Shown one piece after another: positions 1 through 41,615 of a DNA stretch of 41,615 nt. The DNA comes from a bacterium (lineage in GTDB: Bacteria > Cyanobacteriota > Vampirovibrionia > Gastranaerophilales > Gastranaerophilaceae), in assembly GCA_017942035.1 (NCBI GenBank), contig JAGAVG010000047.1, forward strand, positions 1 through 41,615, in the 5' to 3' direction. Position 1 is the first letter of the stretch. The number at the start of each line of letters is the position of its first letter. The position numbers and the translations under genes are program-made. The notes below the pieces were generated by a model that saw nothing but the letters and a program-made list of their open reading frames with translations, was not told the origin of the DNA and did not search any database.

Positions 1-30
1 CCTTGTGGGAGAGGGTTGGGGTGAGGGGTT
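1..30. repeat. Half of a REP-like GC-rich palindrome
   Basis: The first 30 bases read as one arm of a GC-rich palindrome (TTGTGGGAGAGGGTTGGGG), a word I recognise from REP-type repeats dispersed in many Gram-negative genomes. A related word (CCTTGTGGGAGCGAAA) occurs at 19412-19427 in the leader of the prepilin gene. The window starts at the centre of the palindrome, which fits an assembly break. Confidence 0.45.
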
Positions 31-78
31 AACTGGCTTGCCCTCCTGACCTCTTGCCTTCTGTTCTTCTATATTCAT
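1..78 (-). CDS. Prepilin gene start, cut by the window edge
   Basis: On the minus strand an ATG at 78 follows a good ribosome binding site (GGAGGA, 86-91) and opens a frame of 26 codons to the window edge, reading MNIEEQKARG then a Pro/Ser-rich stretch ending SPQPSPTR. No pilin domain is visible. The call rests on analogy with the prepilin gene at 18774-19607: that gene also has a leader encoded by repeat DNA containing the CTCCCACAAGG word, a similar AGAGGAT binding site, and a copy of the same 167-bp element just upstream. In that gene the leader runs straight into an FTLAEV pilin helix. The rest of this gene would lie left of the window. Confidence 0.45.
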   Translation of the reverse strand, partial: MNIEEQKARGQEGKPVNPSPQPSPTR

Positions 79-121
79 ACTTTTATCCTCCGTTTTTTCT
101 TAAATTATCCTTTAAATTCAT

Positions 122-288
122 GCACCATAATTTATATTTTGATGCATGTCGGCCTGAAACTCACTAAAACATACCTTCTTAAAATTCAAAAAATTCACAA
201 AAAACGACAAAAGACCACTTGAAAATTGGTGGAAAATATTGTATAATAAGGCTATAAAAAACTCGCACCAAAATATAAAATTTGGTGC
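122..288 (+). mobile_element. MITE-like 167-bp element, copy 1
   Basis: The element is 167 bp with 24-bp imperfect terminal inverted repeats (122-145 and 265-288; 21 of 24 positions match after inversion, both beginning GCACCA). The interior includes CCTGAAACTCACTAAAACAT and GTATAATAAGGCTATAAAAA. The same sequence recurs at 19696-19862 with identical length and, inverted, at 41474-41615. No real gene is encoded; the short frame across it is incidental. The right terminal repeat is itself a hairpin (GCACCAAA/TTTGGTGC) followed by ATTTTTGT, so it could also terminate transcription. No clear target-site duplication is seen. Confidence 0.7.
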
Positions 289-307
289 ATTTTTGTACAA
301 AATTCCA

Positions 308-1117
308 TCAAAAAGTTGTTTGGGTTTCGATATATTGGAGAGTATTTTTTAGTTCCTTGTAATAGCCATCATTTAACAGTTTATAGAAAATTTCTGTTGT
401 GTAAGGTGCTATGCTTCTTGTATATTCTTCATCTATATATAACCCTTCAACTAATCTTGCAAATAATTCCGTCGGGCGTTCATAATATTTTTTGCATTTG
501 TTTATGCGGTTTGTGATTCTGGTTTGTTTTTTTCGGTAAGAATTTAGTCTTAAATAATTGGCGAAAGCCTGCGGCATATCACAAAAATCTTGCTCAATCG
601 TGTTAATTGAATATACTTTAGTCTGCCTTTTAAATAAACCGGTTACAATTTTTACGCGATCGTACTTTAAAAGATATTTAGCATTGGATTTTTTTATGTA
701 GCGTTCAAATTCTTTAAATTTTTTTGATCTTTGAAATTTCGGGTAATCTTTTTTGATAAGTTTGTCGTAATATTTTATTTTTTCTTGAGTGATTTTTTTG
801 TGCGCATAAAGCCTTTCGCACAATGAATTTTTGTCAACAAAATTCGTTATTTTAACAAGTTCTTCTTTTATAATCGGATTATTATCTTTAAATATTACTT
901 CCAAATTTCCGCCGGATTTCGCAATCTGCGGTTCTATTTTAGAATGAACATAATGTGCAAATTCATGCAAAAGTGTCGGCACTATTCTTTCTTTGGGAAT
1001 GTTTTTAGAAATATCAATTCTATTATTAAGATAAAATCCCTGGTGCCCGCGAGCTTTTGTCGATGTTTGAACATTTATTCCTAAAGATTTAAAATATTCA
1101 ATCAAATATTTTTCCAA
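308..1117 (-). CDS. Putative zinc metallopeptidase-like protein (HExxH)
   Basis: This is a 269-residue basic protein with HEFAH at residues 51-55, the HExxH zinc-binding and catalytic motif, and a conserved-looking PTELFAR block at 215-221 whose Glu could be the third metal ligand. Between them is a long Lys-rich helical region. There is no signal peptide or membrane segment, so it is probably cytoplasmic. HExxH followed much later by a ‘PTELFAR' type block recalls polyvalent-protein-associated or ImmA-like peptidase domains of phages and plasmids, but I cannot assign a family. It starts 14 bases after the dnaX stop on the same strand and could be cotranscribed. Substrate and role are unknown. 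Confidence 0.6.
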   Translation of the reverse strand: MEKYLIEYFKSLGINVQTSTKARGHQGFYLNNRIDISKNIPKERIVPTLLHEFAHYVHSKIEPQIAKSGGNLEVIFKDNNPIIKEELVKITNFVDKNSLCERLYAHKKITQEKIKYYDKLIKKDYPKFQRSKKFKEFERYIKKSNAKYLLKYDRVKIVTGLFKRQTKVYSINTIEQDFCDMPQAFANYLRLNSYRKKQTRITNRINKCKKYYERPTELFARLVEGLYIDEEYTRSIAPYTTEIFYKLLNDGYYKELKNTLQYIETQTTF

Positions 1118-1130
1118 AACTTACACCCTT

Positions 1131-2987
1131 TTAGTCTAAAAGTTTGCCGTCAAAAAGGTCTTTTACCATATTTACCTGATCTGAATATAGAGAAGATTTA
1201 TAATTCGCTTCTTTTTTCATCGTTTGTTCATCTTCATCTATTTCATTTTTTACCTCTTCAAATTCTTTTTCAAGGGTTGGCTCAGGAGTTTTTTTTTGAG
1301 CCGGAGGGGTTGAAGGTGCGGCTGGAACCTCTTTTATTTCAACTTTTGCGTCCTCAGATTTCGGAAGTCTTACTATAACTTTTGAATCGCTCTGTGAAAA
1401 CATATTGTTTACGGCATTATTCAAAATTTCACGTTTGTTGCCTTCAGTGAACTGTTTTAAAAGCATTTCATTTTTTATAGTAATTACAACTTCGTCTGCT
1501 TGAATTTTTATCGGATTTGCCCACTGTTTCAACAGCGCACGTGTAGGCGGACTTTGAACATTTTCTAAAAGCTGTCCCCACAACTGCGAAAGTTCTCCCG
1601 CAGCAGACGGTTTAGACTTCGGCATAGGCGAAAAGTCATTTTGAGAAACTTGCATAGTCTCAGTTTCTTTTCCAGTTTCTTTTTGAGACTCTTTTTTCTC
1701 AGGTAAAACCGGCGTCGGAGCATCTTTTTTCGTTTCCGAAGCCGAAATTGGTTTTGTAACAGGTCTCATTTCAGGTTTGGAAACCGGCATCGGCGGAGTT
1801 TTAAATTGAGAAATATTTACCGGTTGTACGGCACCGCCTTCTAATCTGTTAAGTCTTGTTTGTAATTCTGAAAGTTTCGTGTTTTCAGCTAAATTTGCAA
1901 GGTCGATTATGCCTACTTCAAGCCACAAACGCGGGTTATTTGTCAACTTAAGCTCTTTTATATAATTTGCACATTTGTCTATAAGTGAAACAATTTGGTG
2001 AACTTCCAGATTCTCGCACTGATTTTTTAGCTCTTTAAGCTGGATTTCGTTTGCTTGGGTTAACTCAAAAATAATCTCATTTCGGCAAGTTTTTACAACG
2101 AGAAGATTTTTAAGATAATCTAAAAGGTTCGATAAGATTTGAATTGGCTCATTTCCGGAGTTGTAAATTTTATTCAAGAGTTCAACAGCCTTATCTTGAG
2201 ATGAATTAATAATACTATCGGTCATTTCTTTTAATGTATCAAAAGAAATTCTGCCCAGAAGTGAATTAATGTCATCAACACTAATTGCCTCTTCGCCATC
2301 CAAAACGCTCAACTGATCAAGCATTGCAATACTGTCTCTCATTCCGCCAGCGGAGTTTTTAGCGATTGCAAAAAGAGCGTCATCAGTAATGTTTATTCCT
2401 TCTTTATCAGAAATAAATCTTAAATGTTTAACGATATCGTCAGTGGTAATTCTTTTGAAATCAAACCTTTGACAGCGGCTTTTTATTGTATCCAAAACTT
2501 TGTGAACCTCTGTAGTCGCAAGGATGAAGATGACATTCTTAGGCGGTTCTTCAAGAGTTTTGAGCAGAGCATTAAACGCTGTGGTTGATAACATGTGGAC
2601 TTCGTCTATAATATAGATTTTATACCTGCTGTTAACCGGAGCATACATAACTTTTTCCAGAATATTCTGGGCATCTTCAACTGATCGGTTACTTGCCGCA
2701 TCGATTTCAATTACATCAACCGGAACGGAATTAGTTATGGCAACACAATTATCACAAGTTCCGCAAGGTGAAACTGTCGGGCCATTGACGCAGTTCAATG
2801 ATTTTGCAAAAATTCTTGCTGTAGAAGTTTTACCCGTTCCGCGCGGACCGGTAAAAAGATAAGCATGAGAAATTTTGTCAAGATTTATAGCATTTGTTAG
2901 TGCTTTCTTGATATGCTGCTGGCCAACTACCTGTTCCAGTGTTTGCGGTCTGTATTTGCGATATAAAGGTATATATTTTTCATTCAT
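1131..2987 (-). CDS. dnaX: DNA polymerase III subunit gamma/tau
   Basis: This is the clamp-loader ATPase of the replicative polymerase. The start is placed at MNEKYIPLYRKYRPQ (ATG at 2987): the frame is open further upstream, but that extension would overlap the divergent gene at 3031. In the 618-residue protein, Walker A GPRGTGKT is at 47-54, the four-cysteine zinc module is C66, C75, C78 and C81, Walker B IIDEVH is at 126-131, and the SRC arginine-finger motif is at 170-172. A Pro/Lys-rich linker (about 430-500) precedes a C-terminal tau-type domain. A run of nine A in codons 564-566 (plus-strand T9 at 1289-1297) is followed in the -1 frame by a stop two codons later, so a shorter form is possible. 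It is transcribed divergently from 3031, with a 43-bp gap. Confidence 0.96.
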   Translation of the reverse strand: MNEKYIPLYRKYRPQTLEQVVGQQHIKKALTNAINLDKISHAYLFTGPRGTGKTSTARIFAKSLNCVNGPTVSPCGTCDNCVAITNSVPVDVIEIDAASNRSVEDAQNILEKVMYAPVNSRYKIYIIDEVHMLSTTAFNALLKTLEEPPKNVIFILATTEVHKVLDTIKSRCQRFDFKRITTDDIVKHLRFISDKEGINITDDALFAIAKNSAGGMRDSIAMLDQLSVLDGEEAISVDDINSLLGRISFDTLKEMTDSIINSSQDKAVELLNKIYNSGNEPIQILSNLLDYLKNLLVVKTCRNEIIFELTQANEIQLKELKNQCENLEVHQIVSLIDKCANYIKELKLTNNPRLWLEVGIIDLANLAENTKLSELQTRLNRLEGGAVQPVNISQFKTPPMPVSKPEMRPVTKPISASETKKDAPTPVLPEKKESQKETGKETETMQVSQNDFSPMPKSKPSAAGELSQLWGQLLENVQSPPTRALLKQWANPIKIQADEVVITIKNEMLLKQFTEGNKREILNNAVNNMFSQSDSKVIVRLPKSEDAKVEIKEVPAAPSTPPAQKKTPEPTLEKEFEEVKNEIDEDEQTMKKEANYKSSLYSDQVNMVKDLFDGKLLD

Positions 2988-3030
2988 GATACAATTATTA
3001 TAACAGAATAATTTATAAAAGGAAAAATTT

Positions 3031-3915
3031 ATGAATATTGTTAAACCAAAATCTTTAAAATCCGGAGATAAGATTGCAATAATCGCTCCTGCGGGTAATA
3101 TTGATAAGGTTAATTTATACAATGGAGTAAAAAAACTTAAAGAATTTGGGTTTGACGTAACATTTTCCGATAGTATTTTTGAGAAAAATCGTTATCTTGC
3201 GGACACTGATGAAAACAAAATTAAGGAAATTGAAAATTATTTTGCAGATAAGAGTATATCCGGAATTTTGTGTGCTCGCGGCGGTTACGGCTCAATCAGA
3301 CTTATCAATAAAATAAATTATGACATAATCCAAAATAATCCAAAATTTTTCGGGGGATATTCTGATATAACGGCATTACAGCTGATGTTTCTAAAAAATG
3401 CCGGACTTGTAACATATACATCCCCTATGGTTTGCAGTGATTTTGGAAGTGACATTTCGCAGTTTACTCAAGATTCGTTTGTAAATACTGTTATTAAAGA
3501 TGAAAAAATTGCATTGAAAGGTGAAGTAATCGTATCCGGTGAAAGTGAAGGAATTTTGTGGGGCGGAAATCTTTCAACAATTGTTTCTCTTTGCGGATTG
3601 GATTTTTTACCTGATAGAGATTTTATATTTTTCGCAGAAGATTTGAATGAACCTGTTTATAAGATTGACAGAATGTTCCGTCAATTAATGAATATTCCGC
3701 AATTTAGAAAACATGTTAAGGGTGTTGTTTTCGGTGAATTTTCGAAAGTTGAAAAAAATGCCTGGCTTGATGTTTTAAAGGCTGAAATTCTTTTTGAATT
3801 AAATGTTCCATCCTTAGAAATTTTAAATATTACGCATTCAAAAGACAAATTAACTCTTCCTATTGGAGAAATTTTTAAAATAAAAGATGAAAATTTAATA
3901 CAGAAAAACACATAA
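3031..3915 (+). CDS. LD-carboxypeptidase (peptidase S66 family)
   Basis: This is a 294-residue member of the LdcA/MccF family, serine peptidases that remove the terminal D-Ala from tetrapeptides during murein recycling or cleave related amide bonds. Family landmarks are present: IAIIAPAG near the N-terminus (16-22), CARGGYGSIR (81-90), the nucleophile S111 in GGYSDIT, E203 in FAEDLNEP and H269 in ITHSKDKLTLPIG. With no signal peptide it is predicted cytoplasmic, as usual for LdcA. The ATG at 3031 follows an AAAAGGAAA binding site. It runs convergently into the glucanotransferase gene (gap 16 bp). The exact substrate cannot be read from the sequence; a microcin-immunity-like role is less likely. 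Confidence 0.88.
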   Translation: MNIVKPKSLKSGDKIAIIAPAGNIDKVNLYNGVKKLKEFGFDVTFSDSIFEKNRYLADTDENKIKEIENYFADKSISGILCARGGYGSIRLINKINYDIIQNNPKFFGGYSDITALQLMFLKNAGLVTYTSPMVCSDFGSDISQFTQDSFVNTVIKDEKIALKGEVIVSGESEGILWGGNLSTIVSLCGLDFLPDRDFIFFAEDLNEPVYKIDRMFRQLMNIPQFRKHVKGVVFGEFSKVEKNAWLDVLKAEILFELNVPSLEILNITHSKDKLTLPIGEIFKIKDENLIQKNT

Positions 3916-3931
3916 AAAATTTAAGCCTGAT

Positions 3932-5875
3932 TTAATTTTCTTTTTCCCTTAATATTTTAGAGTATTTATCTAACTTATTTAAAAGAGGCTGATACTTTTC
4001 GTACAATGCTTCTCTTATTTGGGCAGCGTGATGCGGATTTTTGCCCTCTAGTTTTTCTATCTTAATATCTCTATCATTCCATTTCGCAACGGTCATATCA
4101 ATTTTCCCCTGAACCGCTGTTTTTAAAACTTCCGGCATACACATTGTATTTGAATTTATATTTTCCAAAGATTTATAATATGTGTCTTCATAATCATTAT
4201 TCAAGCGAAGTTTCCAATTAGATTTGATATGGTTTTGTCCGCCGTAATTATAAACCTTATCTATGCCGAAAAAGTCTGCAAAAGATATTTGAATATTCTT
4301 AGTTGCACGGAAAAGCTCGGCAAATTTCGCGTTAAGCATATTTGATTTATTGTCAAGTTTTGATTTGAATTTCTCACGCTCGGCCTCTCGTAAAGGATCG
4401 GCATTCAGATATCCCGCAAGATAATCTTTATTCCAAACCTCCATATTCATCTGCGAGGCCGGAACAGAATCGTGTGATCCGACAAGCGTCCAGTTGCTTT
4501 GCGGACAATGCTCCGCTCTTGCCCACTGGATTTGGGTTAACCCCGGAAGACGGTATTTATAATGGTACATATAATCAAACACATCTGTTGCGGCACCTAT
4601 ATCTTCCCACACCGCGTCATTTAGTTTTACACCGTGTTCTTTAAATGCCGGAAATACAATTCTTTCAAGTATTTCTCTAAATTTTTTATCATTATCAATA
4701 CCTAGATGTCCGAGTTTTGAAATATTACCACCTATTTTGGGGTCATTTACATTATAAATATAAGGATCAACAAGTCCGAATGCATGGTCGACTCTCAGAT
4801 TATCAAATCCGTCCAGAGATGAGTTAATTTTTTCCCTTAAAAGTTCGCCCGAAACTCCGAGTTTTCCATTTTTATCATACAATTTATCAGGGTCTAACAC
4901 CGCAATATTCCACAACTGAGGGCCTCCATCCGGACCGCCATATTTTGAACCCATACGCCAGTCTTTTAAAAACGCATCAGGATTAGACCATACATCACTT
5001 TTTGAAAATCCGACAAGCAAGTCGTTTATATAAGAAAATCCGATTTCTTTTCTAAAGTTAGCATGCTCTTTTATCTGTTTATCCGCAATAAATTGAATAA
5101 AACTGTTTTTTAAAATTTCATCATCTGAACGTGTTAAAATTCTATCAAATCGCTCAAGTGCTTCTTTATTACCTTTTGCTACAAGCTTTGGCAAGTCTTT
5201 ATCCAGTGGATTTTCCCATTTTTCAAAATCATCTGTGCCGTACATTTTTGTAAGAACTTTGAAGATTCCGTCTTTTACAAGCCATTCTGAGTTTTTCATT
5301 CTAAACAGATTAAAATCAGCGGCCATTTTTCTTGCGTTTAAATCACCGGCATCAACTTTCTTTTTGAAATTTTCATAAGCCTCTGAAAGTGCTATATCAT
5401 AATTATCAAATGCATCATAAAATTTTGAATAATTGTAATTTGTTTTACCGTCAGCCGGATTTTTTTCTAAAACCCTGCTATATGTCTCATCACTCAAAAT
5501 ATTGGCATATTCATCTCCGGTTAGGGCCTCTAAATCAATAAATAATTTATTTTTGGCAAAAACTCCACTTTCATACGGCGAAATTTTACTTTTAGAAATC
5601 TCACCCGGAGGACCTAATTGAACATTATTAAAGCCGTGCAAATCAAGGAATTTCAAAAACTTTTTTGACGGCATTCCGTAAGGCGATCCGATTCCTGAAT
5701 CAAAACCGTCAGATGGAAATGCAGAACCATGAACAATCATTGCAACGTTATGCAAACCCAATTGTTTTTGAGCGGCATGGATTGTGTTTTTGTAATCCTG
5801 CTCTTCATCTTTTCGCAAACGGCGTTCAAAAGCCGGGTTTTTATATGAATAGTCTTTAATTCCTAAAATTCTCAT
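3932..5875 (-). CDS. malQ: 4-alpha-glucanotransferase (GH77), long form
   Basis: This is a 647-residue protein with the GH77 landmarks: LGPPGEI...KISPYES near 87-102 (the family's LGPT..SPY block), the nucleophile D363 in LRVDHAFG, the acid/base E424 in VWEDIG, and D469 in GSHDS (the family's THD motif). The family transfers alpha-1,4-glucan segments (amylomaltase), acting in glycogen or maltodextrin metabolism in the cytoplasm. It is longer than the usual roughly 500 residues; the extra length lies mainly at about 120-280, an insertion rich in charged helices. The first 60 residues (MRILGIKDYSYKNPAFERRL) are not typical of the family. No other glycogen gene is nearby. Confidence 0.85.
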   Translation of the reverse strand: MRILGIKDYSYKNPAFERRLRKDEEQDYKNTIHAAQKQLGLHNVAMIVHGSAFPSDGFDSGIGSPYGMPSKKFLKFLDLHGFNNVQLGPPGEISKSKISPYESGVFAKNKLFIDLEALTGDEYANILSDETYSRVLEKNPADGKTNYNYSKFYDAFDNYDIALSEAYENFKKKVDAGDLNARKMAADFNLFRMKNSEWLVKDGIFKVLTKMYGTDDFEKWENPLDKDLPKLVAKGNKEALERFDRILTRSDDEILKNSFIQFIADKQIKEHANFRKEIGFSYINDLLVGFSKSDVWSNPDAFLKDWRMGSKYGGPDGGPQLWNIAVLDPDKLYDKNGKLGVSGELLREKINSSLDGFDNLRVDHAFGLVDPYIYNVNDPKIGGNISKLGHLGIDNDKKFREILERIVFPAFKEHGVKLNDAVWEDIGAATDVFDYMYHYKYRLPGLTQIQWARAEHCPQSNWTLVGSHDSVPASQMNMEVWNKDYLAGYLNADPLREAEREKFKSKLDNKSNMLNAKFAELFRATKNIQISFADFFGIDKVYNYGGQNHIKSNWKLRLNNDYEDTYYKSLENINSNTMCMPEVLKTAVQGKIDMTVAKWNDRDIKIEKLEGKNPHHAAQIREALYEKYQPLLNKLDKYSKILREKEN

Positions 5876-5915
5876 ATTATATTAATACATGAACAAATTT
5901 TTTTTTGCTAGTATG

Positions 5916-8030
5916 TTATGGATTTTTAACAAAAGTTTTAAACGATTCTTCCGTCATATTTGGATACTCTTGACCGTCTTTATACATTTTTATATGCCAA
6001 ATACCATCTTTTCTAATAGGAATATAAAATATATGTCCGGTTAATTTTGAAGCGGCGGTATAACATTTGCCTAATTCTGTAATTTTCTTTTCATATTCTT
6101 CATTATCAAAAGACATAGCAGCATTATTTGATTTATCAACGCTTTTTACTTCAAATATATGTATTCTGTCAAAATTATCCAGCATTATAAAATCGGGATA
6201 TGAGGAATGTATTCCGTTCAAATAATATTCATATTTTATTTCGGAATTTGCCGGAAAATTTTTACCCCATAAAAATTTTTCAACAGGGTTAATTTTGTCA
6301 GGCTGAATTTCGCCGAAAATATTCTTATAACCTGCTTGCGGATTATCTTTCCCGCAGACTGTTTTTTTAATAGAAGAAGACAAATCTTTTAATTTGCTGG
6401 CCCATTCTCTTTCCGCATCGCTATCAAACGAAAATTTATCATTACCGTTACGGTTTTTCCAAACCCAATCAGAAATATTTTGGTAATTACCATTGTCAAT
6501 ATAATAAGATTTTACAGGGAATGACGTTAATTTTTCATTACCTTGTTCATCTTTTACTATTTCCATACTTTTGCTGTAATCACAGGTATAATTATTATAT
6601 TCTTTATTTACAGCTTCAATGTTATAGTTAAATTTGAACCATTTATCAACAGTATCGGCGTATTCATAACACATTTTCTTTATATTATCATCGCTTTTAT
6701 TCAAATTCCGATACATATTAAAAATATTAGAATAATTGTAAGGGCTTACTTTTTGGCTTTCTATAAATTCATTAAGGTTAAAATCAACTTTTTCTGTTAA
6801 TAATTTTAAGCGGGTAGTTTTGACTTTAATTTTGTTCGTTATATCCGTAGGTTCATCAAACAATTTGACAGTATAACTTTTCTCTTTATCTTTATCGTAA
6901 ATTCCCCAGACCCATGCAGTTGTTGCAAGTTTTTGGGCATCTTCTGACAAGTTTTCAAAATCCAGTAACCTCGGATTTCTTCTAACTCTGCCCATAACTT
7001 GTTCATCCAGCTGCTTACTTTTTACATCTCTTACCTGATACAACATGCAAGCTCTTGGAATATCCCAGCCTTCTGAAATAACCATTTTGAAAATAATAAC
7101 GTCAATGGTAGAAGAATTTTCTTTTGCATAATCTTTCCATTTTGACACAGGTAATTTTTTAGCCTTAAACACATCATTCGTATCTGAGCCGGTATTTTTT
7201 CCTTTATTATCGACAATAACCATCCATTTTAAGCCTTGATGTTCAGCCAGAGCAGGAAAGATATTGTTTTTCAGTTCTTCTTCGGCCTTATCTTTATTTG
7301 AAATTTGGATAATTAAACAAGGATTTACACCCAATAAATTCCTATACTGTTCTTTTATTTCTTCGAATTTGTTAAGGGCATCTGAAACAGTATCATTTTC
7401 GTCACCTTCTTCAACATGTTTTATTAATTTTGCATCAACCGCATCAGATTCAGTAATTTCTACATCCGGAGTCTGTCCTCTTTTTAAATTTGGGGTTGCT
7501 GAAAAATTAATTGTTTTTGTGAAGTAACTTTCGGAAATTGAATCCAGATTTGAGGTTGCAATATGACATTCGTCTTTAATCAGATATATTTTTTTGTTTT
7601 CCCCATACAGAGCGCTTGTTATGGTTTCTAAAAAATTATTCATAGGCCCGCTCATCAAACGGCCGTCTTTTTTATATAAATCTCGGGGCAGGATGTAGAC
7701 ATTATATTGCGTTGGAATAAACAGACTTTCTTCATCTGCTATTTCAGTATTTATAAGATAGGCATTCAGATTCGGGAAGTCCCCATTTTGAGCGTACTGT
7801 ATAAATTTATCGTAATTTTGTTTTGCAAGATTACCCTTAGACAACGTTGATACTAAAAATATAACATCGGGATTTTCTGATATTACCCTATTCATAAAGT
7901 CAGCCATCATGTAGGTTTTACCGCTTCCTGTCGGCGCTTTAAAGGTAATTTCGTCTTTTTTGTCTAATTTTATTAATTCTAACAAATGATTAACGGCATT
8001 TTGTTGAAGGTCTATAACCTCTTTTAACAT
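5916..8030 (-). CDS. res: Type III restriction enzyme, Res subunit
   Basis: This 704-residue protein is an SF2 helicase-nuclease. Walker A APTGSGKT is at 32-39, the motif II DECH box follows (IKDECHI), motif III is SATP, and motif VI is QVMGRVRR. At the C-terminus YPDFIM (about residue 612) and FEVKS (about 627) form a PD-(D/E)xK nuclease site. With the Mod subunit it would translocate on DNA and cut near inversely oriented unmethylated sites. Its ATG shares one base with the Mod stop (TAATG), so the two are translationally coupled. It is shorter than the classic roughly 900-residue Res (EcoP1I/EcoP15I), but all key motifs are present. Confidence 0.92.
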   Translation of the reverse strand: MLKEVIDLQQNAVNHLLELIKLDKKDEITFKAPTGSGKTYMMADFMNRVISENPDVIFLVSTLSKGNLAKQNYDKFIQYAQNGDFPNLNAYLINTEIADEESLFIPTQYNVYILPRDLYKKDGRLMSGPMNNFLETITSALYGENKKIYLIKDECHIATSNLDSISESYFTKTINFSATPNLKRGQTPDVEITESDAVDAKLIKHVEEGDENDTVSDALNKFEEIKEQYRNLLGVNPCLIIQISNKDKAEEELKNNIFPALAEHQGLKWMVIVDNKGKNTGSDTNDVFKAKKLPVSKWKDYAKENSSTIDVIIFKMVISEGWDIPRACMLYQVRDVKSKQLDEQVMGRVRRNPRLLDFENLSEDAQKLATTAWVWGIYDKDKEKSYTVKLFDEPTDITNKIKVKTTRLKLLTEKVDFNLNEFIESQKVSPYNYSNIFNMYRNLNKSDDNIKKMCYEYADTVDKWFKFNYNIEAVNKEYNNYTCDYSKSMEIVKDEQGNEKLTSFPVKSYYIDNGNYQNISDWVWKNRNGNDKFSFDSDAEREWASKLKDLSSSIKKTVCGKDNPQAGYKNIFGEIQPDKINPVEKFLWGKNFPANSEIKYEYYLNGIHSSYPDFIMLDNFDRIHIFEVKSVDKSNNAAMSFDNEEYEKKITELGKCYTAASKLTGHIFYIPIRKDGIWHIKMYKDGQEYPNMTEESFKTFVKNP

Positions 8031-9691
8031 TAGACGACCTCCGTTGAATTAACCGGTTTTTCCAGAATTTTTTGTGTTCTGTCAAAATTTTCACATACCC
8101 ATTCAATTTTTTCTTTTAACGTCTTAAATTTTTCTTTTCCATAAAGAGTTTCATCAATAACATCAAAAGCTGTTTTACCTTTTGTATTTTCGAAATTAGC
8201 TACTTCTCCTATTTCGTAAACATCAAGAGTACCGCCGTAAGGCTCCATATTTTTTCGTGCAAAATCGAAGTTTTTGCTATTATCATAACAGGAACCGGTC
8301 ATAATTCTTTTTAATCTTTTTGTTGTTACATCATAAGCGACTCCATTTGGATTTACATCGGTAATTTCATTTAATGTGCAGAGAATAAATTGTCTTGTAC
8401 CGCCATCCTTATTTAATTCTAATACGGAATGTCCTGTTGTTCCTGAGCCGGCGAAGAAATCCAAAATTATTCCGTCTTCTTTATCGCATACCATTTTTAC
8501 AAGCTCGCTTACTAAAACAGAACCTTTAGGATTTTTAAAGATTAAGTTTCCATTATCAAAAATTTTGTCTAATTCTTTTTTTGCATTATCGTTTGAATAT
8601 TTGTTATCGTCTAAATATGATAATGTTGTATATGCTTTACGCGTCGCATCAATATATTCAATCTCGTTTTTGCCGTTCTTTTTGCGGCATTTCAAATAGG
8701 ATTTCGTGTATATTCTGTCATTTTTTATGACAAACATTTTTTCTTTCAGGCCCCATTCCACAGCACTTTTTGACCATCTCCAAACCCAGTCGGTAACTCC
8801 ATGCTGTCCGGCATGTCTTTGTTCCATTATCTCTTTACTGCCGCCCGGATAAAATTTCTTTCCGTCAATTTCTATTTCATAATCCATAGAAGTATTATAT
8901 TGTAATGAATTATAATCCAATGTCTGTGTAAGTTTATATTTGCCTCTTGTGGAAACAAATTCATCTTCAAATTCATATTTATCCAAACTTTCGTCGGATT
9001 TTTCTTCAAGGGCAAATTTTATATCATCAGATTTTGTATATGCTAGAATATAATCATTGTTTTTGGCAATCGTCTGTGTCGATTTCCCGCCTTTTTTGGT
9101 TATTCTTGGAAGATTAAATAAGAATTTTGATTCATCAAAGACTTCATCAAATAAACATTTAACGTAAGCTTGATTTCTGTCATCAATACTGCAAAAAATT
9201 ACCCCCTCATTTGACAATAGCTGTTTTGCCAAAATCAGACGCGGATATAACATTGAAAGTAAATTATCTCTTGTGAGTTCATTATCATAATTTGTCTGAG
9301 CAAACTGCCCCATTTTATCTTTACCATAAGGAGGATCAATATAAATAACATCAATTCTTCCGCGATATTCTATTAACAGGTTTAATAAGGCATCATAATT
9401 ATCTCCGATAATAAGCTTGTGAATAACTCCGCCTTTACCATCAGAAAAACTTAAATATTCGTTCTTTTTAAAATACTTTATTGTGTTTCCTTTTTTCTCA
9501 AGTCTTTTATCAAAGTGAAAGCCCGTTCTTTTGTAAGTTGTTCCTAATTCTGCAATGGCAATAGCCTCTTCCGCATTATCAGAACCCTCAATCAATTTTT
9601 TTAGCAGCTTTGCATTTGTTGCTTCTATAATTTTATCATTTAAACGTCTGTCTATCTCTGCAATAAGGTCTTCCTTAATCTTATTCAACAT
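8030..9691 (-). CDS. mod: Type III adenine-N6 methyltransferase, Mod subunit
   Basis: This is a 553-residue beta-class DNA methyltransferase. The catalytic DPPY motif is at 119-122 (VIYIDPPYGKDK) and the SAM-binding motif DFFAGSGTTGHS lies near residue 410; DPPY before FxGxG is the beta order seen in type III Mod proteins. It modifies the recognition sequence and supplies specificity to the restriction complex; the variable middle (about 180-370) would hold the target recognition domain. It is the first gene of a two-gene mod-res operon inserted among housekeeping genes. No simple-sequence repeats of the kind that make some mod genes phase-variable are visible in the 5' part. Confidence 0.93.
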   Translation of the reverse strand: MLNKIKEDLIAEIDRRLNDKIIEATNAKLLKKLIEGSDNAEEAIAIAELGTTYKRTGFHFDKRLEKKGNTIKYFKKNEYLSFSDGKGGVIHKLIIGDNYDALLNLLIEYRGRIDVIYIDPPYGKDKMGQFAQTNYDNELTRDNLLSMLYPRLILAKQLLSNEGVIFCSIDDRNQAYVKCLFDEVFDESKFLFNLPRITKKGGKSTQTIAKNNDYILAYTKSDDIKFALEEKSDESLDKYEFEDEFVSTRGKYKLTQTLDYNSLQYNTSMDYEIEIDGKKFYPGGSKEIMEQRHAGQHGVTDWVWRWSKSAVEWGLKEKMFVIKNDRIYTKSYLKCRKKNGKNEIEYIDATRKAYTTLSYLDDNKYSNDNAKKELDKIFDNGNLIFKNPKGSVLVSELVKMVCDKEDGIILDFFAGSGTTGHSVLELNKDGGTRQFILCTLNEITDVNPNGVAYDVTTKRLKRIMTGSCYDNSKNFDFARKNMEPYGGTLDVYEIGEVANFENTKGKTAFDVIDETLYGKEKFKTLKEKIEWVCENFDRTQKILEKPVNSTEVV

Positions 9692-9787
9692 AATCTCTAA
9701 TCCCTCACCGGCAAAATATTAATCTTCAAAAATATTCTGTCTCTTTATCACTACATTTCACGGTAATATCGTATACTGTAGAATTAA

Positions 9788-11254
9788 TTAAATTTCTTCT
9801 ACAATTTCCAATTTACAATTTGAACCAATTTCTTCTCTTGCAAGAACTGTGATATCATTTACAAAATGCACAAGCAAATTAAACAAAATCTGTCTATACT
9901 CCATTGGTACAATAAGTATAGGAAGCGCCAGTTCATTTTCATCAAGAATTTTTACAAACTTTTTGGCAAGTCTTTCGGCAAAAGAGGCATCAATTTTTAC
10001 TATAGCACCAGATTCATCTATTGATGGAAGGACTTTTTCAAGTGTTTTATCCGAAAGTTCCAAAGCTGTAAGCGTATTTGTTTCATCTGTATATTTTGAA
10101 CATATTGAACGCGACAGGGAAAGTCTGATTTTATTCAGTAAATCCTCTCTCGTCGAATCATCAGCAAAATCGTTCAGTTTTGAAAAAATAAATGTAATAT
10201 CTTTTATCGAAACCCTTTCGGTTATCAAACTCGTCAGAATATATCTTAAATCTGCAAAAGATATCGTATCAGGAACAAGATTTTCAATCAAAAACGGATT
10301 GCTGTTTTCCACAATTTCACAATATTTTAAAAGAGTATTGTAATCAAATAGTTCATCTGCATATCTTACAGAAATAAAATTAATAGCCCTCGTAATATAT
10401 TGAACTGCAGACATCCCATTTACCCAGTAATCTTTTGTACAGTTTTTGTCAACCCATACAATTTCACGTCCTGTAATACTGTCTACATCATATATTGCGT
10501 CTTTCATTTTTTTATCAAAATGCAATTCATCAGCAAAAAACATCTCATGAGTCGGATAAACAGTTGATTTAAAGACCTCAACACCTCTTACATCAATTTC
10601 AAATTCATAAGCACCCAAAATCTCAGAATCGAGAATTCTTAACGGCGGTATTATATAACCGTACTCATCAACTGCATTATAACGCATTTTGACAAGCTCC
10701 GGAAATAAATTTTCTGATTCTTCGCTATCGGTATCAATAATCGGAATAAGCTCTTCACTCACCTTCAAGCATAAATCATCAACACCCAATCTGTCATACA
10801 AAACATTTGAATTTGACATGTTTGCGAGTTCTTTTTTCAAATTCTCAAACTCTTTTAAGCTTGAAGAAATTTTATCATTATATTCTTTTCTGCCGACTGA
10901 TGCCGGATCTTCAACATCAATCGCTGATTTTATACGGGCAATCTTCTTTTTTTGATCTTTTATTTTGTCAATCAATTCAATACATTTTTCATACGGCGTC
11001 ATTTCAGGGGAAAGCATCTTCTCAATAGGATTTCGAACAGTTCCCCAACTCATAATATCACTGCTGTCAGAATCTTTTGACATGTCCTCTTCAATCATAA
11101 ATATACAATTGAACATAAGTTTATCATCGGCTTCAACTTCGGTCATGCTGTATAATTCCCAGCCATTCATTGACATCTCGTTTAAAAGATTTTGTAAAGC
11201 CTGCGTGTCATCAGACGGACAGCTTTTTATTATATATTTCATTTTTTTTGACAT
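9788..11254 (-). CDS. Soluble FlhA C-terminal-domain-like protein
   Basis: This is a 488-residue protein with no membrane segment. Residues 5-55 (KYIIKSC...NGWELYSM) resemble the small DUF4177 domain, and 90-150 look like a coiled coil. Residues about 155-488 follow the cytoplasmic C-terminal domain of FlhA/SctV export-gate proteins: LGVDDLCLKVSEELIPIID, EYGYIIPPLRILDSE, REIVWVDKN, NPFLIENLVPD, SIKDITFIFSKL, LSRSICSKY and a C-terminal PILIVPMEYRQIL. The roughly 300-residue FlhA membrane domain is absent, so it cannot be an export gate itself. The start codon overlaps the uridine phosphorylase stop (TAATG), and the gene ends the bamA-skp-udp run. No flagellar or type III secretion gene is in the window. 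Function is unknown; a scaffold or substrate-docking role is a guess. Confidence 0.72.
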   Translation of the reverse strand: MSKKMKYIIKSCPSDDTQALQNLLNEMSMNGWELYSMTEVEADDKLMFNCIFMIEEDMSKDSDSSDIMSWGTVRNPIEKMLSPEMTPYEKCIELIDKIKDQKKKIARIKSAIDVEDPASVGRKEYNDKISSSLKEFENLKKELANMSNSNVLYDRLGVDDLCLKVSEELIPIIDTDSEESENLFPELVKMRYNAVDEYGYIIPPLRILDSEILGAYEFEIDVRGVEVFKSTVYPTHEMFFADELHFDKKMKDAIYDVDSITGREIVWVDKNCTKDYWVNGMSAVQYITRAINFISVRYADELFDYNTLLKYCEIVENSNPFLIENLVPDTISFADLRYILTSLITERVSIKDITFIFSKLNDFADDSTREDLLNKIRLSLSRSICSKYTDETNTLTALELSDKTLEKVLPSIDESGAIVKIDASFAERLAKKFVKILDENELALPILIVPMEYRQILFNLLVHFVNDITVLAREEIGSNCKLEIVEEI

Positions 11255-12021
11255 TATTTGTTATTCCTCATAAGAATTTTTATTGCTTCAATCCCTACTT
11301 TTATTGCCATATCCGTATCATGAACAACAGGATTATCAAGATTTAACTTTTCTCTTTCCTGATTTGCAACGGCTAAAAATACGGAGCCAACCTTAACTTT
11401 TCTGTAACTACCGGCAACAAAAAGCGCCGCAGATTCCATTTCTGAGGCTAGACAGCCAAGCTTTTTCCATGCTTCCCATTTGTTTTGAAGTTCGTAATTC
11501 ACCGGCATCAACTCAGGATTATGCTGGCCATAGAAAGAATCTTTGCACTGAACAATACCGGTATGAGAATTACAATTCAAATTTTTGGCCGCTTCATTTA
11601 AGGCATTAACTATCTCAAAATTAGCAACCGCCGGAAATTCAAGCGGAGCATACTCCCTGGAAGTGCCCTCCATACGAATTGCACCGGTTGCAATAACAAT
11701 ATCACCGCCTTTTACATCAACGTCAATTCCGCCGCAGGTTCCAACTCTTATAAAAGTTTCTGCACCGACATTTGTAAGTTCTTCCAACGCAATAGATGCG
11801 GAAGGCCCGCCGATACCGGTTGAAGTAACGCTGACTTTTTCTCCGTTTAAATAGCCGGTGTAGGTTGTGTATTCACGCTTATCTGCAACTAACTTAGCAT
11901 CATCAAAATATGCCGCAATTTTTTCGCAACGTTTCGGATCCCCCGGCAAGATGACGTATTTACCTACATCACCGGCTTTTAAACCAATATGATATTGTGT
12001 TCCATCCTGAGAATATTTCAT
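11254..12021 (-). CDS. udp: Uridine phosphorylase
   Basis: This is a 255-residue member of the nucleoside phosphorylase family I (PNP/UDP). The phosphate-binding [15 protein letters not shown] (22-36), RVGTCGGI and the ribose-binding SEMESAALF are all present. The length and the QYHIGL start fit uridine phosphorylase, which splits uridine to uracil and ribose-1-phosphate in pyrimidine salvage. It lies 13 bases after the skp-like gene, and its stop overlaps the next start, so it is probably cotranscribed with the outer-membrane genes. Another nucleoside specificity is possible but less likely. Confidence 0.9.
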
Positions 12022-12034
12022 ATTGTCTCCAATA

Positions 12035-12490
12035 CTATTTCATCAATTTTAATTTTTGGATAACTTGATCGCTAACATCAACGCCGCCTACAAAAATTAC
12101 TCTGTAGTCAAGGATAGCATCAAGTTTTTGTTCAACAAGCACCTGTCTTGTTGCAGCTTGAATTTTGTTATAAACAAGTTCGTCTTTTTGCATTTTTAAT
12201 TTTGCAAGTGCTTCTTGTTTTGCTTTAAATTCTCTGGCTGTCATATCTTCAAAATTCTGTTTTTTCAACGGTGTATCTAAAGCTTTGTATTGTTTTTCTT
12301 TATCAACCATATACTGTTGAAGTTCAAGACTTTTAGCATCAATTTCTTTGATTGCCTGCTGAGCAAGCGGATAATTTTCCTGAACCTTTCCATAATCAAT
12401 ATAGCCAATAGCTGCGGCATTAGCCTTTCCTGCAAATGCCAAAATTATACCTGCTGTTAATGCTAATGTTTTTAAAGCTGTTTTTTTCAT
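12035..12490 (-). CDS. OmpH/Skp-family periplasmic protein
   Basis: This 151-residue protein starts with a clear signal peptide ([20 protein letters not shown], predicted cut after ANA at about 25). The mature part begins [14 protein letters not shown], the Skp start block (usually IGYVDxxKV), and continues as a long charged coiled coil before a short C-terminal strand region ([17 protein letters not shown]). Skp trimers hold unfolded outer-membrane proteins in the periplasm. Its place 20 bp downstream of bamA is the common arrangement. Confidence 0.87.
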
Positions 12491-12510
12491 AATACCTCCT
12501 ATTTATAAAC

Positions 12511-14478
12511 TTAGTAAATCATATCACCAACGCCGAATGTAAAGTATCCGCAATCACTTCCGTTTCTGCCGGTACGAGTAAGCGGAAGACCATAGTCAAT
12601 AGACAGAGGACCCATACCCGGAACATATACTTTCAAGCCGACACCAACTGATATACCGTATTCCGGACGGTCATACACAACATTTGTAATTGTTCCGTTA
12701 AAGATTTTACCGGCATCAGCCCAAACTGTAAACCTTAAATTATTCAGGAAGTTAATTTTAGTTCTATCCAAGAATGGTATAGGAGTAGCAAATTCGGCTG
12801 ATCCCATAATAAACGCATCACCGGTACCGATTCCGCTCATCTTATAACCTCTTACTGTATAAGGGCCGCCTAAGCGATAAGCCATAACTTCAGGCATATT
12901 ATCACCATGAATTTTTCCGCCGCCCTTAGCTGTAAATGACAAAGATGATTTCTTACCAACCGGAATATATTGTTTAACCATACCGGTTAATTTACCGTGA
13001 GTTTTGTCAAATCCGTTCAGTCCAAATTCTTCATCAAATCTTAAGTTAGCAAGAGTTCCCTTTCTTGTAACTGTCGCACTGTTTCTGGTATCGTAAATTA
13101 AAGAAGGACTGAGCGATAAGAACAATCCGCCTTCTAACTGTTTTGCACGCTCTGAAATCGGTACATGGCTTGCATTATACAGTGAGAAAATTTTGTTATA
13201 ATCACCTTCTTTTACGCTGATATTTTCAACACCAAGAGAAAGTGAAGAGGTGAAATTTCTGCTTTTTTCAAATCTGTGAGCAAGCGTAACTTCGCCTCCG
13301 ATACGTCTTTCAATAGCCAGAGGAACTTGATAAGATCCGAAATCACGATAGAAAATTTTACTCATTAAAGAGGTATCAGCATTAAGAAAATGAGGTTCAT
13401 AGAAACTCAATTCAGCCTGCAAATTCATTCTTCTCTTGATTGAAGCGTCATTAAGAATTACACCGGTACCGGCTAATCCGTTCAAAGATAGGCGCTGATT
13501 CATTCCGCGGAAATTGTTATCCGAAATCCCCAAAGATCCGAACACACCGGTTACGGAGTCGATACCGCCGCCGATTGAAACGCTTGCCGTTCTCTGCTCT
13601 TCAACTTTTATTGTGATGTCGTAAGCATCTTCAACATCAAGGCTCGGTTCAATTTCTCTTGTAACATCTTTAAATGCCTGAGTTGCGTAAAGTCTGACCA
13701 AATCTTCTTTTAAAATATTTTCATTATACACTGATCCGGGTTCTGTCAAAATATTACGTTCGATAACAAAATCCTTTGTTTTTTCGTTGCCGGCAATCAT
13801 AATTTTATCGACAATACCTTCTTTTATCGTAATATTAACCGTTCCGTCCGGATCATCATTAACTGAATCTACTCTGGAAAGTACATAACCTTTTGAGGTA
13901 TATAAATCTTGAATTTGCGCAATAGCCTCGTTTAATTCTCCGATATTCTGAGGCTTGCCGCGCATTGGCATTAAAATATTCATTATTTCTTCTGTCGTAA
14001 CAACAGTATTTCCTTCTACCGTAAAATCAGTTATAGGAGCATTTTCCTGAAGCATAATTTTTATTGTAACAGTACCATCTTCATTCGGAACAGGAATAGC
14101 TTTCATGCTGTCAGTAAAGAAACCCAATTGATAAATCGCCTTCAAATCCATTTGCAAAAGGTCTCGATCGTATTCGCCGCCTCTTTGAAGGTTCATTTTT
14201 TGCATTATTATGGCTGGGTCAACAGTGTTTGTACCAAGAATTTGAACATCTTTAATCTTTCTTTTTTCGGCACTATTGGAAACTTCCGCACTCTGAGAAT
14301 ATGTGTCTGTTGTATAATAATTTTGGCTGTCTTCGCCAAACTGGGTTGCGGAAGGAGCCTGAACAACTTCCGAAAATTCTTCATTCCAAAAATCGCCGAG
14401 CGCCCATGCCTTTATCGGCGTGGATACCAGCATTGCAGCGGTTATAATAGCTAAACCTATCTTACTTAACGATTTCAA
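12511..14478 (-). CDS. bamA: Outer-membrane assembly factor BamA/Omp85
   Basis: This is a 655-residue Omp85 protein that inserts beta-barrel proteins into the outer membrane. A signal peptide covers about 1-26 (ending IKAWA). Three POTRA-type repeats are visible: from about 74 (IKDVQILGTNTVDP), about 148 (ITDFTVEGNTVVTTEEI) and about 229 (DKIMIAGNEKTKDFVI). The C-terminal barrel (about 300-655) has the VRGY loop motif (GPYTVRGYKMSG) and ends in an aromatic residue (GDMIY). Three POTRA domains rather than five match cyanobacterial Omp85 and support the suggested lineage. It is followed by the skp-like gene. Confidence 0.93.
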   Translation of the reverse strand: MKSLSKIGLAIITAAMLVSTPIKAWALGDFWNEEFSEVVQAPSATQFGEDSQNYYTTDTYSQSAEVSNSAEKRKIKDVQILGTNTVDPAIIMQKMNLQRGGEYDRDLLQMDLKAIYQLGFFTDSMKAIPVPNEDGTVTIKIMLQENAPITDFTVEGNTVVTTEEIMNILMPMRGKPQNIGELNEAIAQIQDLYTSKGYVLSRVDSVNDDPDGTVNITIKEGIVDKIMIAGNEKTKDFVIERNILTEPGSVYNENILKEDLVRLYATQAFKDVTREIEPSLDVEDAYDITIKVEEQRTASVSIGGGIDSVTGVFGSLGISDNNFRGMNQRLSLNGLAGTGVILNDASIKRRMNLQAELSFYEPHFLNADTSLMSKIFYRDFGSYQVPLAIERRIGGEVTLAHRFEKSRNFTSSLSLGVENISVKEGDYNKIFSLYNASHVPISERAKQLEGGLFLSLSPSLIYDTRNSATVTRKGTLANLRFDEEFGLNGFDKTHGKLTGMVKQYIPVGKKSSLSFTAKGGGKIHGDNMPEVMAYRLGGPYTVRGYKMSGIGTGDAFIMGSAEFATPIPFLDRTKINFLNNLRFTVWADAGKIFNGTITNVVYDRPEYGISVGVGLKVYVPGMGPLSIDYGLPLTRTGRNGSDCGYFTFGVGDMIY

Positions 14479-14581
14479 GAAATATTGTCCTTAAAAGTTT
14501 ATATACTCTTCCAAAAATATTATATCATAAATTTTCAAAAAAGGAAACAAAAATTTAACATTTCAAATTACAATTCTAAAA

Positions 14582-15394
14582 CTAATCACAACTTGACTTT
14601 TTATACACATCATTTTTCGAGATATTGTAAAGCGAAGAAAGGATAACCGAAATATCTTTTGAGCTAAAATTTTTCTTTTTCAAAATCTGTATTTTGCTTT
14701 CAATGTCAATATTTTCAGCAATATCAGGGGTTCTAAAAACAATCCCGACGATTTCACCTTTTAAGACGTTATTCTGAAAATATTCGATAACCTCAGCGGC
14801 ACTGCCCTCCACAACTTCTTCAAAAACTTTCGTCAACTCGCGCCCTACAGCAACACGACATGACGGATTGAATTCTTTAATGAGATTAAGCGTATTCATT
14901 ATGCGGTTAGGAGATTCATAAAAAACGATATCAGTGTTTTTATAACGCTCAAGCAAAGCTTCAATCTGCCCTTTTATACGCGGCAAAAAACCGGCAAAGA
15001 AGAAATCTTCACCCTCTCTTGCAACTTGAGACAAAAATGTTGCAACAGCATTAGCACCCGCCAAAGCCGTAATTTTAAACCCTTTTTCCCTTAGTTCTTT
15101 AACTAAAACCGCGCCCGGGTCGCAAAAAAGAGGAGTTCCTGCATCTGAAACCAATGCAATTTTTTTACCTTCCTCCAGCAAGTTCACAAACATGGAAAGC
15201 CGCTCTTTTTCATTAAACTTATGATAGGAAACACATTTTGTTCCGATGTTAAATTGATTTAGAAGTTTTTGAGTAACTCTGATATCTTCACACGCAATCA
15301 CATCGACTGATGATAAGATTTCCAGCGCCCTTTGAGTTATATCACCCAGATTCCCGATAGGTGTCGGTACTATGTACAAATCAAATTCTCTCAT
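14582..15394 (-). CDS. rsmI: 16S rRNA 2'-O-methyltransferase (C1402)
   Basis: This 270-residue protein is an RsmI-type SAM methyltransferase that methylates the ribose of C1402 in the 16S rRNA decoding site. Family motifs are LYIVPTPIGNLGDIT at 6-20, VIACEDIR, SDAGTPLFCDPG and FYESPNR. The N-terminal and C-terminal lobes are complete, and the length is normal. Its ATG overlaps the stop of the upstream regulator (ATGA, 15391-15394), so the two are translationally coupled. Confidence 0.94.
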   Translation of the reverse strand: MREFDLYIVPTPIGNLGDITQRALEILSSVDVIACEDIRVTQKLLNQFNIGTKCVSYHKFNEKERLSMFVNLLEEGKKIALVSDAGTPLFCDPGAVLVKELREKGFKITALAGANAVATFLSQVAREGEDFFFAGFLPRIKGQIEALLERYKNTDIVFYESPNRIMNTLNLIKEFNPSCRVAVGRELTKVFEEVVEGSAAEVIEYFQNNVLKGEIVGIVFRTPDIAENIDIESKIQILKKKNFSSKDISVILSSLYNISKNDVYKKSSCD

Positions 15395-16086
15395 AAATTC
15401 AGCTTATAGCCGCCCCCATAAATAGTTTCGATATATTTTTTTCCTTCAGAAATCTTTCCGAGCTTTGTTCTCAAATGTTTTATATGAACTCTTATTGTTT
15501 CAATATCGTCATCCGGCGAATAGCCCCAAATATCCTTCAAAAGCTGGGATGTCGTAACCATATTCCCATGATTTTGAAACAAAAGATTAAAAATATCAAA
15601 TTCAATCGGGGTTAATTTGGCCTGTTTTTCGCCGATTTTTACGGAATACAATTCCGGCAAAAGAGTAATTTCGCCCAGTGTTAAAATTTCCCGTGTGGAT
15701 GCAGATTTAGGAATTTGTCCGGAACGTTTCAAAAGCGCTCTTATTCTTACCGACAATTCATCCATTTCAAACGGCTTTACAAGGTAATCATCTACCCCGA
15801 TATCAAACCCTTTAACCTTATCTGTAATTTGAGACAATGCTGTCAGCATTAATATCGGAATATCCTTTGTTTCCTCATTTTTTCTGATACGCTGAGCGGT
15901 TGTAAAACCATCAACCTCCGGCATCATAACATCAAGCACCACAACCGCCGGCATTTCCTGTTTACACAATGCAAACCCTTTAACTCCGTCATAGGCCTGT
16001 ATTACTTCATATCCGGACAATTCCAGATTAACTTTTATTAATTCATTTATTGCTAAGTCATCATCTATTATCAATATTTTGTTCAT
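15391..16086 (-). CDS. OmpR-family response regulator
   Basis: This is a 231-residue two-component regulator. The receiver domain (1-120) has the acidic pocket D8-D10, phospho-acceptor D52 (VVLDVMMPEVDG), T82 and K104 (DYLVKPF). The C-terminal winged helix (about 130-231) contains LTPIEFDIFNLL and WGYSPDDDIETIRVHIKHLR, the latter close to cyanobacterial Rpa/Nbl-type regulators. No histidine kinase gene is adjacent, so the partner is elsewhere. It is the first gene of a leftward cluster (regulator, rsmI, then bamA). Target genes cannot be inferred. Confidence 0.93.
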   Translation of the reverse strand: MNKILIIDDDLAINELIKVNLELSGYEVIQAYDGVKGFALCKQEMPAVVVLDVMMPEVDGFTTAQRIRKNEETKDIPILMLTALSQITDKVKGFDIGVDDYLVKPFEMDELSVRIRALLKRSGQIPKSASTREILTLGEITLLPELYSVKIGEKQAKLTPIEFDIFNLLFQNHGNMVTTSQLLKDIWGYSPDDDIETIRVHIKHLRTKLGKISEGKKYIETIYGGGYKLNL

Positions 16087-16304
16087 AAGTCCATTTTATA
16101 AACAACAAAAACAATAATAAAGGATTTATGAAACATTTCTTAATATTTTAAAAAATAAAATATTGTCAATATTACATTACTTTAGAGGGTTTTAGTTGTA
16201 AAAAAATGTAAAAATAATTTTTTTAAGTGTAAAAAATACAAACTTTTTGATTTTTATTGTAATATATAATTGCAAAACTTTTGTAGTAGAAAATATACAT
16301 TTAT

Positions 16305-16319
16305 AGGAGGCACATGAAT
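16305..16319 (+). promoter_or_regulatory. Ribosome binding site that selects the TTG start of speD
   Basis: AGGAGG at 16305-16310 sits 8 bases before TTG at 16319. An ATG at 16314 is only 3 bases from it and opens just ATG AAT TGG CAG TAA in another frame. The spacing therefore supports TTG as the speD start, with the four-codon frame overlapping it. Confidence 0.6.
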
Positions 16320-16774
16320 TGGCAGTAACTTCACCTTTTAACGCAATCCGTGAAAACGGCAAAAAAGAAATCCACTTAGGACAACATGTCCTGGCAGAAT
16401 TTTTTGAATGTGATCCAAACACATTAAACAGTATTGACAAGATTGAAAAATATATGGTTGATGCAGCACTTGAATGCGGTGCAACTATTGTTCAAAAATG
16501 TTTTCACATGTTTAATCCGTATGGAGTTTCCGGGGTAGTAATCATATCAGAAAGCCACCTTGCAATCCATACATGGCCGGAATTAGGATATGCGGCAGTT
16601 GATTTGTTTACCTGCGGTGATAAATGTGACCCGAAAATTTCTTATGAATTTTTAAAGAAAAAGTTTAATTCAAGAAAAGCTACCTTCTCTGAATTAAAAA
16701 GAGGAATCATTGACGAAGAAACCCTCAAAGTTGCAGAAAAACCATTTGAATTAATGCAGCAATTTGAAGATTAA
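16319..16774 (+). CDS. speD: S-adenosylmethionine decarboxylase proenzyme
   Basis: This is a 151-residue prokaryotic AdoMet decarboxylase. The proenzyme self-cleaves to make a pyruvoyl group; the cleavage block [13 protein letters not shown] (76-88) places the pyruvoyl serine at S79, with H84 and C99 as the expected catalytic partners. The product, decarboxylated SAM, supplies the aminopropyl group for spermidine synthesis. The start is TTG at 16319; no in-frame ATG fits the N-terminus, and the binding site is well spaced. No spermidine synthase gene is adjacent. It is divergent from the regulator gene, with a 232-bp AT-rich gap holding a TATAAT box at 16265-16270, and it ends before a strong terminator. 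Confidence 0.93.
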
Positions 16775-16800
16775 TTTTAAGAAAATAAAATTTACTTAAT

Positions 16801-16832
16801 AAAAAAGATACCATTCATCCGGTATCTTTTTT
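16801..16832 (+). terminator. Rho-independent terminator after speD
   Basis: The stem AAAAAAGATACC / GGTATCTTTTTT with an 8-base loop ends in a T run, 26 bases after the speD stop. It looks bidirectional by symmetry, but only speD needs it. Confidence 0.85.
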
Positions 16833-16920
16833 ATGTTAATTCATGTAAAAAATTTGACAAATTACATGACACAATTTTTTGCTTGTCATATCATGAAAAT
16901 GTAAATGGGGGTAAGAAAAG

Positions 16921-17406
16921 TTGGAAGACACCGTTGTTTTAAGAAAATCAAACTTTGATATAACTTCAAGAAGTGCATTTTCAAAAGAAGATGGAACTTT
17001 TACATCCAGATCTTTTGCAGCACTGCTTGCAAAGAATGTTATTCCGTATTCTCACAAAAAAATAGCAAACAATTACATTATCATAAAAAGAGTATTTAAA
17101 TTTCAAGCCGTAATGAGCAGAATTACAAATACTGAAAAAGCTTTGCTTAATAAATATGACTTCAACACCCTTGAATTTACAACCGTAAAGCAAATGTATG
17201 AAGAACTCGGACTTTTGCAGAAGTGGTCGTTCTCTGAAGATGAAAAATTACGTAAAGACTCTGATGAGATTTTAGAAATAAGAGTAAAAGAGCTTAAATA
17301 TATTGATGCAACAAGATATGCAAGCATTTCAAACGAAATTTACAAAGGATACATCGCGCTGGAAAATTATCTTGAAGAAATCAGCAAATACCCTCTTGAA
17401 ATCTAA
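16921..17406 (+). CDS. Conserved-looking hypothetical protein
   Basis: This is a 161-residue soluble protein that I do not recognise. It appears to start at TTG (16921), as speD does, with ATGGGGGT about 10 bases upstream as a purine-rich binding site. The N-terminal third is Ser/Thr-rich (SNFDITSRSAFSKEDGTFTS), followed by basic IIIKRVFKFQAVMSRI and then charged helices (FSEDEKLRKDSDEILEIRVKEL). There is no signal peptide or membrane segment. It lies 146 bp after speD past a terminator, so it likely has its own promoter, and converges on recF with a 5-bp gap. Codon use matches its neighbours. Confidence 0.65.
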   Translation: MEDTVVLRKSNFDITSRSAFSKEDGTFTSRSFAALLAKNVIPYSHKKIANNYIIIKRVFKFQAVMSRITNTEKALLNKYDFNTLEFTTVKQMYEELGLLQKWSFSEDEKLRKDSDEILEIRVKELKYIDATRYASISNEIYKGYIALENYLEEISKYPLEI

Positions 17407-17411
17407 TATTT

Positions 17412-18515
17412 TTAATTCAGACTGAGTCTGCCATTTTCGATTTTGTATATTTTCACGTTTTCGAGAAACTTTTCATCAAAAAGAAGTGTGTCTACAGATG
17501 TTATAATTGTCTGAATTTCGGATCTAATAGCCTTTAAAAGGTAGTTTTGACGCATGTCGTCAAGTTCGGCCAGAACATCATCTAACAGTAAAATCGGTTC
17601 ATCGCCGGTCTTTGAAGTGATTATATCTAATTCAGAAAGCTTTAAAGCAAGAACTATTGTCCTTTGCTGTCCTTGAGATGCAAATTTGGAAGCATCACTG
17701 CCATTTATCGTAAAAATTATGTCATCTCTATGTGGGCCCGCACAGCATTGACCACGCCTTATTTCTTCAACTTTCCTTTCTTCAAGCGATTGTTTAAAAC
17801 GTTGGGCTATATCTTCTATTTCTTCCTCATCATCCAGAAACGAACAGTCATATTTGATTTCCAACTTCTCTGAACTGCTTATATTGTAGTGTTTTTCTTT
17901 TGCTAAAACTTCAATTTCTCTTAAAAACTTCTTCCTCAAAAAAATTATATTAGCTCCTGTAATAACGAGCTGTTCATTGAAAACTTCAAGCAAAGTTTCG
18001 TCAATTTGCCCGTAATTATCTTTCAAAAAATTATTTTTCTGCACCCTGATTTTGTCATACTTTGAAAGCCTGTCATCATAAGCCGGATACACTTGAGAAA
18101 TCGCTCTATCAAGCCAATCCCTCCTATCAGAAGGGTTGCCTCGTAAAAGAGCAAGGTCAGATGTCGAAAAAAGCACCGTTTTTAGAACTTGTTTAAAATC
18201 CTTAGGGCGCGTTTTTACTTTATTAATGCATAACTCACGTGTTTTATCGCGCGTATATGAATAATCCAGCTCAATTTCGGTGGATGATTTTACGATATTA
18301 GAAAATATCTCCAATTTTTCCGCATCAAAATTTATCAGCTCAATATTGTTTGACGTCCTCGGACTTTTTAAACATGAAAGAAAATATATGCTTTCCAGAA
18401 TATTTGTCTTGCCCTGCGCATTTTTCCCGATTATCAAAATCTTGCTCGATTTCATGTCAAGTTCAATGTTACGGCAGTTCCTATAATCTGTCAGTTTTAA
18501 TTCCTCAAGTCTCAT
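17412..18515 (-). CDS. recF: DNA replication and repair protein RecF
   Basis: This is a 367-residue SMC-like ATPase that helps load RecA at single-strand gaps. Walker A GKNAQGKT is at 30-37, the signature motif FASQGQQRTIVLALKLSE lies in the C-terminal third, and Walker B is ILLLDDVLAELD. The start is set at MRLEELKLTDYRN (ATG 18515), the canonical RecF beginning; nine further in-frame codons upstream are not typical of the family. It stands apart from dnaA/dnaN/gyrB, which are not in the window. Confidence 0.94.
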   Translation of the reverse strand: MRLEELKLTDYRNCRNIELDMKSSKILIIGKNAQGKTNILESIYFLSCLKSPRTSNNIELINFDAEKLEIFSNIVKSSTEIELDYSYTRDKTRELCINKVKTRPKDFKQVLKTVLFSTSDLALLRGNPSDRRDWLDRAISQVYPAYDDRLSKYDKIRVQKNNFLKDNYGQIDETLLEVFNEQLVITGANIIFLRKKFLREIEVLAKEKHYNISSSEKLEIKYDCSFLDDEEEIEDIAQRFKQSLEERKVEEIRRGQCCAGPHRDDIIFTINGSDASKFASQGQQRTIVLALKLSELDIITSKTGDEPILLLDDVLAELDDMRQNYLLKAIRSEIQTIITSVDTLLFDEKFLENVKIYKIENGRLSLN

Positions 18516-18562
18516 ACAAGGAATTATACAGTAAATACGCAAAATTTAAAAGTTTACATAAG

Positions 18563-18589
18563 AAAAATAGCCGCTTGTTATTCAGCGGC
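18563..18589 (-). terminator. Terminator for the leftward prepilin transcript
   Basis: Read on the minus strand, the stem GCCGCT / AGCGGC (18570-18589, 8-base loop) is followed by TATTTTTC. It sits 185 bp beyond the prepilin stop and just upstream of recF, so it would insulate recF. The region 18590-18773 between it and the prepilin shows a GTGTGTGTAGGAG patch but no gene. Confidence 0.6.
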
Positions 18590-18773
18590 CAATCTCATAT
18601 TTGGTAAAAGGTTAGTGTGTGTGTAGGAGAAAATAAAGAAAAAGAAAATGGTTATATTACATGTATACCCATTAAAATATATCTATAACATATACACAAG
18701 AAATACTTAATATTTATTAATATTTTATTTTAAATAAACAATCACAAAAAAGAAGGGCTAATTAATCAATTTG

Positions 18774-19607
18774 CTATTCTTCAAATAAATATTGATAAGC
18801 ACAATATTTATTGTTATAAAAGCCGCCTTTTCCTTTATTACAGAAAGGCTCACCAGGGTTAATTTTTTCATCACGAGAAGGAGCGATAACACCGCGGCTT
18901 TTAGACATTATTAACATATATCTGTCGCGTCCCCAGATATTCGGTTTTTTGGCACCATTAATGTCAATACTTACAATTGCTTCCCTATCCTTATTGTTTA
19001 CACCAGAACCAAATTCCATATCAAAATCATAAACTATACCATCTTCTGTAACTGTGCAATAGTGGGACTCACTTCCCATTGAAATATCGTTGCTTTCCCA
19101 ACACCCCTGAGCTACACCTGAATTTGGAACCCATAAAGTACGAGAAAGATATTTAAATTTATTTTCAAAAAGATCACCCAAACATTGAGAATCATTTGTT
19201 AAACAGAGTTCACCAGGCATTTGACCGTACTCATTTGTAACTTGAAGATAGGCTTGACTTAGAGCGGAGTAAGCTTTTTTCAAAGCAGAAACCTCAGCCT
19301 TGTGCTGAAATTTTGTAACAAGCGAAGCAATCGTCATCGCTGCTACAACACCGATTATCCCGAGGGTAATCAAAACCTCGGCAAGGGTAAAAGCAGCTCT
19401 TTTCCCTCGCCCCTTGTGGGAGCGAAATTGCGGACGGACGGAGCATAAGCGAGTCCGGATAGCGAAACAGCGAGGGCGGATAAGTCCACTAGGACTAAAA
19501 GCCCGAGTCTGTGGAGCTTGGAGCAAATTCAAGACCGAACGGAGTGAGCGCGGCAATCCATTTGTTTCCGGTAGACTAAAGTCAACCCTACTACTATTTT
19601 TTATCAT
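18774..19607 (-). CDS. Type IV pilin-like protein with a long repeat-encoded leader
   Basis: This is a prepilin of the type IV pilus / type II secretion pseudopilin class. The prepilin peptidase site and hydrophobic helix are AA|FTLAEVLITLGIIGVV, with Ala instead of the usual Gly at -1 and Glu at +5. A globular domain with several Cys follows and contains VSIDINGAKKPNIWGRD. I choose ATG 19607 (MIKNSSRVDF) because AGAGGAT sits 5-8 bases upstream, like the homologous start at the left edge; ATG 19655 also has a good site (AAGGAG) and would add 16 residues. The leader before the cut is therefore about 72 residues instead of 6-25. It is encoded by GC-rich repeat DNA and reads as low-complexity basic sequence. 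Confidence 0.85.
   Translation of the reverse strand: MIKNSSRVDFSLPETNGLPRSLRSVLNLLQAPQTRAFSPSGLIRPRCFAIRTRLCSVRPQFRSHKGRGKRAAFTLAEVLITLGIIGVVAAMTIASLVTKFQHKAEVSALKKAYSALSQAYLQVTNEYGQMPGELCLTNDSQCLGDLFENKFKYLSRTLWVPNSGVAQGCWESNDISMGSESHYCTVTEDGIVYDFDMEFGSGVNNKDREAIVSIDINGAKKPNIWGRDRYMLIMSKSRGVIAPSRDEKINPGEPFCNKGKGGFYNNKYCAYQYLFEE
19400..19560. repeat. GC-rich repeat segment inside the prepilin leader
   Basis: About 160 bases of clearly higher GC than the surroundings contain several short palindromes (CGGAC...GTCCG at 19432-19457; GTCC ACTA GGAC at 19485-19496) and the CCTTGTGGGAG word shared with base 1. In the prepilin frame they encode the long leader, including RSHKGRGKRAA. The character is that of a dispersed intergenic repeat that has been captured in frame. 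Extent is approximate. Confidence 0.5.
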
Positions 19608-19695
19608 ATTATCCTCTTTTAAATTTTTGCCTTCCATAATTCTATATTTTAGCATCCTGTCTCCTTTCCAGCCATAAACTGATGTTTAAATTTTC

Positions 19696-19862
19696 GCACC
19701 ATAATTTATATTTTGATGCGAATAGGCCTGAAACTCACTAAAACATACCTTCTTAAAATTCAAAAAATCATCAAAAAACGACAAAAGACCACTTGAAATG
19801 TGTCTGAAAATATTGTATAATAAGGCTATAAAAAACTCGCACCAAAATATAAAATTTGGTGT
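19696..19862 (+). mobile_element. MITE-like 167-bp element, copy 2
   Basis: It has the same length and orientation as copy 1 at 122-288, with nearly the same sequence throughout. The terminal inverted repeats are at 19696-19719 and 19839-19862, the last base being T instead of C. It lies between the divergent prepilin and autotransporter genes, so it may affect the promoters of both. The remaining 19863-20020 is AT-rich leader of the autotransporter gene, with a weak TACAAT box near 19920 and no other gene. Confidence 0.7.
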
Positions 19863-20020
19863 ATTTTATTTGCGTTTACAAACTACCTCTAGCCCGACTA
19901 ATCTTTTAAAATTTTTATGCTACAATTTCTATTACAAGGCTGGATAAATTTTCTAAAATTACAAGGTTTTAGAATTTGATGATATGTGTTACATATTGTC
20001 AAAATATAAGGAAGTTGGAA

Positions 20021-23000
20021 ATGAATAAGAAGAAATTTATTGTTAGTTTATTATTGTTTGCAACTTTATTAAGTGTAACTTCAATGCCTTCTTATGCCGG
20101 ACTCGGAGGATTGTTGGCAGAGCATATTGTAGAACATTTTATAGAAGACTTTGGGCTGGATATTTTAGATATGTTTGTCAGTGCTGGACTTGTTGAGCTT
20201 GAACCTTACCAAGGTGCTTATGCAAACAAGATAATGAACCAACTGGATTATAAACTGCATGACTCCTCTCTTCTTGTGCTTCCGATAATCGATGCTACAA
20301 ATACATCTTTTGGCGGAGTCTCCTCCTCAAGAGACTTTTTTAATGTAATGGGAAGGGCTACGGTTGTTAATTATTCAAATTTAAAAGTTAACCCGAATAC
20401 TTCACAAGATATTACATTAAGAAAAAGTGATGTTAAAGGTGATATTGCTTACAAAGGTATGAACGCAGGCTTTATTAATTTTGGCGATATTGATTTGAAT
20501 GGCGGAACTATCAACCTAACAGGATATGACGGAACTCCAACTTTATCAAGAACTACAAACGGAAAACTAAATCTTAACGATTTATCAACACTTACTTATG
20601 AAAATATATTCAATGTGTTGGATTACAACTCTACTTACCCTACTAAAGAGCACTATATTTCATATTTTATAAATTCAAATCAGATTCAAGTTGATGCGGT
20701 ATCACCAACCCCGACAAAAGGCATAATTAACGACAATGTTTCGGTAAAAGGCGGTGCTATCTTTATAAATACATTTGATGCAGATATTGATAGAGATGAC
20801 TATCGCCCTTCTGTCCATTATCTTGAGGCAGAAGGAAGCGGAAATGTTATTTATAATTCAGGGGACATGAGCTTAGTTAGAGTCAACGGGCAAGATTCTG
20901 TTTTAATAAATGATAAAAGTCATATTACGGATCAGGCAGGAAAAGAATTACCTGAAAATAAACAAACCTCAGGATATATATTACAGCTTTCAGCAGGTGA
21001 CGGTTTTACAACATTAAATAATGAAGGTGCTTTAATTGATATCTATATAGCTAATGATGACAATAACAAACCTATTCTTTATAATAAAGGTACTGTTAAC
21101 TACATTGACAAAAACTATGGTATTATTGACGGTCTTAATATCGGAAAAATTGATTTCAGACCTAAAAATTATATTAGTGCTGATAAAGGCAATAATTATG
21201 GAATAATTAAAAATAGCTTGTTTAATGTTACCGGTAAATTATCATTTTATAACTATGGAGAATTTTCAAACGATAATCAACAATCTTCAATAGTTTTAAA
21301 CACAGATGCCAGATTCCATAATGAAAATAATGGTGGAATTATTAAAAATTACCTGATAGATAATAACAGTTTAGCATATCTCTATAATAACGGTGAAATA
21401 GTTCGGTCAAATATAGATAATGACGGAACTTTTTATAACGGAGAAAAGGATTCTAATGAAGGCTTAATAAAAGATTCTGTAATTAATAATTCTAAAGTGT
21501 TTTATAACTATGGAACAATTAACGATTCCGTAATCAACAACGACTATGAATTTCAAAACTATGGAGACATAAACGCTAATGAAATCAATACTTCGGGTCA
21601 TTCCAGTATGTCATATTTTAAAAACTATGGCAGTTTAAGAGCAGAAGAAGTGAACAATGATTCATCTTTTCAAATTCTTGGTAAATCTAATGGACTTAGC
21701 GGATATGCCCATATCGAAATATTAAACAACGAAGGTTCTGTTTATGTTAAAGACGGTGGTACGCTATCCGTTGTTTTTGGGGAAAATATTGATGGGAATT
21801 TATATTTAGAAGATGGCGGATATTTTCGTCCAAACGTTTATGGTGATATAAAACCTACATTTATAAATGACTCCAAATCTAATATAGAGGTTAAAGAAGG
21901 CGGGTATTTTGAGGATACTACGGTTGAAAACTATGGTAAATTTCAAAATGACGGAACAACCTCTGTAAATCAATTTAATAACCATAAGGATGGAACACTT
22001 ATCACTGGCTTTGACAATATTTTTACAAAAACCAATACTGTTAACAACGACGGTTTAGTCCAATTTCAAGGTAATGGTGATATTAATATTAACATCCACG
22101 GAGGCGGAGAAGTTGAACTTAACGGTAACGTAACCAATAACAGCGCTATTCATCAAGGCAAACTTACTATAAAAGAAGGTAATAAATTTACAACTCACGT
22201 TGGAGAAAAATATGTTGTAGATGAAACTGTAAATGATGGAGAAATTTATTTTATAAGAGGCGGTAATATCAGCGGCGGATATTCCGGCAACGGTACAATG
22301 ACTTTAGTAACTGATGATCCTATGTCATTAACCGGTTATACTTTTATAGGAAAAGAGCAGGAAAAAATTCAACAAAAAGATATTACTATAAATAGCTCTG
22401 TATATGCTACAAATAAAAGTGTTTTGGAAGTTTCGAACTATCTTATGATTGGCCCTAACTCTATATTGGATACTTATGCTGATACCATTATAAGTTCAGG
22501 GGGAAAACCTATTTCAAATTGGGGTACGCTGAATTTATTAGGAGGCATAAACTATAATACGATTGAAGATGGCGGAAAAACTGTTATTGTCGGCGATTCT
22601 GTTCGTAATGAAGCATTAATTGATCAGGAACTGGAAATTGATTATAATGCAAAACTTACAAGTGAACTTAAGAATATTGGCGGTCAATTTACAAATAAAG
22701 GTACTTTTGAACTTTTAGGAGATTTATCAGGTACTATCTTAGGGAATGGTACAACTGTTTTGCAAGACAGTATTGTAAAAGCAGCAGATGACAGTACTAT
22801 TGAGGGTATGCTTGACATGAACGGAGCTGCTCTTGATATGCAGGACAAAGAATTTTCAACCATAAATGTTGGCGGACTTCAAGGAATCGGAGATTTAAAA
22901 ATTGATGTTGCAGTAGGTAAGGACAAAAATAACAGTGATAAAATAAATATTACCAATACTTCTAATAACGCAGTCTTAAATCTTACGAATATTAAAATTA

Positions 23001-26000
23001 CAAACTCAGGTGATATCTCGGAAGATGACCGAGGGGAATATAAAAATGCTCTTACTTATGTTGATGGTAATGCAAACAACGGTATTACTTATCAAATAAA
23101 AGGAAAAACAGGAAGTAACGCTACATATAGAACTTTAGACAGACTTAATCTGTATGAATTTACACTTGGGGACAAAGGGAATTTAAATGTTAATATAAAA
23201 GAAAACCCGCTAAATCTTGATGATTACATAAACGGTTCAAATTCTATTATAACAAGTGTTGATGCTTATAATGTTCTTATGGATACTGAACTTGTATCTG
23301 TAACAACAGGTATTGCTGGATATTCACCTAAAAACAAACATTGGACTGTAAATCTTAATAATGGTTCAAAAATCTCTGCAAAAGGTGATGTTAATCAAAA
23401 CGACGGTATAACAATTACGCAAGACGCGACTTTTGATCTTGACGGTTCGCACAAAGCCGGCGCATCAATCGAAAACTTCAAAATTGCGATTATAAATAAC
23501 GGCAAATTGAACATAAATGATATTAAATTCCAAAATAACACTACCGATATTGAAAACAATGCTTTATTAAATTTAAACGGTACAAATGATATTAAAAATA
23601 TTGTGGGTAAGGGTACTACAACCATTAGCAGAGGTGAAACCAAAATAGCTGATATTACTCAAGACAAATTAAATGTTTTATCAAATGCTGTTTTGAAAGT
23701 TTCTAACACAAACATTTCAGACGGAATTACAAACGAAGGTAAGGTTCAGGCCTTAGGGAGAACCAATAATTCGGTTATTGCAGGTTCGGGAACACTTGAA
23801 ATCATGGGAAATGTTACAAATAATGCTTCAATTACCCAAAATAATTTGACTATTGCTGAAACAGGAGCTCTAACAAGTGCGATTAACAATCTTCATATAA
23901 CAAATGATATCCTAAACAACGGCACATTGGAATTAACAGATAATGGAACTTTATTTAATAACATCAACGGTTCTGATAACAGCCAAACAAAAATTAGCGG
24001 GAATATCATAAACAATGCAATTATTAATCAGGATGTTACCATAACTGAAAATGGAACACTTACAAGTTCATTTGATGGCCTGAATAAATCCGTAACTAAT
24101 AACGGCATATTCTATATGCAGGGTGATTTGACGAAGAATATTCAAGGTAATGGTACAACCGTTCTTCAAGATAAGAACGTAAATATCGTTAATGATAGAG
24201 TAGAAATTGCCGGAAACTTAGATTTAGACGGTAAAACTCTTGATATGAGAGACTCAAAAGGTACAAATCAAACTCTTTCAATCGGAGGAGCACTTAAAGG
24301 CAGCGGAAATTTAAAAATTGATGTCGATATGTCAAACGGTGAAAGTGACAAAATTGATTTAGCAAGCAAGGACAACAGTGCTACACTAAACCTAACCACA
24401 ATAAATATAACAAAAGACATAGATAATAACGGTTCTTTTGAAGATTACATAAATTATGTAACGGGATATACTAACGGTACTAATTTTCAAGTTGACGGAA
24501 ATGAGAATGGCGAACTTACAGTTCTTACAAATGGTATGAAATATACATTCACAAAAGGCGCTGATGGTTATTTAAATGTTTTATCTCAAAATCATACAGG
24601 CGGCTTAAGCGAATATATTAGAGGTGAAATTTCTGCTGAGAATTACTCAATAAATGATGATATGATTACGCTCGGAAATACCGATATTGGTGTAACAGGC
24701 GGAGAAAATCTTATAAAAAGAGTGTTCCTAAATAATGGAGCAACTCTGTCCGGCGACTTGCTCAACCAAAATGACGGCATAACTGTTGCAAAAAATTATG
24801 AACTTATTTTTGATGGTACTAATAAAGAAGGTGCAACTGTTAAAAACTACAAAACAGCACTCACAAACAACGGTACTGCAAATGTTATGGGAATAAAGTT
24901 TGAAAATAACGAAACAGATATTGAAAACAACGGTCAGTTAAACCTAACTAATAACAATACTCTCGATACGATTACCGGTAATGGTATTTTGAATATTAAT
25001 GACGGTACAACTAACGTCATCAAAAGCATTATCCAAAGCGAAATTAATATTAACAGTGACACTGCATTAATTACAAATGCAGACGGTTTAAAAGCAAATT
25101 CCATTAATAATGAGGGTACACTTGAACTTACAGGCGGAACACTTGCTCAAGTTGTAAACGGCGGCAATATTAGTATTACCGGTGATGTTTCAACAGAAGC
25201 TGATAATTTGCAAGGTATTACGAATATTAAAAATACATTGAATATAACAGGCGGTTCAATAAAACAAGAAATAAATTCCGATTTAGATTCTAATTTGAAC
25301 ATAACGGGCAACACAGCTTTAAAAGCAGACCTTTCAGGAGTTTTAGGTAATGTAAACTTGCAAAAAGGAACATTGAAACTTTCAGATAAAGGTACAATGT
25401 TTACAAATTCTCAAAACTTTACAGCCGCAAATAACACGACAATTGACCTTAATAACCGCAAATTAGAAGATTTGAACTTTAATAAAGTCACAATTGCTGA
25501 GGGTGATAACGTTAATTTAAAAATAGATTTTGGCGATACATTTAAAACATCTGATGATTCAAGTATTTTGGGGAACATAAATCTTGCATTGCTTGATGTA
25601 ACAAAACAAACAGAAGATAAAACTTATAATTTTACAAATCTGATTGACAATGTAGTTGTTGACTTTAAAAATACGGAACTTATTAAAACTCCGGAAAGTG
25701 TTGACTTTATTAACTATAATTCAGGAGATTTAATTGCAAAAAAAGTCGGAAACTTAGGCACTGCGATAAAAAATGCAATGACAGGCGAAAACCTTTACCA
25801 GCTGTCCGGTGATGACAATACCGCAGAATTTAACACCCTTTCAGGTGGAAACCTTACTGTTAAAGGTCAAGGTCATTCAATTACTACAACAGGAATTGTT
25901 GTAGATAATCAAAATACATTAACCTTGCAAGATGCAAATATAAAAAATGTTGCGACAGGTTCTGATAATAAAGCCGCAATTACACTTAATAAAGGGACAG

Positions 26001-27691
26001 TACTAAATATAAGTGCCACAAAAAACGATGTAACAATTAGCGGAACTAACGGTGATAACAGTAATGCAATTTATCTGGATAAAGATGCAGCACTCAATAT
26101 CAACGCACAAAAAAGTATTATAATTACAGATAACATTACCTCAAATGATAAAGCCAATACCGTAAATTTTAACGGTAATCTTATCGGTTTTGGCGGAAAT
26201 CTTGATAATGTGACAGCTGATGTAAACTCTGTTCTTGTAAGAGATGGTGCAGATAACGGTGTTTCTTATAACTTAAATGGCGGTGTTTTAAAATATACAA
26301 ATGATAAATATCTTTATGACCCGTCAAAAGGTGCATTAAACTCTATTAATTTCAACGGCGGTGCACTAGATTTGCGTAATGGAAGTGCGAACAATATAGT
26401 ATTAGAAAACATCAATCTTTCAGCCCCTTCTAATATGTTTATTGATGCAGATTTGGCAAAATTAAGTATGGATAGTCTGAACGCAGCTTCTGTTACAGGA
26501 AATCAAACATTAAACATTGCAGGAATAAGACTTTTGTCAGATGCTAAAGACGGATATACCTCAATTAACTTTACGAAAAATCCAACTCTGATGGCAGCAA
26601 TTAATTACGCAGGTAATAAAAACATTACCTATTCCCCAATTTGCAGATATCTTGTGGATTATGACGGTTCAATGGGTAATTTTAACTTTAAACGCAACGG
26701 ATTTAATCCGGCAGTACTTGCAGCTCCGGTTGCCGCTCAAGTTGGAAGTTATTTGTCTCAATTAAATATATATGAACAAGCATTTTCAAATATGGATATG
26801 GTGATGCTGATGACGAAAAAAGAACGTCAAGCAATGAAAATGGCAAATAAGTATGCAAACCAAGGTACAGGAGCTGGCGGAATAATAACCTTTAGCCCTA
26901 ATCAAATTCCTGAACAAAATAAAGGTGTATGGTTCAGACCATTTACAACTTTCGAAAATGTAGGACTTAAAAATGGGCCGAAAGTCGGAAACGTTGCTTA
27001 CGGTTCGCTGGTTGGCGGTGACAGCGAAATAATAGAACTTAAACACGGTTGGGATATGACATATTCTTTGTATGCAGGCTATACCGGTTCTCATCAAACT
27101 TATGATGGTGTGGGGATTTATCAAAACGGTGGCACTTTAGGTGCAAGTACAGCTTTTTATAAAGGTAATTTCTTTACAGGCTTAACAGCCAATGTCGGTG
27201 CAAATATTGCAGAAGCAAGCACAATGTTTGGCAGTGAAGATTTAACAATGCTTGCAACAGGTATTGCCAGTAAAACAGGTTATAATTTTGAACTTGCAGA
27301 CGGAAAATTTATTATCCAACCAAACTACTTAATGTCATACACATTTGTAAATACTTTTGATTACACAAATAAAGCAGGTGTAAGAATGAATTCAGATCCC
27401 CTGCATGCTATTCAAATTGCACCGGGTATAAAATTCATCGGGAACCTTAAAAATGGTTGGCAACCATATTTAGGTGTCCAAATGGTTTGGAACCTGCTTG
27501 ACGATACGAGATTTATGGCAAATAATGTTTCATTGTCTGATTTGAGTGTAAAACCTTATATTCAATATGGTATTGGTGTTCAAAAACGATGGGGCGAAAG
27601 ATTTACAGGATTTTTCCAAACAATGATAAGAAATGGCGGCAGAAATGGTATAGCGTTAACCGCAGGTTTCCGTTGGGCAATTGGAAAGTAA
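20021..27691 (+). CDS. Giant autotransporter (type Va) adhesin-like protein
   Basis: This is a 2556-residue protein. The start is ATG 20021 (MNKKKFIVSLLLFATLLSV), which gives a signal peptide ending at PSYA and follows AAGGAAG; the open frame upstream lacks these. The passenger (about 27-2250) is Asn/Thr/Gly-rich with endless short strands such as NNGTLEL and NNEGTLELTGG, as in beta-helical autotransporter passengers. Residues from about 900 to 1665 contain a tandem duplication of about 460 residues. A linker helix (YEQAFSNMDMVMLMTKKERQ) precedes the C-terminal barrel (about 2300-2556), beginning GVWFRPFTTFENV. The last residues FRWAIGK end in Lys rather than the usual aromatic. Role is probably surface adhesion; the ligand is unknown. 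Confidence 0.88.
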   Translation: MNKKKFIVSLLLFATLLSVTSMPSYAGLGGLLAEHIVEHFIEDFGLDILDMFVSAGLVELEPYQGAYANKIMNQLDYKLHDSSLLVLPIIDATNTSFGGVSSSRDFFNVMGRATVVNYSNLKVNPNTSQDITLRKSDVKGDIAYKGMNAGFINFGDIDLNGGTINLTGYDGTPTLSRTTNGKLNLNDLSTLTYENIFNVLDYNSTYPTKEHYISYFINSNQIQVDAVSPTPTKGIINDNVSVKGGAIFINTFDADIDRDDYRPSVHYLEAEGSGNVIYNSGDMSLVRVNGQDSVLINDKSHITDQAGKELPENKQTSGYILQLSAGDGFTTLNNEGALIDIYIANDDNNKPILYNKGTVNYIDKNYGIIDGLNIGKIDFRPKNYISADKGNNYGIIKNSLFNVTGKLSFYNYGEFSNDNQQSSIVLNTDARFHNENNGGIIKNYLIDNNSLAYLYNNGEIVRSNIDNDGTFYNGEKDSNEGLIKDSVINNSKVFYNYGTINDSVINNDYEFQNYGDINANEINTSGHSSMSYFKNYGSLRAEEVNNDSSFQILGKSNGLSGYAHIEILNNEGSVYVKDGGTLSVVFGENIDGNLYLEDGGYFRPNVYGDIKPTFINDSKSNIEVKEGGYFEDTTVENYGKFQNDGTTSVNQFNNHKDGTLITGFDNIFTKTNTVNNDGLVQFQGNGDININIHGGGEVELNGNVTNNSAIHQGKLTIKEGNKFTTHVGEKYVVDETVNDGEIYFIRGGNISGGYSGNGTMTLVTDDPMSLTGYTFIGKEQEKIQQKDITINSSVYATNKSVLEVSNYLMIGPNSILDTYADTIISSGGKPISNWGTLNLLGGINYNTIEDGGKTVIVGDSVRNEALIDQELEIDYNAKLTSELKNIGGQFTNKGTFELLGDLSGTILGNGTTVLQDSIVKAADDSTIEGMLDMNGAALDMQDKEFSTINVGGLQGIGDLKIDVAVGKDKNNSDKINITNTSNNAVLNLTNIKITNSGDISEDDRGEYKNALTYVDGNANNGITYQIKGKTGSNATYRTLDRLNLYEFTLGDKGNLNVNIKENPLNLDDYINGSNSIITSVDAYNVLMDTELVSVTTGIAGYSPKNKHWTVNLNNGSKISAKGDVNQNDGITITQDATFDLDGSHKAGASIENFKIAIINNGKLNINDIKFQNNTTDIENNALLNLNGTNDIKNIVGKGTTTISRGETKIADITQDKLNVLSNAVLKVSNTNISDGITNEGKVQALGRTNNSVIAGSGTLEIMGNVTNNASITQNNLTIAETGALTSAINNLHITNDILNNGTLELTDNGTLFNNINGSDNSQTKISGNIINNAIINQDVTITENGTLTSSFDGLNKSVTNNGIFYMQGDLTKNIQGNGTTVLQDKNVNIVNDRVEIAGNLDLDGKTLDMRDSKGTNQTLSIGGALKGSGNLKIDVDMSNGESDKIDLASKDNSATLNLTTINITKDIDNNGSFEDYINYVTGYTNGTNFQVDGNENGELTVLTNGMKYTFTKGADGYLNVLSQNHTGGLSEYIRGEISAENYSINDDMITLGNTDIGVTGGENLIKRVFLNNGATLSGDLLNQNDGITVAKNYELIFDGTNKEGATVKNYKTALTNNGTANVMGIKFENNETDIENNGQLNLTNNNTLDTITGNGILNINDGTTNVIKSIIQSEININSDTALITNADGLKANSINNEGTLELTGGTLAQVVNGGNISITGDVSTEADNLQGITNIKNTLNITGGSIKQEINSDLDSNLNITGNTALKADLSGVLGNVNLQKGTLKLSDKGTMFTNSQNFTAANNTTIDLNNRKLEDLNFNKVTIAEGDNVNLKIDFGDTFKTSDDSSILGNINLALLDVTKQTEDKTYNFTNLIDNVVVDFKNTELIKTPESVDFINYNSGDLIAKKVGNLGTAIKNAMTGENLYQLSGDDNTAEFNTLSGGNLTVKGQGHSITTTGIVVDNQNTLTLQDANIKNVATGSDNKAAITLNKGTVLNISATKNDVTISGTNGDNSNAIYLDKDAALNINAQKSIIITDNITSNDKANTVNFNGNLIGFGGNLDNVTADVNSVLVRDGADNGVSYNLNGGVLKYTNDKYLYDPSKGALNSINFNGGALDLRNGSANNIVLENINLSAPSNMFIDADLAKLSMDSLNAASVTGNQTLNIAGIRLLSDAKDGYTSINFTKNPTLMAAINYAGNKNITYSPICRYLVDYDGSMGNFNFKRNGFNPAVLAAPVAAQVGSYLSQLNIYEQAFSNMDMVMLMTKKERQAMKMANKYANQGTGAGGIITFSPNQIPEQNKGVWFRPFTTFENVGLKNGPKVGNVAYGSLVGGDSEIIELKHGWDMTYSLYAGYTGSHQTYDGVGIYQNGGTLGASTAFYKGNFFTGLTANVGANIAEASTMFGSEDLTMLATGIASKTGYNFELADGKFIIQPNYLMSYTFVNTFDYTNKAGVRMNSDPLHAIQIAPGIKFIGNLKNGWQPYLGVQMVWNLLDDTRFMANNVSLSDLSVKPYIQYGIGVQKRWGERFTGFFQTMIRNGGRNGIALTAGFRWAIGK
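22718..25020 (+). repeat. Tandem duplication inside the autotransporter passenger
   Basis: Two consecutive modules align over long stretches: GDLSGTILGNGTTVLQD (from 22718) with GDLTKNIQGNGTTVLQD (from 24122), and VNQNDGITITQD (from 23390) with LNQNDGITVAKN (from 24761). The period is 1.37-1.40 kb. Divergence at protein level is substantial, so the duplication is old rather than an assembly artefact. Confidence 0.75.
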
Positions 27692-27705
27692 TATGAGGAG
27701 TTTGA

Positions 27706-27948
27706 ATGTTTGATAGGGCAAAGCTAAAAAGATTAAGTCATATTTGTGCATATTGCGGTAAAGCACTAAGAGAAGAAGAAAAAACTTACGATCATATTTT
27801 GCCGGTGTATGCAAACGGCAATAATGCGACTTATAATACGGTTGTTTGCTGTCCTGAATGTAATACCAGAAAAGCTCATCTTGATATAAGTACTTATTTA
27901 GCTTTAAATTATTTTTATTTTTTCTATTTTTTAAGTATGCATTTTTAA
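27706..27948 (+). CDS. Small HNH-type endonuclease-like protein, probably C-terminally altered
   Basis: This 80-residue protein has a zinc-ribbon HNH pattern: C14xxC17 (CAYC), D29-H30 (YDHILPVYANG), N44, then C49xxC52-N53-xx-K56 (CPECNTRK). This is the full core of an HNH domain of the bacterial CxxC type. ATG 27706 follows AGGAG and lies 14 bases after the autotransporter stop, so it may be cotranscribed. The last 18 residues (LALNYFYFFYFLSMHF) are hydrophobic and unlike a normal HNH tail. They fall where the opposite-strand gene debris begins, so the original C-terminus may have been replaced. Function is unknown. Confidence 0.6.
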   Translation: MFDRAKLKRLSHICAYCGKALREEEKTYDHILPVYANGNNATYNTVVCCPECNTRKAHLDISTYLALNYFYFFYFLSMHF

Positions 27949-28236
27949 TTTTTTTATATGCATCTACATTTCCATTTGTTATGAAATAATCGGGAATATG
28001 TTCCGTAAAATCTTTTAACCAATCTGTATTGTGAACAACTCCTGTTTTATATTCAGATTTATTAATTTCCGGATATTTATTAACCACTTGTATAATTTGA
28101 TAAGATCTTTGCTGTTTAATAATTTATACATAGAATCTTGTGCATAAATATTTTGACTTGCAGTTTTTCTAATAAGAATTAAAAAAGCTTCTTTTGAAAT
28201 TTTATTATTGTAAATTAAGTTTTTATATATGACCAA
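27900..28236 (-). pseudogene. Frameshifted gene remnant
   Basis: Two overlapping minus-strand frames read as one protein after one missing base in an A run near 28098. The upstream part ends YKLLNSKDLIK and the downstream part continues IIQVVNKYPEINKSEYKTGV then HNTDWLKDFTEHIPDYF. The upstream frame has only a TTG at its 5' end, and the bases just before it (MNLK...) suggest further lost bases. The downstream frame runs antisense into the HNH gene, where it loses natural composition. I do not recognise the family. Together with the HNH tail it marks a rearranged junction just left of the integrative element. Exact ends are uncertain. Confidence 0.45.
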
Positions 28237-28312
28237 GTTTTACCTTTAAATTCATAAAATAATATATTTAATAGATTCCCTATTTTATTATTATCAATCT
28301 CTTTTGCTTTAA

Positions 28313-28492
28313 TATCGTATCTGCACCTCGAAAAAATGAAAAAGAGAATTTGGGTAGGAAAAGTTTAAAAATTTGCGAAAATATGATGAGAAAAATTCTC
28401 TTAAAAAATAAGCATAGCAAAAACCGCCCATACAGGGCGTTTTTTCAATTTTGTATCTGCACTGATTCTCAGTTTGTGGACTTAAAAACGGA
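28313..28492 (+). repeat. Left direct repeat (candidate attL)
   Basis: It is 180 bp and differs from 41151-41330 at two positions, both in the terminator hairpin (CCGCCC ATACA GGGCGT here, one stem pair broken). It also contains a 10-bp internal inverted repeat (AAGAGAATTT ... AAATTCTCTT). It lacks the tRNA gene. Identity stops exactly at the base after the shared AACGGA. Confidence 0.85.
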
Positions 28493-28506
28493 TATCTTAG
28501 TCCACA
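28475..28506. other. Inverted repeat across the inner edge of the left repeat
   Basis: TGTGGACT (28475-28482) and AGTCCACA (28499-28506) form an 8-bp inverted repeat centred near 28490, exactly where the left direct repeat ends. Serine recombinase sites are typically short imperfect palindromes. The right junction keeps only the left arm, because the tRNA takes over after AACGGA. It is a candidate crossover site. Confidence 0.35.
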
Positions 28507-28528
28507 GAGCAAAAGGCTCTGAATATTT
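28505..28528 (+). terminator. Terminator-like hairpin at the left end of the element
   Basis: The stem CAGAGC / GCTCTG (28505-28521) with a 5-base loop is followed by AATATTTT. It would stop chromosomal read-through into the element. It is weak as a terminator because the T run is interrupted. Confidence 0.4.
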
Positions 28529-28654
28529 TCCCTGTTAATGTTAATTTTACAGTGTATTTTTAGAAATTTACAGCGAAAGTTAAAAAATATTGAAACAATA
28601 TAATAGATATATTGAACTTTTTCACTCTAATTCCCTAAAACTATTAACAGGGAA
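28528..28654. repeat. 12-bp inverted repeat upstream of the XRE gene
   Basis: TTCCCTGTTAAT (28528-28539) and its exact complement ATTAACAGGGAA (28643-28654) are 103 bases apart, with a third half-copy ATTCCCT at about 28630. The pair sits in the gene-free 28493-28738 region in front of the XRE regulator. It could be operators for that regulator or recombinase arm sites. Confidence 0.45.
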
Positions 28655-28738
28655 TTTGCAAAGAAATTTATTTTATAAAAATGCCAGTTTTAAAATTCGG
28701 TAAGATTTAATTTGGTACACGATATGAAAGGAAATCTT

Positions 28739-29056
28739 ATGAGAATTAATTACAAACAACTCGGTCAATCAATCAAAAGTTATAGGATAAAAAGAAATCT
28801 TACTCAAGAAAAATTAGCTGAAATGTGTGATTTATCAACTCCACACATCAGCAATATTGAACGAGGAACGGAGTCTATAAGTTTTTCAACGTTAGAAAAA
28901 CTTTTAGAAAATCTGCAAATAAATTTTGATTTTATCGTTTATGAGAAAAGTAATAGCAGTAATCTACAATGTAATAACTGTAAACATAAAAATTTTAATA
29001 TACACTTACTATCTGATTTGAAATATTTCAATATAAACTCAGATTATAAGTCTTAA
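28739..29056 (+). CDS. XRE-family helix-turn-helix regulator
   Basis: This 105-residue protein has an N-terminal Cro/CI-type HTH at about 8-65; the helix-turn-helix is LTQEKLAEMCDLSTPHISNI (21-40), followed by ERG. ATG 28739 is chosen because AAAGGA lies 6 bases upstream; an upstream TTG in frame has no site. The C-terminal 40 residues contain CNNCKHKNFN and no known domain. Being the first gene of the element and next to the recombinase, it probably controls element maintenance or excision, perhaps through the inverted repeat at 28528-28654. Confidence 0.85.
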   Translation: MRINYKQLGQSIKSYRIKRNLTQEKLAEMCDLSTPHISNIERGTESISFSTLEKLLENLQINFDFIVYEKSNSSNLQCNNCKHKNFNIHLLSDLKYFNINSDYKS

Positions 29057-29103
29057 AATAGTATTTTATAGATTATTAATATTCCTGTAATTATAATCTG
29101 TTT

Positions 29104-30936
29104 ATGGATGAAAAAAATAAAATCAGAGAACGTTACAAAGGTTATAATAATGATAAGCAATTTGTGATACCAGCAAAATCGCAACCTTCAATTTATGATG
29201 ATTCAATAAAGCTGAGGGTTGCGGTTTACGCACGGGTTTCTACAGATAATGTCCAACAGACTTCTTCGTTTGAATTACAAAGAAATCATTATACAGATTT
29301 AGTTAATAAAAATCCAAATTGGACACTTGTTGATATTTATGCTGATGAAGGTATTTCTGGAACTTCATTAAATCATCGTGATGAGTTTATCCGAATGATA
29401 GAAGATTGCAGAACAGGAAAAATTGATTTAATCATTACTAAAAGTGTTTCACGTTTTGCAAGAAATACCGTTGATTGTATTGCATATATAAGAGAATTAA
29501 AAAATTTAAAATCTCCAGTAAATATAATATTTGAATCCGAAGGTATAAACACTATTGATGATAAAAGCGAGATGGCTATTTCATTTCTTGCAACTTTAGC
29601 ACAGGAAGAATCGCACATTAAAAGTAATATTATGAATTCTTCCATTGAAATGAGATTTAATAGAGGCTTATATCTTGTTTCTCCATTACTGGGTTACGAT
29701 TTAGATGAAAACAAAAATCTTGTAATTAATCCAGAGGAAGCAAAAACTGTAAAATTAATTTTCTATATGTATCTTGCAGGCTCAACTCCTGAACAGATTG
29801 CAAAAACTTTGGAAGAGTATGAACGTAAAACGAAGAAGGGTAATACAAAATGGTCATCAAATTCTATATTACAAATACTTCAAAATGAAAGAGAATGCGG
29901 AGATTTATTATCTAGAAAAACTTGGACTCCAAGCTATTTAGACCATAAATCAAAGAAAAATAAAGGAGACAAACCGCAGTACGGAATGAAAGAGCATCAT
30001 GAAGGTATTATTTCCAGAGATGATTTTATTGCTGTTCAAAAATTAATACGAAATGCAAAATATAAACACAAAGGATTTTTACCTGAATTAAAAGTTATTA
30101 AAAATGGCGTTTTGCAAGGCTTTGTTACTATAAATATCAGATGGTCAGGCTTTTCAGCACAAAATTATTTAGATGCATCAAAAAGCGCATATAATAATGC
30201 AGCCCAAAACAATGAAATTGAAGTGCAAGTACAAAAAGGGGATTTTGATTTAAGAAAATTCGAAGTTGCTAGGGCTCAATTTTTTGATACAGCACAAAAA
30301 ACTTGTGTAACTTTTTCTAATCATTTAATTACGTTTAACACTGATTGTATAAGAAAGTTTGGAAATGTAAAGTATGTAGAAATGCTTATAAATCCTGTAA
30401 AAAAACTTTTCGCAGTAAGACCATATAAATCAGCACAAACAAATAAAAACATTGTTCAATGGGCAAAAATTAAAAACGGAGTTTATATTTCGCGAGTTAT
30501 ACATGGGATGGCATATGCAAACACTTTTTTTGAAATGTTAGGCTGGGATTCTAAATATAAATATAGAGTGAGAGGGATTAAATACCAAAAACAAGAAGAA
30601 CAATTTATAATATTTGATTTAGCAGAACCGGAATTATTTATATCTCAAAAAAAAGATATTATTGACACAAAACCGGTATTAGAAAATATAAAACCCTTTA
30701 CATATGGAAAAAATAATGATATTTTAGCATACCCAAATAGCTGGGAACAGAATTTTGGAAACAATTTCTATGAACAAATTCAGATAAAAGAAATTGAAAA
30801 TATAGATGATTGGAAGTCGCAAGATGAAGGAAATCTTTATAAAACGCATAATTTACAGGTTACAAGTGAAGATGACGTTAATTCCGAAATTAAAATTTTA
30901 AAAACAGATATGGAGTTAAATAAAGATGACAAATGA
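29104..30936 (+). CDS. Large serine recombinase (integrase)
   Basis: This is a 610-residue recombinase. The resolvase catalytic domain (about 36-185) has nucleophile S46 in VYARVSTD and the SVSRFARNT arginine block. The Recombinase domain follows (about 190-310; SPLLGYDL, WSSNSILQILQNERECGD). Large serine integrases normally carry a Cys4 zinc ribbon next; no CxxC is visible here. A different C-terminal region (about 330-530) with LITFNTDCIRKFGNVKYVEM and KKLFAVRPYK takes its place and recurs in the next two proteins. It likely integrates and excises the element at the tRNA-Ser repeats. No strong binding site precedes ATG 29104. The next gene overlaps its end by 11 bases. Confidence 0.92.
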   Translation: MDEKNKIRERYKGYNNDKQFVIPAKSQPSIYDDSIKLRVAVYARVSTDNVQQTSSFELQRNHYTDLVNKNPNWTLVDIYADEGISGTSLNHRDEFIRMIEDCRTGKIDLIITKSVSRFARNTVDCIAYIRELKNLKSPVNIIFESEGINTIDDKSEMAISFLATLAQEESHIKSNIMNSSIEMRFNRGLYLVSPLLGYDLDENKNLVINPEEAKTVKLIFYMYLAGSTPEQIAKTLEEYERKTKKGNTKWSSNSILQILQNERECGDLLSRKTWTPSYLDHKSKKNKGDKPQYGMKEHHEGIISRDDFIAVQKLIRNAKYKHKGFLPELKVIKNGVLQGFVTINIRWSGFSAQNYLDASKSAYNNAAQNNEIEVQVQKGDFDLRKFEVARAQFFDTAQKTCVTFSNHLITFNTDCIRKFGNVKYVEMLINPVKKLFAVRPYKSAQTNKNIVQWAKIKNGVYISRVIHGMAYANTFFEMLGWDSKYKYRVRGIKYQKQEEQFIIFDLAEPELFISQKKDIIDTKPVLENIKPFTYGKNNDILAYPNSWEQNFGNNFYEQIQIKEIENIDDWKSQDEGNLYKTHNLQVTSEDDVNSEIKILKTDMELNKDDK

Positions 30937-31552
30937 TTTCAATGAACAAAATTTTACAAACTGTATTCAACCTGTTTTATTCACTAAAGAAGAGGTCGAA
31001 CAACTTGATTTCAATTATGAAGGATATCAAGTAGTAAGAGGAGAATATTTTGCACATTTATTTGAGCCATCAATTACATTTAATATGAATAAAGTATATT
31101 TAAATATGGCTTGTATAAAAAAGTTTCCAAATGTAGATTATGTCCAAATACTTGTAAATTCTGAAGATAAAAAACTCGCAGTTCGTCCTTGCAGCGGAGA
31201 AGAAAAAGATTCATTTTTGTGGTGTACAGCAAAACGAAAACCTAAACAAATTACTTGTCGTGTATTTTGGGGTAAAATCGCTGAATTGTTAGATTGGAAT
31301 AATAATTACAGGTACAAATTACTTGGAAAATTAATTAAAAGTAACGACGAATTTTTATTTATTTTTGACCTTACATCGCCTGAAATTTTTATCCGAACTG
31401 TTATGGAAGATGGAAAACCAAAAATTTCTAAACGACCGATTTTCCCTGCTGAATGGCAGAACCAATTTGGGCTGCCTGTCAGTGAACATAAAAAACGTAT
31501 GCAAGTCGGAAAATTTGACGGCTATACAATATTTGGTATTACAGAAAAATAG
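30926..31552 (+). CDS. Recombinase-associated protein sharing its C-terminal domain
   Basis: This 208-residue protein repeats the C-terminal domain of the recombinase: ITFNMNKVYLNMACIKKFPN, DYVQILVNSEDKKLAVRPCS, RVFWGKIAELLDWNNNYRYK and IFDLTSPEIFI align in order with ITFNTDCIRKFGN, EMLINPVKKLFAVRPYK, AYANTFFEMLGWDSKYKYR and IIFDLAEPELFI. It has no catalytic resolvase domain. ATG 30926 overlaps the recombinase stop and follows GGAG, so the two are coupled. It may be a recombination directionality or accessory factor; that role is inference. Confidence 0.7.
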   Translation: MTNDFNEQNFTNCIQPVLFTKEEVEQLDFNYEGYQVVRGEYFAHLFEPSITFNMNKVYLNMACIKKFPNVDYVQILVNSEDKKLAVRPCSGEEKDSFLWCTAKRKPKQITCRVFWGKIAELLDWNNNYRYKLLGKLIKSNDEFLFIFDLTSPEIFIRTVMEDGKPKISKRPIFPAEWQNQFGLPVSEHKKRMQVGKFDGYTIFGITEK

Positions 31553-31564
31553 AGGAGAATACAA

Positions 31565-31936
31565 ATGGAAAATAGAAAAACATTAAACCCATCAGTATCA
31601 ATAAATCTACGAAAACCTGTTGTTAGAATTAATAAGGATACGATATCTGCAATCGGCAATCCTGAATACATAATATTACTCGTAAATCCGGAAGATTGCT
31701 CCTTGGGAATTTCTCCAGGTAACAAAAATGATAGGAGAGCTCACTGTATATCAAAATACAATAGTACGAGAAATACTATGGAATTATACAGTAAATCTTT
31801 TGTAGATAATCTCGTTAAATTATGTCCAACCTGGCACAAGCAAGGTAGTTATAAAATTAAAGGTGAAGAAATTAAAGGGATGAATGTCGTCAAATTTTCA
31901 ATGGTAGATGCTATTGAAATAATAGGAGGAAAATAA
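31565..31936 (+). CDS. Small paralogue of the recombinase C-terminal domain
   Basis: This 123-residue protein carries the core of the same domain: PVVRINKDTISAIGNPEYI, ILLVNPEDCSLGISPGNK, MELYSKSFVDNLVKLCPTWH and VVKFSMVDAIEI. It follows GAGGAG and lies 12 bases after the preceding gene. Its stop overlaps the next start (TAATG). It is the third consecutive gene with this domain. Function is unknown; partnership with the recombinase is likely. Confidence 0.65.
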   Translation: MENRKTLNPSVSINLRKPVVRINKDTISAIGNPEYIILLVNPEDCSLGISPGNKNDRRAHCISKYNSTRNTMELYSKSFVDNLVKLCPTWHKQGSYKIKGEEIKGMNVVKFSMVDAIEIIGGK

Positions 31937-32757
31937 TGATTGATTACAAAGAATTTATACCGAATGTACATTTTGAACTTATTCCAATTAAAGATTTGGT
32001 ATCCAATCAGGATTATCAACGTAATTTGTCAGAAGCACATATAAAACGTGCGGTGGACAATTTCGATTTATATCAGATTAATCTGGTAAAAGTCAGCAGA
32101 CGTGACGGAATAAATTATGTTATAAACGGACAACATACTATGGAGATTGTGGCAAGAAAATCTCAATCCAATGAAACTCCGGTATGGTGTATGATTTATG
32201 ATGATCTGGAATACACTCATGAAGCAAATATTTTTGCTAATCAGCAAAAGTACGTAAAACCTCTTACTCCTTATGATATATTTGTAGCAAATATAGAAGC
32301 CGGAAATGAAGAACAATTAATATTAAAAGCATTAGTTGAATCTTATAATATGCGAATCTCAAAAACAAAATGTCATGGTGGAATTTGTGCAATATCTGCA
32401 TTGGAATATATTTACAAGACATTTGGCTACCAGGTTTTAGATCAAACATTAAAGTTATGTATTGCAACATGGGAAGGAGAAGTTAACTCTTTTGGTGCAA
32501 ATATGCTTAAAGGTATTGCAAAACTTGTTGTTGCATATGAAGATGAACTAGACGAAAATATTTTTAAAGAAAAGTTAGGGACATATTCGATAAATAAAAT
32601 TGTTAGGAGTGCAACGGAGCGAAACAATGGCTCGACTGGATATGCTGAAACAATGTTGGATTTTTATAATAAACGTTTAAAAACCCCATTGCATAAGGGG
32701 AAATTGAAGAGTAATAAATTTGTAAATATACCAGAATATTCAGTTAAAGATTTATGA
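31936..32757 (+). CDS. ParB-like (DUF6551-type) protein
   Basis: This 273-residue protein starts with a ParB/sulfiredoxin-like fold: IPIKDLVSNQDYQRNLSEAH then INYVINGQHTMEIVARK, in which the GQH block corresponds to the ParB GxxR motif region. The C-terminal part is helical (about 110-250). It recalls the DUF6551 proteins found beside recombinases in Firmicutes elements. It is the last gene of a coupled four-gene run with the recombinase. It may bind DNA in partition or in control of excision. It converges on the TPR gene and overlaps it by 6 bases. Confidence 0.68.
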   Translation: MIDYKEFIPNVHFELIPIKDLVSNQDYQRNLSEAHIKRAVDNFDLYQINLVKVSRRDGINYVINGQHTMEIVARKSQSNETPVWCMIYDDLEYTHEANIFANQQKYVKPLTPYDIFVANIEAGNEEQLILKALVESYNMRISKTKCHGGICAISALEYIYKTFGYQVLDQTLKLCIATWEGEVNSFGANMLKGIAKLVVAYEDELDENIFKEKLGTYSINKIVRSATERNNGSTGYAETMLDFYNKRLKTPLHKGKLKSNKFVNIPEYSVKDL

Positions 32758-35700
32758 AACACTATTAAATATAGCGAATTTAATAATAAATTCAGCATAA
32801 ACATTAAGTATTTGTTTTATATCTGATGGGGCATTAAATACTATACGTTTGACTTCTTGTATATTTTGATCTTTATCGTTAAATTTTATATTTAATGGCA
32901 TACGTATTACATACTTGTAATAATCTACAATATACTCTTTATCTGAAACTGTTTCCCAAAATTTACAAGCAATATACTTTTGAACTAAATTGCTTAAAAA
33001 GTGGTGATACCTCATTAAATATTCCATAAATAACTGAATTATTTCTTCATGTTGGCTTAATTTTTTACACTTATCAAATATTAAATCAATTATTTCAAAA
33101 ATTTTACTGTTAGAAAAATTATTATCTTGATTTAATATATAAACATATTCAGATAATACATCTGCTACTGATTCCTTATCAAATTTTTCATCTAAATAAT
33201 CAATAGTTTTCTGTAATTTTTCAAGTTTTAAATCAGTAATACAATATATTTCTTTTGCTGTTAATGGTATATATTTACAGTTGAATTCAATGAGTTTATA
33301 TTTAAGTTCAGTTTCTTTTTGGGCAGTAATAATATTATTTTCTTTAAGATAGTTAATTATGCTTATTATAGAAACATCTTTATATTTGAATTCTTTACTT
33401 AAGATATGAGTTACTTCATCAGAAGAACAAATAGAATAATCGTTTTGTACCGCAACAGTTGCATCGTATAAGAAATCTTTTGAATTGAGTTTTTCAGAAG
33501 CTTCAATTAATGCTAAAGCTTTTTTTGATTGTGATTTGAAATTTGCTTGGTCTAAAGCATTTAAACAATTTTTTAAATATTCTTTATATTTATAAATTTT
33601 GTTTTTTACAAATATTATATTAGGATTTCCTTCCTTATCTCTAATCAACTTCTCGATAGTATCTCCAGTAATATCATTAAGAATAAAGTTTATTTCATTT
33701 TTTGTTTGTGCTGTAATTTTGATTTTTAAATTAGTAAATACGATATCATCTAATTCTAAGGCTTTTAACAATATTAAAGACTGAGGTGCCATTATAATAT
33801 TTTTATTCTTGTTTATTATATTAACTTCATTTTCATATTCATCATTTGTACGTCGTGTTAATGCAATTATTTGCCTATTATCTTCGATAAAATTGGCAAA
33901 CAAAACACTTTGTTTAGTCCCAAATAATTCTGATGTTAAGGCTAATGGATATTTAAAATTATCATAATTAGAAAGACCATCTTCAAAAAATTTTTCTCTT
34001 TTGACATAGTTCTTATACGGCTCAAATGTTTCTATTGCTTGTTTTAAACTTTCAATAGGATTATCCATATCAATTTTGAATGAGCATAATAATTTATTTT
34101 TCTCTAATATTTTTGAACATTGTTGAAATAAATTTCTTGTTTGTTCATTCACTGTATGGCTTTTTAGTAAAAAACTAAATAATATTTGATTTAGTTTTAA
34201 ATCATCTGGAAATTCTTGTAAACCTTGAACAAAAATTTCAATAATATTTGTATCCTCTATTTTTTTTGCTACTCCTAGTTCGATTTTTAAATAGAAATAT
34301 TGTAGCTTATGTTTTTCTTTATATTTTAATGAATTTATTAGAGTTTCAGCTTTTGTATATTCTTTTTTTACTATATATGCTCGTGCTATTAGCGGTAAAA
34401 GAAAGTCTTCTCTTATACCCTTTTCATAATTTTCAATAAGTGTATCTGTGTTATAATTTATTGAATCAATTTGAGCATAAAGATTTTTTATTGTTACATT
34501 TTCTGGTTCATATTTTTCCAAAATTTCTAAATTACTTAAACATTTAGAATACATTCCTCTATTAAATAAATCAATTGTATTAAGCATTCCTATATCAAAA
34601 TTTTCTATACTTTTATTTCTAGCCCAATATTTTTCAATTAATTTTTCTCGTAGTTTATTTATATCAATTTCAGTATTAAAAAAAGCTAAACCATGAGCAA
34701 TTTTATATACAAACTTGCAATCATATTTGTTGGGAAATTTTATAATGTTGTTGGAAATTTGTTTTAATAAATTAAGTTCATCATCGTAGTAATTATTATC
34801 ATGGAATAACCATATGCATAAAAGCAATAATTGATCACTGTAATTGTGATAGCTGTTTTTTATATATTGTTCGGTTTGTTCCCATCCATATTCTTTGTAA
34901 ATTGATATAATTTTAAATTGTTCATTTAATTCATTAAATTCATTTATTTGTTCAAGTACTTCTTTATATTTTTGTTCACCAAATAAAATAATTATATAAT
35001 TATTTTTACTTAATTTTTTAGTTTCTTCTTTTAATAAGGTATAAATTTCATGAGCTTTAGAATATTGATTACAAAGAATGTTTAAATATAAGGTTTCAAG
35101 AAGAACACTATCATCAGAATTTTTATTTTTAATTATAACATCATTAATTTCTTTAATATTAACTTTATCTTGTTCAAATTTGTTTATTAAATATTTAATC
35201 AAGTATATTTTTATTTTAATAGTTGTAATTAAGTATTCATGATTTTTATACGTTTTATTTAAACCATTTAGAACATCTTCTAAATTTTGTAAAAGATTAA
35301 AAAATGTCTGTTTTACTTTTATTTGAAGCGTATTGGGTATAATTTTTAATATTCCCTCGGTGTTTATATCAAAAACAAAATATAATTTTGATTTATTGAA
35401 TAAATTTATAAACTGACAATTAACAAGATTATATTTTGCAATTATATTATCTTGTTTGGATTTATTAATATACTCTTTTAGATTTTTTTCAGCTTGTTTG
35501 GAACTTATTTTTTTAGGATTTTTTAAATCTAAAAGAGCTTTTAAAAATAAATAATCTTCAGCTTCTTTTAAATTTGTTTCCAAATAGCTTTTTGCAACGT
35601 CAAATTTTTGAGTTATACATAAATATTTCAAAAATACTAATCTATAATAAAGATCTGAATTTTTATTATTAAATTTTTTAAGATACTCATCGTATGATTC

Positions 35701-36634
35701 ATTATCATTTTCATCTAGTGCCATATGAGCCAGATTAAATAATGGATTATCATTTTTGGAATCTAATTCGTAAGAAAACTTAAATGCCTGTTTTGCATTA
35801 ATATTCTCGTTAAGATTCTCATAACATACACCAAGTTTATTGTATATTTTAGCTTTAAATTCTTTAGATTTATTTTGCCAGTTATCATCTTTATTTAATT
35901 CAATATATGCTATACCATCTTCATATTTATATTTGTCAATCAAACCCTGAATTTTCTTTAATTCGTTATCTTCATCTATTTCTTTATTTCCAAAATTTGA
36001 TAATAAAGTACTTTGTAATGATTGAATTTGGTTTGAAACATTTGATACATTAGTTATTATTTCATTTGTTGAATTTTTTAGATTCTGATTAATAATTTCT
36101 TGATTATGAATTATAGCATTAAAAGATTCTAATGAAATTGAAAACATATCAACGATCGCATCTTTACAAAATGAATTGTCCGAAGCAAAGAATGTTTTAA
36201 AACTACGTTCATATTCTTTTATAAATATGCTTTTCCATAGATCATAAAAACTTTCATCTAGTTCATACCCATTAAACTTAATATATAATTTTAACTTTTC
36301 TGTCAGAATATTGTAAATATCATTATTATTAAATGGTATATCAATTACATTTATATCTTGGAATATAACTCCGAGTGCAATATCATCAAGTTCAGAGAAC
36401 TTAATATATAGGTCTTCAGAAATAGGATATGGTGAAGTATTTGTATCATAAAAAATGTTCAGTGTGGTGGTAAAGGCATTTACAAAAGGGGGGGGTAAAA
36501 CAATTTTTATATTTTGCATATTCTGGATTTTTTAAACGTGTCCAAATTTCATCAAGAGATTTTGTTACTGTTTTATTTAACACCAACTTCCCAAGAAATA
36601 TTGAAATTCTACTGATAATTGATATTGGATCCAT
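32752..36634 (-). CDS. Giant TPR protein with PIN-like C-terminal region; frame broken at a C8 tract
   Basis: The open frame 32752-36519 encodes 1255 residues. From MQNIKIVLPPP it has no binding site, while a second frame from ATG 36634 (MDPISIISRISIFLGKLVLN) has a strong promoter and runs into the same C8 tract. Seven C instead of eight would join them as one protein of about 1293 residues. After a coiled coil (about 150-200) come many TPR-like helical repeats (about 200-800). The C-terminal region (about 820-1110) resembles TPR-GreAB-C-PIN conflict proteins: ALTSELFGTKQSVLFANFIE, IIMAPQSLILLKALELDDIV and CSSDEVTHILSKEFKYKDVS fit a PIN-type nuclease fold. A role as an anti-phage effector is inference. 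Confidence 0.6.
36488..36495. repeat. G8 homopolymer at the TPR-PIN frame junction
   Basis: There are eight G on the plus strand (C8 in the coding strand) in otherwise very AT-rich DNA. It lies at codons 47-49 of the frame starting at 36634. Loss of one base restores the long frame (CFTPPF then VNAFTTTL). Confidence 0.8.
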
Positions 36635-36646
36635 ATTCTTATTATC

Positions 36647-36675
36647 ATTATACTTTAATAAAATATAATATACAA
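36647..36675 (-). promoter_or_regulatory. Promoter of the TPR-PIN gene
   Basis: On the minus strand TTGTAT (36670-36675) and TATAAT (36647-36652) are separated by 17 bases. The expected start of transcription is only about 6 bases before ATG 36634, giving an almost leaderless mRNA and explaining the lack of a binding site. Confidence 0.65.
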
Positions 36676-36769
36676 AATTTTATTAAACATTTGTATCAAA
36701 CGACTTGAACAATCTGTCCGGAAGTGACATAGTTCTTGCTTATAATGTATGTAAGAAAGGATATGTAAA

Positions 36770-37288
36770 ATGCCGGAATTAGATGAATATACAAACTCAT
36801 GGTTAGCTGAATGGTCACAAAAACAAGATTATCTTGATGGTTGTACAATAATTACAAAATATGAAAAATTTATGCTCTGTTTTTACTTATTAAATTTTAT
36901 TGATTTTATAGAGCTAGATAAATGGAAATTTGAAACATTTTATTCACAAATAATACAAGTTTTGAATTTGGAAAACACAAAATATCCTAAATATTCAAAA
37001 ACACGTAATTATAAAAAAGAATTGAGTTTTAAAGAAAGCTTAAGAGCGATTTTAATGAATAAATTAAAATCATTGAAATACAAGCAGTCAGAAATTGAAA
37101 AACGACTAAAAATTATGTCCAACTTATATTCTTTAGATTTTATTGAATACGGATTTTTAAAATATTATGTTCTTAAAACTGTAACCCCTTTAATAGGTAA
37201 AATAGGTGAATTTTTTGATGCATCTTTTAATGAATTTGAAATATTTGGAACACAATGCTTGAGGCTAAAAAGTTGGGTTATACCATAA
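36770..37288 (+). CDS. N-terminal part of an AAA+ ATPase gene, cut by an in-frame TAA
   Basis: This 172-residue frame (MPELDEYTNSWLAEWSQ) with a good binding site (AAAGGA) is all-helical, with no motif of its own. Its TAA at 37286-37288 is followed without change of frame by open sequence (YRKNLLRKGIFIKRG) leading into the ATPase at 37427. Families of double-AAA+ ATPases that I recall carry a similar N-terminal helical domain ending in a GLL-like block, here KNLLRKGIF just after the stop. The gene therefore reads as one 689-codon frame (36770-38839) with one nonsense codon, possibly CAA to TAA. Confidence 0.6.
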   Translation: MPELDEYTNSWLAEWSQKQDYLDGCTIITKYEKFMLCFYLLNFIDFIELDKWKFETFYSQIIQVLNLENTKYPKYSKTRNYKKELSFKESLRAILMNKLKSLKYKQSEIEKRLKIMSNLYSLDFIEYGFLKYYVLKTVTPLIGKIGEFFDASFNEFEIFGTQCLRLKSWVIP

Positions 37289-37426
37289 TACCGTAAGAAT
37301 TTATTAAGAAAAGGAATATTTATAAAGCGTGGGATAAATGATGATAAAATCTATCTGACGCAAAAAATAATTCAAGTTTTTTCTGATCCTGATGTTGAAA
37401 CCGAAACCCAGATAAAAAACATACTT

Positions 37427-38839
37427 TTGGGCAAAAATCAAAAGTCTGAACTTTGTTGGAAAGATTTTGAACATATAGAAAAAGAACGGGATATTGCCTT
37501 TAATATTTTAACTTTAGCTGTTCAAACTCAAGCTAAAGGTATAAATATTCTTTTGTATGGTTCAGTCGGAACAGGCAAAACGCAGCTTGCAAAACTTCTT
37601 GCAAACAAAGCTAAGGTAGATATGTATTCGGTATCGGCAGAATTTATGGACAAAGAAGCTTCAAGAAAAGACAGGTTAAGCGATTTGGCTTCAAAACAGA
37701 CTATTCTTGCAAAAACTAACAACTCCTGCATACTTTTTGATGAAGCTGAAGATGTTATGAATAGAGGCTTCACAGAATTTGGTAGTGCTTCAAAGGCTTA
37801 TTTAAACACACTATTAGAAGAAACTCCTGTTCCGATTTTCTGGACGACGAACAATATTTATACGGTCGATCCTGCATTTTTGCGGCGAATGACTTATACT
37901 ATCGAGTTTGAAAAATTGACCGATGATATCAGATTGAATATTTGGAAAAAAGTTGTACGGAAAAATAAGTTAAAAGTGAATAAAGAAAAACTTGTTGAAC
38001 TGAACAAAAATTATGACATTCCGCCGTCATTGATTTCTAATGCGGTCAAAACTACAAAATTGATTAACGGCAGCCAAGATGATTTTGAAATTTTTGTTGA
38101 GAATGTCGCAAAAGTAGTTACTAAAAAGAAAAACGTTAAAAAGAAGAAAGAGTTTGAAATGAAAGAATATAGTGAAAAACTTATTAATACAGATTTGGAT
38201 ATAAGCGACTTGACATCAAAGATTAAATCTTGCGGCAAACTGAACTTTTCATTGTGCCTTTATGGTGAACCCGGAACTGGAAAAAGTTTGTATGCAAGAT
38301 ATTTGGCAAAAGAACTCGGGATTGATGTTATCTTGAAACGGGCAAGTGATTTGATGTCCAAGTATGTTGGTGAAACAGAGCAAAATATTGCTGAAGCATT
38401 TGAGGAGGCAAAATCAAAGAAAGCTATGTTGATTTTTGATGAAGCTGATTCGTTTTTGCAAAACAGGAATAATGCGGTGCGAAACTGGGAGGTTTCTCAA
38501 GTAAATGAAATGCTGACTTGGATGGAATCTCACGAGTATCCGTTTGTATGTACGACAAATTTGTTGGATACGTTGGACGAGGCAAGTTTAAGACGATTTA
38601 CATTTAAGATTAAATTTGATTTTATGACATCAGAGCAGACGAATTTAGCAATGGGACATTTTTTCGGAATAAAAAATGCGAATTTGAATATTAAAGGTTT
38701 AACTGCCGGTGATTTTGCAACAGTCAAAAAGAAAGCAGATTTTTTGTGTATAACAGACTTGTACGAACTTTCCAAAATGCTTGAAGATGAAGTTAAGATT
38801 AAAAAGTCTAAAGAATTGCAGAATTGTGTTGGGTTTTAG
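37427..38839 (+). CDS. Double-AAA+ ATPase (C-terminal part of the interrupted gene)
   Basis: This 470-residue frame has two AAA+ modules. The first has Walker A GSVGTGKT and Walker B CILFDEAEDV, and the second GEPGTGKS and MLIFDEADSF, each followed by sensor/arginine blocks (AFLRRMTYTIEF; ASLRRFTFKIKF). The first canonical start is TTG 37427, which has no binding site. The frame is open back to 37289, right behind the TAA that ends the 172-residue frame, so this is most likely the rest of one gene. An ATPase of this type would remodel a protein or nucleic-acid partner; neighbours suggest a conflict-system role, but none is shown. Whether any product is made is unclear. Confidence 0.72.
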   Translation: MGKNQKSELCWKDFEHIEKERDIAFNILTLAVQTQAKGINILLYGSVGTGKTQLAKLLANKAKVDMYSVSAEFMDKEASRKDRLSDLASKQTILAKTNNSCILFDEAEDVMNRGFTEFGSASKAYLNTLLEETPVPIFWTTNNIYTVDPAFLRRMTYTIEFEKLTDDIRLNIWKKVVRKNKLKVNKEKLVELNKNYDIPPSLISNAVKTTKLINGSQDDFEIFVENVAKVVTKKKNVKKKKEFEMKEYSEKLINTDLDISDLTSKIKSCGKLNFSLCLYGEPGTGKSLYARYLAKELGIDVILKRASDLMSKYVGETEQNIAEAFEEAKSKKAMLIFDEADSFLQNRNNAVRNWEVSQVNEMLTWMESHEYPFVCTTNLLDTLDEASLRRFTFKIKFDFMTSEQTNLAMGHFFGIKNANLNIKGLTAGDFATVKKKADFLCITDLYELSKMLEDEVKIKKSKELQNCVGF

Positions 38840-38841
38840 GA

Positions 38842-38870
38842 TTGACATTTTTAAAGACATAAGTTATAAT
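38842..38870 (+). promoter_or_regulatory. Consensus sigma-70 promoter before the DUF3800 locus
   Basis: TTGACA (38842-38847) and TATAAT (38865-38870) are perfect consensus boxes with an ideal 17-base spacer. It begins 3 bases after the ATPase stop. It is the strongest promoter visible in the window. Confidence 0.85.
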
Positions 38871-38876
38871 AAAAGT

Positions 38877-38935
38877 ATGGGCTGGGTATTATACTCTGGG
38901 TCCACCTAAGGCGAGGGCACTCCTCGCCATTTTTA
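38877..38935 (+). ncRNA. Predicted structured small RNA upstream of DUF3800
   Basis: The segment between a consensus promoter and a terminator-like hairpin would give an RNA of about 60 nt. It contains CTGGGT twice (38882-38887, 38895-38900), a possible small hairpin GGGTA TTA TACTC (38884-38896) and the 7-bp terminal hairpin. There is no start codon with a binding site inside. Named RNA motifs (DUF3800-I and others) have been described upstream of DUF3800 genes, so this could be one or a new class; I cannot match it here. It could act as a separate RNA or as a leader that attenuates the gene. Confidence 0.55.
38910..38934 (+). terminator. Terminator or attenuator before DUF3800
   Basis: The stem GGCGAGG / CCTCGCC with loop GCACT is followed by ATTTTTAATT. 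It lies between the consensus promoter and the DUF3800 start, 15 bases before the GTG. Confidence 0.75.
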
Positions 38936-38949
38936 ATTAAGGAAGTAAC

Positions 38950-39636
38950 GTGAGAGAATTAAGCATTTTTGTAGATGAGTCAGGTGATTTTGGTGAGTAT
39001 AATCATACTTCACCATATTATATTGTTACATTAATTATTCATGAACAAGAAAATTCAATCAGTGAACAAGTTAAAAATTTGGATTTTTATTTGGATAATT
39101 TAAATATAAACTTAAAAGCTATACATACTGCACCTCTTATTAGGCGGGAAGAAGTTTATAAAATTATATCAAAAGATGACAGATTAAAGATATTTAATAC
39201 ATTTTTTCATTTTACAAGAAAAGTTGGCATAAAATACAAAAATATTGTAGTTGAGAAAAAACATAAAAATTCAATAGATATAAATAATAGTATATCTAAA
39301 CAGCTTTCATTATTTATTAAAGATAACCTAAATTATTTTCAAAAATTTGATAATATAATAATCTATTATGATAATGGTCAAAACCAGTTAGCCAATATTT
39401 TGGTATCAGTTTTTTCATCTTGGTTTCATGATAAGTTTGATTATCGTACTGTATCACCTTATGAATATAGATTATTCCAAGTCGCTGATTTTATTTGTAC
39501 ATTGTCTTTAATTGAAAATAAATTAATCTGTAATAAATGTTTAACGAAGTCGGAGAGTTTATTTTTTGGCACCCCTCGAAATTTAAAAATGAAATATTTA
39601 AAACATATTAAAAAATTAGATTTTGGTGCAAATTAA
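38950..39636 (+). CDS. DUF3800 family protein
   Basis: This 228-residue protein begins LSIFVDESGDFGEYN, the DESG signature of DUF3800, and has the later blocks NIIIYYDNGQNQLANIL and EYRLFQVADFICTLSLIE. The conserved acidic residues (D8, E9 and the later D's) recall an RNase-H-like nuclease fold, although the activity is unproven. The start is GTG 38950 with AAGGAAG at a proper distance. Such genes are frequent on mobile elements. Here it lies between two predicted small RNAs, one upstream on its own strand and one downstream on the opposite strand, which suggests RNA regulation or an RNA partner. Confidence 0.8.
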   Translation: MRELSIFVDESGDFGEYNHTSPYYIVTLIIHEQENSISEQVKNLDFYLDNLNINLKAIHTAPLIRREEVYKIISKDDRLKIFNTFFHFTRKVGIKYKNIVVEKKHKNSIDINNSISKQLSLFIKDNLNYFQKFDNIIIYYDNGQNQLANILVSVFSSWFHDKFDYRTVSPYEYRLFQVADFICTLSLIENKLICNKCLTKSESLFFGTPRNLKMKYLKHIKKLDFGAN

Positions 39637-39656
39637 GTTATAATATAATTTAAACA

Positions 39657-39750
39657 TAAAAAAGTGTATGTAAATACATACACTTACTTGCTTTTGTACT
39701 ACGGGAACCTGTCTAGCAGGCTTATGCCCTTTCTCTTTAGAGCCAGAGTA
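39657..39750 (-). ncRNA. Predicted structured small RNA convergent with DUF3800
   Basis: The minus-strand transcript would start near TACTCTGGCTC, close an outer stem TGTACT/AGTACA (39695-39700 with 39747-39752), and hold the inner pairings CCTG...CAGG (39708-39720), GGG...CCC and CTC...GAG. It ends with the hairpin GTGTATGTATTTACATACAC (39664-39683) plus six T, a strong terminator on this strand. A promoter is placed just upstream. No reading frame with a binding site is present. The 5' TACTCTGG word also occurs in the RNA at 38877-38935. It could be an antisense-type antitoxin, an RNA partner of DUF3800, or the 3' end of the DUF1643 transcript. Confidence 0.5.
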
Positions 39751-39755
39751 CATTT

Positions 39756-39785
39756 ATATTATTACATATTTTTGTTTTTTTTCAA
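39756..39785 (-). promoter_or_regulatory. Promoter for the convergent small RNA
   Basis: On the minus strand TTGAAA (39780-39785) and TAATAT (39756-39761) are 18 bases apart. Transcription would start at about 39750. The region is so AT-rich that chance matches are likely; the terminator at the other end is the stronger evidence. Confidence 0.4.
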
Positions 39786-39815
39786 CCCCTTTTACAAAAA
39801 TTTAATTGTTATAAT

Positions 39816-40547
39816 TTAATATTTATTTTTAATTATCAACTCAAATTTATCCTTTTGTTTTATTACAGCCAGTTCCTGTAGATTGGTCTTGCCGGTTAAG
39901 AATTTAGTTAACGGATAGTTGTTTTTCTTATTCACTCTGGTTGCAGGGTGGTAAGGACAATTTGAATTTTCATTCCAAGCGTATGCATATATTTTTAAAT
40001 CTGTAATTTTATCCCAAATGCTGCTTAAAATAATATTTTTATCTTTTTGACGAACTTTTGTACCCCAAGCTATCATTAAATCTTTATGCTCGGTTAATAC
40101 ATTTGATATTATTTTTGCATTAATGTCATTTGAAGTTTGGCTCGCTGATTTTATTGCAGTTAAGCTGTTTCCGTCTATATAGTTGAAAGAATTTAAAATA
40201 ATAACTTTTGAGTATCCTGCTTTGTAGGCAATTCTTATTGCATTTTTAACAGTTCCGTCGACTGTAGATTTTTTGCCGTTCATTTCTGGAAATGTATTTG
40301 ACGGGTTAAGCATTAAAACAACAAGAGTTTTATTGGAATTGTTTATTTCCAGTTCAAGATAATATCTGTAACAATCGGATTTTGCTTTTGGATTTTCGCA
40401 ATTGTAATATGCAAAGCCTTTAACATCTATGCGACAATTATTTTTGTTATTTTTACTTTGTCCAAAATACAAGTCAAAACTATCTGAGATGTCGAATTTA
40501 TAAGGTTTAATATTTTGAATGTTTTTAAAAATTTTTTCTTTGTTCAT
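39816..40547 (-). CDS. DUF1643 family protein
   Basis: This 243-residue protein carries the DUF1643 core: TLVVLMLNPSNTFPEMNG, VDGTVKNAIRIAYKAGYSKV, IILNSFNYIDG and LMIAWGTKVRQKD. The last 30 residues include CPYHPATR, the usual PxHP-type end of the family. No biochemical function is established for DUF1643. It is common on mobile elements and near defence genes. An AAGGAAAC-like purine stretch precedes ATG 40547. Its stop lies about 65 bases before the predicted convergent RNA, so the two may form one transcription unit. Confidence 0.8.
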   Translation of the reverse strand: MNKEKIFKNIQNIKPYKFDISDSFDLYFGQSKNNKNNCRIDVKGFAYYNCENPKAKSDCYRYYLELEINNSNKTLVVLMLNPSNTFPEMNGKKSTVDGTVKNAIRIAYKAGYSKVIILNSFNYIDGNSLTAIKSASQTSNDINAKIISNVLTEHKDLMIAWGTKVRQKDKNIILSSIWDKITDLKIYAYAWNENSNCPYHPATRVNKKNNYPLTKFLTGKTNLQELAVIKQKDKFELIIKNKY

Positions 40548-40610
40548 TATAAGTTTCCTTTTTCTTTTTAGCTTAACTTAAGATTCTGTCAAATTCGGAC
40601 GCAGGCAATT

Positions 40611-40892
40611 TTACAGATCATCTAACGTTAAATTTGTATTTCTTATATTTATTAATTTAGCTGTATTCTTAAAACCGCCCAGTCGACTCCAACCTTGATT
40701 TCCAGGATGTCTAATTTGTGTCTTTGTTCCGTTTTTTGTTGATGTAATAATTTCAATATTTTTATTTTCCCTTTGAGAATTTATAATCTTTATCCATTCT
40801 GAAGGTATAGATTTGTTACCCCAAGCTAATACAATTACTGAATCTTTTCGTTTTTCCAATAATTGAGAAATACTATACTCCTCTAGAAAATA
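40611..40892 (-). pseudogene. 5'-truncated remnant, possibly DUF1643-like
   Basis: The frame opens after a stop at 40893-40895 and reads LEEYSISQLLEKRKDSVIVL then AWGNKSIPSEW, which starts mid-domain. The only start is a TTG at 40859 without a binding site. VIVLAWGNKSIPSEW and the later QIRHPGNQGWSRLGGF resemble the C-terminal AWG...HP part of DUF1643. It lies 63 bp upstream of the intact DUF1643 gene. A decayed paralogue is the simplest reading, but a different family is possible. Confidence 0.4.
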
Positions 40893-40916
40893 TTAAAGTC
40901 ATTGATGAGGATGATG

Positions 40917-41150
40917 ATGAAAATTAAAAATAAATTAACCAAAGAGGTTTTAGAATTATCCTACGTAAAGTTTAAAGAAAAGTTTTCAAAAGAAATACAA
41001 CAGGCTTATGATAGTTTCAAAAAAACAAAAGTTTCAAAGAATTTTTATAAGCCTATATGCGAAGCTGAATTAGAATCCGAATTTTATTTTGGTTTGCAAT
41101 GGAATTTTAATCATCATGGAAATTCAAACTGGTATATTGAAAAATTTTAG
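40917..41150 (+). CDS. Small hypothetical protein at the element's right end
   Basis: This 77-residue protein (MKIKNKLTKEVLELSYVKFK) is charged, with an aromatic C-terminal half (FYFGLQWNFNHHGNSNWYIE). I choose ATG 40917 because GAGG lies 6 bases upstream; ATG and TTG codons up to 15 bases earlier are less well placed. The stop is the last codon before the right direct repeat. The WYIEKF ending and place recall small cargo proteins of integrative elements, but I do not recognise a family. Confidence 0.5.
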   Translation: MKIKNKLTKEVLELSYVKFKEKFSKEIQQAYDSFKKTKVSKNFYKPICEAELESEFYFGLQWNFNHHGNSNWYIEKF

Positions 41151-41330
41151 TATCGTATCTGCACCTCGAAAAAATGAAAAAGAGAATTTGGGTAGGAAAA
41201 GTTTAAAAATTTGCGAAAATATGATGAGAAAAATTCTCTTAAAAAATAAGCATAGCAAAAACCGCCCACACAGGGCGGTTTTTCAATTTTGTATCTGCAC
41301 TGATTCTCAGTTTGTGGACTTAAAAACGGA
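41151..41330 (+). repeat. Right direct repeat (candidate attR)
   Basis: This is the 180-bp partner of 28313-28492. It holds an intact terminator hairpin (CCGCCC ACACA GGGCGG) and ends 4 bases inside the tRNA-Ser 3' end. It serves as the natural downstream region of that tRNA, so this copy keeps the tRNA locus functional. Confidence 0.85.
41257..41283 (-). terminator. Terminator of the tRNA-Ser gene
   Basis: The hairpin AAAAACCGCCC / GGGCGGTTTTT with a 5-base loop lies 44 bases beyond the tRNA 3' end and reads in both directions. The left-repeat copy has lost one stem pair. Confidence 0.85.
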
Positions 41331-41413
41331 GAGGGTGGGATTCGAACCCACGGTAAGTGTTACCTCACACAGACTTTCGAGATCCGCACCTTAAACCACT
41401 CGGACACCTCTCC
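41327..41413 (-). tRNA. tRNA-Ser (anticodon CGA)
   Basis: On the minus strand an 87-nt type II tRNA has acceptor GGAGAGG/CCTCTCC, discriminator G, D-arm TCCGAGTGGTTTAAGG, anticodon loop CTCGAAA (CGA, reads UCG), a long variable arm (TGTGAGGTAACACTTACC) and T-arm GTGGGTTCGAATCCCAC. CCA is not encoded. A TATACT box lies upstream at 41432-41437. The gene is intact and forms the insertion target of the adjacent element. Confidence 0.96.
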
Positions 41414-41473
41414 TTTTGTCTTTACTCTTTTAGTATAACATAAATATTTTTTTATAATATTCAACAAAAAAAC

Positions 41474-41615
41474 GCACCAAATTTTATATTTTGATGCGAG
41501 TTTTTTATAGCCTTATTATACAATATTTTTAGACACATTTCAAGTGGTATTTTGTCATTTTTTGCGAATTTTTTGAATTTTGAAAGGGTATGTTTTAGTG
41601 AGTTTCAGGCCCACA
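41474..41615 (-). mobile_element. MITE-like element, copy 3, cut by the window end
   Basis: This is an inverted copy of the 167-bp element: the terminal repeat is at 41474-41497 and the interior continues through ATTGTATAATA and GTTTTAGTGAGTTTCAGG (read in the respective strands) to the window end. About 25 bp, including the other terminal repeat, are missing. It sits just upstream of the tRNA-Ser promoter. Confidence 0.7.

Follow-up and report, generated by a model that had tools for sequence, protein, structure and literature searches.

The leader of FTLAEV-type prepilins in a lineage of Gastranaerophilales is quite probably a sink for repeat DNA. According to the mechanism proposed here, translation would begin far 5' of the cleavage site, at a module that is conserved, and the ribosome would read one or several dispersed repeats in frame up to the Ala- or Gly-FTLAEV junction, where the prepilin peptidase should cut off everything translated before FTLAEV, so that the extra residues would be harmless. 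Selection would hold the reading frame and the basic residues before the cut, and the protein sequence of the leader would be weakly held. DNA that inserts or recombines without breaking the frame would thus be kept, and mosaics of different repeats would accumulate. New leaders may come about in three ways: dispersed repeats are acquired, pilin paralogues exchange pieces, or the cleavage motif is duplicated in tandem. The DNA points in this direction through the maintenance of frame, the identity of the repeats and the use of some of them in several frames or on both strands, as well as through the near-absence of repeats from the mature parts, the short leaders of relatives and the different repeats of another genus.

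The prepilin gene and its family

The window, meaning the whole stretch of 41,615 nucleotides, is contig C79 of a draft genome of 1,994,118 bases in 84 contigs, which is 99.67% complete. On its reverse strand lies a prepilin gene (18774-19655) with paralogues in its own genome, encoding a product of 293 aa that matches PF07963 (23.6 bits against a cut-off of 21.2, motif at residues 85-108) and TIGR02532 (18.8 bits against 16.3). Its leader coding region (19392-19655, reverse strand) comprises 88 codons when read from the ATG at 19655, which is served by AAGGAG at 19661-19666 with a spacing of 5. The ATG at 19607 has a weaker site (AGGA, spacing 4) and would give a leader of 72 aa, and an intermediate in-frame ATG (82-aa leader) has no Shine-Dalgarno-like site. 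The first-pass annotation had put the leader at about 72 residues, which agrees with the ATG at 19607, but the best ribosome site gives 88. Its claim that the stretch 19400-19607 is translated in frame up to the peptidase site, with Ala at -1, is true from either ATG. Its description of the leader as dispersed repeat DNA also stands, since 209 of the 264 leader bases (leader bases 54-262; 19394-19602, reverse strand) have a copy outside pilin genes. This part belongs to repeat family R7, which has 6 copies in leaders and 8 elsewhere, and the DNA from 19385 to 19660 matches 47 places across the genome, its own locus counted. The further description of the segment as filled with palindromes is weak for the window copy, since the RNA fold of the leader is no better than that of shuffled sequences (z = +1.17; 179 of 200 shuffles equal or better). 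Rfam gave no RNA family at the locus, the two matches being at chance level by E-value, and thus no riboswitch is proposed.

The mature pilin, from FTLAEV to the stop codon (18774-19391, reverse strand), is predicted to consist of an N-terminal helix (residues 3-55) and beta strands. Its structure model (pLDDT 78.6) has the helix at residues 3-55, and the N-terminal part of the prepilin's family profile matches pilins of solved structure, PilA best (E 2.3e-5). Foldseek with the model found no match at E <= 0.001, and the best pilin Z of 5.2 was lower than those of unrelated folds (up to 6.1). At the left contig end, a second prepilin-like gene (1-78, reverse strand) has a leader that starts MNIEEQKARGQEGKPVNPSPQPSPTR and is truncated by the contig end, with the FTLAEV part beyond the edge; the first-pass annotation had ascribed a similar design to it, and this leader is indeed built on another repeat.

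The genome contains 122 exact FTLAEV-L-I/M motif sites, and 120 FTLAEV prepilin open reading frames, drawn from 1,101,539 bases of the genome, were analysed. One exact site (C4:33380) ends after 14 codons and is absent from the filtered prepilin list. A single match to the prepilin peptidase (PF01478) lies above the cut-off. The motif is present in 200 of 241 genomes drawn from the order, with 0 to 140 sites per genome, and the two other genomes of the same genus have 17 and 5 sites. In a scan of named genomes, the mature part of the window gene used as query found no relatives; a better conserved paralogue found 80 loci, of which 51 are titled Candidatus Gastranaerophilales. A separate class of large prepilin-like proteins of 702-766 aa carries GFTLAEMMVVM (C77:73004, C40:47728 and C40:60534), and two of these three reading frames have a repeat interval within their 3' part.

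Translation of the leaders

The 450 nt preceding each of the 120 FTLAEV sites together contain 107 ATGs that follow a Shine-Dalgarno site; 99 of these share the reading frame of the motif and run open to it. Such an in-frame start exists for 96 of the 120 prepilins, and the other 24, of which 13 are truncated by contig ends, lack one by the rule used. Leader length, taken from the most upstream in-frame ATG with a ribosome site, ranges from 5 to 135 residues (n = 96; median 47) and exceeds 25 in 75 cases. Among leaders of at least 40 aa, frame 0 is open in all 61, whereas the other two frames are open in 0 of 122 cases; the long leaders are therefore very probably translated. Ala occupies position -1 in 110 of the 120 prepilins and Gly in the other 10, and K or R occurs at -6 to -2 in 118. 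Both the start sites and the cleavage of these prepilins are predicted features.

Repeat DNA in the leaders

Across the 96 leaders, 10,730 of 14,307 bases (75.0%) have a copy outside prepilin genes, and 73 leaders carry at least 25 such bases. The corresponding values are 3,555 of 62,577 bases (5.7%) for the mature parts and 4,152 of 369,528 (1.1%) for 300 sampled other reading frames. By another count, 117 repeat intervals lie outside the leader zones, 99 of them also outside any reading frame of at least 100 aa; some of these intervals, at contig ends, will be truncated pilin genes. The families differ in their distribution between leaders and other places, with 31 and 24 copies for R1, 21 and 15 for R2, 22 and 16 for R4, 34 and 13 for R5, and 28 and 1 for unit U, the duplicated motif. 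Leaders use several frames and both strands of R1 and R4b, both strands of R3, R7 and R8, and a single frame of R4 and R5. All 22 leader copies of R4 are open versus 7 of 14 copies elsewhere, and the same holds for R5R2 (31 of 31 versus 4 of 10). In the frame of the query, R1, R5 and R7 are broken in some of their leader copies, most of which are taken to be used in another frame or partly aligned.

When leaders were compared with each other, 2041 ungapped pairs shared strand and frame, 60 differed in frame and 237 lay on opposite strands, with 1528 gapped pairs left out. Differences at codon positions 1, 2 and 3 numbered 2912, 4768 and 5662 in leaders, 3382, 2012 and 7316 in mature bodies, and 13921, 708 and 66087 in the first 20 mature codons. 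The queries for these pair and codon-position comparisons ran from the upstream in-frame stop and include some bases 5' of the start, and the pairs are not independent, so the counts are descriptions rather than tests. The leaders are not fully free, since first-position differences are fewer than second- or third-position ones. It seems that the leaders share sequence partly at the DNA and not at the protein level, and that their protein sequence is weakly held. Gap lengths modulo 3 were uninformative, as leaders could not be separated from other copies. As the sharing is mostly on the same strand and in the same frame, copying or recombination between pilin genes would contribute as well as fresh insertion.

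Changes in the leaders and their relatives

Leaders and bodies combine freely among the paralogues. In comparisons whose queries again ran from the upstream in-frame stop, 551 pairs share at least 90 nt at 85% identity or more 5' of the cut, and the bodies (residue 26 onward) of 539 of these are less than 40% identical or unalignable. Conversely, 12 paralogues whose bodies are linked at 65-81% have leaders of 9 to 86 codons with differing repeat make-up, similar leaders among them being those of C23_306 and C84_239 and those of C53_26281 and C67_15767. In one pair with 98.9% identical bodies, one leader is MTKRFG and the other is MTKRFG followed by two 54-base units, each repeating FTLAEV. Tandem duplication of the cleavage motif, as FTLAEV-FSSHFAGRRKTA-FTLAEV, is a further way for leaders to grow, one absent from the first-pass annotation. 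A prepilin on C63 (F at contig position 33396, reverse strand) has four tandem leader units of 51-54 bases, with the intact or decayed cleavage motifs FTLAEV, YTSAEA, FTSAEA and YTSAEA.

In the orthologue group, most of the 70 listed leaders are short, and 7 carry a similar unit, FTLAE-GATHVDM...-FTLAEV. The distance from stop to motif, which is an upper bound on leader length, has a median of 18.5 in G001, of the same genus, and of 121 in G050, of another genus. A leader in G173, also of another genus, uses other repeats, with 22 of 37 matches in leader zones and 15 elsewhere; these 37, out of 43 matches in all, are the ones on contigs with listed motif sites. As leaders are short in G001 and built of other repeats in G173, repeat-built leaders seem to have arisen more than once.

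The first-pass annotation had suggested comparing leader lengths among related prepilins and leader DNA with repeats elsewhere. Among relatives, leaders of the same genus are short and those of another genus contain different repeats, and in this genome three quarters of leader bases have a copy outside prepilin genes. It had named a start just before FTLAEV and conservation at the protein level as evidence to the contrary; neither was found, given that the ATG of LAMTK has no Shine-Dalgarno site and some repeats are used in different frames or on different strands. Its proposal that repeats spread by insertion into leaders fared less evenly. Repeats do occur in many leaders, but sharing is mostly on the same strand and in the same frame, and a RAYT-type transposase (Y1_Tnp, PF01797) had 0 matches in the genome, with 5 of 14 control genomes positive. 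As for the direction of spread, from intergenic DNA into leaders or the reverse, the data are not polarised.

Alternative explanations for the leaders

The long N-termini might instead be untranslated, with translation starting at internal ATGs near FTLAEV and the repeats acting as 5' untranslated RNA elements, a role suggested for REPs at the starts of reading frames in other species. Some repeats do place an ATG 4-5 codons 5' of FTLAEV, and PMC3733652 argues that many REPs at annotated N-termini fall outside the true gene. However, the internal ATGs of the long leaders have no Shine-Dalgarno site apart from a weak GAGG (spacing 3) in C57_6626 and C76_6251, whereas the upstream ATGs have AAGGAG or GGAGG. 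Together with the frame kept open in every long leader and with repeat copies that are broken about half the time outside leaders, this makes an untranslated leader very unlikely. It is also unlikely that the leaders are functional protein segments, such as targeting tags, for which repeats were recruited on account of the encoded peptide. The first codon position is least variable in leaders, K or R is kept near the cut and R4 and R5 use a single frame, as such a role would have it, but R1 and R4b give different peptides in different frames and strands, close paralogues and orthologues manage without these repeats, and second-position changes are nearly as frequent as third-position ones. The mosaics could further have been created by the assembly, since the genome is a draft and its contigs break at repeats, and indeed 13 of 120 leaders are truncated by contig ends and 11 of 94 cores of the upstream block described below lie near contig ends with no readable gene. 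Artefacts would not be expected to leave the frame intact in 61 of 61 leaders, and other assemblies show the pattern as well, with different repeats, so that this explanation is scarcely credible. Nevertheless, single leaders could be misjoined, since many of the 84 contigs break at these repeats.

A more substantial alternative is that the shared 5' parts serve mainly as recombination homology, such that a constant cassette of promoter block, leader and N-terminus would allow more than 100 bodies to be exchanged or homogenised for antigenic diversification. In the means over 70 genes with enough flank, DNA at about -220 to -40 from the start is common to 46-54 of 69 other genes, falling to about 28 at the start and about 24-28 in the leaders, and the first 60 mature bases are common to about 49-58 of 69, with less than 1 beyond base 190. 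Duplication with diverging bodies and conversion of 5' ends would give the same pattern, however, and no body-swap event was traced between strains; this reading is regarded as possible, though doubtful. A sink for repeat DNA is accordingly the reading preferred for the leaders.

The upstream block, a candidate invertible promoter

Upstream of the window prepilin lies a block of about 170 bp (19696-19862, reverse strand) in the orientation of most copies, lying between two palindromic sites of 24 bp that are inverted relative to each other. These inverted-repeat arms lie at 19696-19719, proximal to the gene, and at 19839-19862, distal to it, the latter resembling a terminator on both strands in a consensus scan. 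Between them, a sigma70-like promoter, TTGAAA-17-TATAAT (19793-19821, forward strand), points away from the prepilin. It aims at a divergent reading frame of 2571 aa (19976-27691, forward strand) that is repetitive over long stretches and whose C-terminus, by eye, resembles that of an autotransporter; the terminator-like site is located between them. The second window gene has its own block between two palindromic sites (122-288, reverse strand). A third block (41474-41615, forward strand) is present in its beginning only, as the contig ends before any gene, and a tRNA gene (41327-41413, reverse strand; Rfam gathering cut-off) adjoins it near the right contig end.

The block could be judged in 97 of the 120 prepilins, 13 being truncated by contig ends and 10 having less than 200 nt upstream, and it is present in 79 of the 97; the script had assigned a block to 80 and none to 17. 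In all, 94 block cores were found, of which 14 are unassigned, 3 lying before variant-motif prepilins (C32_3840 and reading frames on C3 and C34) and 11 near contig ends. Forty aligned copies have a mean column identity of 90%, and both promoter hexamers are invariant among them, the spacer being variable. Repeats in the leader showed no link with the block, occurring in 63 of 77 genes with it and in 14 of 19 without it (Fisher p = 0.52).

The block points away from the gene in 77 of 79 copies and towards it in 2 (C77_56764 and C1_9553), so that both orientations are seen among paralogous copies at different loci. In the two flipped copies, the gene-proximal flank is kept and the interior is inverted between the sites. 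A third inverted block, at C11_437, was considered and rejected, as its outer flank belongs to a divergent neighbouring block truncated by the contig end. One contig end (C82, 1-420) is palindromic around the block, with the upstream flank recurring as its reverse complement, a possible assembly trace of both orientations. An inverted-repeat score of at least 16 was reached by 62 of 86 upstream regions versus 0 of 86 shuffled ones. By consensus scan, the window block contains 3 promoter-like sites versus a shuffled mean of 1.8, and thus a consensus match alone proves little. All 81 blocks in which both flanks are present contain a promoter match of 11 of 12 positions facing the same way; in the opposite direction, the best score is 8 to 10. 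The T-run of a terminator for the outward transcript is found on the outer flank of the distal site in 72 of 74 cases and on the gene-side flank in 3 of 81.

On the plain reading of these sequences, the block is a candidate invertible promoter that would switch its gene by phase variation, with most copies off. That the majority orientation might be the ON state was rejected, as the best promoter points away from the gene. Alternatively, the palindromes could be repressor operators or terminators around a fixed promoter and the two flips chance rearrangements. Each site is itself palindromic and the distal one resembles a terminator, flipped copies amount to 2 of 79, and the consensus scan is near the shuffled level, all of which would fit such an arrangement. 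Against this, an invariant promoter that points outward in all 81 blocks makes little sense as the fixed promoter of the prepilin, and both flipped copies keep the gene-proximal flank while swapping the interior. A fixed promoter is hence given some credence but is not favoured over an invertible one.

Five tyrosine-recombinase and six serine-recombinase matches were found in the genome. A tyrosine recombinase of 181 aa (C69:88163) matches a model of tyrosine-type DNA invertases below the cut-off, and its relatives occur in many genomes without the block. Within the window, the region 29104-32757 (forward strand) encodes a large serine recombinase of 610 aa (PF00239; Ccr-like below the cut-off), followed by small reading frames, one of them ParB-like by eye, and is perhaps an integrated mobile element. 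In 58 other genomes, with 13 candidates scored per genome, the block gave only matches of about 24-32 bases. Among the relatives sampled, a paired inverted repeat at prepilin promoters is not general, and prepilin upstream regions are not widely shared. A 21-bp inverted repeat (GGACAATCTATAAATG...) with a span of 78 bp is common to the regions upstream of two prepilins in G173.

Comparison with known systems and significance

The proteins resemble type IV prepilins in the basic residues before the cut, A or G at -1, F at +1, E at +5, the hydrophobic helix and the single peptidase match. They differ in leader length, which reaches 135 residues here and is usually 6-25 in type IV prepilins. Invertible promoters are known from the fim switch and from the capsule promoters of Bacteroides. 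As invertons are defined in the available text of PMC11892184, the likeness consists in a promoter-like sequence that short inverted repeats enclose upstream of genes for surface structures; copies in either orientation occur here as well, known from one assembly only, and dozens of near-identical copies serve one pilin family.

For the leaders, the closest precedent in the text available to us is provided by the RPEs of Rickettsia, palindromic elements inserted in frame in protein-coding genes (PMC10969869, PMC3733652). By description rather than by sequence, they are like the leaders of Gastranaerophilales in that dispersed repeat DNA is translated in frame within genes. As the accessible parts of these sources describe them, RPEs strike many unrelated genes, whereas here one gene family is concerned, almost only in the part expected to be cleaved, a removable leader. 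Several repeat families are moreover used at once, some in several frames or on both strands, unlike RPEs. The conserved encoded peptide typical of RPEs is not seen here, as R1 and R4b are read in multiple frames and strands and R3, R7 and R8 on both strands, with R4 and R5 keeping to one frame. With the REP/RAYT system, as far as the available text of PMC3733652 describes it, the likeness lies in short, mostly intergenic repeats with some copies at N-termini of reading frames; the genome studied here differs in having no Y1_Tnp match and in holding its N-terminal copies in frame. Among the matches listed from the open-licence literature, there was no report of repeat-built prepilin leaders or of phase variation in Gastranaerophilales.

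Taken further, more than 100 pilin genes may be mostly silent, most of them with their own copy of one invertible promoter that faces a terminator, away from the gene, until it is flipped, and the leaders may act as a landing and recombination zone for repeats, where front ends are gained, lost or swapped without touching the pilus; the chances of this wider picture are put at slightly below even. If true, a very large family of invertible promoters would govern one surface structure, and protein-coding DNA would serve as a sink for repeats. The leaders would offer a natural case of nearly free change in translated DNA, in a protein part that should be removed. How repeats survive within genes is an old question that now becomes directly testable, owing to the more than 60 long leaders that can be compared within a single genome and to the independent leaders of another genus. 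If the block inverts, these little-known cyanobacterial relatives could vary their pili gene by gene.

What the first reader, a model, noticed from the sequence alone, without database searches (positions are those of the whole stretch)
38842..39785. DUF3800 gene framed by two predicted convergent small RNAs sharing a TACTCTGG word
Upstream there is a perfect-consensus promoter, about 60 nt of GC-richer structured sequence and a terminator. Downstream on the opposite strand there is a promoter, a multi-stem RNA and a strong terminator. Both RNAs carry T(A/G)TACTCTGG(G/C)TC. A nuclease-like gene boxed by two RNA units on a mobile element could be an RNA-regulated toxin or an RNA-guided or RNA-neutralised conflict system. 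DUF3800-linked RNA motifs are known, but I know of no description of a two-RNA arrangement.
Basis: partly seen in the sequence, partly recalled or inferred. Interest (0 to 1): 0.75.

Follow-up and report, generated by a model that had tools for sequence, protein, structure and literature searches.

The report
RNA-neutralised DUF3800 toxin plus orphan RNA

Summary
Both predicted RNAs are real, but they are not one two-RNA system. RNA-A (38878-38933, +) belongs to the known Rfam family DUF3800-XI and forms, with the DUF3800 gene, a conserved module laid out promoter, RNA, terminator, nuclease. RNA-B (39752-39655, -) belongs to an RNA family absent from Rfam. In most relatives it is the leader of a HEPN (Abi_2/AbiF-like) RNase gene, and in this window it is an orphan. 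The shared word TACTCTGG is not conserved and is near chance.

New evidence on function is a strong asymmetry. All 26 intact DUF3800 genes in 299 Lachnospiraceae genomes carry RNA-A, and all 8 in the window's relatives do. Of 61 RNA-A places, only 23 have an intact gene. RNAs beside decayed genes score as well as RNAs beside intact ones. Eighteen phage contigs (about 12 lineages, up to 184 kb, several inside tRNA arrays) carry RNA-A with no DUF3800 anywhere on the record.

The best reading is an RNA-antitoxin/nuclease-toxin module analogous to type III TA and AbiF-RCd22, with phage copies as candidate antitoxin decoys. Function is inferred, not shown. The module is a new variant of a known kind.

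The parts
38842..38870 (+). sigma-70-type promoter of RNA-A/DUF3800 (TTGACA-N17-TATAAT)
   Evidence: 12/12 consensus match; a TATAAT-like -10 lies before the RNA in relatives
38878..38933 (+). RNA-A: DUF3800-XI RNA (RF02975), two hairpins; the second doubles as an intrinsic terminator
   Evidence: Rfam RF02975 34.9 bits, E 8.3e-6, slightly under the gathering score of 37.8; own model R2 63.4 bits, E 2e-17; covariation over 75 distinct sequences
38910..38935 (+). terminator hairpin between RNA-A and the gene
   Evidence: 8-pair stem, 6 GC, T-run
38950..39636 (+). DUF3800 protein (228 aa, GTG start after AAGGAAG), predicted RNase H-fold nuclease, toxin candidate; conserved D9, E10, D141, D180
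   Evidence: PF12686 E 2.8e-11; conservation; AlphaFold2 pLDDT 91.9; best PDB match RNase H3 4py5, E 4.7e-4
39655..39752 (-). RNA-B: orphan member of a HEPN-associated RNA family that has no Rfam entry
   Evidence: conserved at 77-88% in relatives; model R1 finds it in 22 genomes over two searches; 16 of 22 are followed or flanked by a HEPN gene, the window is not; covariation
39758..39785 (-). promoter of RNA-B (TTGAAA-N16-AATAAT); the -10 is conserved in relatives
   Evidence: alignment
39662..39685 (-). terminator hairpin of RNA-B (10 pairs); possibly also ends DUF3800 transcripts from the other side
   Evidence: one search lists it on both strands

Best explanation
38842-39636 is a self-contained RNA-protein module. 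One promoter makes an abundant ~55-nt, two-hairpin RNA (RNA-A, DUF3800-XI) that mostly stops at its own terminator hairpin; read-through yields a little DUF3800, an RNase H-fold nuclease. RNA-A binds DUF3800 directly as a structured ligand and holds it inactive. When transcription is disturbed, for example by phage, the short-lived RNA falls and the nuclease arrests the cell. RNA-B is the same kind of RNA from another module (HEPN RNase), left as an orphan after its gene was lost, still with promoter, fold and terminator. Such orphans can protect against incoming copies of the toxin, and phages carry RNA-A in this way. Shown here: conserved module layout, RNA structure, one-way dependence of the gene on the RNA, orphan RNAs in bacteria and phages. 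Inferred: toxicity, RNA-protein binding, trigger, anti-phage role, decoy role.
For: Layout promoter-RNA-terminator-gene in the window and relatives. RNA-A lies upstream of 26 of 26 intact DUF3800 genes in 299 Lachnospiraceae genomes, 8 of 8 in the window's relatives and 9 of 9 genes or gene pieces in genome contigs. Reverse: of 61 RNA-A places 23 have an intact gene, 17 a decayed or cut one, 21 none; RNA bit scores beside decayed genes equal those beside intact ones (58.8 vs 57.4, p 0.72). In the window's order G075 keeps RNA-A exactly where G048 of the same genus has RNA-A plus DUF3800. 18 phage records with RNA-A lack PF12686 over their whole length, 4 control records have both. Catalytic residues are intact and the fold is RNase H-like. 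A tested analogue with the same layout is RCd22/AbiFCd (PMC12373285).
Against: No toxicity, binding or transcript data exist here. RNA-A is one copy without the tandem repeats that define type III antitoxins. Only one sampled family (Lachnospiraceae) carries most of the statistics, from one draw of 299 genomes; 'none' cases of low score may include false matches. Persistence of orphan RNAs is also expected if the RNA has some other function of its own.
Confidence: 0.66

Rival explanations
1. RNA-A is an activating co-factor or guide: DUF3800 uses the RNA to find or cut targets, as in OMEGA/CRISPR-like systems.
For: The gene never occurs without the RNA; DUF3800 has an RNase H fold like RuvC/Argonaute; a TPR-DUF3800 protein sits beside Cas12a2 in some loci (PMC10910872).
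Against: RNA-A is conserved over almost its whole length, with only short loop and linker positions variable, so there is no guide segment; a guide without its nuclease would not persist as well conserved as with it nor be collected by phages.
Confidence: 0.12
2. RNA-A is only a cis-acting attenuator or riboswitch of DUF3800 that works by controlling the terminator.
For: The second hairpin is an intrinsic terminator between promoter and gene.
Against: Many RNA-A copies have no gene behind them. In several phage copies the second hairpin is kept although the T-run is lost, so the hairpin matters beyond termination. RNA-B occurs divergent from its gene in G022 and G106, where it cannot be a leader.
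Confidence: 0.1
3. RNA-A and RNA-B form one two-RNA system around DUF3800.
For: Convergent position and a shared 8-mer.
Against: RNA-B is absent from 46 other DUF3800 loci, is tied to HEPN genes instead, and the 8-mer is not conserved.
Confidence: 0.03
4. RNA-A is an independent regulatory RNA of phages and bacteria that DUF3800 recognises as a target or trigger, not an antitoxin.
For: It stands alone in phages near terminase genes and tRNA arrays.
Against: It does not explain why an RNA always sits directly upstream of the intact gene, under the same promoter.
Confidence: 0.09

Closest known systems
DUF3800-XI RNA (Rfam RF02975)
   Same: RNA-A has its two-hairpin consensus and its place upstream of DUF3800 genes
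   Different: The window's copy is a diverged relative just under the gathering score; the RNA-without-gene asymmetry and the phage orphans are not in any text I could find (Weinberg 2017 is not held)
AbiF / RCd22 system (Abi_2 HEPN toxin with RNA antitoxin, RF03085; PMC12373285)
   Same: Promoter-RNA-terminator-toxin layout; tested RNA-protein neutralisation in cis and in trans. RNA-B's usual partner is a HEPN protein with the RNxxxH motif and a weak Abi_2 match
   Different: DUF3800 is an RNase H-fold protein, not HEPN; neither RNA-A nor RNA-B matches RF03085
Type III toxin-antitoxin (ToxIN, CptIN, TenpIN; PMC5086642)
   Same: One promoter, RNA antitoxin, Rho-independent terminator, then nuclease toxin
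   Different: No tandem repeats in RNA-A; the toxin has a different fold
pseudo-ToxI of phage PhiTE (PMC3475682)
   Same: A phage-encoded copy of an RNA antitoxin that disarms the toxin
   Different: There it was selected in the laboratory in one phage; here full copies are fixed in about 12 unrelated phage lineages, and their effect is untested
TPR-DUF3800 protein beside Cas12a2 (PMC10910872)
   Same: DUF3800 with an RNase H fold near RNA-based systems
   Different: No CRISPR array or Cas gene was noticed here; this protein is a lone 228-aa domain

Membership tests
DUF3800-XI RNA (RF02975) | Score over the Rfam gathering cut-off | tested here: not met
   34.9 vs 37.8 bits for the window copy; close relatives L013-L015 upstream of 72-87% identical proteins pass it
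DUF3800-XI RNA (RF02975) | Two conserved hairpins with the GGGCUG...GGUCCAYC core and position upstream of DUF3800 | tested here: met
DUF3800 (PF12686) | Score over the Pfam cut-off | tested here: met
   44.7 vs 21 bits
Type III toxin-antitoxin | Rho-independent terminator between RNA and downstream toxin gene under one promoter | tested here: met
   same in relatives
Type III toxin-antitoxin | Antitoxin made of tandem nucleotide repeats | tested here: not met
   no tandem repeats in 38877-38935
Type III toxin-antitoxin | ToxN/CptN/TenpN-type toxin | tested here: not met
   RNase H-like fold; no sequence relative in the PDB
Type III toxin-antitoxin | Toxin is toxic and is neutralised by the RNA | not testable with these tools
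   needs experiment
AbiF-type HEPN/RNA system (for RNA-B) | Adjacent HEPN gene with RxxxxH motif | tested here: not met
   absent in the window; present next to RNA-B in 16 of 22 genomes, with invariant R133, N134 and H138
AbiF-type HEPN/RNA system (for RNA-B) | RNA matches Rfam RF03085 | tested here: not met
   no match to RNA-B even at E up to 10, nor to RNA-B of relatives

The most novel reading that the evidence does not exclude
DUF3800 with DUF3800-XI RNA is an anti-phage RNA-antitoxin system, and large gut and rumen phages of about a dozen unrelated lineages carry free-standing copies of the antitoxin RNA, often within their tRNA arrays, as ready-made RNA decoys against it. Orphan RNA-A and RNA-B in bacterial chromosomes are the corresponding anti-addiction relics.
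Probability: 0.45. Interest if true: 0.85.

Novelty: new variant of a known kind. Interest (0 to 1): 0.68.

Why it matters
Eleven or so DUF3800-linked RNA families have stood without a function. The evidence here points to one function, a structured RNA antitoxin for an RNase H-fold toxin, and supplies a one-plasmid test. If phages really collect this RNA, that would be a natural, widespread RNA counter-defence, and it would show which phages the system acts against. RNA-B adds an undescribed RNA family for Abi_2/HEPN proteins, the presumed ancestors of Cas13.

Tried and rejected
Shared TACTCTGG as a functional link: not conserved, near chance. RNA-B as a DUF3800 partner: none at 46 DUF3800 loci. 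RNA-B as the RNA of the neighbouring DUF1643 gene: relatives place it before HEPN genes instead. HEPN remnant in the window: none found. RNA-B in phages: one pattern hit, which proved to be coding sequence without HEPN, and 0 for a second pattern. RNA-A of the window's own type in viral contigs: 0. RNA-A in named phages and plasmids: none. cow-rumen-3 match (18.5 bits, E 0.16): explained by its 3' part resembling RNA-A's first hairpin. Foldseek of the HEPN model gave nothing usable, so the HEPN assignment rests on the RNxxxH motif and a weak Abi_2 score.

Full report
What is in the window. The promoter TTGACA-N17-TATAAT at 38842-38870 is exact. It is followed about 8 nt later by a GC-rich segment folding into two hairpins, the second being an intrinsic terminator. 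DUF3800 starts at 38950 with a GTG behind a good Shine-Dalgarno sequence (PF12686). On the minus strand a promoter at 39785-39758 precedes a structured RNA that ends at a 10-pair hairpin terminator (39685-39662), 19 nt beyond the stop codon of DUF3800.

What RNA-A is. With the region searched alone, Rfam's DUF3800-XI (RF02975) matches 38878-38925 with 34.9 bits, E 8e-6, a little under its gathering score. The same RNA lies directly upstream of all nine relatives of the protein (81-40% identity) found in genome contigs. A model built here (R2) scores the window copy at 63.4 bits. Over 75 distinct sequences 95% of cells pair, 11 of 14 pairs show two-sided changes, and neither shuffles nor slid partners come close. 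The alignment was fitted to the model, which favours its structure. RNA-A has no long variable segment; only a few loop and linker positions vary, which leaves no room for a guide.

What RNA-B is. A DNA search finds it in six other genomes of the window's family, and two model searches (R1) find it in 22 genomes. In 16 of these a HEPN protein gene (~250-271 aa, RNxxxH motif, weak Abi_2 match) lies beside it, nearly always starting about 115-130 nt after the RNA start. In two distant genomes (G022, G106) the RNA is divergent from the gene. Two of the 16 (G609, G560) look frameshifted near the start. Two more carry remnants (G635, G603). Four have no HEPN at all: this window, G071, G490 and G456. 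RNA-B has no match in Rfam and has covarying stems. It is absent from 46 other DUF3800 loci. It is therefore an orphan from another module. No trace of a HEPN gene remains in the window.

The two RNAs are not a pair. The common word TACTCTGG sits in the inner stem of RNA-A and in the outer stem of RNA-B, is not kept in relatives of either, and an equally long shared word arises in 5% of shuffles.

The asymmetry test. If RNA-A is an antitoxin, DUF3800 should not survive without it, while the RNA may survive without DUF3800. In a draw of 299 Lachnospiraceae genomes, 26 intact DUF3800 genes were found. Twenty-three have an Rfam-detected RNA-A directly upstream. Two more have it by model R2 (G195 41.7 bits, G377 29.1 bits). 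In the last (G193) the contig breaks inside the RNA and the rest lies on another contig end. That is 26 of 26, plus 8 of 8 in the window's relatives. A 27th gene (G236) has RNA-A and an internal stop. In reverse, 61 RNA-A places yield 23 intact genes, 17 decayed or cut genes and 21 with no gene. Of the 17, G193 is a contig break, G347 may be a shorter gene, and G249:C25 is doubtful. Low-scoring members of the 'none' group may be false, but 8 of the 21 score above 58 bits. RNA scores beside decayed genes equal those beside intact ones (58.8 vs 57.4 bits, Mann-Whitney p 0.72). In the window's own order, G075 keeps RNA-A just where G048 of the same genus has RNA-A and DUF3800 before the same next gene.

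Phage copies. An exact pattern scan of IMG/VR gave RNA-A on contigs without DUF3800. By my own estimate the broader pattern carries ~40 bits and should occur about 0.1 times by chance; the size of the collection was assumed. The 18 records without a gene fall into about 12 unrelated groups: L162; L163 (the G075 orphan, on a contig classed viral); L164/171; L165/168/169/174; L166/170; L193; L194/195; L196; L197; L198; L199; L200. Neighbours include large terminase, portal, tail protein and NrdD genes. In L164/171, L194/195, L198 (two copies) and L199 the RNA lies in an array of 6-22 tRNA genes. A search of the whole records (up to 184 kb) finds no PF12686 in any of the 18, and finds it in 4 of 4 control records that carry the module. 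These records may be fragments. In several of these phages the T-run is gone but the second hairpin remains, so that hairpin serves the RNA and not only termination.

The protein. AlphaFold2 gives a confident model (pLDDT 91.9). Its only PDB match under E 1e-3 is an RNase H3, with RNase H2 next, in line with the RNase H fold reported for DUF3800 in PMC10910872. D9, E10, H59, D141, Q177 and D180 are invariant in 36 relatives, and the window protein has them all. A nuclease is therefore likely; its substrate is unknown.

Mechanism and how sure. The nearest experimentally tested system is AbiFCd/RCd22 of C. difficile (PMC12373285). It has the same layout, mostly short RNA with little read-through, and direct neutralisation in cis and in trans. 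[quoted passage not shown] What is shown here is layout, conservation, structure, one-way dependence and phage orphans. Toxicity, binding, trigger and anti-phage effect are inferred. For phage antitoxin mimics the precedent is pseudo-ToxI (PMC3475682).

Novelty. RNA-A and its link to DUF3800 are known (Rfam). I found no text among the held papers that tests its function or reports the asymmetry or the phage orphans, but the original description (Weinberg 2017) could not be read. The RNA-B family appears undescribed in Rfam. Overall this is a new variant of a known kind, with one consequence (phage-borne RNA antitoxin decoys) that would be of wide interest if confirmed.

Noticed in passing
G000:C6:15110-15811 (L043): The window's own genome holds a separate HEPN/Abi_2-like gene whose leader carries two repeats of ACCGGATGTAATTCCTTCAGTGT; the same repeat RNA precedes HEPN genes in L040-L042 and L046 but scores no Rfam match.
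   Followed up: partly
L047 1501-2184, L052 1501-2205, L045, L044: Further HEPN relatives have other, mutually different structured segments upstream (e.g. AGCCTTATGGCCGGAAGCTAC...), suggesting several undescribed HEPN-linked RNA families.
   Followed up: no
L154 and L208 (G071, G490): 145-827 nt after the start of RNA-B: An orphan RNA-B is followed, in the same two genomes of one genus, by a pair of small genes (102 aa and a 126-aa protein with a weak HEPN match). A similar pair stands just before the orphan RNA-A in G075 (L029 7711-8399).
   Followed up: partly
window 37427-38839: Double AAA ATPase just upstream matches PADLOC IetA (E 2e-35); no subtilase partner was noticed.
   Followed up: no
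window 39816-40547 and 40611-40859: DUF1643 gene followed by what looks by eye like a second, truncated copy on the same strand.
   Followed up: no
L198 3258-3304 and 5486-5539: A 176-kb phage contig carries two copies of RNA-A within one tRNA array.
   Followed up: yes
window 38779-38906: The 3' part of Rfam cow-rumen-3 (RF03083) resembles RNA-A's first hairpin; cow-rumen-3 may contain the same protein-binding element.
   Followed up: no
L200 2321-2374: Twister-P5 ribozyme on a phage contig that also carries an orphan RNA-A.
   Followed up: no
L095 (G425:C43): An orphan RNA-A is followed by a nucleotidyltransferase-like gene and a short gene that may be a broken HEPN partner.
   Followed up: no
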